A DNA stretch of 46,239 nucleotides from Clostridia bacterium. GTDB taxonomy: Bacteria; Bacillota; Clostridia; Oscillospirales; CAG-272. A program made the translations under genes and the position numbers. The DNA lies in NCBI GenBank assembly GCA_017462545.1, contig JAFTQX010000056.1, forward strand, positions 1 to 46,239. The letters run 5' to 3'. Below are positions 1 to 46,239 of this stretch, piece after piece. Positions within the stretch are counted from its first letter, which is position 1, and each line of letters begins with the position of its first letter. The notes beneath the pieces were generated by a model, which was not told the origin of the DNA, made no database searches, and saw only the letters and a list, made by a program, of their open reading frames with translations.

Positions 1-19
1 AATCTCTCCTTCTGCGCCA
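1..19 (+). other. tRNA-3'-end-like sequence at the left edge
   Basis: The first 19 bases read like the 3' end of a tRNA (end of a T-arm, acceptor strand, then GCGCCA) and are followed two bases later by a terminator hairpin. It could be the tail of a real tRNA whose body lies outside the window. It could also be the terminal repeat of a structured element, because the same arrangement (tRNA-like tail, hairpin, inverted tRNA-like tail) recurs near 45978-46062. The visible part is too short to decide. Confidence 0.3.
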
Positions 20-20
20 A

Positions 21-54
21 AACAAGGCAGACAAAAAGTCTGCCTTGTTTTTTT
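21..54 (+). terminator. Rho-independent terminator hairpin
   Basis: A perfect 12-bp stem (21-32 with 38-49) with a five-A loop, followed by a T tract at 50-54. It would end transcription of whatever lies left of the window. Confidence 0.75.
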
Positions 55-55
55 A

Positions 56-328
56 TGGCGCGAAGGAATTGAACTCTCGCGCCGGGACCCGGCGGGGGGC
101 GCAAGGCAAAAATGTGAAGCGATTTCATCCACCGAAGGTGGATTTCTTCTGTTTGCGCGTAGCGCAACATCATTGGGCGCAAGCCCACATCATTGCGAAG
201 CAAATCATTTGCAACTTGTTGCAACATCGTTCAATTGTGTCCGCCTTGCGGCGGAATGATGTTGAGCCAAGGCTCAAATGAGGTTGCGTGCGTTGCACGC
301 AAATGATGTTGTGCCTGCGGCACAAATG
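56..328. repeat. Array of tandem mini-hairpins with CATCATT/AATGATG spacers
   Basis: This stretch has no convincing gene. It begins at 56 with an inverted tRNA-3'-end-like sequence (TGGCGCGAAGGAATTGAAC). From about 110 it is a chain of short palindromes: CCACCGAAGGTGG, TTGCGCGTAGCGCAA, GGGCGCAAGCCC, CCGCCTTGCGGCGG, GAGCCAAGGCTC, GCGTGCGTTGCACGC and GTGCCTGCGGCAC. Spacers in the left half read CATCATT; those in the right half read the complement, AATGATG. The block can therefore fold as many small hairpins or as one large one. The short open frames across it show no coding character. Confidence 0.7.
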
Positions 329-360
329 AAAAAATCCGAAAGCAGAGCTTTCGGATTTTT
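329..360 (-). terminator. Terminator of the tRNA-Thr/tRNA-Tyr operon
   Basis: A stem of about 14 bp (329-343 with 347-360) with an AGA loop, A-rich on one side and T-rich on the other. It lies directly after the 3' end of tRNA-Tyr and could stop transcription in both directions. Confidence 0.75.
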
Positions 361-444
361 GGTGGGGGAAGATGGATTCGGACCATCGAAGTCAGTGACA
401 ACAGATTTACAGTCTGCCCCCTTTGGCCACTCGGGAATTCCCCC
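360..444 (-). tRNA. tRNA-Tyr (GTA)
   Basis: On the minus strand the 5' acceptor strand GGGGGAA (444-438) pairs with TTCCCCC (370-364), followed by A73 and an encoded CCA ending at 360. The anticodon arm carries GTA in CTGTAAATC. A long variable arm of the bacterial tRNA-Tyr type follows, then a T-arm with GGTCCGAATCC. It is the second gene of a two-tRNA transcript. Confidence 0.95.
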
Positions 445-478
445 ATATAAATGAGAGCTCAGATCGGCGAACTCTCAA

Positions 479-553
479 TGGAGCTGGTGAACGGAGTCGA
501 ACCATCAACCTGCTGATTACAAATCAGCTGCTCTGCCATTGAGCCACACCAGC
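479..553 (-). tRNA. tRNA-Thr (TGT)
   Basis: On the minus strand the acceptor 5' strand GCTGGTG (553-547) pairs with CACCAGC (489-483), with discriminator T and an encoded CCA ending at 479. The anticodon loop TTTGTAA carries TGT. D-arm and T-arm (GGTTCGACTCC) are normal. It is the first gene of the operon and lies 34 bases before tRNA-Tyr. Confidence 0.95.
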
Positions 554-576
554 ATATCTGGCCTTCAACGAAAGAG

Positions 577-605
577 ATTATACCATACTCTTTCGCAATT
601 GTCAA
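577..605 (-). promoter_or_regulatory. Consensus sigma-A promoter of the tRNA operon
   Basis: On the minus strand TTGACA (605-600) and TATAAT (582-577) are separated by exactly 17 bases. Both hexamers match the consensus perfectly, as expected for a strongly expressed stable-RNA promoter. Confidence 0.9.
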
Positions 606-630
606 GCCCTATTTTCAAAAAAACAAAAAC

Positions 631-670
631 TTTTTTCTCCCTCCCGCGACAAGGGATGCCACGGGAGGGG
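631..670 (-). terminator. Terminator of the secA operon
   Basis: Arms CCCTCCCG (639-646) and CGGGAGGG (662-669) pair, and on the minus strand the stem is followed by an AG then a T-rich run copied from 631-636. It sits just past the stop of the last gene of the operon. Confidence 0.7.
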
Positions 671-677
671 AAAACAG

Positions 678-2147
678 TCAAGAAAGGGAATGCTTGTGCT
701 CTACTTCATTGTTCAACACAGAAGATAAGTGTGCGGTATAAAAGAAATGAAGGAGACAGGCGGCAAGAACGATCAGCCAAAACCAGCCGTAAATCGGCAA
801 AATCACGCCGCCCATCACCTCGCCTGCGCCGTCAGCGGCCCCCAGCTTGTACCGCTCGGTCAAGCGGCGCAGAAAGACGTCTGCCGTTGTGGCGGCGGAT
901 GCGAGAAATCCAAAAACGGCCATGAGGATCGCCTTGCGACGAAGTGCCGTATGGAGTGAAAGATGCGAGGAATAATTGTTGACGTTATCTGACTGATAGC
1001 CTGTTTCTTCCATGATGAGCGCAAAAAGAAGGGCACATACCGCAGCGTAAAGAATCGTAAGCGTCACCGTCTCCAGCACAGAGCACAGGGATAAGGCATC
1101 GTACAGCGCGTCTGCCTCGCGAATGCGGCCAAGTGCCTCGTAGCTGTACTCCAAGAAGAACCGATGGCGGATGATATAGGCGGCAAGCGAGATCGGTAAC
1201 GCGACGGCCGCCGTGGCCACGGTGATTTTGGCACGCTTGCCGACAAGCGGCGCGAGGATGATCGCTGCCGCGCCAAACAACACTATGCCAAGCGCATCGG
1301 GCAGGTAGTTGATACCATCCAGCACGGCGTCAATCATGCAAAAGCTGCCGCCGGCCAGACACCACATGGCGTATCGCACGCGGCGAATCCGCGCATAGCC
1401 CTTGATAGGGGCGAGTGCCTCGGTGCGCGCGTCACCCAACAGGGTATCCAGGTGCTCATCCTGCCGCAGCATACGACAAAACGGGAGAAATTTGATTAAA
1501 AAGTAGACGCCAAAGCCGAGCGCAATCAAAAAAGCGATAGCTGTCAGGATCGGGCGGAAGGAGGCAAGATCACGCCCAACGGTCGTGATGGTGCCGGAGG
1601 CCTCGTAGCTCACAAGCAGAGAAAATTCGGGTAAAACCGCCAAAATCAGCTTGGCGGGCAGCGCTATATACGCCCCGCGCTCTGCCATTGAGAGCACCGA
1701 GGGGCGAAGCGGCTTTGGTCTGCCGTCACGATAGGTAGGGTTACGCCGCTCCCGCCTTCTGACGATGGTCGTCAGCCCATGCCGCTCGGCAAGGTAGTCC
1801 ATCCCCGCAAAAAACTCGCGGAAGAAGGGGAAAAGCCAGATCATTTCCACTACGGTAAAGGAGAAGCATACCAGTGTAAACATCACGCGCTGGCGGTCAT
1901 CTCCCGCAACAAAGGCGCTGACCAAAAAATAAGACGGGGCCTTGATCGCGGTAATCAGCAGCAGCTTTTTGGCATGCGTACATGCGGTGTCAAAGTGCGG
2001 TATAAATTCCGAAACGCCTGCGAGCGCCAGCAGGATCAGCAGCCACGCGATGGCATCCGGCAATACATCCAAAGTGGAAATAAAGGGGTTGAAAAGGAAC
2101 ACGGCTGCCAGCGTCAAAAGACCGGGCCGCAGATTTTTTCTTGTCAT
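678..2147 (-). CDS. Multi-pass membrane protein of unknown function
   Basis: I do not recognise this 489-residue protein. It has roughly ten hydrophobic segments and a basic loop near residues 130-150. Two segments share a motif: residues 20-45 contain LDVLPDAIAWLLILLAL and about residues 275-300 contain LDGINYLPDALGIVLFG, which suggests an internal duplication. LPD-containing first helices of this type occur in uncharacterised clostridial membrane proteins. The start codon overlaps the stop of the preceding gene as ATGA (2147-2144), implying translational coupling. It is the last gene of an operon headed by secA, so it may act in or be regulated with membrane biogenesis, but that is inference from position only. 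Confidence 0.8.
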   Translation of the reverse strand: MTRKNLRPGLLTLAAVFLFNPFISTLDVLPDAIAWLLILLALAGVSEFIPHFDTACTHAKKLLLITAIKAPSYFLVSAFVAGDDRQRVMFTLVCFSFTVVEMIWLFPFFREFFAGMDYLAERHGLTTIVRRRERRNPTYRDGRPKPLRPSVLSMAERGAYIALPAKLILAVLPEFSLLVSYEASGTITTVGRDLASFRPILTAIAFLIALGFGVYFLIKFLPFCRMLRQDEHLDTLLGDARTEALAPIKGYARIRRVRYAMWCLAGGSFCMIDAVLDGINYLPDALGIVLFGAAAIILAPLVGKRAKITVATAAVALPISLAAYIIRHRFFLEYSYEALGRIREADALYDALSLCSVLETVTLTILYAAVCALLFALIMEETGYQSDNVNNYSSHLSLHTALRRKAILMAVFGFLASAATTADVFLRRLTERYKLGAADGAGEVMGGVILPIYGWFWLIVLAACLLHFFYTAHLSSVLNNEVEHKHSLS

Positions 2148-2878
2148 TTTTGTTTGCCCCCCTTGTCGTTTTTGTGCTTTTCTCGGTATTTCGCCTCGCG
2201 CTTGTGGTAAATGTCAGCCAAGGCTTGCTTTTTCTTTTCCTGCGCCTCTTCCTCACGCTTGTCCATTTTTTCGTTCAATTCGTCAAGAAAGGCGATGCCT
2301 GTTTTCTTGCGCTCCATCTCCAGGTCCTCCGGCATGCAGATCCACATATAGCAGGCATAGATCAGCATGGCGTTGAGGATCATTGCTGCCAATCGGCAAA
2401 GCAGAATGGGAACAAACGCGTGCACCGTGGCCGCAGCGTACCAATCAGCCTCAAACGGTAGGGAGAAAAATAGATACGCAAGGTAAGCAATCGCGGTAAA
2501 AATGAGATTGCGCCGCGCACGGTAGACCAGCTTGGGCAGCTCGGTTTCCTTGGCAAGCGAGGCAATGCCGCACAGCATGCGCCATGTAAAAAGCAGCATG
2601 GCAAGCGGCATCATCACAGAGAGCCAAGCGTTGATGGCAGCAAAGCGTGCCTGACTGATCAGAGAAAGCATGCGTGCCAGTTCTAAAAAGAAAGCGGCAA
2701 GGGAAACGACCAGCGTTGGCCACAGGATGATGTACGCCTCCTTCAGCGGGCGGTTAAAGCGGGAGAGGGAGAGCATGCCGCGCAGCATCAAGACCACGGC
2801 AATGGGGGTGGTCAGCGGGCTGTATACAAGAAAGTTCAGGCTGACAAGATAGCCAAGAAAGAGATATCCAAAGCCCAT
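2144..2878 (-). CDS. Membrane protein of unknown function with charged C-terminal tail
   Basis: This 244-residue protein was not recognised. About six hydrophobic segments fill residues 1-185, followed by a strongly charged tail rich in Glu and Lys (about residues 190-244), probably cytoplasmic and helical. The start chosen is the ATG at 2878, three bases after the secA stop, because GAGGA in the end of secA gives a ribosome site at normal distance; a longer frame reaching back into secA is less likely. Its stop overlaps the next gene by four bases. The two membrane proteins probably work as a pair, since they are coupled and both unknown. Confidence 0.8.
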   Translation of the reverse strand: MGFGYLFLGYLVSLNFLVYSPLTTPIAVVLMLRGMLSLSRFNRPLKEAYIILWPTLVVSLAAFFLELARMLSLISQARFAAINAWLSVMMPLAMLLFTWRMLCGIASLAKETELPKLVYRARRNLIFTAIAYLAYLFFSLPFEADWYAAATVHAFVPILLCRLAAMILNAMLIYACYMWICMPEDLEMERKKTGIAFLDELNEKMDKREEEAQEKKKQALADIYHKREAKYREKHKNDKGGKQK

Positions 2879-2880
2879 GG

Positions 2881-5622
<2,742 letters not shown>

Positions 5623-5701
5623 AGATAGACGATACCCCCGCAGGGTACCCCTCCCGTCTCGCATCTGCCTTGCATGGCAGACCGTAAAATATATCTATTT
5701 T

Positions 5702-5707
5702 ATTATA
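5702..5707 (-). promoter_or_regulatory. Probable -10 element upstream of secA
   Basis: TATAAT on the minus strand, about 80 bases before the secA start, in an AT-rich stretch. No good -35 hexamer is visible at 16-18 bases, so the assignment is tentative. Confidence 0.4.
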
Positions 5708-5770
5708 CACGATAAAAAGTATAAATACTATAAGAAATTGTAAAATTTTTCTCCTTTTTGCCACTTTCGC

Positions 5771-5799
5771 TTGACGGATGCATCGATTTGCGGTAAAAT
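5771..5799 (+). promoter_or_regulatory. Sigma-A promoter of trmL
   Basis: TTGACG (5771-5776), a 17-base spacer and TAAAAT (5794-5799), about 30 bases before the trmL start. Confidence 0.75.
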
Positions 5800-5828
5800 A
5801 GAGCATCTCTTCAACAAGGAAATGTGTT

Positions 5829-6326
5829 ATGCAAAAGATCAACATTGTTCTCTACCAGCCCGAAATTCCGCAAAACACGGGCAATATTGCCCGTACCTGT
5901 GCAGCCACGGGGGCTGCCCTTCATCTTATTCGCCCCTTTGGCTTCGTGATCGATGATCGTCACCTCAAGCGCGCAGGGCTTGATTATTGGGATAAGCTGG
6001 ATATCACATATTACGAAAACGCTGACGAGTTTTTTGAAAAGCACGGCGACCGGCCTCTGTATTGCTTCAGCACCAAGGCGCCCCGCTCGTATGCTGCCGT
6101 TTCCTATCCGGAGGAGGTATGGCTGGTCTTTGGACCGGAGAGCCGCGGCCTGCCGGAGGAGATCATCCGCCGCTATGGTGAAACGGCTGTGCGCATTCCC
6201 ATGCGGCCGCATTTGCGCAGCCTGAACCTGTCTAACTCTGTCGCCGTTGCCGTTTACGAGGTGCTGCGACAGGGAGATTTTGCCGGTCTTTGTGATATCG
6301 GTGAGCCAACTACCTTTGCTTGGTAA
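5829..6326 (+). CDS. trmL: tRNA (cytidine/uridine(34)-2'-O)-methyltransferase TrmL
   Basis: TrmL belongs to the SPOUT (SpoU) class and 2'-O-methylates the wobble base of tRNA-Leu species using S-adenosylmethionine. The 165-residue product has the family signatures: NIVLYQPEIPQNTGNIARTC at residues 4-23, a central VFGPESRGLPEE (about 105-116), and the C-terminal trefoil-knot segment LNLSNSVAVAVYEVLRQ (about 139-155). Length is normal for the family. AAGGA lies nine bases before the ATG. It has its own promoter at 5771-5799 and is followed 69 bases later by the ATP-grasp gene, so the two may be partly co-transcribed. Confidence 0.93.
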   Translation: MQKINIVLYQPEIPQNTGNIARTCAATGAALHLIRPFGFVIDDRHLKRAGLDYWDKLDITYYENADEFFEKHGDRPLYCFSTKAPRSYAAVSYPEEVWLVFGPESRGLPEEIIRRYGETAVRIPMRPHLRSLNLSNSVAVAVYEVLRQGDFAGLCDIGEPTTFAW

Positions 6327-6395
6327 TTTTTTCTTCATGCATATTCTTCCGCCTTTTGTGATAGGATATAAGAAACAAAAAGCGCGGAGGCAATC

Positions 6396-7625
6396 ATGAG
6401 TGAATGTATACAGCCCGTCCTACTGGGAGCAGATTTGAACTGTTACAGCATGGCACGGGCTTTTTTTGCGGCCTGCGGCAGATCATCGCTGGCGTATGGT
6501 CAGACAACGCTGGGAGCGACTGCACATTCACGATATGTCCGCTTTACCGCGGAGCCTTCACTTGGCAAAAAAGAGGTGCTTTTTCCGCTGCTCGCTCGCC
6601 TGTTAAAGGGCTTGCCGCCAAATGAGCGGGCTATGCTGATCCCTTGTACCGATGAATATGCCCGTTTGCTGATCGAGGAAGGAGAGACTCTTCCTTCCTC
6701 TTGTCTGGTTCCGTTGCCGCCACCGTCTGCCCTGGCTTTTTTTGAGAAAAGTGCCTTTTATGCCGCTTGCCGGGAGCAGGAGATCCCGTATCCCGATACG
6801 ATTTCGCTTTCTGCCATGCCGTCGCTTTCCGCCATTCGCGCGGCGGGTGAGCAGCTCGGTTTTCCCTTTATTATCAAGCCATCCTCGTCTGTTACCTATT
6901 GGCATTACCCCTTTGCAGGGATGGAGAAGGTGTACCTGGCGCATAATAAAAACGAGGCAGAATGTGTGTTGGCCGGCATCTTTGGCTCGGGTTACCCGGG
7001 GGAGGTGCTGTTGCAGCGGTATATCCCCGGGGGAGATGCTGCCGGCTATGTACTGACCGTCTACATGGATCGTGGCGGTCGGGTGCGCCTGCGCGCCTGC
7101 GGGCGCGTGCTGCTGGAGGAGCATACCCCTTGCGGTAAGGGAAATTACGCGGCGTTGGTGACCGTGCCTGTTCCCGAGATAGCAAAGCCGCTTTGCCATC
7201 TGCTTGCTGCGGTTGGCTATCGCGGCTTTGCCAATTTTGATCTGCGGCAGGATGTGCATGATGGGCGCTTTTACGCGCTGGAGGTGAATCTGCGCCTGGG
7301 GCGCAGCAACTACTTTCTCACCGCCGGCGGGCAAAATCCGGCTGCATGGCTGCTGGATGACTATGTGCGTCATACCGCCTTGCCGTGTGTGGATATGGAG
7401 AATGAGGTGCTCTTTCGTACCGTTCCTTATGCGGTCGTGCGGCGTTATACCGCGCGGGATGAGGATGCTGACCTAGCACAAGCCTTGCACCGCGCGGGGC
7501 GGGATGCCTGCCCGCTGTATGACCGCGATGATCTTGTCGGCAACCCCCTGCGCGCGCTCTATGTAGCGGCGCATATGCGGCGGGAAAAACAAAAATTCAG
7601 ACAGTACTGCGCACGCATACGATGA
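6396..7625 (+). CDS. ATP-grasp carboxylate-amine ligase, probable D-aspartate ligase
   Basis: This 409-residue protein begins with PVLLGADLNCYSMARAFF, the start typical of the ATP-grasp family that includes Aslfm, the D-aspartate ligase of Enterococcus faecium, which adds D-Asp to the side chain of L-Lys in UDP-MurNAc-pentapeptide. ATP-grasp features visible are GFPFIIKPSSSV (about residues 155-166), VLLQRYIPGG (about 206-215), and the metal-binding FYALEVNLRLGRSNY (about 291-305). The ribosome site GGAGG precedes the ATG by six bases. The next genes are an Asp/Glu racemase and murE, which fits a D-Asp cross-bridge role. Exact amino acid specificity cannot be read from sequence; other carboxylate-amine ligases share this fold. 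Confidence 0.8.
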   Translation: MSECIQPVLLGADLNCYSMARAFFAACGRSSLAYGQTTLGATAHSRYVRFTAEPSLGKKEVLFPLLARLLKGLPPNERAMLIPCTDEYARLLIEEGETLPSSCLVPLPPPSALAFFEKSAFYAACREQEIPYPDTISLSAMPSLSAIRAAGEQLGFPFIIKPSSSVTYWHYPFAGMEKVYLAHNKNEAECVLAGIFGSGYPGEVLLQRYIPGGDAAGYVLTVYMDRGGRVRLRACGRVLLEEHTPCGKGNYAALVTVPVPEIAKPLCHLLAAVGYRGFANFDLRQDVHDGRFYALEVNLRLGRSNYFLTAGGQNPAAWLLDDYVRHTALPCVDMENEVLFRTVPYAVVRRYTARDEDADLAQALHRAGRDACPLYDRDDLVGNPLRALYVAAHMRREKQKFRQYCARIR

Positions 7626-7662
7626 CTGATCTGCTGCGGTTTATGTGCGGGAAAGGAGAGAG

Positions 7663-8487
7663 ATGACGCTTGGTATTTTGGGCGGCTGCGGCCCTGCCGC
7701 CGGTGCGCATTTCTATACAAGGCTGATCGCGCTTACCAGGGCCGAGACCGATGCCGATCATGTAGATGTTTTGCTCAGCGGCATTGCCTCTACGCCAGAT
7801 CGCACCGCCTATCTCTTGGATGGGGGCGAGAATCCCGCTCGGGCGCTGGCTGCGTCTGCACGCTTTTTGCAGGAGGGCGGGGCAGATCTGCTTGTGCTGC
7901 TCTGCCATACCGCCCATGCGTTTCTTTCCGAGCTGCGTGCCGCTGTGTCGATCCCCGTTTTGGATATGATTTCGTTGACGGTCGATTATGCCGCCGCACA
8001 TGGGTTGGATACGCTTGGCATCTTGTCTACGGAGGGGACATATCGCGCGCGGCTTTATGATCGCGCTGCAGCCCCCTACGGTATTCGTGTGCTTTATCCT
8101 GGCGAGAATGCGCGCACTGCCATACAAAATTGCATTTATGCGTTCTTAAAGCAGGGCAGATCGGATGGGGGCGCTGCTATCCGCACCGCATGCGCCGATC
8201 TTGGTGCGCGCGGTTGTCCGACGGTGGTGCTGGGCTGCACCGAGCTTTCGTTGCCTGCTGCGCTGCCGCGTGTGCCGCTTTCTTATCGCCGTACGCATCC
8301 CATTGCGTTTTTGCCGCAGGCGATTATCGATCCGTTGGAGATCCTCGCACGCCGTGCGATTACGCTGTGCGGTAAACAAGTCAAGGAGGAAGAGAAGGAT
8401 GCTGCTGCGTTCTTTGCTTGCGGCGTTGCCCGCCGTCAGAATGCCCGCGCAGGGCGCGGAGGAGGAAATCTCCTCTCTCATCTGTGA
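7663..8487 (+). CDS. Aspartate/glutamate racemase family protein
   Basis: Cofactor-independent racemases of this family interconvert L- and D-Asp (or Glu) with two cysteines. The 274-residue product starts MTLGILGGCGPAAGAHFYTR, the expected N-terminus. Cys81 lies in LLCHTAH (family usually CNTAH) and Cys192 in LGCTELSLP. The ATG at 7663 is chosen because GGAAAGGAG lies just before it; an in-frame GTG at 7645 lies upstream of that site. The frame runs 89 bases into murE, giving a C-terminal tail of about 30 residues that looks unlike the core domain. Lying between a D-Asp ligase-like gene and murE, it most likely supplies D-Asp for the cell wall. Confidence 0.85.
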   Translation: MTLGILGGCGPAAGAHFYTRLIALTRAETDADHVDVLLSGIASTPDRTAYLLDGGENPARALAASARFLQEGGADLLVLLCHTAHAFLSELRAAVSIPVLDMISLTVDYAAAHGLDTLGILSTEGTYRARLYDRAAAPYGIRVLYPGENARTAIQNCIYAFLKQGRSDGGAAIRTACADLGARGCPTVVLGCTELSLPAALPRVPLSYRRTHPIAFLPQAIIDPLEILARRAITLCGKQVKEEEKDAAAFFACGVARRQNARAGRGGGNLLSHL

Positions 8488-9913
8488 TTCTCGCCTTGCC
8501 GGCGCGCATGCGCTGTTTGTTGCGCTGCGTGGGGCAGAGCAGGATGGGCATGCCTATGCGCGCGCGGCATACGAGCGTGGATGCCGCGCCTTTGTGTGTG
8601 AATATCCACCGCATCTGCCGCTTGACGCGGCTGTTGCCTACGTACCGGATAGCCGTCGCGCCCTGGCGGCGTTGGCTGCCAAATTTTACGGATATCCCGC
8701 TCATCGTTTGACACTCATCGGCATTACCGGCACCAAGGGAAAGACGACCACCGCGATGATGATCTGCCATCTGTTGGCGGCCGCCGGTGTGCCTGTTGGC
8801 TATATTGGCTCCGGTGGGGTACAGTACGCGGGTATGCAGGAAAAAACAGAGAATACCACCCCATCCGCGTTGGAGCTTCATCGCATACTGGCTGCGATGT
8901 GTCGCGCGCATGTACGCGTGGTGGTGATGGAGGTCTCCTCGCAGGCGCTTGTTTCCGAGCGGGTGAGCGGGCTGCGCTTTCCCATTTGCCTCTTCACCAA
9001 CCTCGCCGCCGATCATATTGGAGAGGGGGAGCATCCCGATTTTGCGCATTATCGTGAGGCCAAGGCGCGCCTCTTTTCAGACTATGGCTGCACGACGATG
9101 ATTGCCAATGCAGATGACGAATCCACGCCTTATATGCTGGCAGAGTCCTCTGCCACCGAGGTGCAGATGGTTTCCTGCCGTACACGGGAGGCAACCGTCT
9201 CGGCTGATCGTATTCGCCCGACGCGCACAGGGGATGGCTATGGCACGTCCTTTCTCCTTCATACGCCGGATGAAGGGGAGATTCCCGTTTCGATCTCCCT
9301 GCCGGGAGACTGCAATGTCAGCAATGCCGCGCTCGCTCTTTGCGCTGCACGCGCGTATTTGAATGTCTATCAGCCGGCCTGCAAGACATCCCTTCGCACG
9401 CTGGCAGCCCAGTTGGCCGAACTGCGTATTCCCGGCCGCTTTGAGCCTGTGAAAACGGCACAGCATAGTGTGGATTATCTGATTGATTACGCGCACAACG
9501 GGTACAGCCTGCGTGCTGCGCTCTCTGCCTTGCGTGCTTATCAGCCTGCGCGACTGGTCTGCCTGTTTGGTTCCGTGGGGGCACGCACCTATTCGCGCCG
9601 AACCGAGCTGGGTGAGGCCGCCTGCGAGGCGGACTTTTGTGTTGTGACTACCGATAACCCGGGAACCGAGCTGCCGGAGGACACCATGCGTGAGATCTGT
9701 CGTGTGCTTGAGGAGCGAGGGAAGGAGTATATCGCCATCCCCGACCGTGAGCAGGCCATTCGTTACGCGGTCGCCCATGCGCACCCCGGGGATCTGGTGC
9801 TTCTTGCCGGCAAGGGGCATGAGGATTATCAGCTGATCGGGGAGCAAAAAATCCCCTTTTCCGAGCGTGATATCCTTCGATCTGCCGCCGAGGATGCTGT
9901 ACCGGTTATATAA
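8399..9913 (+). CDS. murE: UDP-N-acetylmuramyl-tripeptide synthetase MurE (DNPG type)
   Basis: MurE adds the third amino acid (meso-DAP or L-Lys) to UDP-MurNAc-L-Ala-D-Glu. The 504-residue product has the N-terminal uridine-binding domain (SSLICDSRLAGAHALFVALR), the P-loop GITGTKGKTTTAMM (about residues 113-126), ENTTPSALELH, EVSSQALVSERV, the carbamylated-lysine region HYREAKARLF, and the C-terminal ligase domain (DYAHNGYSLRAAL). The position of the DAP-selecting DNPR motif reads D419-N-P-G422. Loss of the Arg is seen in L-Lys-specific enzymes (DNPA in Staphylococcus aureus), so a non-DAP substrate is likely. The start overlaps the racemase by 89 bases, but AAGGAGG lies just upstream and the N-terminus is right. 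Another murE may exist elsewhere in the genome. Confidence 0.93.
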   Translation: MLLRSLLAALPAVRMPAQGAEEEISSLICDSRLAGAHALFVALRGAEQDGHAYARAAYERGCRAFVCEYPPHLPLDAAVAYVPDSRRALAALAAKFYGYPAHRLTLIGITGTKGKTTTAMMICHLLAAAGVPVGYIGSGGVQYAGMQEKTENTTPSALELHRILAAMCRAHVRVVVMEVSSQALVSERVSGLRFPICLFTNLAADHIGEGEHPDFAHYREAKARLFSDYGCTTMIANADDESTPYMLAESSATEVQMVSCRTREATVSADRIRPTRTGDGYGTSFLLHTPDEGEIPVSISLPGDCNVSNAALALCAARAYLNVYQPACKTSLRTLAAQLAELRIPGRFEPVKTAQHSVDYLIDYAHNGYSLRAALSALRAYQPARLVCLFGSVGARTYSRRTELGEAACEADFCVVTTDNPGTELPEDTMREICRVLEERGKEYIAIPDREQAIRYAVAHAHPGDLVLLAGKGHEDYQLIGEQKIPFSERDILRSAAEDAVPVI

Positions 9914-9954
9914 AACAAAGGCAGCGCACGCGTGCGCTGCCTTTGTTTATTTTT
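9913..9954 (+). terminator. Bidirectional terminator between murE and the ROK kinase gene
   Basis: A perfect 18-base palindromic arm pair (9913-9930 with 9931-9948) followed by ATTTTTT. It begins in the murE stop codon and ends just before the stop of the convergent gene. Confidence 0.85.
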
Positions 9955-9959
9955 TGAAT

Positions 9960-10904
9960 TTAAAGTCCGAGACAAGCCGCACCGATAATGCCGGCATCGT
10001 TGCCCAGCTCTGCGATCTTCAGCTCGGTCGCCTTGACCACGCCGCCGCCGTAGCTTTCGGTCAGCATCAAGGGGCGCAGGGGAGCAAGCAGGTTTTCCTT
10101 CTCGCCCGAAATGCCACCGCCGATGACCAAAATCTCCGGTTGGAAGATGTTGATCAGGTTGCCAATGCCGCAGGCAAGATAAGAGATATAGGTATCCACA
10201 ACCTCTTTTGCTGCAGCGTCGCCCTCACGGCTCAGGTCAAAGGCCGTGCGGCCGCTCACCTTACCGTCCTTTGCCACGCGTGCGTGCATCTTGCTGTCGG
10301 GGCAGGCTGCCAGCTTTTCCTTGGTCATACGAATGAGACCGGTAGCAGAGCTGTATGCCTCCCAGCAGCCCTTACGGCCGCAGGTGCAAGGGTAGCCGTT
10401 CTTTTCGATCACAATATGGCCAAGCTCGCCTGCTGCGCAGTTCGAGCCCATATAGACCTTACCATCGATAATAATGCCGCCGCCAACGCCTGTGCCGAGT
10501 GTGATCATAACAGAATTCTTTGCGCCGCGTGCAGCGCCTGCCTTCACCTCGCCAAGGGCTGCGGCGTTTGCATCATTTTCCAAATAGACAGCCTTGAGCG
10601 GAATTTCGGCCATCAGCAGCTTCGCAAGCGGGAAGTGCTTGAAGTTGATGTTGTTGGCATATACGACCTCGCCTGCCTCGCGGTCTACAATACCGGGGCT
10701 GGCAATGCCTGCGTAGGCAATCTCGTCAAACGAAATGCCGGCCTCCTCTACCAGCTTGCGGCAGAGGTCAGCCATGGCCTTCACGATCCCCTCGGGGTCG
10801 TTGGCCGGGGTGGGGGTGCTCCCCTTGCGAACGAGCTGATAGCTCTCATCCATAATACCGATGGCGACGTTCGTGCCGCCGAGATCTACACCGATGTAGT
10901 ACAT
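9960..10904 (-). CDS. ROK family glucokinase
   Basis: ROK kinases phosphorylate glucose or related hexoses with ATP in the cytoplasm. The 314-residue product starts MYYIGVDLGGTNVAIGIMD, which carries the N-terminal phosphate-binding motif. It also has ENDANAAALGE (about residues 105-115), GTGVGGGIIIDGKVYMG (about 131-147), and the ROK signature with its zinc site: His in GELGHIV followed by CTCGRKGCWE. The start at 10904 is set by GGAGGA ten bases upstream. Length and motifs suit the GlkA/GlcK-type glucokinases of Firmicutes. It diverges from glgB, so the pair could direct glucose toward glucose-6-phosphate and glycogen. Confidence 0.9.
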   Translation of the reverse strand: MYYIGVDLGGTNVAIGIMDESYQLVRKGSTPTPANDPEGIVKAMADLCRKLVEEAGISFDEIAYAGIASPGIVDREAGEVVYANNINFKHFPLAKLLMAEIPLKAVYLENDANAAALGEVKAGAARGAKNSVMITLGTGVGGGIIIDGKVYMGSNCAAGELGHIVIEKNGYPCTCGRKGCWEAYSSATGLIRMTKEKLAACPDSKMHARVAKDGKVSGRTAFDLSREGDAAAKEVVDTYISYLACGIGNLINIFQPEILVIGGGISGEKENLLAPLRPLMLTESYGGGVVKATELKIAELGNDAGIIGAACLGL

Positions 10905-10941
10905 GATAGGATCCTCCGATCTGTCATTATTTACTTCTTCC

Positions 10942-10970
10942 ATTATAATGGGTAAAACGTCGCTTGTCAA
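10942..10970 (-). promoter_or_regulatory. Consensus promoter of the ROK kinase gene
   Basis: On the minus strand TTGACA (10970-10965) and TATAAT (10947-10942) are separated by 17 bases; both hexamers are perfect. Confidence 0.88.
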
Positions 10971-11049
10971 TTCGTTGTGGGAAAATTTTCTTTTTTCTTT
11001 TTTTCTTGCCGCGTTTTATCTATCAAAAATACTGCCGCGATATCGCCTA

Positions 11050-11164
11050 TGTCGACAGGCTTTGATGCTTTTTACGGCTCTTTTTACGTTTTTCTGCATT
11101 TTTTGTCGCATGTCGACAAGGGAATTTTTCTTTTCCCACCGAGGATGCGACCGCATCCGACAGG
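11050..11164. promoter_or_regulatory. Repeated TGTCGACA palindromes upstream of glgB
   Basis: The 306-base divergent gap between the ROK gene and glgB holds two copies of the palindrome TGTCGACA, at 11050-11057 and 11111-11118 (61 bases apart). A related CCGACAGGCTTT near 11156 shares the 3' flank of the first copy (GACAGGCTTT). They could be operator sites for a glycogen or carbon regulator. No clear glgB promoter was identified; the region is T-rich otherwise. Confidence 0.35.
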
Positions 11165-11210
11165 CTTTCTTGGGTAGAATAAAGAAAAACGAAAAAGCAA
11201 GGGAGAACCC

Positions 11211-13121
11211 ATGAACAGGATGGATACCGCCCTCTCGGAATACCTCTTCCATCAGGGCACCAATTATCACGCGTACGATTATCTCGGTTGTCATGCCGCA
11301 GAGGCCGATGGCACCTTTCGTTACACCTTTCGCACCTGGGCACCACATGCAGCCGCCGTGGCGGTTGTCGGTGACTTTACCGATGCCTGGCAAGGCGAGC
11401 TGCCCCTTGCACGGGTAAGCGATAAGGGCGTTTGGGCAGGGGAGCTTGTTTCCCGCGTGTCACTTGCGGGACAGAAGTATAAATTCCGCATCACCGCCGC
11501 CGATGGCGCCGTTCGCCTCAAGGGTGACCCGTATGCCTTTTTTTCGGAGGGGGGCAGCGGCGGTGCCTCGATCATCTGCCACGAAAGCGATTTTATCTTT
11601 TCGGATGGCGAGTGGCTTGAGCGGCGCAGTCGGTATGCCCGAGGGGGAGAGGACGATCTGCCGCTGCCGCTTAATATCTACGAAATGCATGCGGCCTCCT
11701 TTGCCCGCCACGCGGACGGACGCTATCTTTCCTATCGCGAATTGGCCGATACGCTTGTCCCCTATCTGAAGTATATGGGCTATACCCATGTGGAATTTAT
11801 GCCCCTTTGCGAATATCCCTACGATGGCTCGTGGGGGTATCAGATCTGCGCGTATTACGCGCCAACCTGTCGCTTTGGCTCACCGGACGATTTTCGCTAT
11901 CTGGTAGACCGCCTGCACACGGCAGGCATCGGGGTGCTGATGGATTGGGTGCCTGCCCATTTTCCCAAAGATGAATGGGGGCTTTATGAGTTTGATGGTC
12001 GCCCTCTTTACGAGTATCAGGGGGCTGACCGCATGGAATCTCGTGGGTGGGGAACTCGCTTTTTTGACGTAGGCAGAGAAGAGGTGCAAAGCTTTCTTGT
12101 CTCCAATGCGCTGTATTGGCTGCGGGAATTTCATTTGGATGGTCTGCGTGTGGATGCGGTGGCCGCCATGCTTTACCGTGATTATGATCGCGAGGGGGGA
12201 GAGTGGTTTCCCAACTCGCAAGGCGGACGTGAAAATCTGGAGGCCATTGCCTTTTTCCGCAAACTCAACAGCGCCGTTTGTGAGGAGTTCCCAGACGCAC
12301 TGATGATCGCCGAGGAATCTACCGCCTTCCCCGGGGTGACAGCGCCTGTTTCCGAGGGGGGGCTTGGCTTTCGCTTGAAATGGAACATGGGCTTTGCAAG
12401 TGACTTTTTTGAGTACCTGGCAAAGGATCCGCTTTATCGACGCTACCACCACCGTGCGCTCACCTTTCCGATGATGTATGCGTACAGCGAGCGGTTTATC
12501 CTGCCCATCTCGCACGATGAGGTGGTTTACGGCAAGGGCTCTCTGTATCGCAAGTGCAGCGGCGGGCACAGAGAGCGGATGGATACAATGCGTGCCGCCT
12601 TGACCTTGATGATGACCTTCCCCGGCAAAAAAATGCTCTTTATGGGGACAGAATTCGGGCAGGAGAATGAGTGGTATTACGAAACGGGGATCGATCTTCA
12701 TTTGCTTGAGCGAGAGGATCACCGCTCACTGCGGGATTTTACAGCTGCCTTGAACCGCTTTTACCTGACGCACCCGGCACTTTGGGAGCAGGACTTTACT
12801 CCGGCAGGCTTTGCGTGGATCGATGTGGATCGCGCGGATGACAATATGATCTCCTACCGTCGCCGTGCAAGTGGCGGGGAGGAGCTGATCGTGGTGGTCA
12901 GCTTTAACGGATGCGATTTGACCGATTATCGGTTGGCGGTTCCGTCTGCCGGGAATTATGATGTCCTTTTCTTCTCGGGCGATTGGGGTGACCATTACGA
13001 AAAGTCATTCGAAGCCGTAGCCGATGAGCAGGGCATTGCTTTGCATATGCGCTTGCCCGCGCGTACGGCGGTTGTGCTTGGCCGTCATGCATCCGGTGTC
13101 TCACTTACCATTGTCCCATGA
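11211..13121 (+). CDS. glgB: 1,4-alpha-glucan branching enzyme GlgB
   Basis: GlgB cuts alpha-1,4-glucan chains and re-attaches them by alpha-1,6 bonds during glycogen synthesis. The 636-residue product has an N-terminal CBM48-type domain (TFRTWAPHAAAVAVVGDFTDAW, about residues 38-60), the GH13 regions YTHVEFMPLCEYPYDGSWGYQ (about 195-215), LMDWVPAHFPKD, GLRVDAVAAMLYRDY with the nucleophile Asp, MIAEESTAFPGV with the acid Glu, and PISHDEVVYGKGS. A C-terminal beta domain ends the protein. GGGAGAA precedes the ATG. Next comes a GH13-like protein 13 bases after the stop, in the same transcript. No glgC, glgA or glgP is present nearby. Confidence 0.95.
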   Translation: MNRMDTALSEYLFHQGTNYHAYDYLGCHAAEADGTFRYTFRTWAPHAAAVAVVGDFTDAWQGELPLARVSDKGVWAGELVSRVSLAGQKYKFRITAADGAVRLKGDPYAFFSEGGSGGASIICHESDFIFSDGEWLERRSRYARGGEDDLPLPLNIYEMHAASFARHADGRYLSYRELADTLVPYLKYMGYTHVEFMPLCEYPYDGSWGYQICAYYAPTCRFGSPDDFRYLVDRLHTAGIGVLMDWVPAHFPKDEWGLYEFDGRPLYEYQGADRMESRGWGTRFFDVGREEVQSFLVSNALYWLREFHLDGLRVDAVAAMLYRDYDREGGEWFPNSQGGRENLEAIAFFRKLNSAVCEEFPDALMIAEESTAFPGVTAPVSEGGLGFRLKWNMGFASDFFEYLAKDPLYRRYHHRALTFPMMYAYSERFILPISHDEVVYGKGSLYRKCSGGHRERMDTMRAALTLMMTFPGKKMLFMGTEFGQENEWYYETGIDLHLLEREDHRSLRDFTAALNRFYLTHPALWEQDFTPAGFAWIDVDRADDNMISYRRRASGGEELIVVVSFNGCDLTDYRLAVPSAGNYDVLFFSGDWGDHYEKSFEAVADEQGIALHMRLPARTAVVLGRHASGVSLTIVP

Positions 13122-13134
13122 GAGGAGTAACGTC

Positions 13135-14907
13135 ATGATTGCTATATATCCCAACCCTGCTTGGGCTGAAGAAGCACGCGGGCGGCTTTCGTTTCTCGAA
13201 AACGGGCGTGATGTCGGCATCCGTTTTTCCTTTTCGCCCACCGCTCTGATCGGCATTCGTATCTATGTGCCCCGCTATTTGGGAACGGCTTCCGCTTTCC
13301 TGTCTCTTTGGCGGGATGGAGAAGAAGCTGCGGTCACATTTCCCCTCCGCCTTTGCGGGGGAGATGGGCGGTATGATCTTTACGCCGTGCTGTTGGATTG
13401 TGCCACATTTTCGCAGAACGGCACCTTGTTTTTTGGCAGAATCGTGTTAGAGACGGCATATGGCCGTTTGTACGCTGCTTGCACAGCGGCAAACGGTGTA
13501 CGCTTTTCGCACGCGGCAGAGGGGGCAGCCTTTCCGCTGCTATTCTGTGAGCAGCAGGTTTCGGCCCCCGATCTTTTGGGGAGCGCGCTGTATGCGTTGC
13601 CCCTCCGCGAGTTGCCGCGTATCGGTCGTCTTTTTCGCGGTGAGGATGATGACTACGCTACCTTTTTTTCCCATTTGAACGCACTTGGCGTGCGCGCGAT
13701 TTGGTTATGTCCTCCGGCGGGGGAAGAGACGGATGGGCGGTGGGATCCCTCCCACCTGCCGCCCGCATTCCGCTCTTTTGCCGAAAAAAACGGCATCCGT
13801 CTCCTCTTTGACCTTCTGTTTTGCAGCGGTGTGCGAGATGCGGGCAGATTTGTTTCCCATATGGATACATTGCCGCTGACTGCACCGGGTGAGGGGGTGG
13901 ATGACCGTCCCGGATTTTGGAATATGCCTGCACTCCCGCAGGGAGAAAGCGGATCGGTACAGGAGTATTTCTGCGGCACGGACGGTGTCGTTTTTCGCGC
14001 ACTGCGCGCAGGTGGCGGCGGGCTATTCCTTCGCGCAGCCGACCGCTTTGGTGACGCGCTCTTGAGCGCCATACGTAGTTGTCTTGGCAGCGCCGTGTTC
14101 CTTGGCGCGGTCAACGGTATTCCTTTTCCCATCCAGCTTGGCGCGCGGCGACGCTATCTGTTTGGTGGCGCGCTGGACGGCATCTGCGGTGATGAGCTGC
14201 GTGATGCTTGTCTTTCTTATCTGGTCAGCGGAGAAGGTGCGGCCTTGGCGCATTATCTCGGAGATGTTCTGCCGTCTCTGCCGGCGCACGCGCTTGCCAT
14301 GCAGGCACAGCCCTTGTCGCTTTATGAGAGTGGCAGCTTTCTCACGGCGATCAGTGAGGCATATGAGGAGCGTGAGCCGAAGGGGGGAGGAGATGTTCCG
14401 CGTTTGCTTGCCGAGCTTGGTCATCTGATCGCCGGCACCCTGCCCGGGCTGCCCATGTATCTGGCAGGGGAAGAAAACGGCCTGCCGTATCCTCCCACAC
14501 AGGGGGAGGCGGTTGGCGGGCAGCTTGCCTTCTTTTTGCGCCTTGCGCAGCTGCGGCGGCGTGAGCCGGTTTATCGTGATGGGCTTTTTCGGCTGTTACA
14601 TCTTTCGCCTGATTTGCTCGTCTTCTCGCGTGAGCGGGAGGGGGAGGCGTTGCTTACCGTCATCAACCGCTCATCCGTTCGCTTGAGTGTTGCCTCGCCT
14701 GACGGATTTTCTGTCGTGTTTGGCGGGCGAGGGCTAAAGAACGTATTTTCTGTGCGCCCGTTTGGCGGTATCGTGATCAAGGTATCCCGTTGGGAAGGGG
14801 AGCCTTGCCGCCTGCGCTTTGCGCCTGATACCGTGGGGGAGACCTCTGCTGCTGCCGTGGCTGCGCCGCTGGTTGCGTGGCGCGTCTCTCGCTATAAAAA
14901 AACGTAA
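13135..14907 (+). CDS. GH13-like protein lacking all catalytic residues (amylase pseudoenzyme)
   Basis: The 590-residue product keeps the layout of a neopullulanase/alpha-amylase: an N-terminal beta domain (1-150), a barrel region starting FFSHLNALGVRAIWLCPP (about 180), and a C-terminal beta domain. Every GH13 catalytic motif is changed. Region I reads FDLLFCSG (D226, with the Asn-His replaced by Cys-Ser). Region II reads GGLFLRAADRFG, with Arg300 at the nucleophile Asp. Region III reads FLGAVNG, with Ala325 at the acid Glu. Region IV reads LYESGSF near 396-402, with no His-Asp. The start is the ATG at 13135 behind GAGGAG. The frame is intact and in operon with glgB, so it may bind glucan or partner the branching enzyme; function is unknown. 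Confidence 0.75.
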   Translation: MIAIYPNPAWAEEARGRLSFLENGRDVGIRFSFSPTALIGIRIYVPRYLGTASAFLSLWRDGEEAAVTFPLRLCGGDGRYDLYAVLLDCATFSQNGTLFFGRIVLETAYGRLYAACTAANGVRFSHAAEGAAFPLLFCEQQVSAPDLLGSALYALPLRELPRIGRLFRGEDDDYATFFSHLNALGVRAIWLCPPAGEETDGRWDPSHLPPAFRSFAEKNGIRLLFDLLFCSGVRDAGRFVSHMDTLPLTAPGEGVDDRPGFWNMPALPQGESGSVQEYFCGTDGVVFRALRAGGGGLFLRAADRFGDALLSAIRSCLGSAVFLGAVNGIPFPIQLGARRRYLFGGALDGICGDELRDACLSYLVSGEGAALAHYLGDVLPSLPAHALAMQAQPLSLYESGSFLTAISEAYEEREPKGGGDVPRLLAELGHLIAGTLPGLPMYLAGEENGLPYPPTQGEAVGGQLAFFLRLAQLRRREPVYRDGLFRLLHLSPDLLVFSREREGEALLTVINRSSVRLSVASPDGFSVVFGGRGLKNVFSVRPFGGIVIKVSRWEGEPCRLRFAPDTVGETSAAAVAAPLVAWRVSRYKKT

Positions 14908-14941
14908 AAAATAGCCGGGAGAACCTTCTCTCGGCTATTTT
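14908..14941. terminator. Bidirectional terminator
   Basis: AAAATAGCCG (14908-14917) pairs with CGGCTATTTT (14932-14941), with the inner bases extending the stem. It separates the glgB transcript from the convergent cysteine desulfurase gene. Confidence 0.8.
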
Positions 14942-14943
14942 CT

Positions 14944-16062
14944 CTATAGGGCAAGAATGGCGGTCAGCTCCTTGGCAAAGCGGTCAACCTCTCCCTTGGT
15001 GTTGAAATAACTGAAGCTTACCCGTACCGTGCCCTCCCGAATGGTGCCAAGGGCACTATGCGAAAGCGGCGCACAATGCAGGCCGCCGCGCACGCAGATA
15101 TGGCGATCGTCGAGCGCGGCAGTCAGCTCATCGGGGGAGCATTGCTCTGCCGTAAAGGAGAGCACGCTGTCACTTGCGCCGCGATACAGGCGTATGCCGC
15201 GTATATCGTTCAGATGGTCACACAAGCGATCGGCAAGCATCCGTTCATGTGCAGCAATCGCCTCCGGTGTCGTCTTGTGGAGAAAGTCAAGCCCCGCACC
15301 AAGGGCAAGAATAGCGGGGGTGGGCAGGGTTCCCGCCTCCATTCGCTCGGGCAAGGTTGGTGGCATTTCGGGCGAGCGCGAGGCGCTGCCGCTGCCGCCG
15401 CTGTGAAACTCACGCAGACCGCTTTCCTGCCGCAGCCAGACAAAGCCACAGCCTTGTATGCCAAAAAGCCCCTTGTGCCCCGGGCCGCATACGGCATCGG
15501 CGCAGATGGTCTTGCAGGAAAACGGCATATGCCCAAGAGATTGGGAGGCATCAACAATAAAGTATATGCCGCGCTCCCGACAAAGGCGGCCGATTGCCTC
15601 GATCGGCGCTACCGCGCCATCCACATTCGAGACGTGGTTGCACAGCAGCATGCGCGTGTTTTTACGCAGAAGAGAGCGGATGTTTTGCATCACGTCTCCC
15701 ATCGTGGAAAACACGTCAAAATCGGCAATTCCCTCTCGAAGGAGGCGGCATACGGGCCTGTAGACGGCGTTATGCTCGCGATCGCTGATGAGGATATGAT
15801 CGCCGCGCTGAACGCGGGTCAGAATGGCCATATTGAGTGCCTCTGTCGCGTTGTGGCAAAATACAATATGACTTGGATCATCCGCCCCCAGCAGCGCGGC
15901 AAGTGAGCAGCGCACGGCGTCTACCCCCTCGGCCGCCGAAAGCGAAAGCGCGTGGGAAGAGCGGCCGGGGTTTCCACCGCATTCCCCAAGCGCACGCGCA
16001 ATGGCTGCCATGACGCCGTCGGGCTTTTTCCAGGTGGTTGCCGCATTGTCAAAGTATATCAT
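14944..16062 (-). CDS. Cysteine desulfurase family protein (class V aminotransferase fold)
   Basis: This PLP enzyme would remove sulfur (or selenium) from cysteine (or selenocysteine) as an enzyme-bound persulfide. The 372-residue product starts MIYFDNAATTWKKPDGVM, continues NPGRSSHALSLSAAEGV, and has the PLP-lysine region CGPGHKGLFGIQGCGFVW (about residues 195-212) and the catalytic Cys in GGLHCAPLSH near the C-terminus. It matches the SufS-like subgroup often found beside DUF3343 genes. The start at 16062 overlaps the stop of that upstream gene as ATGA, so translation is coupled. It ends in TAG. A role in selenium or sulfur supply for tRNA or enzyme maturation is inferred from the neighbour, not proven. 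Confidence 0.88.
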   Translation of the reverse strand: MIYFDNAATTWKKPDGVMAAIARALGECGGNPGRSSHALSLSAAEGVDAVRCSLAALLGADDPSHIVFCHNATEALNMAILTRVQRGDHILISDREHNAVYRPVCRLLREGIADFDVFSTMGDVMQNIRSLLRKNTRMLLCNHVSNVDGAVAPIEAIGRLCRERGIYFIVDASQSLGHMPFSCKTICADAVCGPGHKGLFGIQGCGFVWLRQESGLREFHSGGSGSASRSPEMPPTLPERMEAGTLPTPAILALGAGLDFLHKTTPEAIAAHERMLADRLCDHLNDIRGIRLYRGASDSVLSFTAEQCSPDELTAALDDRHICVRGGLHCAPLSHSALGTIREGTVRVSFSYFNTKGEVDRFAKELTAILAL

Positions 16063-16292
16063 TTGTTCCCTGCCGCTCGCCCCCTTGACCATTCAAAGGC
16101 AATGTCATGTTCGTTCAGCGTGCGCATTGCCAGCGGCATATTGGCTGCCGTCACCGTCAATCCATAGGCACAGCCCGCTTTGGTGGTGCCTGTGTTTTTG
16201 ATGAGGCGTGCACCAATGCCTGCCGCAGCCAGCAGCTTGCGCGCGCGTATTGCCCCCGTCACGGTGCCGATGGTAAGGATGCATTCCTCCAT
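16059..16292 (-). CDS. DUF3343 (putative Se/S carrier-like) protein
   Basis: The 77-residue product resembles the small DUF3343 proteins, described in databases as putative selenium/sulfur carriers. It shows a beta-alpha start (CILTIGTVTGAIRARKLL), a central basic segment and a conserved-type Cys in TKAGCAYGLTV (about residue 41), then LAMRTLNEHDI. The ATG at 16292 has AAGGAG ten bases upstream, so longer in-frame starts are not needed. It overlaps the cysteine desulfurase by four bases, fitting a donor-acceptor pair in which the carrier takes the persulfide or selenide. Confidence 0.75.
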   Translation of the reverse strand: MEECILTIGTVTGAIRARKLLAAAGIGARLIKNTGTTKAGCAYGLTVTAANMPLAMRTLNEHDIAFEWSRGRAAGNK

Positions 16293-16400
16293 GGCAGGTG
16301 CTCCTTTCACGCATGGGATTGCATAGCTGTAAGGATGGCTACGCATTAACAGGATATGTGGCTGTTTTGTGAATTGTTCATGCTTTTTCCGCTCTCAAAC

Positions 16401-16429
16401 TTGACAAGTGCGGCATTATCGTATAAAAT
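16401..16429 (+). promoter_or_regulatory. Promoter of the lipoprotein operon
   Basis: TTGACA (16401-16406), 17 bases, then TAAAAT (16424-16429), 33 bases before the start codon at 16462. Confidence 0.75.
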
Positions 16430-16461
16430 AAATAGGAATGCCAAAAAAATGGAGTAAAACG

Positions 16462-17865
16462 ATGAAAACATGTATGAAACTACTCGCGCTCTTGCTGCTT
16501 TTTTCCATGCTGCTTACGCTTGCGGCATGTGGTGGCTGCCAAGGCGGCAATGGAACCGGTGATGGCGTCGGTGGTGACGGCACCGGTAACAACGGCGGCA
16601 GCAACGGTGGCAGCGAAAACGGTGATAAGCCCGAAAAGCTGGATCCGGTAGAGGTTTTGCCGGGCTTTGATTACACCACGGTCGACCTGACACAGTATGT
16701 ATCGTTTGGCGATTGGAAACGCCAAGATATGACCATCTCGGTTGCGCAGCTTGATGAGATCACGGATGAGGATGTCGTAACCGAGTTTAACAGTTATTTT
16801 AATAAAAAGGACAGCATCTATTATAAAGAGGTTGCTGATCGCAACAAGGCCGTGGCAAATGGTGACGTGGTGTATATGTATTATACCGGTGTTTCCATGC
16901 GCGCGCTGGAGCAGGCCGTCAAGGACGGGAAAATTGCTGATGTGCGCTGCACCGGTATGACCTACAGCCAGATCCTTGCCCTCTCTCTTGGCTTTGATGG
17001 CGGTACGACGGATAGCGTTACCCCGCTGGAGATCGGCTCCAAGTCTTATATTGACGGGTTTGAGAGTGGCCTTGTCGGATATGTTCCGTCCGCGGCGGGA
17101 GAAGAAAATCCCGTTCGCCTTGAGCTCTCCTTCCCGGAAAATTACGGCAATGCAGATCTTGCAGGGCATTAGGTTATTTTCTTCTGCAAGATGATCTATA
17201 TTGGTGATAAGGCTGCAGGCCCCTATACGGTAGACACCATTCCCGTGAGCCGTGTGAACGAGCTGCTGCAGATTTCTGAGGAGAAGGCCTACAAAACGAT
17301 TGATGAGTGCCTTGACCGTATTCGCCGTGGGCTTGAGCAAACGCGCGAGAATGAGCTTCGTAACGCAAAATCCGCTGCCATTTTCACAGAATTCCTTTCT
17401 CATGCAGCAATTCCCACCGTGCCGGATACGATGCTGGATGCCTATATCGACTCGGTGATCTCCACCTATCTGTACCAAATGGTGGAGCTATATAACAATA
17501 GCCCGGTTTATTACGCCTATTATTTCGGAACCGCGCTGCCAAGCGAGAAGGTCGTGGCTGCCTATCTTGGCTATAAGACGGACGATTACCGCGATAAAAT
17601 GAAGGCCGATGTTACCACCGCTGTGAAGCAGGAAATGGTCTTCTGGTACTATGTGCAGGTAGAGAATATTGCGCTTTCCGAGGAAGAGATCGTCGCGAAA
17701 CGTGCGGAGTATATTGAACTGTATGGGGAATCGATCTTTGATGGCGTGGATGAAGACGTGATCTACGAGCAGTTTATTCGCGATAAATTTGTAGAGGATC
17801 AGATCGCCGTCATGGAAGAAAAGGGCAACATCACCTACAAGCCCGTTGAAGTGACTGACAAATAA
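16462..17865 (+). pseudogene. Trigger-factor-like FKBP lipoprotein gene interrupted by an in-frame TAG
   Basis: The reading frame is continuous for 467 codons apart from TAG at codon 237 (17170-17172). Residues 1-26 are a lipoprotein signal with lipobox LAAC, followed by a Gly/Asn-rich linker. An FKBP-type prolyl isomerase domain follows (GDVVYMYYTG ... IDGFESGLVGY ... FPENYGNADLAG). Right after the stop the frame resumes with VIFFCKMIYIGDKAAG, then the helical trigger-factor C-terminal domain. Trigger factors read LAGKEVxF at this point, so the TAG falls inside a conserved segment. The ATG at 17191 has no ribosome site, so the downstream half is not a separate gene. It would be a surface foldase; now a 236-residue FKBP-only lipoprotein, a pseudogene, a readthrough product or a sequence error. 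Confidence 0.8.
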
Positions 17866-17875
17866 GGAGAGCATG

Positions 17876-18334
17876 ATGCTAAACTACGCTGAAATTCTTT
17901 TGACCACCTATACCGATATGCGTGTCTCGCTTGACGGCAGCGACCGTGATTTTGTATTCACCATTTATAATCCCGAGTGGGAGGAGGGCAATATCGTTGT
18001 CACCTGCAAGGATGGTGCGCTTACGCTCTCCTTTGCCACCATGCATGAGGAATTTGACGGTGACTTTGGCGAATTAATCGCACTGGTTGACGAGATTGTT
18101 CGGGATGAAAGCATGATCTTTGAGATCTATTCCCATGGCGAGGATGTGTTGGGCGGCAGCCGTGGCACAGAGGAGATCGATATCGACCATTCTATCCCGC
18201 GCTTTGTGCGCAGCCTGTGCGAGGGCGATAAAGACATGCATGCAGAGCTGAAGAAGATCATTGCCAAAGGGCAGTGCTATTGCAAGCTGCGCGGCTGGCG
18301 GAAAGAGCGTAATCGCTCTGTTCTTCTCTCATAA
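17876..18334 (+). CDS. Conserved-looking protein of unknown function
   Basis: The 152-residue acidic product was not recognised. It has no signal peptide or membrane segment and looks like a small soluble alpha/beta protein: a beta-rich first half (YTDMRVSLDGSDRDFVFTIY, then NIVVTCKDGALTLSF) and a helical second half ending in a basic segment with two cysteines (GQCYCKLRGWRKERNR). GGAG lies six bases before the ATG at 17876; another ATG at 17873 is directly adjacent. It sits between the broken lipoprotein gene and the CDF exporter with gaps of about ten bases, so it is part of one transcript. Confidence 0.75.
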   Translation: MLNYAEILLTTYTDMRVSLDGSDRDFVFTIYNPEWEEGNIVVTCKDGALTLSFATMHEEFDGDFGELIALVDEIVRDESMIFEIYSHGEDVLGGSRGTEEIDIDHSIPRFVRSLCEGDKDMHAELKKIIAKGQCYCKLRGWRKERNRSVLLS

Positions 18335-18343
18335 GGAGGAGAT

Positions 18344-19513
18344 ATGGTTGGATTGCTTACCCGCTTGTTCGTGCGGGATTACCAAAATGTCAATGACCCT
18401 GCCGTGCGTTTGCGCTACGGCATGATGGTCAGCATCGTTTCAATTTTGTGCAATCTTATACTCTCGGTTGGAAAGTTTGTGTTCGGTCTTTTGCTTGGCT
18501 CGATCGCGCTGACGGCAGACGGTGTCAACAACCTCTCGGATGCCGGCTCGGCCCTTGTTTCGCTTGTCAGCTTTCGGATCGCCGCCAAGCCTGCCGACCG
18601 TGACCACCCCTTTGGTCATGCCCGCATCGAATATGTGGCATCCATGATCGTTTCCTTCCTGGTGCTGCTTGTCGGCGTGGAGCTGCTGACCTCCTCGGTG
18701 GATAAAATATTCCACCCCGTGCCGCCTGACGATCGGTATGTGGTTGCCTCTGTCGTTGTGCTGTCTCTTTCCATTCTCATCAAGCTGTGGATGGGGCTGC
18801 TCAATCGTAAGGTCGGAAAAACGATTGATTCTGCTGTGATGCGCGCCGCCGCCACCGACAGCCTGACAGACTGTATCTCTACTGCCGCCGTGCTGCTTTC
18901 TACCATTTTGTACGCAACCCTCGGCTGGGATTTCCTTGACGGGTATTTTGGCTTGTTTGTGGCTGTTCTCATTTTGGTGGCCGGCTGCCGGATTTTGAAT
19001 GAAACGAAGAATTCCATCTTGGGCGAGGGACCCGTTTCCGAAACGGTCGATGGTATTCGCCGCATCGTAGCCGAATATCCGGAGGCACTCGGCATTCACG
19101 ATCTTATTGTGCATAACTACGGACCGGGGCACACCATTGCCTCTCTGCATGTTGAGGTGGATGGTGCCAAGGATGCCTTTGAAACGCATGATTCGATTGA
19201 TAATATTGAAAGACGGATCAATAACGAGCTTGGCATTTTGTGTACCATTCATACCGACCCCATCGTGGTAGGCGACCCGGAGGTGGATCGCCTGCATGTT
19301 ACGGTGGCCGGTATCGCCAAAGCGATTGACGAACGCCTGCAGGTGCATGATTTTCGCCTGGTGCGCGGGCAAACACACTCCAATCTCATCTTTGATATCG
19401 CCGCGCCATTTGAGTGCGCCCTGTCGGATGATGATTTGAAGAAGACCGTCACAGAAAGCATTCAAGCGATCGACGCTCACTATTGTACGGTGATAACCGT
19501 TGATCGCGAATAA
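18344..19513 (+). CDS. Cation diffusion facilitator, probable Mn2+ exporter
   Basis: CDF proteins export divalent metals in exchange for protons as membrane dimers. The 389-residue product has six transmembrane helices in residues 25-225, HPFGHARIEY in the loop after TM2, and a cytoplasmic ferredoxin-like tail (about 230-320) followed by an unusual extra segment of about 70 residues. The transport site reads ADGVNNLSD in TM2 and AATDSLTD in TM5. Aligned to YiiP, positions 45/49/153/157 become N-D-D-D instead of the D-D-H-D of zinc transporters, the pattern reported for manganese-type members such as MntE. The ATG follows AAGGAGG. A hairpin terminator lies just after the stop. Confidence 0.88.
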   Translation: MVGLLTRLFVRDYQNVNDPAVRLRYGMMVSIVSILCNLILSVGKFVFGLLLGSIALTADGVNNLSDAGSALVSLVSFRIAAKPADRDHPFGHARIEYVASMIVSFLVLLVGVELLTSSVDKIFHPVPPDDRYVVASVVVLSLSILIKLWMGLLNRKVGKTIDSAVMRAAATDSLTDCISTAAVLLSTILYATLGWDFLDGYFGLFVAVLILVAGCRILNETKNSILGEGPVSETVDGIRRIVAEYPEALGIHDLIVHNYGPGHTIASLHVEVDGAKDAFETHDSIDNIERRINNELGILCTIHTDPIVVGDPEVDRLHVTVAGIAKAIDERLQVHDFRLVRGQTHSNLIFDIAAPFECALSDDDLKKTVTESIQAIDAHYCTVITVDRE

Positions 19514-19516
19514 CGC

Positions 19517-19544
19517 AAAAAAACGCGCCTTGGCGCGTTTTTTT
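19517..19544 (+). terminator. Terminator after the CDF gene
   Basis: A 13-bp stem (19517-19529 with 19532-19544) with a TT loop and a run of seven T. Confidence 0.85.
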
Positions 19545-19546
19545 CC

Positions 19547-19575
19547 TTGACTTATGTATGATCCTTCGGTATAAT
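19547..19575 (+). promoter_or_regulatory. Promoter of the sialidase-fold gene
   Basis: TTGACT (19547-19552), 17 bases, TATAAT (19570-19575), 31 bases before the start codon. Confidence 0.8.
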
Positions 19576-19606
19576 GAAAGCAAAGCGTGAAAGGAGAAAG
19601 TTTCTC

Positions 19607-20710
19607 ATGGAATTTATCAAGGATAACGCAAAAGACCCCTGCCGGCCGATCTACTACCCGTATGATGAAAAATACGCTGAGGACATTCGCCTGTTCCAGG
19701 GCTGCCCCACCATTGCTCTGACGCCAAAGGGGCGGGTGTATGTGGCGTGGTACGCCGGCGGCGTGTGCGAGCCGCATATTGAAAACTTCTCCGATCTTCG
19801 GTATAGCGATGACGGTGGAAAGACCTGGACACCGCTCTTTGTTCTCCCAAGCTCCGAGGAGCGCTGGGTACACGCCTTGGATCCGCAGCTTTGGACGGCA
19901 CCGGATGGCAGCCTGCACTACTATTGGGTGCAGAACAACACCCGCCCCGAGGGGGTTGGTGATCCGGGCTACACCTCACATGGCTGGGTATTTGATGATA
20001 CTCGCCATACCGAGTGGCGCATGATCTGCAAGAACCCGGACGACGAGCATCCCATATTCAGCGAACCGGAGTTGCTGGATATCGGTTTTTTGCGCTGCAA
20101 GCCGCTTGTAACGAGCACGGGGCGTATTATCAACTTTAACTATGACCAGCTTTGCGACCGCTACGGATACAGCATTTCCGATGATGGCGGCAAGTCCTAT
20201 ACCCGCCACTACGGTGCCAAAAAGGTGCCCACCCCCTTTGATGAAAGCATGGCTTACCAGATGCAGGACGGTACCATTCGCATGTTCGCCCGCACATCAG
20301 TTGGCGGCGTGGCCGAGGCCTGCTCACGTGATGACGGTATGACATGGGATGCCGAGGCAAAGGTGAACGGTCTGCTCAATCCCAATACCCGTCTCTATGT
20401 GGGGCGTACGCCGAGCGGACGCGTGCTGCTCGTCAATAACGACGATAACAGAAAACGAATCAATATGACCATCTACCTCTCCGAGGATGACGGCAAGACA
20501 TGGCCGTACAAGCGTTGTATCGACGTTCGCGGTGGGACCTCCTACCCCGATGTGGATTTTTATGACGGCAAGATCTACATCACCTATGATTGTGATCGCA
20601 ACGTCAAGCGGGAAATTCTGCTTCTCTCCTGCACCGAGGAGGAGATCATGGATGAAGGCAAGCCGCTTGTTCCGCGCATCATCAGTAAACCAAAGACAGC
20701 AAATACATAA
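19607..20710 (+). CDS. BNR/Asp-box repeat protein, sialidase-fold glycosidase-like
   Basis: The 367-residue product has four Asp-box type repeats: YSDDGGKTWTP (about residue 68), ISDDGGKSYTR (about 190), SRDDGMTWDA (about 240) and LSEDDGKTWPYKR (about 290). These mark a six-bladed beta-propeller as in sialidases (GH33-like). An N-terminal CRPIYYPY segment and GRVYVAWYAGG precede the repeats. No signal peptide is seen, so it is probably cytoplasmic and may act on short imported glycans. An Arg triad cannot be assigned with confidence, so true sialidase activity is unproven. GGAG precedes the ATG at 19607. It converges on the DUF4838-like gene, and both may serve host-glycan breakdown. Confidence 0.75.
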   Translation: MEFIKDNAKDPCRPIYYPYDEKYAEDIRLFQGCPTIALTPKGRVYVAWYAGGVCEPHIENFSDLRYSDDGGKTWTPLFVLPSSEERWVHALDPQLWTAPDGSLHYYWVQNNTRPEGVGDPGYTSHGWVFDDTRHTEWRMICKNPDDEHPIFSEPELLDIGFLRCKPLVTSTGRIINFNYDQLCDRYGYSISDDGGKSYTRHYGAKKVPTPFDESMAYQMQDGTIRMFARTSVGGVAEACSRDDGMTWDAEAKVNGLLNPNTRLYVGRTPSGRVLLVNNDDNRKRINMTIYLSEDDGKTWPYKRCIDVRGGTSYPDVDFYDGKIYITYDCDRNVKREILLLSCTEEEIMDEGKPLVPRIISKPKTANT

Positions 20711-20743
20711 AAGCAAGCCCGACCGAAACGGTCGGGCTTGCTT
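20711..20743. terminator. Bidirectional terminator
   Basis: A perfect 14-bp stem (20711-20724 with 20730-20743) with loop GAAAC, between two convergent genes. Confidence 0.85.
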
Positions 20744-20747
20744 GCTG

Positions 20748-22655
20748 TTATTTGAACCAAGGTGTAATGCGAGTGCGTACGATCTCATCAAAGATATGGC
20801 AGTCCAGCACGTCGGAGATCTCATCCTCCCTTTCCCAGGCAAGACGGCGGCAGGCCTCGTCGAGCGTAGCTGCCTTTTCCTTGTCTCCCTCGGCTACGGC
20901 AATCACCTTTTCGGCAAACAGGCGGTAAATCGCGCCGTGTGTCAACAGCAGCTGCCAAGAGGTCGCGCGGCAGGCGTTCTCGTCATGCAGGTGTGCCTGG
21001 ATGGTCGGTACAAAGCTGTCGATCGTTGCAATCAGCTCCTGCATCAGGGCAATCAGCTCCTCACGCGTGCAGGCAATTCTGCCGCGAATGAAGGAGAGAG
21101 GGAAACAACGAGAGAGGGTGGAGAAGTATTCCTCCAACTCGGCAACCGCATCCTCGCCAAAGGAGGCGGTGTACAGCGTGCGGCGAATGTCCTCCAGCGC
21201 TACGCCGTGGTTCCACAGCGTTTTGCCCATGGTGGTCATGGCAATCGAGGTGGGGAAGGCGTTGCGCTGCAGCTGGCAGCTGACAAGGCCGCCAAGGCCC
21301 AGCGCATCAAAGTTGCAAATATCCTGGTGCAGCACGCGCGCGGTGTTCTCGCCGCCTACATCCAGCTGCTGATCCCACATCAGGTGGTAGTCAAAATCAA
21401 AGCAGTCACCTGTAAAATTCTGCTTCCACTGATACAGATAAGCAAGATTCACATCTACCTCGGTGCGCCCCTTCATCTTTGCGTAGCCATTGATCTGATA
21501 GGGCTCCACCTCTTTTAGGCGGTAGGTATCGGGGAAGGGCTGCGCGTAATCGCGCGCGATGGGGGCGAACATAAAGATAAAGCGGTCGGGATTTTTGATC
21601 TTTTCTGCCTCCGGCGCGTGCAGCAGATTGATGTAGGCCAAAAAGACGACCTTGGTAGGAAGATCGGCGGCGGTCAATGCTTCGTCGATATCATTGAGCA
21701 GCATGATGTAGTAATCGGCAACGCGTCTTTTGCGGCATTCCTCGCACTCGCAGGTGTTGTCTGCGTCATCACCAAGCCACACATGCAATACATCGGTGGT
21801 CGGGTTCTCCTTCAGATAGGAAACAGCTCCTTCTGCGATGGTGCGGCGCACAAGGGGGTTAGAATAGCAAAGATTCACGTTCAGCGGTCTGTTTTTCCAC
21901 AGGGTGCGCTGGCCGTTTACCTCGGCGCATAGGTTGATGTAGGACTCCGGTACGCTAGCAGGATCGATCGGATCCCAGCCGCTGTGCGCAACGCCAAAGG
22001 GCTCGCATGTCCAGCCGTGGCCTACCATGTGCAGCAAGAGATCGCGCTTTTTGGCGGCCTCTACTACCTGTGCCGTATAAGCAACCGATTGCTCACGGGT
22101 GTAGGGGGCTTCCGGCTTTTTGATCATATTATCGCGGCGGGAATACCAGCGGTCAAAAAAGCAGTGCGCATCACGGAACTGGATGTAGTAGCTGTTAAAG
22201 CCGCGCTTTGGCAACCATTCTACCATATTCAGTACGTGTTCAATACTTGTCGCACCTTCAATACAAATGCCGCGATGACGCTTGGCAGCCGCCTCGCGCA
22301 GCTCTATTTTTTCAGGCAGCGCGGTCAGGCGGGGCAGATAGGTGCCATCCTTGCCGGGACGCACAAAGCAGGCACCGCACTCCTCCAGAAAGCGATAGGT
22401 CGCAATCAGCACGCTGCGCGGGTTCGCGCCGGCGATATAGCCCTTTCCGTTTGCAACAGCAATGGCAATCTCGTCGTCAAAGGATGTGTTGGCGTTTTTT
22501 GGTATTAGTGAAAATTCTTCAAATAGGCCAAGGCAGATATCCCCCGCGGCATCTTCTGCCACCGTGTTGATGCCCATGGCGGTCAGCGTGTCACGCAATT
22601 CTTCTGCGGCAAAACGAATGGTCTTGTCGCTTGAATGGGTAAAAACAGTAACCAT
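20748..22655 (-). CDS. DUF4838-like glycoside-hydrolase-related protein
   Basis: The 635-residue product resembles DUF4838 proteins. Residues 1-120 form a small alpha/beta domain like the N-terminal domain of GH20/GH84/GH67 enzymes (AAEELRDTLTAMGI, then GYIAGANPRSVLIATYRFLEECG). A TIM-barrel part follows, with KRHRGICIEGATSIEHVLNMVEW, NSYYIQFRDAHCFF and VLHVWLGDDADNTCECEECRKRR. No signal peptide is present. The barrel carries acidic residues at strand ends (for example GDDADN), but I cannot assign catalytic pairs. A C-terminal helical region ends the protein. GAGGAG precedes the ATG. It has its own promoter and converges on the BNR protein, suggesting a shared role in intracellular glycan processing. 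Confidence 0.8.
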   Translation of the reverse strand: MVTVFTHSSDKTIRFAAEELRDTLTAMGINTVAEDAAGDICLGLFEEFSLIPKNANTSFDDEIAIAVANGKGYIAGANPRSVLIATYRFLEECGACFVRPGKDGTYLPRLTALPEKIELREAAAKRHRGICIEGATSIEHVLNMVEWLPKRGFNSYYIQFRDAHCFFDRWYSRRDNMIKKPEAPYTREQSVAYTAQVVEAAKKRDLLLHMVGHGWTCEPFGVAHSGWDPIDPASVPESYINLCAEVNGQRTLWKNRPLNVNLCYSNPLVRRTIAEGAVSYLKENPTTDVLHVWLGDDADNTCECEECRKRRVADYYIMLLNDIDEALTAADLPTKVVFLAYINLLHAPEAEKIKNPDRFIFMFAPIARDYAQPFPDTYRLKEVEPYQINGYAKMKGRTEVDVNLAYLYQWKQNFTGDCFDFDYHLMWDQQLDVGGENTARVLHQDICNFDALGLGGLVSCQLQRNAFPTSIAMTTMGKTLWNHGVALEDIRRTLYTASFGEDAVAELEEYFSTLSRCFPLSFIRGRIACTREELIALMQELIATIDSFVPTIQAHLHDENACRATSWQLLLTHGAIYRLFAEKVIAVAEGDKEKAATLDEACRRLAWEREDEISDVLDCHIFDEIVRTRITPWFK

Positions 22656-22690
22656 CTTTTTTCTCCTCGTGCGGCAATGCCGTTTTTTTC

Positions 22691-22719
22691 ATTATAGCAC
22701 TCGCGCGCGGCACAATCAA
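22691..22719 (-). promoter_or_regulatory. Promoter of the DUF4838-like gene
   Basis: On the minus strand TTGATT (22719-22714), 17 bases, TATAAT (22696-22691). Confidence 0.8.
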
Positions 22720-22792
22720 GGGTAAAATTGTGCACTAAAAGGGGCGTTATGGTTGCCTTTGAAAAAAACTGTCATTTTTTTCAAGAAAACTG

Positions 22793-22821
22793 TTTACAAA
22801 AAAGACTTTTTGCGTTACAAT
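22793..22821 (+). promoter_or_regulatory. Promoter of the pyrH operon
   Basis: TTTACA (22793-22798), 17 bases, TACAAT (22816-22821), 34 bases before the pyrH start. Confidence 0.7.
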
Positions 22822-22854
22822 ATATATGTATAATTATAAATAATACGAGGAGAC

Positions 22855-23583
22855 ATGCAGACTATGAATGAAGAAAAACAGCCAAGGTACCGCCGCGTAT
22901 TGCTCAAGCTCTCGGGTGAGGCGCTTTCCGGCGGGGCAGACGGTGTTCTCAACCATGAATTTATTGAAGAAATCGCAAAGGTCCTCAAAAAATGTCTTGC
23001 CAAGGGTGTGGAGATCGGCGTGATCGTTGGTGCCGGCAACATCTGGCGCGGCAGACAGGGGAAGGATATGGACCCCGCACTGGCTGACCATATGGGTATG
23101 CTGGCCACCGCGATCAACGCGCTTGCCCTGCAGGATGCCTTTTGCCATGCAGGGGTTGATGCCCGTGCCATGATGGCCGTGCGTATGGAGGCATTTGCCG
23201 AGCCCTACACGCGTGAGCAGGCGCTCCACCACTTCAAGCAGGGGCGTGTCGTTATTTTCGGCTGTGGCCTTGGCCTTCCGTTCTTTTCTACCGATACAGC
23301 AGCGGCTCTTCGTGCGGCCGAGATCAATGCCGATATGGTGCTGATGGCCAAGAATATCGATGGCATCTACACCGCCGACCCGCGTAAGGATCCCACCGCC
23401 CGCAAGCTGGACTCGATCTCCTTCTGCGAGATCATTGATCAAAAGCTTGGCGCGATCGATCTTACCGCCGCAACCTTCTGCATGGAAAAGCACATTCCCA
23501 TGCTGGTCTTTGGTCTTGACGACCCTGAAAATATTTATCGTGCCATTATGGGTGAGCAGCTCGGCACAAGCATTACATATTAA
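22855..23583 (+). CDS. pyrH: UMP kinase PyrH
   Basis: Bacterial UMP kinase converts UMP to UDP with ATP; it is a hexameric amino-acid-kinase-fold enzyme. The product is 242 residues from the ATG at 22855, or 239 from the ATG at 22864; AGGAG at 22848-22852 is very close to the first and 11 bases from the second, so the start is uncertain. Signatures are RRVLLKLSGEALSG, GVIVGAGNIWRG, DHMGMLATAINALALQDAF, and NADMVLMAKNIDGIYTADPRKDPTARK. It opens a long operon (pyrH to polC) with its own promoter. The usual upstream partners rpsB and tsf are absent; an unrelated gene faces away instead. Confidence 0.95.
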   Translation: MQTMNEEKQPRYRRVLLKLSGEALSGGADGVLNHEFIEEIAKVLKKCLAKGVEIGVIVGAGNIWRGRQGKDMDPALADHMGMLATAINALALQDAFCHAGVDARAMMAVRMEAFAEPYTREQALHHFKQGRVVIFGCGLGLPFFSTDTAAALRAAEINADMVLMAKNIDGIYTADPRKDPTARKLDSISFCEIIDQKLGAIDLTAATFCMEKHIPMLVFGLDDPENIYRAIMGEQLGTSITY

Positions 23584-23612
23584 ATCTTTACCAACATAAA
23601 AGGAGAACAACT

Positions 23613-24167
23613 ATGAAACTCGATCTCAAGCCCTTTGAAGAAAAAATGAAAAAGGCCATCAGCGTATATGAGGAGAATCTCTCCACCATCCGTGCAGGCC
23701 GTGCCAATCCTAACGCCCTTTCCAAGATCAATGTAGACTATTATGGCTCTCCCACTCCCATTTCGGGTGTGGCTGCCATCAGCATTTCGGATGCGCGTAC
23801 CCTGGTTATTCAGCCGTGGGATGCGAGCACCGTAAAGGATATCGAGCGCGCGATTCTTGCCTCTGATCTTGGCATCACCCCACAAAGCGACGGCAAGACC
23901 ATTCGTCTGATCTTCCCGCAGCCGACCGAGGAGCGTCGCCGCGAGATGACCAAGCAGATCGCTAAGATGGGCGAGGAGGCAAAGGTTGCCATCCGTAATC
24001 TCCGCCGTGATGCCAATGATAAGATCAAGGATATGAAGAAGAAGAGCGAGATGACCGAGGATGAGGCCAAGGCCAGTGAGAAGTCCTGTCAGGATCTGAC
24101 CGACAAGTATATCAAGGAAATCGACCGCGTGACTGACGCAAAGAACAAGGAGATCATGGAGATCTGA
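23613..24167 (+). CDS. frr: Ribosome recycling factor
   Basis: RRF with EF-G splits post-termination ribosomes. The 184-residue product is full length, with the start MKLDLKPFEEKMKKAISVYE, the LSTIRAGRANPNALSKINVDYYG segment, PWDASTVKDIERAI, and the long C-terminal helix RRDANDKIKDMKKKSEMTEDE. AAGGAG precedes the ATG by about nine bases. It lies 29 bases after pyrH and 10 before uppS, the order found in most Firmicutes. Confidence 0.97.
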   Translation: MKLDLKPFEEKMKKAISVYEENLSTIRAGRANPNALSKINVDYYGSPTPISGVAAISISDARTLVIQPWDASTVKDIERAILASDLGITPQSDGKTIRLIFPQPTEERRREMTKQIAKMGEEAKVAIRNLRRDANDKIKDMKKKSEMTEDEAKASEKSCQDLTDKYIKEIDRVTDAKNKEIMEI

Positions 24168-24177
24168 CGGAGGCCGT

Positions 24178-24924
24178 ATGGCACTTTGGAGTAAAAAACC
24201 CCCGGTAGCGGATTTTTCCGATCGGATACAGCATGTTGCCTTTATTATGGATGGCAATGGGCGCTGGGCAAAACGCCGTGGCCTGCCGCGTAAGGCAGGG
24301 CACGCCGCGGGGGCAGAGGCTTTTCGCCGCGTTATTGCCTATTGCCATTCTCTCGGTATCCGCACGGTTACCGTGTATGCCTTCTCTACCGAGAACTGGT
24401 CCCGCCCGCAGGATGAGGTGGCCGGTATCATGCAGCTGCTTGACCGCTTTATGGAGGAGGAGCTGCGGGATGCGGACAGCCGCGATATGCGCGTGGTCTT
24501 TCTCGGTGACAAGGCAGCCCTGACGCGTGCGCAGCGGGAAAAGGCAGAGGAGATCGAGCAGCGCACGCGAAATAAGAGCTATTGTCTCAATATTGCCCTC
24601 AATTATGGTGGGCGTGATGAGATCGTGCATGCTTGTAATACGCTGCTTGCCACCGGCAAGACAGCCGTTGACGCGGCAGACCTTTCTGCCGCCATGTATA
24701 CCGCCCATTCGCCGGACCCGGATCTTGTGGTGCGCACGGGCGGGGATTATCGTATTTCCAATTTTCTTTTGTGGCAATCCGCCTATGCGGAGTATTATTT
24801 TACCAAAACGCTGTGGCCTGATCTGAAGGAGAAAGAGATCTTTCACGCATTGAAGGATTTTTGTCACAGGCATCGCCGTTTTGGTGGTTTGGATCCCGAG
24901 GATCGGGAAGAGAAGACAGAGTAG
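24178..24924 (+). CDS. uppS: Undecaprenyl (isoprenyl) diphosphate synthase UppS
   Basis: This cis-prenyltransferase makes the C55 lipid carrier for cell-wall precursors. The 248-residue product shows HVAFIMDGNGRWAKRRGLPR (Asp of the catalytic DGNGRWA), AGAEAFRRVIAYCHSLGI, YAFSTENWSRPQDEV, LNIALNYGGRDEI and DLVVRTGGDYRISNFLLWQSAYAE with the conserved RxGG(E/D)xRxSNFLLWQ motif. GGAGG precedes the ATG. The gene stops with TAG, which shows that TAG acts as a stop codon here. The cdsA gene begins 20 bases later. Confidence 0.97.
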   Translation: MALWSKKPPVADFSDRIQHVAFIMDGNGRWAKRRGLPRKAGHAAGAEAFRRVIAYCHSLGIRTVTVYAFSTENWSRPQDEVAGIMQLLDRFMEEELRDADSRDMRVVFLGDKAALTRAQREKAEEIEQRTRNKSYCLNIALNYGGRDEIVHACNTLLATGKTAVDAADLSAAMYTAHSPDPDLVVRTGGDYRISNFLLWQSAYAEYYFTKTLWPDLKEKEIFHALKDFCHRHRRFGGLDPEDREEKTE

Positions 24925-24943
24925 CGAAAAGGGGAGAACATTC

Positions 24944-25825
24944 ATGAAGCAAAGATTGATCACGGCAGCCGTCCTGCTGTGTATTTTGGCAGTTGTCCTG
25001 CTGACCTCCGGTACGGTGGCATTTCCTTTTGTGGCGGCGTTTTTCTGCGCCTTTGCCGTGTTTGAGATGCAGCGGTGCCTTGGTACGCACAAAAAACCGC
25101 AGATCTTGATTCCGTCCATGCTTCTGGCGATTGGTCTCCCCCTCGGTACGCTTGCTGTTTGCAGGATCAAGGAAAATCTCGTTCTTGAGACGGCCTCTGT
25201 CAATGCCCGCGCCATGTACCTTCTGGTATTTGTCGGTGTGTTTGTCCTGTATATGTTCTTCCTCTTTGCCGCTGCGATCTTAAGCCGCCGCACGCTCTCC
25301 TTTCCCGAAATTGCGGCATCCTTTATGACTACGTTTTACATTACACTGGCCTTTGCCGCCATTCCGCTTGTTCGCTTTGGTATGAATGGTCAGTATTACT
25401 ATCTGCTTTGCTTCCTTGGCCCGTGGATCACCGATTCCTTTGCCTATTTTACAGGCGTCTTTTTCGGGCGACACAAGCTCATACCCGAGATCAGCCCCAA
25501 AAAGACCATTGAGGGCAGCATCGGCGGTATCGTATTCTGTGTTGTCTCGTTTGTGGTCTTTGGTATGATCGTCGGCAATATCACAAGCAGCACGCCCAAT
25601 TATCTGGTGCTTGGTGCGCTTGGCTTTTTGGTTGCCGTGGTTGCCCAGCTGGGTGACCTACTTGCCTCGCTGATCAAGCGCGAGCATAACGTGAAGGATT
25701 ACAGCCATATTTTCCCGGGTCACGGCGGCGTGATGGATCGCTTTGATTCTGTTATTGCCTCGGCACCCCTGCTGTTGATCGCTTGTACGCTGGATAGTCT
25801 TTTGCCCATCAATCTTCTTTTGTAA
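24944..25825 (+). CDS. cdsA: Phosphatidate cytidylyltransferase CdsA
   Basis: CdsA makes CDP-diacylglycerol from phosphatidate and CTP in the membrane. The 293-residue product is very hydrophobic with about eight membrane segments. The family signature is at the C-terminus: QLGDLLASLIKREHNVKDYSHIFPGHGGVMDRFDS (about residues 237-271), and GRHKLIPEISPKKTIEGS lies before it. The start at 24944 is chosen for MKQRLITAAVLLC, preceded by GGGGAG. It is the fourth gene of the operon and is followed 10 bases later by dxr. Confidence 0.95.
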   Translation: MKQRLITAAVLLCILAVVLLTSGTVAFPFVAAFFCAFAVFEMQRCLGTHKKPQILIPSMLLAIGLPLGTLAVCRIKENLVLETASVNARAMYLLVFVGVFVLYMFFLFAAAILSRRTLSFPEIAASFMTTFYITLAFAAIPLVRFGMNGQYYYLLCFLGPWITDSFAYFTGVFFGRHKLIPEISPKKTIEGSIGGIVFCVVSFVVFGMIVGNITSSTPNYLVLGALGFLVAVVAQLGDLLASLIKREHNVKDYSHIFPGHGGVMDRFDSVIASAPLLLIACTLDSLLPINLLL

Positions 25826-25834
25826 GGAGTCACC

Positions 25835-27022
25835 ATGACATCCCTTTCCCCATGTCAATTACCCGCATCGGTTGCCATTCTCGGCTCGACAGGCTCTGTC
25901 GGCCGCCAGGCACTTGAGGTTGCGGAATATCATCATATACCCGTTGATTTTATCAGCGCCCACTCGTCGGTCGACCTGCTTGAGCAGCAGGTTCGCCGCT
26001 TTCATCCCCGTCTGTGCGCGGTGGCTGACGAAAAAGCCGCGGCCGATCTGCGCACACGCATTGCCGATACACCCACACGCGTCCTTGCCGGTAGCGAGGG
26101 CGTGCTTGCCGGTGTAGGGGAGACGGATGCTCCCGTCGTTGTCAATGCCATTTTGGGGGAGGCGGGATTGCTGCCTACTCTCGCCGTCATTGATGCCGGT
26201 CGCCGTCTTGCGCTTGCCAACAAGGAATCGCTTGTGGTGGCAGGGCGCGAGGTCATGCGCCGCGCGCGAGAGCGGGGCGTGGAGATCCTGCCCGTGGACA
26301 GCGAGCACTGCGCCATTTTTCAATGCCTGCAGGCCGGATGCAAGCATGAGGTTCGTTCTCTGCTGCTGACCGCCTCGGGCGGGCCGTTTTTCGGCTATTC
26401 GAGAGAGCAGCTTTCTCGTGTGACCCGTGCCGAAACGCTGGCACACCCCACCTGGCAGATGGGGGCAAAGATCACCGTTGATTCCGCCACCCTGATGAAT
26501 AAGGGCTTTGAGCTGATCGAGGCGGCCTGCCTCTTCGGTCTGCCTGCCGAGGCTGTGACCGTTGTGGTGCAGCGGCAGAGCATAATTCATTCGATGGTAG
26601 AATATATTGATAATACCGTCATTGCGCAGCTCAGCGTGCCCGATATGCGAGATTGCGTGCAATACGCGCTCACTTATCCCGCCCGCGCCGAGGGGTTGAC
26701 ACCGCCGCTTGATTTCTTCTCGCTCGGTCGCCTGACCTTTGATCGGCCGGATCTGGAGACATTTGTGCTCCTGCCGCTTGCTGCCCATGCCTACAGCTTG
26801 GGCGGTGCCGTGCCCGCCGTGCTGAACGCGGCAAATGAAGAGGCCGTTGCCGCCTTCCTTGCCGACCGCCTGCATCTGACCGATATCTTTGATATTGTCT
26901 GCGAGACGGTAGAGGAATACAGCAGCACCGCGGCACGCGTAGAAACGCTTGACGGCATTCTTGCCACCGCGCGCGAGGCTCGCCTTGCCGCACGCCGCCG
27001 CGCCGATCAGCGCGCCCACTAA
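25835..27022 (+). CDS. dxr: 1-deoxy-D-xylulose-5-phosphate reductoisomerase
   Basis: Dxr catalyses the first committed step of the MEP isoprenoid pathway, using NADPH and a divalent metal. The 395-residue product has the NADPH-binding start SVAILGSTGSVGRQALEV (residues 11-28), LALANKESLVVAG (about 126-138), the metal-site segment LPVDSEHCAIFQCLQ (about 149-163), ASGGPFF, ATLMNKGFELIEA and the C-terminal helical domain with NAANEEAVAAFL. AAGGAG precedes the ATG. UppS in the same operon uses the end products of this pathway. Confidence 0.97.
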   Translation: MTSLSPCQLPASVAILGSTGSVGRQALEVAEYHHIPVDFISAHSSVDLLEQQVRRFHPRLCAVADEKAAADLRTRIADTPTRVLAGSEGVLAGVGETDAPVVVNAILGEAGLLPTLAVIDAGRRLALANKESLVVAGREVMRRARERGVEILPVDSEHCAIFQCLQAGCKHEVRSLLLTASGGPFFGYSREQLSRVTRAETLAHPTWQMGAKITVDSATLMNKGFELIEAACLFGLPAEAVTVVVQRQSIIHSMVEYIDNTVIAQLSVPDMRDCVQYALTYPARAEGLTPPLDFFSLGRLTFDRPDLETFVLLPLAAHAYSLGGAVPAVLNAANEEAVAAFLADRLHLTDIFDIVCETVEEYSSTAARVETLDGILATAREARLAARRRADQRAH

Positions 27023-27024
27023 AA

Positions 27025-27040
27025 CCGCCTCGGCGGATTT
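27025..27040 (+). other. Small hairpin between dxr and rseP
   Basis: CCGCC (27025-27029) pairs with GGCGG (27032-27036), flanked by AAAA and ATTTT. The rseP ribosome site (CGGAG) starts a few bases later. It could be a weak attenuator; the stem is short. Confidence 0.35.
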
Positions 27041-27051
27041 TCGGAGTAAAC

Positions 27052-28104
27052 ATGAATATATTGTATTGGCTGGTTGCCATTCTTCTTTTCTGCGTTCTGA
27101 TTCTGATTCACGAGCTGGGGCATTATATTGCCGCTCGTATCTTCCATGTCAAAATTTATGAGTTTTCGATCGGCATGGGGCCGAAGATGCTCACCTATAC
27201 CTCCAAGAAAACAGGCATCAAGTATTCCATTGGTGTATTTCTGTTTGGCGGCTACGTCAGTATGGCGGGGGAGGACGAGGAGTCTGACGATCCCGATGCC
27301 TTGCCGAAAAAGCCCGCCTGGCAGCGCTTTATTATCACCGCCGCCGGCGCGACGATGAATCTTCTGCTTGGGTTTTTGCTCATTCTTGCCATTGTCATCG
27401 CCTCGGCCAATCTGCCCTCCAATACCATTGCGCAGTACCCGGATGACGCGTGGTTTGAAAAAAATGAGCTGACCTCCTCGGCCGAATACGGCTTGCAGGC
27501 GGGTGATACCATTCTTGCCATCAACGGAACGCGCGTGCACACCGGTTTTGATATGAACTATGAGATCACGCACGATGGAGCGGAGGATTGCGCCGTTACC
27601 GTCCTGCGGGATGGTAAGGAGCTGACGCTTACCGTTCGTTTTCCCTCTTCGGTTACCGATGGCGTTGCTTTCGGCATAACCGATTTTTATACGGGGGTTG
27701 ATGAAAAGAATATCGGCAATGTCCTGCGTCATACCTTCTACCGCTCCACCACCACCGTTAAAATGATCTGGGAGTCGGTCGTTGACCTCTTTCGCGGTCG
27801 GTACGGGATGGAGGCAGTTTCCGGCCCGGTTGGTGTAGCCGGCGCGATCTCTCAGGCGGCCGCGAGAGATTTGTGGCAAACGGTGATGCTGATGGCAGTT
27901 ATCAGCATCAATCTCGGTCTTTTCAATCTCTTTCCCATTCCCGCTTTGGATGGCGGACGGCTGGTATTCATCCTCTTTGAAATGATCTTTCGTCGTCCCG
28001 TGCCCGCCAAGTATGAGGGGCTTGTGCACTTTATCGGCTTCGTGCTCCTCATGGGGCTGATGGTGTTGGTCTTGTTTAAGGACATTATCACGCTGTTTTC
28101 TTAA
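27052..28104 (+). CDS. rseP: Site-2 intramembrane metalloprotease RseP
   Basis: RseP-type (RasP) proteases cut anti-sigma factors and leftover signal peptides inside the membrane. The 350-residue product has the zinc motif HELGHYIAAR in the first helix (about residues 22-31), FSIGMGPK, GGYVSMAGED, a PDZ domain (AEYGLQAGDTILAINGTRV, about 144-162) and the second active-site motif NLFPIPALDGGRLVFILFE (about 288-306) with the zinc-ligand Asp. CGGAG precedes the ATG. Position between dxr and ispG is conserved in Clostridia. Confidence 0.95.
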   Translation: MNILYWLVAILLFCVLILIHELGHYIAARIFHVKIYEFSIGMGPKMLTYTSKKTGIKYSIGVFLFGGYVSMAGEDEESDDPDALPKKPAWQRFIITAAGATMNLLLGFLLILAIVIASANLPSNTIAQYPDDAWFEKNELTSSAEYGLQAGDTILAINGTRVHTGFDMNYEITHDGAEDCAVTVLRDGKELTLTVRFPSSVTDGVAFGITDFYTGVDEKNIGNVLRHTFYRSTTTVKMIWESVVDLFRGRYGMEAVSGPVGVAGAISQAAARDLWQTVMLMAVISINLGLFNLFPIPALDGGRLVFILFEMIFRRPVPAKYEGLVHFIGFVLLMGLMVLVLFKDIITLFS

Positions 28105-28117
28105 AAAACATCATAGC

Positions 28118-28138
28118 GGCGCGCCCGTTGGGCGCGCC
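28118..28138 (+). other. GC-rich hairpin between rseP and ispG
   Basis: GGCGCGCCC (28118-28126) and GGGCGCGCC (28130-28138) form a perfect 9-bp stem with a GTT loop, followed only by TTTCC. It may reduce, rather than end, transcription into ispG and polC, or protect the mRNA ends. Confidence 0.5.
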
Positions 28139-28163
28139 TTTCCGTCAAGAAAGGACAGATATT

Positions 28164-29240
28164 ATGACACGTCGATTGACAAAAACCATCAAAGCGGGAG
28201 CGGTATGTATCGGTGGAAATTCCCCGATCTCGGTGCAGACCATGACCAATACCGATACAAGCAACACCGCCGCCACGCTTGCCCAAGTGCGTGCCATGCA
28301 GGAGGCAGGGGCAGACATTGTGCGTCTTGCCGTGCCGGATGAGGCCGCTGCCGCTACCTTTACTTACCTCAAGGAGCAGGGAATTACCGTTCCGCTGGTG
28401 GCGGATATTCATTTTGACTATCGCATTGCCCTGGCCGCCGTGGCGGCGGGTGCTGATAAAATTCGTATCAATCCCGGCAACATCGGCTCGCGTGAGAAGG
28501 TAGAGGCCGTTGTCCGTGCCTGCCGTGCGGCGGGTGTACCGATTCGCATCGGTGTGAATTCCGGCTCGCTTGAAAAGCATATTCTCGAAAAGCACGGTGC
28601 CCCGACCGCCGAGGCGTTGGCTGAAAGCGCGCTTTATCACGCTGCCATGCTGGAGGCGCTGGATTTTGAAGATATCGTTCTCTCGGTCAAGGCGTCCACC
28701 GTGCCCGAGATGATCGAGGCAAACCGTATCCTTGCCGAGCGGACAAGCTACCCGCTCCACCTTGGGGTAACCGAGGCGGGTGGTGCCCATATGGGTGTTG
28801 TCAAAAGTGCTGTCGGGATCGGTGCTTGTCTTGCCGACGGCATTGGAGATACCATTCGCGTCTCTCTTACCGCAGACCCGCTGCTGGAGATCCGTGAGGC
28901 GCGTGCGATCCTCTCCGCGTTGGGGATGAACCCTGTGCGTGAGATGGATATCATTTCTTGTCCCACCTGCGGGCGCACCAAAATTGATCTCATTCCGCTC
29001 CTTTCCCGCTTTGAGGAGGAGCTTGACAAAACAGGCCTGCGCCGCCTGCCGTTGCGCGTTGCCTTTATGGGCTGCGTGGTCAATGGCCCGGGCGAAGCGC
29101 GCGAGGCCGACATCGGTATTGCCGGTGGCATCGGGGAAGGGATCCTCTTTAAAAAGGGGGAGATCATTCGCCGTGTGCCGGAGGATGCCATCGTACCCGA
29201 GTTGATTGCCGAAATACGGAGAATGACACATGCTGAATAA
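28164..29240 (+). CDS. ispG: 4-hydroxy-3-methylbut-2-enyl diphosphate synthase IspG
   Basis: IspG (GcpE) is the iron-sulfur enzyme for the penultimate MEP-pathway step. The 358-residue product begins MTRRLTKTIKAGAVCIGGNS and continues with SVQTMTNTDTSN, the TIM-barrel segment VPLVADIHFDYRIALAA and INPGNIGSREKVE. The three cluster-binding cysteines are in SCPTCGRT (two) and GCVVNGPGEAREADIGIAGG (one). The ATG at 28164 follows AAGGA; an earlier in-frame start would lie within the upstream hairpin tail. Its stop overlaps the polC start by 11 bases. Confidence 0.96.
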   Translation: MTRRLTKTIKAGAVCIGGNSPISVQTMTNTDTSNTAATLAQVRAMQEAGADIVRLAVPDEAAAATFTYLKEQGITVPLVADIHFDYRIALAAVAAGADKIRINPGNIGSREKVEAVVRACRAAGVPIRIGVNSGSLEKHILEKHGAPTAEALAESALYHAAMLEALDFEDIVLSVKASTVPEMIEANRILAERTSYPLHLGVTEAGGAHMGVVKSAVGIGACLADGIGDTIRVSLTADPLLEIREARAILSALGMNPVREMDIISCPTCGRTKIDLIPLLSRFEEELDKTGLRRLPLRVAFMGCVVNGPGEAREADIGIAGGIGEGILFKKGEIIRRVPEDAIVPELIAEIRRMTHAE

Positions 29241-32200
29241 GAGCTTTTTTGAGGTTTTTCGCCGCTACGATGTACAGGGCGAAAGACGCAAGCTGTTAGA
29301 GCGCGCCACCTCTATAGACGTTCGCTACTGTCGCGATCCCTTTCGCGTAGAGGTGGATATGGTGTTTCCTGCCGTGCAGGATTATGTGATGCTCTATGCG
29401 ATTGAAGACGAGCTGCGCGAGCTTTATGAGGCGCGCTCCTTCCGCATATTCCCCCAATACCCGTCCGAGCTGTTTTCTATCTCCTCTATGACGGCTGTAT
29501 TGGCCGAGGCAGAGCGCATTGGTGCAGTCACCCACGGTTTTTTTGACGAGCCGCGCTTTGCTTTAGAGGGAGAGCAGCTTTACATTGATCTGCCCTTTAC
29601 CGATGCGGGCATTGACCTTCTCGGTCTTGCCAAGACAGACCGCATCCTGGAGGGGATTATTCGCAGCCGCTATGCGCGTAATATTCATGTCAAGATTCGT
29701 CCGTCGATTGACGCAATAGAGCAGACAGAGCGACGCCGCGCCGAGCAGGAGCGTGCCATGCAGGAGCTTGATCGCGAGATTCGCGAGCAGGCAGAGCAGC
29801 AGCGGCAGCAGGCGGCCCGTCTGCGAGAAAAGCAAGGCTCGGAGAATGCATCGCTCGATGATGAGCGGGCAGACTTTACCCGTGCCCGCAGCCTGCTGCC
29901 CCCCGCAGAGGCACCCCGCATGGAAAACGATCTGCTCACCATCGGCACCGCCACCTTCCGTCTGGAGGGGGCAGAGCTGCTGTACGGGACTCCCTTCGTG
30001 ATCGAAAATCCCGTTCCGCTGTCCGATGTGCGTGAGGGGCGCGGTGTGTTGGTGGTTGGTAAGATCTTTGAGGCCAGCATGGAAGAAAACCGTACGGGCG
30101 ACCGTATTCGCATTCGTGCCGGCTTTTCGGATACCTCCTCCTCCATCTACCTGCGTCTCAACCAGTCGCCGGAGGAAGCAGGCTGGGCCAAGGCACTTGC
30201 CCCCGGCGTATGCATTGCCGTTCAAGGAAATATTGTTCGCGATAAATTTGATAATGAGCTTTGCGTGATGCCCCGCCACGTCATGAAGATCGGCATCCTC
30301 TCCCGTAAGGATGAGGCTGCAGAAAAGCGTGTCGAACTGCATCTGCATACCAATATGTCGGCCATGGACGCCCTCATCCGCCCGGATGAGCTTGTCCGTA
30401 CCGCCACCGCCTGGGGGCACCGTGCCATTGCGGTGACCGACCACGGCAACGTGCAGGCATTCCCCGAGGTCATGCTGGCACTTGCCAAGCAGAAAAGTGA
30501 CCTCAAGGTCATCTACGGCATGGAGGCCTATTTCGTCAACGATACCGCCCGTGTTATTTACGGTACAAGTCGCCCGGATTTTGCTGACGAAATGATCGTC
30601 TTTGATATTGAGACGACCGGTCTTTCTCCCGTGAACTGCCATATCACCGAGATCGGTGCTGTCAAGATCAAGGCGGGCGAGGTGATCGACACCTTCAACA
30701 CCTTCGTCAATCCCGAGGTGCCGATTCCCGCAGAGATCACAAAGCTGACCTCTATCACCGATGAGATGGTGAAGGATGCCCCCAAGGTCAAGGAAGCTCT
30801 TGAGAGCTTTTTCGCCTTTATTGGCGATGATATGCTGATCGCGCATAACGCCAACTTTGATATCGGCTTTATCCGCACCTATGCCGAGCAATGCGGGCTG
30901 CCGTTTTCAAATACCTATCTCGATACCGTGGCACTTTCCCGCTATGTCAACCCGGAGTTAAAGAATCATAAGCTGGATACCATTGCTGCCGCCTACGAGC
31001 TTGGCAATTTCAATCACCACCGCGCCTGTGACGATGCAGCCATGCTTGCCGCCATCTTTTTCCGCATGATCGAGCGGCTGACGGGTGAGGGCATCAACGA
31101 TTTCGTTCGTCTGACAGAGGCCATGAGTGAAACGGCAGACCCGCTGACCATCAAGCCGCGACATATGATCCTGCTGGTTCAAAATCTGGTTGGTCTGAAA
31201 AACCTTTACCGCTTGATCTCGGAAAGCTATCTTTCCTATTTCAAGCATTCGCCCCGCATTCCCAAAAGCCTGCTTGAGAGACACCGAGAGGGGCTTATCA
31301 TTGGCTCGGCCTGTGAGGCAGGCGAGCTTTATCAGGCACTGCTGGAGGGAAAGCCGGAAAGCGAGTTAGAGGAGATTGCCTCCTTCTATGATTATTTGGA
31401 GATCCAGCCGCTCTGCAACAACCAATTCTTGATTGCTGATGGTAAGGTTTCCGGCAACGAGCAGCTTATGGAGCTGAATCGGCGCATCATCAAGCTTGGC
31501 AAAAAGCTGGGTAAGATGACGGTGGCCACATGTGATGCGCACTTTCTCAATAAAGAGGACGAGCTGTATCGTAAGATCCTGCTTGCCGGGCAGAAGTTTG
31601 CCGATGCGGATAAGGATGTCGGCATTTATCTGCGTACCACCGATGAAATGCTTTCTGAGTTTGCTTACCTTGGCGAGGAGCTGGCGCGTGAGGTGGTGAT
31701 CGAAAACCCGAACAAGATCGCGGATATGGTGGAAAAGATCCGTCCGATTCCCGACGGGCGTTATGAGCCGATCATTCCCGGCTCGGATAAGGATCTGACC
31801 GATATCTGCTGGCAGCGCGCACACGATTGGTACGGTGAGGAGATTCCCGAGATCGTATCCTCACGCCTTAAGCGAGAGCTGGATTCCATCATCTCCAACG
31901 GCTTTGCCGTGCTTTACATGATCGCACAAAAGCTGGTGGCATATAGTGAGAGCCTTGGCTATTTGGTCGGCTCGCGTGGCTCGGTTGGCTCCTCCTTTGT
32001 AGCCTCCATGGCGGGCATTTCAGAGGTAAACCCCCTGCCGCCGCATTACCGTTGCCTCAAATGCAAGTATTCCGAGTTTATCACCGATGGCAGCGTTGGC
32101 TCCGGCTTTGACCTGCCCGATAAAAATTGCCCCGTCTGCGGCGAACCGTTGTTTGGTGACGGGCATGATATCCCCTTTGAGACCTTCCTTGGCTTTAAGG

Positions 32201-33633
32201 GCGATAAATCTCCCGATATCGACCTCAACTTCTCGGGCGATGTGCAGGGCAAGGTGCATAAATACACCGAGGAGCTGTTTGGTGAGGGGCACGTGTTTCG
32301 CGCCGGTACCATTGGTACGCTGGCCTCCAAGACTGCCTACGGCTACGTCATGAAATATCTTGACGAGCGCAAGATCGCCCTGCCAAAGGCAGAGGTCTCG
32401 CGCATCGTTTCCTGCTGTGAGGGCGTCAAGCGTTCAACCGGTCAGCACCCGGGCGGCATTATCGTTGTGCCGACGGAGTACGATATCTACGATTTCTCAC
32501 CCGTACAGCACCCGGCAGACGACCCGAATTCGGATATCATCACTACGCACTTTCAGTTCTCCTATCTGCATGATACCATCCTAAAGCTGGACGAGCTGGG
32601 ACACGATATGCCGACCAAGTACAAGATGCTGGAGAGGTATACCAATACAAGCGTCATGGATGTGAAGATGAACGACCCTGCGGTGTATGAGTTGTTCCAC
32701 AGCACCAAGCCCCTCGGTGTTTCATCTGAGGAGATCAAATCGCCGCTTGGCACCTACGGCATCCCCGAGATGGGTATGCACTTTGGGCAAGGCCTCTTAA
32801 TGGATGCCAAGCCGAAAAACTTTGCAGACCTTCTGCAGATCTCCGGCCTCTCGCACGGTACGGGCGTGTGGCTCGGCAACGCGCAGGATCTGATCAAGAA
32901 CGGCACCTGTACCATTTCCGAGGTGGTAGGCACGCGTGATGGCATCATGCTTTACCTCATTCGCCATGGGCTGGAAAACGGTACTGCCTTCAAGATCATG
33001 GAGGATGTGCGAAAGGGTAAGGGCCTGAAGCCCGAATACGAGCAGGAGATGCTGGCGCACGATGTGCCCGAATGGTATATTGCCTCCTGCAAAAAGATCA
33101 AATACATGTTCCCGAAGGCACATGCCGCCGCCTACGTTATGTCGGCCATCCGCCTTGGCTGGTATAAGATCTACTATCCGATGGAATTCTACGCGGCCTT
33201 CTTGACCGTTGCCCCGGGCGGCTTTGATGCCGAGATCGTGGGTCAGGGCAAGCGTGCCGTGTATGACACCATCGCCGCCATCGAAAAGAAGGGCAATGAG
33301 GCAACACAAAAGGAATCGGATATGGTCACCACGCTGCAGCTCGTTGGGGAATGCATGTGCCGTGGGATCAAGTTCCTGCCTGTCAGCATCTGGAAGTCGG
33401 ATGCCAACGCCTTTTTGCCGGAGGATGGCAACATCCGCATGCCGTTCTCCTCGCTCCCCGGGCTTGGTGAGTCGGTTGCGCAGCGTATTCTTGACCTGCG
33501 TAAAAGCGGTGAGCTGTACTCGGTTGAGGATCTGCAGCATAAAGCTGGGGTTTCCAAATCGGTCATTGAGCTGCTCCGTCGCAATAAGGCACTTGAGGGG
33601 CTCAGCGAGACCAACCAATATACCCTTTTCTAA
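29230..33633 (+). CDS. polC: DNA polymerase III alpha subunit, Gram-positive PolC
   Basis: PolC is the replicative polymerase of low-G+C Gram-positives, with proofreading built in. The 1467-residue product has an N-terminal domain with a Glu/Gln-rich helical linker (about 160-200), an OB-fold (about 240-360), and the first half of the PHP domain (VELHLHTNMSAMDALIRPDE, about 369). A DEDDh exonuclease is inserted next (MIVFDIETTGLSPV about 455; HNANFDIGFI; HRACDDA). The polymerase follows, with a zinc motif (CLKCKYSEF ... CPVCGEPL, about 940-975), the catalytic SPDIDLNFSGD (about 993-1003), and RSTGQHPGGIIVVP. The ATG overlaps ispG by 11 bases. It is the last gene of the operon. Confidence 0.98.
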   Translation: MLNKSFFEVFRRYDVQGERRKLLERATSIDVRYCRDPFRVEVDMVFPAVQDYVMLYAIEDELRELYEARSFRIFPQYPSELFSISSMTAVLAEAERIGAVTHGFFDEPRFALEGEQLYIDLPFTDAGIDLLGLAKTDRILEGIIRSRYARNIHVKIRPSIDAIEQTERRRAEQERAMQELDREIREQAEQQRQQAARLREKQGSENASLDDERADFTRARSLLPPAEAPRMENDLLTIGTATFRLEGAELLYGTPFVIENPVPLSDVREGRGVLVVGKIFEASMEENRTGDRIRIRAGFSDTSSSIYLRLNQSPEEAGWAKALAPGVCIAVQGNIVRDKFDNELCVMPRHVMKIGILSRKDEAAEKRVELHLHTNMSAMDALIRPDELVRTATAWGHRAIAVTDHGNVQAFPEVMLALAKQKSDLKVIYGMEAYFVNDTARVIYGTSRPDFADEMIVFDIETTGLSPVNCHITEIGAVKIKAGEVIDTFNTFVNPEVPIPAEITKLTSITDEMVKDAPKVKEALESFFAFIGDDMLIAHNANFDIGFIRTYAEQCGLPFSNTYLDTVALSRYVNPELKNHKLDTIAAAYELGNFNHHRACDDAAMLAAIFFRMIERLTGEGINDFVRLTEAMSETADPLTIKPRHMILLVQNLVGLKNLYRLISESYLSYFKHSPRIPKSLLERHREGLIIGSACEAGELYQALLEGKPESELEEIASFYDYLEIQPLCNNQFLIADGKVSGNEQLMELNRRIIKLGKKLGKMTVATCDAHFLNKEDELYRKILLAGQKFADADKDVGIYLRTTDEMLSEFAYLGEELAREVVIENPNKIADMVEKIRPIPDGRYEPIIPGSDKDLTDICWQRAHDWYGEEIPEIVSSRLKRELDSIISNGFAVLYMIAQKLVAYSESLGYLVGSRGSVGSSFVASMAGISEVNPLPPHYRCLKCKYSEFITDGSVGSGFDLPDKNCPVCGEPLFGDGHDIPFETFLGFKGDKSPDIDLNFSGDVQGKVHKYTEELFGEGHVFRAGTIGTLASKTAYGYVMKYLDERKIALPKAEVSRIVSCCEGVKRSTGQHPGGIIVVPTEYDIYDFSPVQHPADDPNSDIITTHFQFSYLHDTILKLDELGHDMPTKYKMLERYTNTSVMDVKMNDPAVYELFHSTKPLGVSSEEIKSPLGTYGIPEMGMHFGQGLLMDAKPKNFADLLQISGLSHGTGVWLGNAQDLIKNGTCTISEVVGTRDGIMLYLIRHGLENGTAFKIMEDVRKGKGLKPEYEQEMLAHDVPEWYIASCKKIKYMFPKAHAAAYVMSAIRLGWYKIYYPMEFYAAFLTVAPGGFDAEIVGQGKRAVYDTIAAIEKKGNEATQKESDMVTTLQLVGECMCRGIKFLPVSIWKSDANAFLPEDGNIRMPFSSLPGLGESVAQRILDLRKSGELYSVEDLQHKAGVSKSVIELLRRNKALEGLSETNQYTLF

Positions 33634-33639
33634 AAGAAC

Positions 33640-33662
33640 AAGGCGGAGAATCTCTCCGCCTT
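33640..33662. terminator. Hairpin terminator after polC
   Basis: A perfect 10-bp stem (33640-33649 with 33653-33662) and a three-base loop. The minus-strand side is followed by a T-rich run (TTGTTCTTTT), so it also ends the convergent small-protein operon. Confidence 0.7.
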
Positions 33663-33668
33663 CGGCAT

Positions 33669-33998
33669 TTATTCTCCCAATAAGAGCAGCAAAAGAATCA
33701 TGACCAGCTCGCCCTCGGGCTGCCCGTTTTGCGACATCAGCGCGGCAATTGCCAGAAGCAGCATATCCGAGGTGGCAAAGCTTGGTGGTAGTGGCTTCGC
33801 GTCGCAAGATGCTTCTTTGGCTGCCGGGGTCGGCTCTTCCTCCTGCGAGGAGTCTTCCGGTGGTAAAGTGGCGATTGTTTCTTCCGCCACCTGCTCCTCT
33901 TCCTCCTCGGGCGGTAGGTCTTTTTCCGCCATGAGTGCTACACCGCTGTAATTTTCAGGCAGCGGGGTATCTCTTGGCGGGTAGGCTCTTTTGTACAT
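33669..33998 (-). CDS. Small acidic protein of unknown function
   Basis: The 109-residue product was not recognised. It starts MYKRAYPPRDTPLPENYSGVAL, a Pro-rich basic start with an ENYSGVAL segment of a kind I associate with uncharacterised clostridial proteins. A run of glutamates follows (about 30-60). The C-terminus is hydrophobic (SDMLLLAIAALMSQNG ... ELVMILLLLLLGE), which may be a membrane-associated helix. It is third in a compact three-gene operon on the minus strand; only three bases separate it from the preceding gene. Confidence 0.65.
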   Translation of the reverse strand: MYKRAYPPRDTPLPENYSGVALMAEKDLPPEEEEEQVAEETIATLPPEDSSQEEEPTPAAKEASCDAKPLPPSFATSDMLLLAIAALMSQNGQPEGELVMILLLLLLGE

Positions 33999-34001
33999 AG
34001 C

Positions 34002-34337
34002 TCACCTCCGTTTTCGTAATAGCTCCATCAGCTCCAGAATGCGCAGCAGGGAATCAATGGTGTTACATCGCGAGGGAGAAAGATAAGGGCGCAGGGCGTT
34101 GAGCAGGCAGGTGCGATTGTCCGGCTGCCTTGGCGGCGCGGGTGAAAGGCATGGCTGCGGCGCGCCGCAGCATTCTGTCTCACACGGCTCGTTTTTTGGC
34201 GGCGGGGAATTCCCCTTGCCGCCTAAGCTGCCCGCAAGCAGCGAGGAGAGCATAGAGAGGGCCGCCGGGTTTTGCAGCAGATTTCCAAGCAAGCCCGAAA
34301 GATCCGGCTGATTGCCTTGTATGTATTCCTCTCCCAT
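34002..34337 (-). CDS. Small Cys/Pro-rich-linker protein of unknown function
   Basis: The 111-residue product was not recognised. Residues 12-42 form a hydrophobic helical region (LSGLLGNLLQNPAALSMLSS). A Pro/Cys-rich linker follows (PCETECCGAPQPC, about 50-62). The C-terminus holds the pattern LLNALRPYLSPSRCNTIDSL then LRILELMELLRKRR, resembling a C-terminal motif of small uncharacterised clostridial proteins. The middle gene of a three-gene operon, with three-base gaps on both sides, so the three proteins probably act together. Confidence 0.65.
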   Translation of the reverse strand: MGEEYIQGNQPDLSGLLGNLLQNPAALSMLSSLLAGSLGGKGNSPPPKNEPCETECCGAPQPCLSPAPPRQPDNRTCLLNALRPYLSPSRCNTIDSLLRILELMELLRKRR

Positions 34338-34340
34338 GTC

Positions 34341-34562
34341 TTACCCCTTTTTGCGGTAATGCGCCAGCGTTTGCATGGCACTTGCCACATCTGCTTGGCC
34401 GCTGCCCTGCATCAAGGCGCGCAGCTTTGCCATTTCTGCCGGCGGCGGGGGCGTTTCGGAAATTGAAAAGCCGCCCTGCGCGGCAATTTGGCGAATTTTC
34501 TGCCATAGCGCAGCATCGTCTAATGAGAGCAACGCTTGCATCATTGCGGGATCAAATTTCAT
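34341..34562 (-). CDS. Small helical protein of unknown function
   Basis: The 73-residue product starts MKFDPAMMQALLSLDDAALW and continues with KIRQIAAQGGFSI, a proline stretch (ETPPPPAEMAKLR) and a final helix (DVASAMQTLAHYRKKG). It was not recognised. It is the first gene of the three-gene operon; AGGTG lies nine bases before the ATG. The operon diverges from the phosphoesterase gene across an 80-base gap. Its shared Leu/Met-rich helices with the next gene suggest a complex. Confidence 0.6.
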   Translation of the reverse strand: MKFDPAMMQALLSLDDAALWQKIRQIAAQGGFSISETPPPPAEMAKLRALMQGSGQADVASAMQTLAHYRKKG

Positions 34563-34641
34563 AATAGCACCTCACAATTCTGATCTACTGCCAGTATATG
34601 CGGCAGGGCAAAGATTGCCAGTATGGTTTTTCGGAGGTTTT

Positions 34642-35130
34642 ATGCAATTCTTGATATTTTCAGATTCTCACGGCAACCATTTTCCCATGGTGAATGTGAT
34701 TCGCCGCCACCCGGAGGTGAACACCGTCCTGTTTTTGGGCGATGGCCTTGCCGATATAGAGCGGCTGTATGCGCTCTTTCCACGGCACACCTTTCGCTGT
34801 GTGCGAGGGAATATGGACTTTTTTGTCATGCGTGAGGCAGAGGACAGCGACCTTTTTGAGCTGTATTCCTGCCGTGTGCTGATGATGCATGGCCACACGC
34901 GCGGCGTAAAGGGCGGAACCGCCGCCGCAGAAAAGGATGCCCTGCAGGCACGCGCCCGCGTGCTGCTGTACGGCCACACGCACATTCCCGAATGCCGCTA
35001 TCTTTCCGAGGACGAGCTGTATGTCTTCAATCCCGGCAGCATTGGTCGCCCTTACAATGGTAAGCCGAGCTACGGCCTGATGGATATTTTGCCGAATGGT
35101 AGCGTCATGCTCTCACACGGCATGCTGTAA
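34642..35130 (+). CDS. YfcE/MJ0936-family metallophosphoesterase
   Basis: Small calcineurin-like phosphoesterases of this family hydrolyse phosphodiesters with two bound metals. The 162-residue product has the motifs in order: SDSHGN at residues 7-12 (Asp and His ligands), FLGDGLAD (about 32-39), RGNMD (about 54-58), MMHGHTRG (about 84-91) and LLYGHTHIPE (about 109-118). CGGAGG precedes the ATG. The in vivo substrate is unknown. The next gene has its own promoter. Confidence 0.88.
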   Translation: MQFLIFSDSHGNHFPMVNVIRRHPEVNTVLFLGDGLADIERLYALFPRHTFRCVRGNMDFFVMREAEDSDLFELYSCRVLMMHGHTRGVKGGTAAAEKDALQARARVLLYGHTHIPECRYLSEDELYVFNPGSIGRPYNGKPSYGLMDILPNGSVMLSHGML

Positions 35131-35154
35131 AAACACGATTTGACAGAATTGTTC

Positions 35155-35183
35155 TTGACATTTTCTCGGCGATATGACATAAT
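35155..35183 (+). promoter_or_regulatory. Promoter of the GNAT-MIF-acyltransferase operon
   Basis: TTGACA (35155-35160), 17 bases, CATAAT (35178-35183), 31 bases before the start. Confidence 0.75.
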
Positions 35184-35213
35184 AGTGTTAATAACAAAAA
35201 GGGGGATTTGCTG

Positions 35214-35966
35214 ATGCAAACCAAGATTGATATTTATATCCCCGGCGAGGTGGAGCCGGCAACCAAAGCCCTGCTTTGTGAAAACGTAAAAGACGTAGAC
35301 CGCGGCCAGTATTATGCGGACATGCTGCGGAAACGTTCGGCCGGTGAATTGGCTGCGGTATGCACCGATATTTACTATATCGCCACGCAGGAGGGGGCGT
35401 TTGTTTCCCGCCTGTGGAACGGCTGGGGCAAGCACCGGGATGCCATCGGTAACTTTGGCAATTTTCAAACCAACGCCGAGCTTCGTGGGCAGGGAATCGG
35501 TCGGCAGATGCTGGAGGTATGGCGTGAGCACGTGCGCGCAAGAGAAGACGCGCCGCTCGCCCTCTTCTGCAATGCGGGGGCAGAGCACCTGGTTAAGCTG
35601 TACGCTCCCTATGGCTTCCGTCTGGCAGTAGACGGCACAACGGTCGGCCCGCTTTATTGCCCGCTGGGAAGCAGCCCCGCCACCTTCCGCGAATTCTGCG
35701 CGGACTATTATGGCGAAAAGCAGACCATGACCGAAAAGCCTGCTACGGTAGAATACCGCCACGAGATTGATTGCCTGTTGCGCTTTGCGCTGCTCAACGA
35801 GGGGGAGAATCTCGGCTTGCCCGGTGTGGGGAGCATGGAGGAGGCATATCTGAAGGGGCTGCTTGACGATATGCTGCTCTATTTCAACGAGAAGGATCAC
35901 GTCGTCGGCTGGGGCATTCGAACTGCTGACGGCGTTTGCCGGCAGCTTTACCCCACCTATCGATAA
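35214..35966 (+). CDS. GNAT-family N-acetyltransferase
   Basis: The 250-residue product has a GNAT core in its first half with the acetyl-CoA motif GNFQTNAELRGQGIGRQMLEVW (about residues 83-104), then ALFCNAGAEHLVKLYAPYGFRL, typical of the end of the fold. The second half (DCLLRFALLNEGENLGLPGVG, then DHVVGWGIRTADG) does not match a domain I know. GGGGGA precedes the ATG at 35214. Substrate unknown. It is followed after 15 bases by a MIF-type protein and then another acyltransferase, which suggests a small-molecule modification operon. Confidence 0.8.
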   Translation: MQTKIDIYIPGEVEPATKALLCENVKDVDRGQYYADMLRKRSAGELAAVCTDIYYIATQEGAFVSRLWNGWGKHRDAIGNFGNFQTNAELRGQGIGRQMLEVWREHVRAREDAPLALFCNAGAEHLVKLYAPYGFRLAVDGTTVGPLYCPLGSSPATFREFCADYYGEKQTMTEKPATVEYRHEIDCLLRFALLNEGENLGLPGVGSMEEAYLKGLLDDMLLYFNEKDHVVGWGIRTADGVCRQLYPTYR

Positions 35967-35981
35967 CGGAGGAAAAACAAA

Positions 35982-36326
35982 ATGCCCTATATGCATGTAC
36001 GCACCAATGTGAAGGTAAACGAAGAAAAGCGTCTTTCGTTGAAAAAGGCCTTTGGTGAGGCCATTTCGCTTTTGCCCGGTAAGAGTGAGAGCTGGTTGAT
36101 GGTAGATATTGAGGACGAGGCCTGTCTCTTCTTTGCGGGAGAGAGTGACCGTCCGCTTGCTATGGTAGAGGCAGAGCTGCTTGGTAAGAGCACGCCCGCC
36201 GCGTATGAGAAGCTGACCGCCCGCGTGTGCGAGATCATGCAGCAGGAGCTGGCGGTTTCGCCCGATGGCGTTTATGTCAAATATGCCGAGGTTGACCATT
36301 GGGGCTATAACGGCAGCAACTTTTGA
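35982..36326 (+). CDS. MIF-type tautomerase (macrophage migration inhibitory factor homolog)
   Basis: The 114-residue product matches MIF/D-dopachrome tautomerase length. It starts Met-Pro, giving the catalytic N-terminal Pro after Met removal, keeps a Lys at position 32-33 region (LLPGKSESWLMV), and ends WGYNGSNF, close to the C-terminus of animal MIF. In bacteria such proteins are keto-enol tautomerases of uncertain role; in host-associated microbes secretion has been proposed. No signal peptide is present, which is also true of animal MIF. GGAGG precedes the ATG. It is the middle gene of a three-gene operon. Confidence 0.88.
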   Translation: MPYMHVRTNVKVNEEKRLSLKKAFGEAISLLPGKSESWLMVDIEDEACLFFAGESDRPLAMVEAELLGKSTPAAYEKLTARVCEIMQQELAVSPDGVYVKYAEVDHWGYNGSNF

Positions 36327-36346
36327 TAGCCGGAGGGGAGGATAGG

Positions 36347-37213
36347 ATGATTATCGATATTGCCAGAAAAATAGAATTCCCCGAGGAGGCGATCGCCTCT
36401 CTTTCTCTTGTTCTGAATGACGTGACGGCAAAGGGAAAGCTGCCCGCCTTGTATGACGCCATGGATGATTGGTACATAGGCAGCGTGGACGATTGGGGCG
36501 GCAAAATGGCAAAGATCGCCGAGGAGACGGGGGTCAACCGTTATGCGCTGGATATGGTCTTTTTGCTGCTGGCGGCCAAGCCGCTTGCCTACCTATACAG
36601 AATCAACGGCTTGGCCGATGAACTGTATCTTGATATCATGCGTGACCTGCGCTATAAGCTGGTGGAATGTAAGCAGATGCACAATGTGTGGGGCATTTTT
36701 GTTGCTTGGTGGTTCCCGTGGCACTATCAGCTCAAGCGCTTTGCACTCGGCAGACTGCAGTATGAGCGGATCGAGGCACGCTTTGATGACGAAGCGCTTG
36801 GTGTGAAAAAGGGAGACATCGTTTATAACTGTCACATTCCCAACAGTGGCCCCATGACTCCTGAGAGCATCCGCGAGTCGCTTCGCAAGGCTTATCAATT
36901 CTTTAAGCCGGAGTTAAACGGTGGCAGAATGGTGGTCACCTGCTGCTCTTGGCTCTTGTATACGCCGCTGGTTGAGCAGTACAGCGAACACTCCAACATC
37001 AAAAAATTCCACGATCTGTTCCACATCGTGAATATTCACCATAACGATACCAACCATGATTTTTGGCGCCTGTTTTATACGGATTACAGCAAGGAGGCGC
37101 TCGGCACCGTCAAGGCAGAGACCTCTTTGCAGAAGATCGTGCTGGCGCATCTTCAAAACGGCGGCACGATGGGCGAGGGTACCGGATATTTGATCTTGGA
37201 TGAAACCTTTTGA
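36347..37213 (+). CDS. Acyltransferase-domain protein (NAT_N/GNAT_C type)
   Basis: The 288-residue product resembles clostridial proteins with an N-acyltransferase N-terminal domain followed by a GNAT-like C-terminal domain. Residues 1-120 are helical (IARKIEFPEEAIASLSLVL; DMVFLLLAAKPLAYLYRI), and the C-terminal half has FALGRLQYERI, GDIVYNCHIPNSGPMTPESI, ESLRKAYQFF and MVVTCCSWLLY. The ATG at 36347 follows GGAGGGGAGG. The acyl donor and acceptor are not known. It ends the operon, before a terminator at 37221-37250. Confidence 0.75.
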   Translation: MIIDIARKIEFPEEAIASLSLVLNDVTAKGKLPALYDAMDDWYIGSVDDWGGKMAKIAEETGVNRYALDMVFLLLAAKPLAYLYRINGLADELYLDIMRDLRYKLVECKQMHNVWGIFVAWWFPWHYQLKRFALGRLQYERIEARFDDEALGVKKGDIVYNCHIPNSGPMTPESIRESLRKAYQFFKPELNGGRMVVTCCSWLLYTPLVEQYSEHSNIKKFHDLFHIVNIHHNDTNHDFWRLFYTDYSKEALGTVKAETSLQKIVLAHLQNGGTMGEGTGYLILDETF

Positions 37214-37220
37214 ATAAGGA

Positions 37221-37250
37221 ACGGCAGTCGATGCAAGCATCGACTGCCGT
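37221..37250 (+). terminator. Terminator of the acyltransferase operon
   Basis: A perfect 14-bp stem (37221-37234 with 37237-37250) with an AA loop, followed by TTTCTTTTT. Confidence 0.85.
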
Positions 37251-37261
37251 TTTCTTTTTAC

Positions 37262-37297
37262 AAAAAACACCTACCGCCTCGGCGGTAGGTGAAAAAA
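37262..37297 (-). terminator. Minus-strand terminator
   Basis: A perfect 11-bp stem (37268-37278 with 37281-37291); on the minus strand it is followed by six T copied from 37262-37267. It would stop minus-strand transcripts coming from the 37679-38164 gene and the repeat between them. Confidence 0.7.
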
Positions 37298-37445
37298 TCC
37301 GCATATAAAAAATAAATCTTACACCGTAAACGGTAACGAAAAAATAGATAACTGAAACCCTGGAAACGGTAGCCGTAAACGTGGAACTGAAAAAACACTT
37401 ATATTCCGCGCAGCAGCGCTCCAAAGCATTTTGTGCGGATTTTTT
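37292..37445. repeat. Non-coding element bounded by 12-bp inverted repeats
   Basis: AAAAAATCCGCA (37292-37303) is exactly inverted as TGCGGATTTTTT at 37434-37445. The interior has repeated CCGTAAACG words (near 37324 and 37369) and GGTAACG/GGAACTG variants. No gene is convincing. From 37446 to 37678 I see only a GAGGCG/CGCCTC hairpin (37500-37523) and a third CCGTAAAC word near 37609; the rest is AT-rich without a clear signal. The element may be a small mobile or RNA-coding repeat. Confidence 0.5.
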
Positions 37446-37678
37446 TGTGAGAATGACCGGCAGCTTTCTCACGTTGTTAGCTTTTCGATATGCATTTGTG
37501 AGGCGGAAACAAAATTGCGCCTCCTGTTATGAAAACGATATTTTTTTCAGTTCATAATCCATAAACTAACTCTATATACGAGGATATTACAACCAAAAAC
37601 GAAAGCCGTAAACAAAAACGTTGTTTTCGTGCCAGCCTTTTAGGCAGCCTGTTATATTGCATATCGCGGAAAAGGGGA

Positions 37679-38164
37679 TCAGATCTCCAGTGTGCTTGTC
37701 AGATTCGCACGGTCAATAGCTACTTGCAGAGCACTGATCTTACGCCGCAGTTTCTTACAATCCTTTTGCACGTCACCTGCGCAGTACAGGCATTCGGTGT
37801 ATTCCAGTACGCCATTGGCCGTAATACGGCGTGTAATTTGTTGGCGGCAGGCCAACTCACTCAATCGCTCGTATTCGGCATTCCATTGGGCCAGCATGAC
37901 AAGCCCCTCGCCAATCGTCATGTCAAAGCTGTCTAAACGTACGGAGCAATTGGCTTGTGCCAGCGCATGTCGAATCTTGCGAACCTGCTCGTCCAGCTCT
38001 GCTATTTATGCACGCGTTTCTACATAGGAATAGTCTGTAGGAATGGATTTCTCGCCTTCCTTGTAAGACACCGTGCTTTTCCGTGCCTCATCCTCGATCA
38101 GCATATTCTTTTGTTCCTCCAAGGCGCGAATTTCCTTCATTGCCTCCATATGGCATATTTTCAT
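37679..38164 (-). pseudogene. Helical protein gene with an in-frame TAA, possibly DIP1984-like
   Basis: From the ATG at 38164, behind AAGGAGG, the frame runs 161 codons broken only by TAA at codon 53 (38008-38006). The first part reads MKICHMEAMKEIRALEEQKN and SIPTDYSYVETRA; after the stop it continues IAELDEQVRKIRHALAQANC and ends LRRKISALQVAIDRANLTST. The whole is a helical, coiled-coil-like protein of about 160 residues. Length and the C-terminus recall DIP1984-family proteins, but the match is weak. The downstream ATG at 37921 has no good ribosome site. A good promoter and ribosome site remain, so the lesion is recent, a readthrough site, or an error. Confidence 0.65.
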
Positions 38165-38215
38165 TGCTTTATCCTCCTTGTGCTATTTTTTGGCTTTTGC
38201 CGTGTTTGCTATCTT

Positions 38216-38244
38216 ATTTTAACATGAAAAAGCATGTCGTTCAA
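38216..38244 (-). promoter_or_regulatory. Promoter of the interrupted helical gene
   Basis: On the minus strand TTGAAC (38244-38239), 17 bases, TAAAAT (38221-38216). The spacer contains ACATG-N6-CATGT, a possible operator half-site pair. Confidence 0.65.
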
Positions 38245-38326
38245 TGCGCAAATTCGACGAATAATTTGCCCCCTTTGAAATGCGAAAATATATTGGATAT
38301 AAATGAAAATATTGACTATATTCCTA

Positions 38327-38356
38327 TTGATTTTTGCCCCCTTTTTGTGGTATAAT
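38327..38356 (+). promoter_or_regulatory. Promoter of the WYL regulator gene
   Basis: TTGATT (38327-38332), 18 bases, TATAAT (38351-38356), 17 bases before the start codon. Confidence 0.65.
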
Positions 38357-38372
38357 AAAAAGGGGTGATGAT

Positions 38373-39376
38373 ATGATAGGGGAAAAAATAAAAATTTATG
38401 TCACACGCGAGGTTTCTTCTATTCTGGATAAGGATGCTGAAAGCTTTGAGTTTTTCAAGCCAAACGGCAGTTTGAATCGTAATGCGTTTTTGACACGGCT
38501 TGTCATTTATTACGCCGATCGTTTCCACCAAAAACAAAGAGAGACAATACAGTATTTGATCGATACGCTCAAAAAGGAGGGGCTGAAGGATGATGCACGT
38601 TTGGTATCACTTGCGGCCGGTATCAGCGAGCGGCTTACCGGTGTTGGCCAAGCGGTGGCGGCCGGGCGTGTGGATCATATCGTTTCTATCAAACCAACCC
38701 GACAATCCCTACCGATTATAAAATATATAGAAGAAAGATGTCTTCTCGGCACTTCGCTTTCCGAGCATTTTCGTAACATGCTTTCCTCATATGCTTCGTT
38801 GCCACAGGACAAACGAGAGGAAATTATTTTTTCGCCGGAATTCACGGTGCTCTCTCAGGCAATAAAAGATAAAAAACAGGTGTTTCTTACGCTGCGCAAT
38901 ACCAATGTAAAAACTATTTCTGTTTCTCCGTATTGTATAACACGGTCAAAGGAGGAACTGCATCTTTACCTGCTTGCTACGTCCGGCGGTGGCTGCTCAC
39001 CGTTGCGCCTCTCACGTATTCTTTCCGTCACGCCGCTCCAAGAGCCGGCAGTGTTTGCGGAAGAACAAATTGCTGTTTTTGAAAAAATGCTTGCCTATGG
39101 CCCGCAGTTTATCTACCGTGCAGGAGAAGGAGAGGCAGTTGTAGAGCTAACGCCTGCAGGTGTTGTCAAATTCAAAAAATGTATGTTCACCGTCCCATTC
39201 CGAATAAAATTGAGGGGAACCGGTATTACTTTTCCTGCTCGCATTCGCAGTTGTTGCAATATTTTGTCCGTTTTGGAGTGGATGCTTATATTGTTGCCCC
39301 CCTTCGCCTGCGGTTGGATTTATTGTACTTTTATAAGCATGCGGTCAGTTTTTATCAATCGCGCAAGGAGTCATAG
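38373..39376 (+). pseudogene. WYL-domain transcriptional regulator gene with a frameshift in A6
   Basis: The N-terminus (IKIYVTREVSSILDKDAESF, SLNRNAFLTRLVIYYADRF) looks like a ribbon-helix-helix type DNA-binding region. Residues about 165-270 form a WYL-like ligand-sensing domain. The frame holds up to FKK at the A6 run 39174-39179. There the WYL tail continues in the next frame, starting MYVHRPIPNKIEGNRYYFSC and then GVDAYIVAPLRLRLDLLYFY, ending at TAG 39374-39376. The in-frame continuation to 39458 reads through a terminator and looks random. One base lost from a run of seven A, or -1 slippage, would explain it. It diverges from the interrupted helical gene, which it may have regulated. 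Confidence 0.75.
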
Positions 39377-39377
39377 C

Positions 39378-39420
39378 AGAAGCCCGTGCGGCTTACACGC
39401 ACGGGCTTCTGTTATTTTTT
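39378..39420. terminator. Terminator between the WYL and AraC genes
   Basis: A perfect 13-bp stem (39378-39390 with 39398-39410), followed by GTTATTTTTT on the plus strand. Confidence 0.85.
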
Positions 39421-40134
39421 GTGATATTGCATCGGTGAGAATCCAAAGGCGCGCTTGAAACGTCTTGAAAAATAGGCGGCATCCTCAAAGCCGCAGCGTT
39501 CGCTGACCTCGGCTACCGATAACTCCTTGCCGTAAATATCCAGCAAGGCCCGTGCGTGGTCAAGCCGCAAGCGGGTCAGAAAGGAAACGGGGGTCAGCCC
39601 TGTGATCTCGCGAAAGCGCGCACGGATATAGTCCTCGGCATAGCCGCTTTGGCGCAGGAGGGCGGTCACATCTGTTTCTGCATCCGAAAAGGAGCGCGAC
39701 AGCGTGGCAATGATCTCTTGAACGGCCTGTGCCGTTTCATCCTGCGGTCGGATGCTTTGCAGCAAAAGGCAGGCGTATGCGCGGCAAAGGGCATCTAAAT
39801 ATTCCTCGCTTCCGTAGCGGTTGCGGAAAATCGCCTCTGCCAGCATGCGCCCTTCGCAAGCCTCGTTGTCCTTGAGCGCGCAAGGTGACGCTATATGAAA
39901 GAGGTGCGAAAAATCCCCACCTACCGAAATGTTTTGAAAGCTGCCCGGTGCCTGTGAGCCGTGCAGAACGCCGGGCGGTACGATGATGACCGTGCCGGTC
40001 GAGAAGGGAATTTGCCCGCCGTCAAGACGAAGCACCCCCTCCCCTCGCAGATAATACATGATCTCTGTATGTGGGTGTGTGTGCAAGGGATAGCGGCACA
40101 CCCCTTCGTCTGTTTTGCTGATCGAATATTGCAT
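39412..40134 (-). CDS. AraC-family transcriptional regulator with cupin domain
   Basis: The 240-residue product has an N-terminal AraC-type cupin (HTHPHTEIMYYLRGEGVLRL, residues about 18-37; VIIVPPGVLHGSQ) for sugar sensing and a C-terminal pair of helix-turn-helix motifs (SGYAEDYIRARFREITGLTPVSF; VAEVSERCGFEDAAYFSRRFKRAFGFSP). The ATG at 40134 follows GAGGTG. It diverges from the GH5 gene across about 125 bases, so it probably controls the GH5-transporter operon in response to a plant or host polysaccharide fragment. Confidence 0.92.
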   Translation of the reverse strand: MQYSISKTDEGVCRYPLHTHPHTEIMYYLRGEGVLRLDGGQIPFSTGTVIIVPPGVLHGSQAPGSFQNISVGGDFSHLFHIASPCALKDNEACEGRMLAEAIFRNRYGSEEYLDALCRAYACLLLQSIRPQDETAQAVQEIIATLSRSFSDAETDVTALLRQSGYAEDYIRARFREITGLTPVSFLTRLRLDHARALLDIYGKELSVAEVSERCGFEDAAYFSRRFKRAFGFSPMQYHKK

Positions 40135-40152
40135 AGATATCACCTCGTCTCC

Positions 40153-40181
40153 ATTATAACACAAATCTATCTTTTGTACAA
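40153..40181 (-). promoter_or_regulatory. Promoter of the AraC-family gene
   Basis: On the minus strand TTGTAC (40181-40176), 17 bases, TATAAT (40158-40153). A TATAAT for the divergent GH5 gene is visible at 40225-40230, but without a -35 at proper distance, which fits activation by the regulator. Confidence 0.75.
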
Positions 40182-40258
40182 GAAGAAAATGCTTTTTGCC
40201 TAACCTTCTTGACGAAAATCGCAGTATAATGAAGAAAAAACAGAGAAGGAGATCTTCT

Positions 40259-41347
40259 ATGAAACGATTTGTCGGCTTTGAGCATGGCATGGGTATTGGC
40301 GGTTGGTTGACCAACTATAAGCGCTTTAATGTCTTGGCAGAGGAGAAACGAAACCATATTACGATCGGCGACCTTGAGCATTTTGACACCTATATTACGG
40401 AGAAGGACGTTGCCTATATCGCCTCGCTCGGGATGGATCACATCCGTCTCGGTTTTGACCAAATTGTCGTGGAGGAGACCCCCGGCGTGCTCCGCGAGGC
40501 GGTAATGGAGCGGATCGATGCCTTTCTTTCTTGGTGCGAGGCATATGGGCTGAACGTGGTACTCAATCTTCACAAGGCGGTTGGCAACTATTGCGATGTG
40601 CAGTATGGTGCGCAGCTGCTGGATGACGAGGGGCTGCAGGCAGGCTTTGTGGATCTTTGGTGTCGCTTTGAGGATCGGTATGCGAATAAACCGGCCGTTG
40701 CCTTTGAGCTGCTGAACGAGGTGCTGGATGTTGATCCCGAAAAGTGGAATGCTCTTGCCGAGCGTACGATACGCGCCCTGCGTAAAAAGAACCCCACACG
40801 CAAGATCATCATTGGCTCTACCTGCTGGAACAGCGCTGATCGTTTGCGCCACTTGAAGGTCTATGACGATGAAAATATCATTTACACCTTCCATATGTAC
40901 GCCCCCTTTGAGTTTACCCATCAGCGCGGCGTGCTGCAGGCACCGACCTGCTATTATAACCGCGTGATGCCGTATCCCTGCGATATTGAGCGATACCGTG
41001 ATTATGCACGAACCGTGCAGGGGGCAAAAAATCCCTACCCGAATTATGAGCGTATGGATGCCCGTTTCGTGCGCGATTGCCTCTATCCCGCCACCGTCTT
41101 TATTAAGGAGCACCCCAACGCTATTCTTTGGTGCGGCGAGTTTGGTACCATTCGCCATGCGGATATCCGCTGGCGTGAGAATTACATGCGGGATGTGATT
41201 ACCTTTTTGCGGGATTATGAGATTCCCTACTGCGTGTGGAACTATCTCAGCACCCCCAATGATGGCAACCGCTTTAGCTTGGTGGATGACGATCATCGTC
41301 GCATCCTGAGCGAGGAGATGGCGCGCATTATTCGAGGCGAGGTATGA
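40259..41347 (+). CDS. GH5-family glycoside hydrolase (cellulase fold)
   Basis: The 362-residue product is a GH5 barrel: GMGIGGWLTNYKRFN near the start, DHIRLGFDQIV, VVLNLHKAVGNY, the acid/base Glu154 in FELLNEVLD, IIGSTCWN, YTFHMYAPFEFTHQRG, and the nucleophile Glu294 in WCGEFGT. It has no signal peptide, so it likely acts on imported oligosaccharides such as beta-glucan or mannan pieces. GGAG precedes the ATG at 40259. Its stop overlaps the start of the transporter-like gene by four bases (ATGA), indicating coupling. Confidence 0.9.
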   Translation: MKRFVGFEHGMGIGGWLTNYKRFNVLAEEKRNHITIGDLEHFDTYITEKDVAYIASLGMDHIRLGFDQIVVEETPGVLREAVMERIDAFLSWCEAYGLNVVLNLHKAVGNYCDVQYGAQLLDDEGLQAGFVDLWCRFEDRYANKPAVAFELLNEVLDVDPEKWNALAERTIRALRKKNPTRKIIIGSTCWNSADRLRHLKVYDDENIIYTFHMYAPFEFTHQRGVLQAPTCYYNRVMPYPCDIERYRDYARTVQGAKNPYPNYERMDARFVRDCLYPATVFIKEHPNAILWCGEFGTIRHADIRWRENYMRDVITFLRDYEIPYCVWNYLSTPNDGNRFSLVDDDHRRILSEEMARIIRGEV

Positions 41348-42213
41348 GCGATACGTTTTTGAATGTTTTGCTCCTCTCGGCCAGCATCCTGCTGACGGTG
41401 GGGCGCAGCATCTTTTCCAAATCTGTCTCGGGCAACCCGTTTGGCACGCGCCGCTTTTTCCTCGTGCAGGCGATCACCTTTGGAGTAGCGGCATTGCTGA
41501 TGGCAATGTTGTCCATCGGTACTGCCTTTGTCGTCTCGCCGCTTTCGTGGCTGCTTGCCTTGCTTTACGGTGTTTGCCTGATCTCCTCGCAATGGTGCTA
41601 TACCGCCGCCCTGCGAAATGGAAACACCTCGATCTGTGCGACCGTCTATTCGTTTGGCTTTTTTCTTCCCACCCTCTCAGGCATGCTCTTTTTTGAGGAG
41701 GAGCTGACGCCCTTCAAGGTGGTTGGCCTGCTGCTGCTGATTCCCGCGTTGCTTTGCTCGGTGCGCGGCGGCGGTAAGGCGGGAGAGGGGAAGTACATAC
41801 TCCCCTTGCTGATCGCCATGCTTTCCTCGGGCGGGCTGGGTCTTTTGCAAAAGGTACAGCAGCATTCGCCCGTGGCGGGGGAAAAGAATGCCTTTTTGTC
41901 CATTGCCTTTCTTATCGCCGCACTTTCCTCTCTTGTCGCGGCATTGCCATCGCGGACAGAAGAGCAGACCGCGCTGCCGCCCCGCCATATGGCAGCGGCC
42001 GCCACCATCGGCATCTGCTTTGGTGCCGCCAATCTGCTCAACACCACGCTTGCCGGTCGCATGGATAGTGCGGTCTTCTTTCCTGTGCAAAACATCGCGG
42101 TCATCGTGCTTTGCACGTTGCTTGGTCTGCTCCTTTACCACGAAAAGCTTCGTCGGCGCGATATCGGTACCTTTTTCTTTGGTCTTTTGGCCATTCTCCT
42201 GCTGAATTTATAA
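41344..42213 (+). CDS. DMT-superfamily (EamA-like) membrane transporter
   Basis: The 289-residue product has ten hydrophobic segments arranged as two similar halves, as in EamA/DMT transporters. Motifs include LLYGVCLISSQWCYTAALRNGNTSICATVYSF with the typical polar break and a second-half equivalent AANLLNTTLAGRMDSAVFFPVQNIAVIVLCTLLGLLLYHEKL, ending RDIGTFFFGLLAILLLNL. The gene is coupled to GH5 by a four-base overlap. Substrate cannot be told; sugar or sugar-derivative movement is suggested by context. Confidence 0.85.
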   Translation: MSDTFLNVLLLSASILLTVGRSIFSKSVSGNPFGTRRFFLVQAITFGVAALLMAMLSIGTAFVVSPLSWLLALLYGVCLISSQWCYTAALRNGNTSICATVYSFGFFLPTLSGMLFFEEELTPFKVVGLLLLIPALLCSVRGGGKAGEGKYILPLLIAMLSSGGLGLLQKVQQHSPVAGEKNAFLSIAFLIAALSSLVAALPSRTEEQTALPPRHMAAAATIGICFGAANLLNTTLAGRMDSAVFFPVQNIAVIVLCTLLGLLLYHEKLRRRDIGTFFFGLLAILLLNL

Positions 42214-42222
42214 AGAAAACCG

Positions 42223-42251
42223 TTTGCATTTTCAAAAAACTGTGCTATAAT
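42223..42251 (+). promoter_or_regulatory. Promoter of the DUF362 gene
   Basis: TTTGCA (42223-42228), 17 bases, TATAAT (42246-42251). Confidence 0.7.
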
Positions 42252-42291
42252 CAAGGTAGTACAAAACGCCGCACGGCGAAAGGAGTGCCCC

Positions 42292-43158
42292 ATGGAAAAG
42301 GCAAAGGTATATTTTTCAAGGATCATCACGCCCGAGCGGGCACTTGACCTCTATCACGCGCTGGGCAAAACTCTGCCCGGTCGGGTTGCTGTCAAGCTGC
42401 ATTCGGGTGAGCCGGGCAACCAGAATTTCCTGCGCCCCGATTTTTTCCGCCCCGTGATCAACGAGGTAAGCGGCACGGTGGTCGAGTGTAATACTGCCTA
42501 TGACGGTGGCCGTAACAAGACCGAAAAGCATCTTGAGACGCTCAAAAAGCATGGCTGGACAGAATTTCCCGTCGACCTCTTGGATGCGGAAGGTCCTGAT
42601 CTTGTTCTGCCCATTCCAAACGGCAAGATCATTCAAAAGAATTATGTTGGTAAACATATCGAGTTGTATGACAGCCTGCTGGTCTATTCGCACTTCAAGG
42701 GGCATCCCATGGGCGGCTTTGGCGGCGCGCTGAAGCAGCTTTCTATCGGCATTGCCTCCTCGTTTGGCAAGGCCTATATCCACGGCGCGGGTGTGCCGGA
42801 GGAGATCTGGACGGCAGACCATGACAGCTTTCTTGCCTCAATGGCGGATGCTGCATCCTCGGTCGTTGACTATTTCGGCGGCAACGCGGCCTATATCAAC
42901 GTCATGAAGAACATGTCGGTCGACTGCGATTGCTGTGCCGTGGCAGAGGATCCTTGTATGGCCGATATCGGCATTCTCGCATCGACCGATCCGGTTGCGC
43001 TTGACCGCGCCTGCCTCGATCTCGTCTATGCATCCAACGATCCCGGGCGGGATCACCTCGTTGAGCGCATTGAGTCTCGCAACGGCACCTATACCGTCGA
43101 TTGCGCCGCTGCGCTCGGCATCGGCTCGCTTGATTATGAGCTGATCTCAATTGACTAA
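42292..43158 (+). CDS. DUF362-domain protein
   Basis: The 288-residue product is a DUF362 protein without the ferredoxin tail found in longer members. Features are VAVKLHSGEPGNQNFLRP (about residues 33-50), VECNTAYDGGRN, YDSLLVYSHFKGHPMGGFGGALKQLSIGIAS (about 126-156), and the Cys-rich segment DCDCCAVAEDPCMADIGILASTDPVALDRACLDLV (about 209-243). Such proteins are thought to bind an iron-sulfur cluster or metal, but a reaction is not established. GAAAGGAG precedes the ATG. It stands alone between its promoter and a terminator. Confidence 0.85.
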   Translation: MEKAKVYFSRIITPERALDLYHALGKTLPGRVAVKLHSGEPGNQNFLRPDFFRPVINEVSGTVVECNTAYDGGRNKTEKHLETLKKHGWTEFPVDLLDAEGPDLVLPIPNGKIIQKNYVGKHIELYDSLLVYSHFKGHPMGGFGGALKQLSIGIASSFGKAYIHGAGVPEEIWTADHDSFLASMADAASSVVDYFGGNAAYINVMKNMSVDCDCCAVAEDPCMADIGILASTDPVALDRACLDLVYASNDPGRDHLVERIESRNGTYTVDCAAALGIGSLDYELISID

Positions 43159-43160
43159 AC

Positions 43161-43193
43161 AAAAAGGCTTTCCGTTTCGCGGAAAGCCTTTTT
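43161..43193. terminator. Bidirectional terminator
   Basis: A perfect 14-bp stem (43161-43174 with 43180-43193) with a five-base loop; A-rich and T-rich flanks serve both convergent genes. Confidence 0.85.
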
Positions 43194-43512
43194 ACATATC
43201 CGGCATCTCTGCCACGCGGCAGGTTACCCCCTCGGGCAGGGGAAACTCCTCTCTGCCCAGTTGCTCCGGCGTGGTGATCAGCAGTCGCTTTTTGACGGGT
43301 GACAGCCGCTTGAGGCGGTATTCGATGCGCGCTGCCATTGGCAGATCGTCCGTCTCCCATAGTGCGGCTATGCCAAGCGGCTTGTGCGCACGGGTGTATT
43401 TTGCACCCACCCCCTTGCCATCGGCGTGCTCTCGCAGGCGGCGGGTGATGTCGGTCGTAATGCCCGTGTACAGCGAGCCGCCCGTGCAATGCAATATATA
43501 AACGTATGCCAT
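43192..43512 (-). CDS. GIY-YIG nuclease-domain protein (UPF0213 type)
   Basis: The 106-residue product starts [19 protein letters not shown], giving the paired Y-V-Y and Y-T-G form of the GIY-YIG motif, followed by [21 protein letters not shown] (catalytic Arg region) and a conserved Glu in [15 protein letters not shown]. Stand-alone proteins of this type (YhbQ/UPF0213-like) have a suggested but not settled role in DNA repair. GGGAGG lies about ten bases before the ATG. Confidence 0.9.
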
Positions 43513-43536
43513 GCCTCTCTTGCCTCCCCTTTCTTT

Positions 43537-43566
43537 AGTATAGCATAGGCGGACAGGTTGTGTCAA
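43537..43566 (-). promoter_or_regulatory. Promoter of the GIY-YIG gene
   Basis: On the minus strand TTGACA (43566-43561), 18 bases, TATACT (43542-43537). Confidence 0.75.
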
Positions 43567-43597
43567 AGGTTTTTTGAGCGAAAAACACAAATACCGA

Positions 43598-43626
43598 TTG
43601 ACATTGTTTTGCGTATGCGGTAAAAT
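43598..43626 (+). promoter_or_regulatory. Promoter of the TIM-barrel/GH43 operon
   Basis: TTGACA (43598-43603), 17 bases, TAAAAT (43621-43626), 40 bases before the start. Confidence 0.8.
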
Positions 43627-43666
43627 AAAAGCATCAATACCCATATGGGAAAAAAGGAGAATGGCT

Positions 43667-44392
43667 ATGGATTACGGATTACAGCTTTACAGCGTACGCG
43701 ACCAGATGAAAGAAGATATGGAGGGCACACTTGCCGCCGTGGCAGCCCTTGGCTACAAGGCGGTAGAGTTTGCCGGATTTTTTGGAAAGGATGCCGAAAC
43801 GGTAGCCGCCTGGCTTAAAAAATACGGCCTGCGCGTCAGCGGTACACACACCGGTGCAGGCGAGCTGACCCCCGATAAGCTGGAGGAAACGATTGCCTAT
43901 CACACGGCCATCGGCAATCGGAATATTATCATTCCCGGTCACGATACCTCTACCAAAGAAAAGCTGGATGCTTTTATCGAGTTGGTCAATGATGTGCAAC
44001 CGAAATTAGCCGCCGCCGGCATTCAGCTCGGCTATCACAACCATTCGCACGAGTTTCTCTTGCGCGCGGATGGCATTCGCGTGCATGACGAGCTGTGGAA
44101 CCGCACCAATCTGTTTTTCGAAATTGATACCTACTGGGCCTATGTAGCAGGGCGCGATCCGGTTGCCATGCTGAAGGAGAAGGCCGCCCGCGTTCCCGTC
44201 ATCCACCTCAAGGACGGCGACCTTTGCCATCAGGGCAAGTCGCTTGGTGAGGGCTTTGCTCCCGTTGCCGCCGTGCGTGAAACGGCCCAGTCACTTGGCA
44301 TGTATATGGTGGTCGAGAGCGAGGGGCAGAATCCGGATGGCCTTTCTGAGGTTGGCCGTTGTATTCGCTATTTGGCAGATTTTGAGAAATAA
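43667..44392 (+). CDS. Xylose-isomerase-like TIM-barrel sugar phosphate isomerase/epimerase
   Basis: The 241-residue product belongs to the AP-endonuclease-2/xylose-isomerase-like barrel family. It starts [20 protein letters not shown], then [39 protein letters not shown] (metal His and Glu), [15 protein letters not shown] (metal Asp), [10 protein letters not shown] and MVVESEGQN (last metal Glu). The ATG at 43667 gives a seven-base gap from AAGGAG; an ATG at 43661 is too near it. In an operon with a GH43 gene 12 bases later, so it probably handles a released sugar. Confidence 0.88.
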
Positions 44393-44404
44393 AAGGAGGA
44401 TCGT

Positions 44405-45259
44405 ATGACATTTCAGGATATTAACATACGCGACCCATTTGTGCTGCCGGCAGATGGCAAGTATTATCTGTACGGCACGCGTGGATCTACTACCTTTGGC
44501 TACGCCATTGGCTTTGATGTGTACGTCAGCGAGGATCTTGAAAACTGGAGCGAGCCGCACTCTGTCTTTGAAGCCTCTGCCGATTTCTGGGCAGACCGCA
44601 ATTTCTGGGCACCCGAGGTGCACGCATACAACGGGAAATATTATATGTTTGCCAGCTTTAAGGCAGAGAATGCTTGCCGCGGCACACAGATTCTTGTGGC
44701 AGATACGCCCCAGGGGCCCTTTGTTCCGTTGACTCGGGAGCCGGTTACCCCACGTGATTGGGAGTGCCTTGACGGTACGCTGTATGTTGCCAAGGATGGC
44801 AAGCCCTATATAGTTTTCTGCCATGAGTGGGTACAGGTGAAGGATGGCGAGATGTGCGCGATGGAGCTGACCCCCGACTTGAAGGCAGCAGCAAGCGAAC
44901 CACGTCTTTTGTTCCATGCAAGTGAACCGCATTGGGCGAATAAGGATGCTGATAGCTACGTGACCGATGGTCCGTTTCTGTATCGCATGCAGGATGGCCG
45001 CTTGCTGATGCTGTGGTCGAGCTTTGCGGGGAAGGATTATGTGGAGGCGATTGCCGTTTCGGATAACGACGATATCACTGGTAATTGGACTCATCTGCCC
45101 GAGTTGCTGTTTGAAAAGGATGGCGGCCACGGTATGATCTTCCGCACCTTTGAAGGTGAGCTGTGCTTTATTATGCACTCGCCCAACCATCCCGGTGGTG
45201 CCGAACGCCCGCGCCTGACAACGCTGGTAGAAGAAAACGGCACGTTGAGGGTGAAATAA
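44405..45259 (+). CDS. GH43-family glycoside hydrolase
   Basis: GH43 enzymes are five-bladed beta-propellers acting on arabinose- or xylose-containing glycans. The 284-residue product has the base Asp10 in NIRDPFVLPADGKYYLYGT, WAPEVHAYNGKYYMFASF (about residues 68-85), the second Asp123 in WECLDGTLYV, and TDGPFLYRMQDGRLLMLWS. The general acid is usually Glu in an EGP motif; here the place holds Asp188 (DGP). No signal peptide is present, so it is intracellular. AAGGAGG precedes the ATG. It closes an operon with the TIM-barrel isomerase. Confidence 0.88.
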   Translation: MTFQDINIRDPFVLPADGKYYLYGTRGSTTFGYAIGFDVYVSEDLENWSEPHSVFEASADFWADRNFWAPEVHAYNGKYYMFASFKAENACRGTQILVADTPQGPFVPLTREPVTPRDWECLDGTLYVAKDGKPYIVFCHEWVQVKDGEMCAMELTPDLKAAASEPRLLFHASEPHWANKDADSYVTDGPFLYRMQDGRLLMLWSSFAGKDYVEAIAVSDNDDITGNWTHLPELLFEKDGGHGMIFRTFEGELCFIMHSPNHPGGAERPRLTTLVEENGTLRVK

Positions 45260-45273
45260 AACGCCATATAGGA

Positions 45274-45306
45274 AGCCCCCGCCCGCATAGTATGCAGGCG
45301 GGGGCT
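45274..45306. terminator. GC-rich hairpin between GH43 and XRE genes
   Basis: AGCCCCCGCC (45274-45283) pairs with GGCGGGGGCT (45297-45306), with an inner GCATA/TATGC stem. The T tract is weak, so it may act as an mRNA-end barrier as well as a terminator. Confidence 0.65.
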
Positions 45307-45342
45307 CTTGACCTCGTAGAGCAGCGGTATAAATGCCGCTGA

Positions 45343-45756
45343 TTATGGCCGAATTTCTTCTTTTGTTTCTGTGATATTGGTCGTGCTGTTTTTTGGATCA
45401 TAGCGGAGCAGGAGAATGGAACCGAGCGTGATAAGATTGATGGTAAGAATGCTAGCAATGATGATTTGCCATATCCTTTTTGCTCTGCGATTTTTGATTG
45501 CTAGGTGCTCGTTGATTCTCGCCAACTGTTCTGCTACAATGTCGCGATCAGTAGTGGGCTCTGTAATTTCACCAAGCAGATCGCCGACCGAAACCTCAAA
45601 CAACTCGGCAATTCTCGTCAGCATTTCCGCATCGGGTACAGATAGCCCCTTTTCCCATTTGGAAAATGTCTGCCGTACAACATGGAGAGCATCTGCCACT
45701 TCTTCTTGTGTGAGTCTTTTTGCTTTTCGTAGCATTTTCAGGTTGTCGTGTAACAT
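45343..45756 (-). CDS. XRE-family regulator with a C-terminal membrane anchor
   Basis: The 137-residue product has a Cro/CI helix-turn-helix at residues 1-65 (NLKMLRKAKRLTQEEVADAL, VVRQTFSKWEKGLSVPDAEM, IAELFEVSVGDLL), a helical linker (QLARINEHLAIKNRRAKR) and one transmembrane helix at about residues 95-115 (IIIASILTINLITLGSILLL), then a short polar tail outside. AAGGAGG precedes the ATG. Such membrane-tethered XRE proteins are common in Firmicutes. Its promoter contains a perfect inverted repeat, so self-repression is likely. The neighbouring 191-bp repeats lie upstream of its promoter. Confidence 0.88.
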   Translation of the reverse strand: MLHDNLKMLRKAKRLTQEEVADALHVVRQTFSKWEKGLSVPDAEMLTRIAELFEVSVGDLLGEITEPTTDRDIVAEQLARINEHLAIKNRRAKRIWQIIIASILTINLITLGSILLLRYDPKNSTTNITETKEEIRP

Positions 45757-45778
45757 GCGTATTACCTCCTTTGGCTGT

Positions 45779-45816
45779 ATTATACCGCTTTCCTTGCGTT
45801 ACATCAAGCAACGCAA
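45779..45816 (-). promoter_or_regulatory. Promoter and candidate operator of the XRE regulator
   Basis: On the minus strand TTGATG (45807-45802), 17 bases, TATAAT (45784-45779). A perfect inverted repeat, TTGCGTT (45794-45800) with AACGCAA (45810-45816), spaced by 9 bases, brackets the -35 hexamer, as expected for an autoregulatory operator. Confidence 0.75.
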
Positions 45817-45857
45817 ATGAACATTTGTCATAAAACCGGTAGATGTCTGCTTTCGAG

Positions 45858-46239
45858 AGCAGAGGGATTCGTTTTTGATTTTTGCTCAACATTTCTGATT
45901 TGGTTTTATGTAATGTTTCGCAAAAATCTTCGGTCACCGTTCAGCAACGCACCCCCGGAGCGTTGCTTCACTGCGTTCGAATCCCACCCCTGCGCATTCA
46001 ATATCAAAAAAAGCATCCGAAAAATCGGATGCTCTTTTTGATGGCGCAGAGAGAGGGATTCGTTCTTGCATTTTGCAAAGCACCTCGAAAAGGGGATGAG
46101 GTTGTGCTTTGCAAAATGCTTCGGTCACCGTTCCGCAACGCACCCCCGGAGCGTTGCTTCACTGCGTTCGAATCCCATCCCTGCGCATTCAATATCAAAA
46201 AAAGCATCCGAAAAATCGGATGCTCTTTTTGATGGCGCA
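45858..46239. repeat. Two tandem 191-bp structured repeats with tRNA-Ser-like ends
   Basis: Copy 1 spans about 45858-46048 and copy 2 46049-46239; the offset is exactly 191 bases at every landmark. The right half is nearly identical: a conserved TTCGGTCACCGTT word, a GCAACGC/GCGTTGC hairpin, CGAATCCC-type T-arm-like sequence, GCATCCGA/TCGGATGC terminator hairpin, and TGGCGCA at the end. The left half is a long hairpin whose sequence differs between copies (45877-45893 with 45912-45928; 46068-46083 with 46104-46119). TGGCGCAGAGAGAGGGATTCG (46042-46062) is almost the reverse complement of a tRNA-Ser 3' end. The array likely continues past the window. No gene is seen here. Confidence 0.8.

Follow-up and report, generated by a model that had tools for sequence, protein, structure and literature searches.

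REP/BIME, BOX and RUP palindromic repeats and MITEs have in common that they are short, non-coding and hairpin-forming, and that they are dispersed through genomes in multiple copies. The repeat units examined here lie at one end of a 46,239-nt stretch of DNA from a Clostridia bacterium (contig JAFTQX010000056.1; the whole stretch is referred to as the window). Like the palindromic repeats and MITEs, they are short, non-coding and able to form hairpins, and they can be numerous, with 34 copies in one related genome (G179). Unlike these elements, the units carry arms that match the 3′ end of the local tRNA in both direct and inverted form, they are fixed in place and orientation behind tRNA genes, and the Y1 transposase does not track with them.

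Genomic islands that target tRNA genes, tycheposons among them, also show a direct repeat of the tRNA 3′ end at the border. The units share this direct repeat (at least 12 nt at 26 of 36 loci near a tRNA) and sometimes carry cargo; they differ in that each unit is only about 190 bp long, usually without a gene and without an integrase, that many tRNA species are served, and that an inverted tRNA copy and a folded core are present. Integron cassettes and their attC sites (PMC2727003, available text) resemble the units in tandem arrangement, in the maintenance of stem pairing, in a gene placed before the hairpin (two cases here) and in a junction at a short core. The units, in contrast, have neither IntI nor a conserved GTT, are anchored at tRNAs, and have arms that equal the tRNA. 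Mutation by template switching at quasi-palindromes (PMC8794818, available text) likewise yields inverted copies and changes both partners of a pair in one step; on its own, it does not carry a single core to many loci. By titles and abstract openings, and with most subscription journals outside the scope, the literature found does not describe this arrangement. The core may be listed, unnamed, among 3161 structured-RNA candidates of human microbiomes, 250 of them palindromic (PMC8040213, available text).

The reading preferred here, tentatively and at a little under even chances, is that the units are copies of a non-coding DNA hairpin element, dispersed through genomes and placed at tRNA T-loops, whose arms derive from the tRNA by copying and which multiplies in tandem.

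The array behind tRNA-Ser(CGA)

The initial annotation had described two tandem copies in exact 191-base register, and this holds: the copies occupy 45861-46048 and 46052-46239 and are 87% identical. They are non-coding, and the minus strand is the best reading direction. Read this way, each unit comprises an inverted tRNA-Ser 3′ end (t′), a core of two hairpins (P2 and P3) and a direct tRNA-Ser 3′ end (t). At finer scale, t′ is followed by P2 with the loop CCGGGGG, the junction GAACGGTGACCGAAG, P3, CAAGAA, t with its CCA, and a near-palindromic terminator. The features are as follows, in minus-strand order.

46233..46239, minus strand: final part (TGCGCCA) of a tRNA-3′-end copy, at the contig edge
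46194..46233, strand-neutral (listed on the plus strand by the terminator scan): near-palindromic, terminator-like hairpin ahead of unit 2
46166..46186, minus strand: tRNA-Ser 3′ end in inverted copy (t′), with which unit 2 opens
46126..46166, minus strand: hairpin P2 of unit 2, loop CCGGGGG; the stem covaries among relatives
46119..46133, minus strand: conserved junction GAACGGTGACCGAAG between P2 and P3 of unit 2
46068..46119, minus strand: hairpin P3 of unit 2 (16/16 pairs), the stem described as variable in the initial annotation
46042..46062, minus strand: direct copy (t) of the tRNA-Ser(CGA) 3′ end, from T-loop C56 to CCA, closing unit 2
46003..46042, strand-neutral (listed on the plus strand by the terminator scan): terminator-like hairpin separating unit 2 and unit 1
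45975..45995, minus strand: inverted tRNA-Ser 3′ end (t′), opening unit 1
45935..45975, minus strand: hairpin P2 of unit 1
45877..45928, minus strand: hairpin P3 of unit 1; compared with unit 2, four pairs are exchanged and two broken
45858..45871, minus strand: degenerate distal tRNA-3′-end copy of unit 1, with CGAATCCCTCT retained and CCA lost

The direct copy in unit 2 is identical to the last 21 nt of a tRNA-Ser gene on another contig of the same genome (G000:C30:42561-42649). The inverted copy of unit 2 reads GCGCAGGGATGGGATTCGAAC, and its segment GGGATTCG pairs with t to form a further stem, P1. At the junction GAACGGTGACCGAAG, 13 of 15 bases are invariant in an alignment of six copies (A2). 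The arms first drawn for the variable stem were recovered in both copies, 45877-45893 with 45912-45928 in copy 1 (88% of 17 positions complementary) and 46068-46083 with 46104-46119 in copy 2 (all 16 pairs). The claim of at least four swapped base pairs also proved accurate, since four are exchanged on both sides (CG/AT, AT/TA, GC/AT, CG/TA), and two further pairs are broken. The units fold more stably than dinucleotide shuffles, most strongly copy 2 on the minus strand (z −6.32), and a stable three-way fold is predicted for t′-core-t.

A third unit, at the end of contig C30, runs straight into a complete tRNA-Ser(CGA) gene. Behind tRNA-Ser(CGA) there is thus an array of hairpin units derived from the tRNA; the repeats of the window form its distal part, and the tRNA-proximal part sits on C30. 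We infer that contigs C28 and C30 are adjacent. Each of the two breaks off within the array, which suggests that this tRNA is followed by three units or more.

Several established categories were considered for the units. They do not contain a tRNA gene, as ARAGORN gives only tRNA-Tyr and tRNA-Thr, at the start of the window. The stretch 44500-46239 has no Rfam match over the gathering score. A hammerhead-like reading of TGACCGAG..CGAGAC was rejected, with no hammerhead among 20 Rfam matches up to E 10 in the window; diverged hammerhead-like sequences are mentioned for Faecalibacterium (PMC3088659, available text). No phage match to the 382-bp repeat stretch was found by blastn (E 0.01) among 50,697 phage records, and a scan of the window for the sigma-70 consensus found no promoter-like site inside the units. 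The sole promoter-like site of the scanned stretch lies just upstream of a gene for an HTH_3 helix-turn-helix regulator (45343-45756, minus strand), which adjoins the array.

The opposite end of the window also carries hairpin-rich DNA. By eye, positions 1-110 follow the same grammar, with a tRNA-Ser-like 3′ end plus CCA, a terminator and an inverted stretch resembling a tRNA 3′ end, but a different inside. Positions 90-345, as well as loci L283, L014 and L079, contain runs of small hairpins with constant linkers of ATCAT type and variable paired stems. Such runs recur beside tRNA genes, and also precede the cargo ORFs on contig C50 and at locus L086.

A dispersed core with locally matched arms

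Further copies are present both in the same genome and in others, so the repeat exceeds chance. In the window's genome, 30 of 31 tRNA matches were examined, several of them near contig ends, and six of the 30 genes are followed by a terminator and then by copies of their own 3′ end. These are Ser-CGA, Arg-ACG, Glu-TTC, Leu-GAG, Arg-CCG (with a different core) and Leu-CAA (cut by the contig end). An inverted match of at least 10 nt is found in five of the six (8 nt for Leu-GAG), compared with 26 of 828 control pairs with other amino acids; by the same 10-nt test, a direct match is found in five of the six (Leu-CAA being cut off) and in 18 of 828 control pairs. Two tandem units lie behind tRNA-Arg(ACG) and one behind tRNA-Glu(TTC). 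A fourth unit, on contig C50, lies 1.07 kb downstream of tRNA-Ala(GGC) and has ends that match the 3′ end of this tRNA; the interval contains a terminator, a small-hairpin array and an ORF of 185 aa without a Pfam match. On contig C38 (L264, 1-760), the end of an ORF resembling, by eye, a large serine recombinase is followed by two units whose ends are like those of tRNA-Leu; no tRNA gene lies within 1 kb.

A covariance model built from six copies (R1) gives matches at E 0.01 or better in 8 of 69 genomes of the genus, some of them weak; diverged units behind tRNA-Leu and tRNA-Arg are included. The R1 units led to a generic core pattern, AGTGAATGA - stem - CCGGKGG - stem - TCAGAGC. As the pattern itself fixes AGTGAATGA, CCGGKGG and TCAGAGC, the constancy of these letters is no evidence. 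The pattern occurs in at least 120 stretches of genome contigs and in 12 stretches of viral contigs, and the listed pattern matches amount to at least 142 core instances at 132 loci. Among 80 listed contig titles, nearly all are metagenome-assembled genomes (MAGs) of Clostridia, Clostridiales or Oscillospiraceae, many with sample names from animal guts. With a model of the generic core (R2), matches were obtained in 47 of the 69 genomes of the genus and, across a sample of 147 genomes from the order, in 38. R2 does not reach the window's own units; R1, in turn, finds generic cores in five of seven sources (12 kb) at E 7e-8 to 3e-4. The window units and the generic cores are diverged branches whose main links are R1 and a shared architecture. 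The highest R2 copy number, that of G179, is reached in a 1.6-Mb genome of an order relative; several of its cores lie at contig ends and may break assemblies.

Of the 142 listed core instances, 36 have a same-strand tRNA upstream at a distance of 40-111 nt (63-76 nt in 33 of them), and the tRNAs concerned have 22 different anticodons. The order at these loci is tRNA, terminator, t′, core (P2 and P3) and t with CCA, with tandem units at several. The core motif is common to many tRNAs; t and t′ follow the local tRNA. A direct copy of at least 12 nt lies behind the core at 26 of the 36 loci and in none of 1156 controls with tRNAs of other amino acids, and the exact match has a median of 20.5 nt over the 36 loci; the other ten loci have no direct copy of 12 nt. 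An inverted copy of at least 9 nt (median 11 nt) precedes the core at 34 of the 36 loci, compared with 188 of 1156 controls, a high value that reflects the resemblance of T-arms to one another.

The junctions and the orientation are equally regular. Scoring of 34 loci gave 26 values for the direct and 33 for the inverted copy. Of the 26 direct copies, 12 begin exactly at T-loop C56 and 21, these included, begin no more than one base away from it; 23 of the 33 inverted copies have G53 or T54 as their end point. Of 40 tRNAs within 170 nt of a core, 39 lie upstream and one downstream, all on the same strand as the core and none on the opposite one, so that the orientation of the core relative to the tRNA is fixed. 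More broadly, for 62 of 189 distinct cores the sequence behind the core repeats the 3′ end of a tRNA that lies upstream on the same strand, a count without a separate control; in 15 of the 62 the matching tRNA is more than 170 nt away, and several of these are later units of an array. Where a distal tRNA copy differs from the tRNA at a site covered by t′, t′ agrees with the tRNA at two of just three informative sites, too small a number to show which of the two it follows.

Terminators before and after a unit were compared at 29 loci, 28 of which gave a score (median 16.5, control 12.0). They are mostly unlike: only 11 of 28 pairs, near-identical tandem units included, exceed the 95th percentile of the control. 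Plain duplication of a target that includes the terminator is not expected to give such pairs, and was rejected for this reason. At L141 and L101, by eye, the terminators of neighbouring units share flanks and have stems swapped as pairs.

Not every core is attached to a tRNA. Cores without a tRNA lie, by eye, in other hairpin repeats, and one core (L153) has a tmRNA gene nearby, which extends the range of hosts beyond tRNAs. Contigs C61 and C49 of one genome present, again by eye, an apparent empty and a filled version of a non-tRNA hairpin. The best reading is that the hairpin element also comes to lie in other palindromic repeats, and rarely together with a small gene.

The tRNA-Ser(CGA) gene itself has varied neighbours elsewhere. 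In at least four other species (L181, L183, L185 and L176), quite different cores occupy the same place; a direct tRNA-3′-end copy of 10-19 nt closes them, and an inverted copy is not found in all. A mirror image lies upstream of tRNA-Ser(CGA) at L174, L195, L178 and L202, where tandem units contain copies of the tRNA 5′ half or an inverted copy; these 5′-half units adjoin a promoter-side hairpin.

Paired changes without wobble, and the search for an enzyme

Stems of RNA commonly pass through G-U pairs as they change. The initial annotation had taken the paired substitutions as a sign of selection on a folded RNA or DNA hairpin. Covariation is indeed present across many copies: in an alignment of 64 of 112 distinct cores, chosen for diversity (A3), the score is 0.456 compared with 0.101 after shuffling, none of 500 shuffles scores as high, and 92.0% of cells are paired. 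One of five measures, the number of pair types, is not above the shuffles (29 vs 28.8). Pairs 17-19 and 24-25 are forced by the search pattern, which leaves columns 20-23 and the basal stem as the free test. The four free columns contain 252 Watson-Crick, no G-U and four unpaired combinations in 256 cells; the stems of 60 tRNAs from the same loci, counted as drawn by ARAGORN itself, contain 120 G-U in 1320 pairs. The basal stem is looser, with 364 Watson-Crick, seven G-U and 77 unpaired combinations in 448 cells.

Selection on the fold thus does not follow from the paired substitutions, because the free columns covary without any G-U pair; this favours copying of the hairpin at the DNA level over selection on an RNA. 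Template switching on DNA can yield paired changes in one step, and is known to make and mend stems (PMC8794818, available text). Wobble pairs would likewise be at a disadvantage if a single DNA strand were recognised in its folded form. The first interpretation is therefore supported in part: the covariation is real and belongs to a larger family, but the step to selection does not hold, and the tRNA 3′ ends at both borders had been missed. Among the natures it had proposed, a transposable hairpin element or a recombination substrate fits best, and a family of small RNAs is less favoured given the lack of G-U pairs.

An enzyme that could move the core was sought in the 69 genus genomes with profiles for Y1 transposases and integron integrases, and none was found. 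Y1 transposase (PF01797) occurs in 14 of these genomes, most of which are incomplete MAGs. Carriers include G012, G022 and the window's genome, where the gene contains an internal stop; the core-rich genomes G028, G062, G065 and G078 lack it. Mobilisation by Y1/RAYT is thus unsupported, as the transposase does not track the cores. In 117 cores, AGTGAATGA is preceded by G and then T (59%) or G (32%), a possible resemblance to the REP foot GTAG/GGAG. Integron integrase (TIGR02249) exceeds the cut-off in none of the 69 genomes, mostly incomplete MAGs, and weak tyrosine-recombinase matches below the cut-off occur in 54. GTT lies ahead of the direct copy in 2 of 24 and AAC after the inverted copy in 13 of 28 scored cases (34 loci examined).

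Cargo between tRNA and core, on the tRNA strand, is seen at two loci; ORFs were sought only at the far ones among the 62 cores. These are the 185-aa ORF behind tRNA-Ala and a DUF4288 gene behind tRNA-Leu. No integrase was found in the units, which here are 191 bp long, and each cargo ORF is small and, by Pfam, no integrase. One segment of about 230 nt directly follows the CCA both of tRNA-Ala in the window's genome and of a tRNA-Ser remnant in G028.

Competing explanations and significance

In the preferred reading, insertion would open the T-loop of the tRNA, which would remain intact because its 3′ part is then present twice. The inverted copy t′ may arise by copying of t back across a hairpin, the adjoining terminator being a near-palindrome, and the repeated t would allow arrays to lengthen by tandem duplication. 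Stem changes that alter both partners and avoid G-U would be the outcome of DNA copying templated by the hairpin, or of recognition of a single strand in its folded form, rather than of RNA selection. Movement of the element is favoured by the recurrence of one core motif behind many tRNAs, the constant orientation, the sharp junction in the T-loop, the tandem arrays, the two loci with cargo, the segment of about 230 nt behind two different tRNAs and, by eye, the empty and filled forms of one non-tRNA hairpin. The lack of an enzyme among the profiles searched, the unlike terminator pairs, the ten of 36 loci without a 12-nt direct copy, and the different cores at tRNA-Ser(CGA) in at least four other species count against the preferred reading. 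Mobile elements do not normally bring arms that match 22 different tRNAs, and the fit of t and t′ to each local tRNA is the hardest fact for any such model.

Mutation alone is a possible but distinctly less probable account, in which polymerase template switching at the palindromes of terminator and T-arm needs neither a mobile element nor a function; a rolling-hairpin process would build arrays of t - terminator - t′ - t, and the cores would be hairpins rewritten in the same way. It accommodates t and t′ as local copies, the free columns without wobble, the different cores behind one tRNA in different species, the mirror-image arrays that hold tRNA 5′ halves and lie upstream of tRNA-Ser, and the paired terminators that by eye share flanks with swapped stems (L141, L101), and the process is known to make and mend stems (PMC8794818, available text). 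The hardest fact for it is the presence of one core motif at so many places, namely 22 anticodons and non-tRNA hairpins, although the fixed letters are set by the search pattern; the mostly unlike first and second terminators and the cargo genes at two loci are further difficulties. Rather unlikely is an integron-like system in which the T-loop corresponds to attI, t′-core-t is an attC-like folded single-strand site, the unit is a mostly empty cassette, and a tyrosine recombinase acts in trans. Tandem units, the gene ahead of the hairpin on the tRNA strand in two cases, the sharp T-loop junction, stems that keep pairing rather than sequence, and the one segment behind two different tRNAs all suit it. 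It has against it that no IntI exceeds the cut-off in the 69 genus genomes, that arms must match each tRNA, and that GTT is found at only 2/24 and AAC at 13/28 scored copies, whereas attC sites keep both triplets (PMC2727003, available text). Least probable, and improbable in its own right, is a structured small RNA, with t′-core-t transcribed, for example, as a mimic of the tRNA end or as an antisense to the tRNA 3′ end. The stable three-way fold, the covariation, the 3′ end with CCA and the complementarity of t′ to the tRNA are as expected for such an RNA; the absence of G-U from the free columns (7 of 448 cells in the looser basal stem), the terminator-like hairpins at the unit borders, the lack of an internal promoter-like site (window, sigma-70 consensus only) and the lack of an Rfam match over the gathering score are not. 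The balance favours the hairpin element over template switching alone, integron-like cassettes and a small RNA.

There are hints that this tRNA-flanked hairpin family of gut Clostridia represents an unrecognised mobile element or recombination process. A more far-reaching version, which we consider improbable, is a tRNA-anchored cassette system: a putative recombinase would use the T-loop as a general attachment site, and the mobile site would be the single-stranded hairpin folded from the tRNA arms. Units that are empty or hold one gene would then collect behind many tRNAs, the tRNAs staying intact and the arms being rewritten for each. To our knowledge, no mechanism has been described in which docking at a tRNA T-loop is combined with locally fitted arms. 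If the units do not move, the family would document, on a large scale and in nature, how templates are switched at hairpins, and would caution that covariation without wobble pairs is not proof of an RNA. If they do move, the most conserved loop of tRNA would serve as a general docking site, with the tRNA kept whole and the arms fitted locally.
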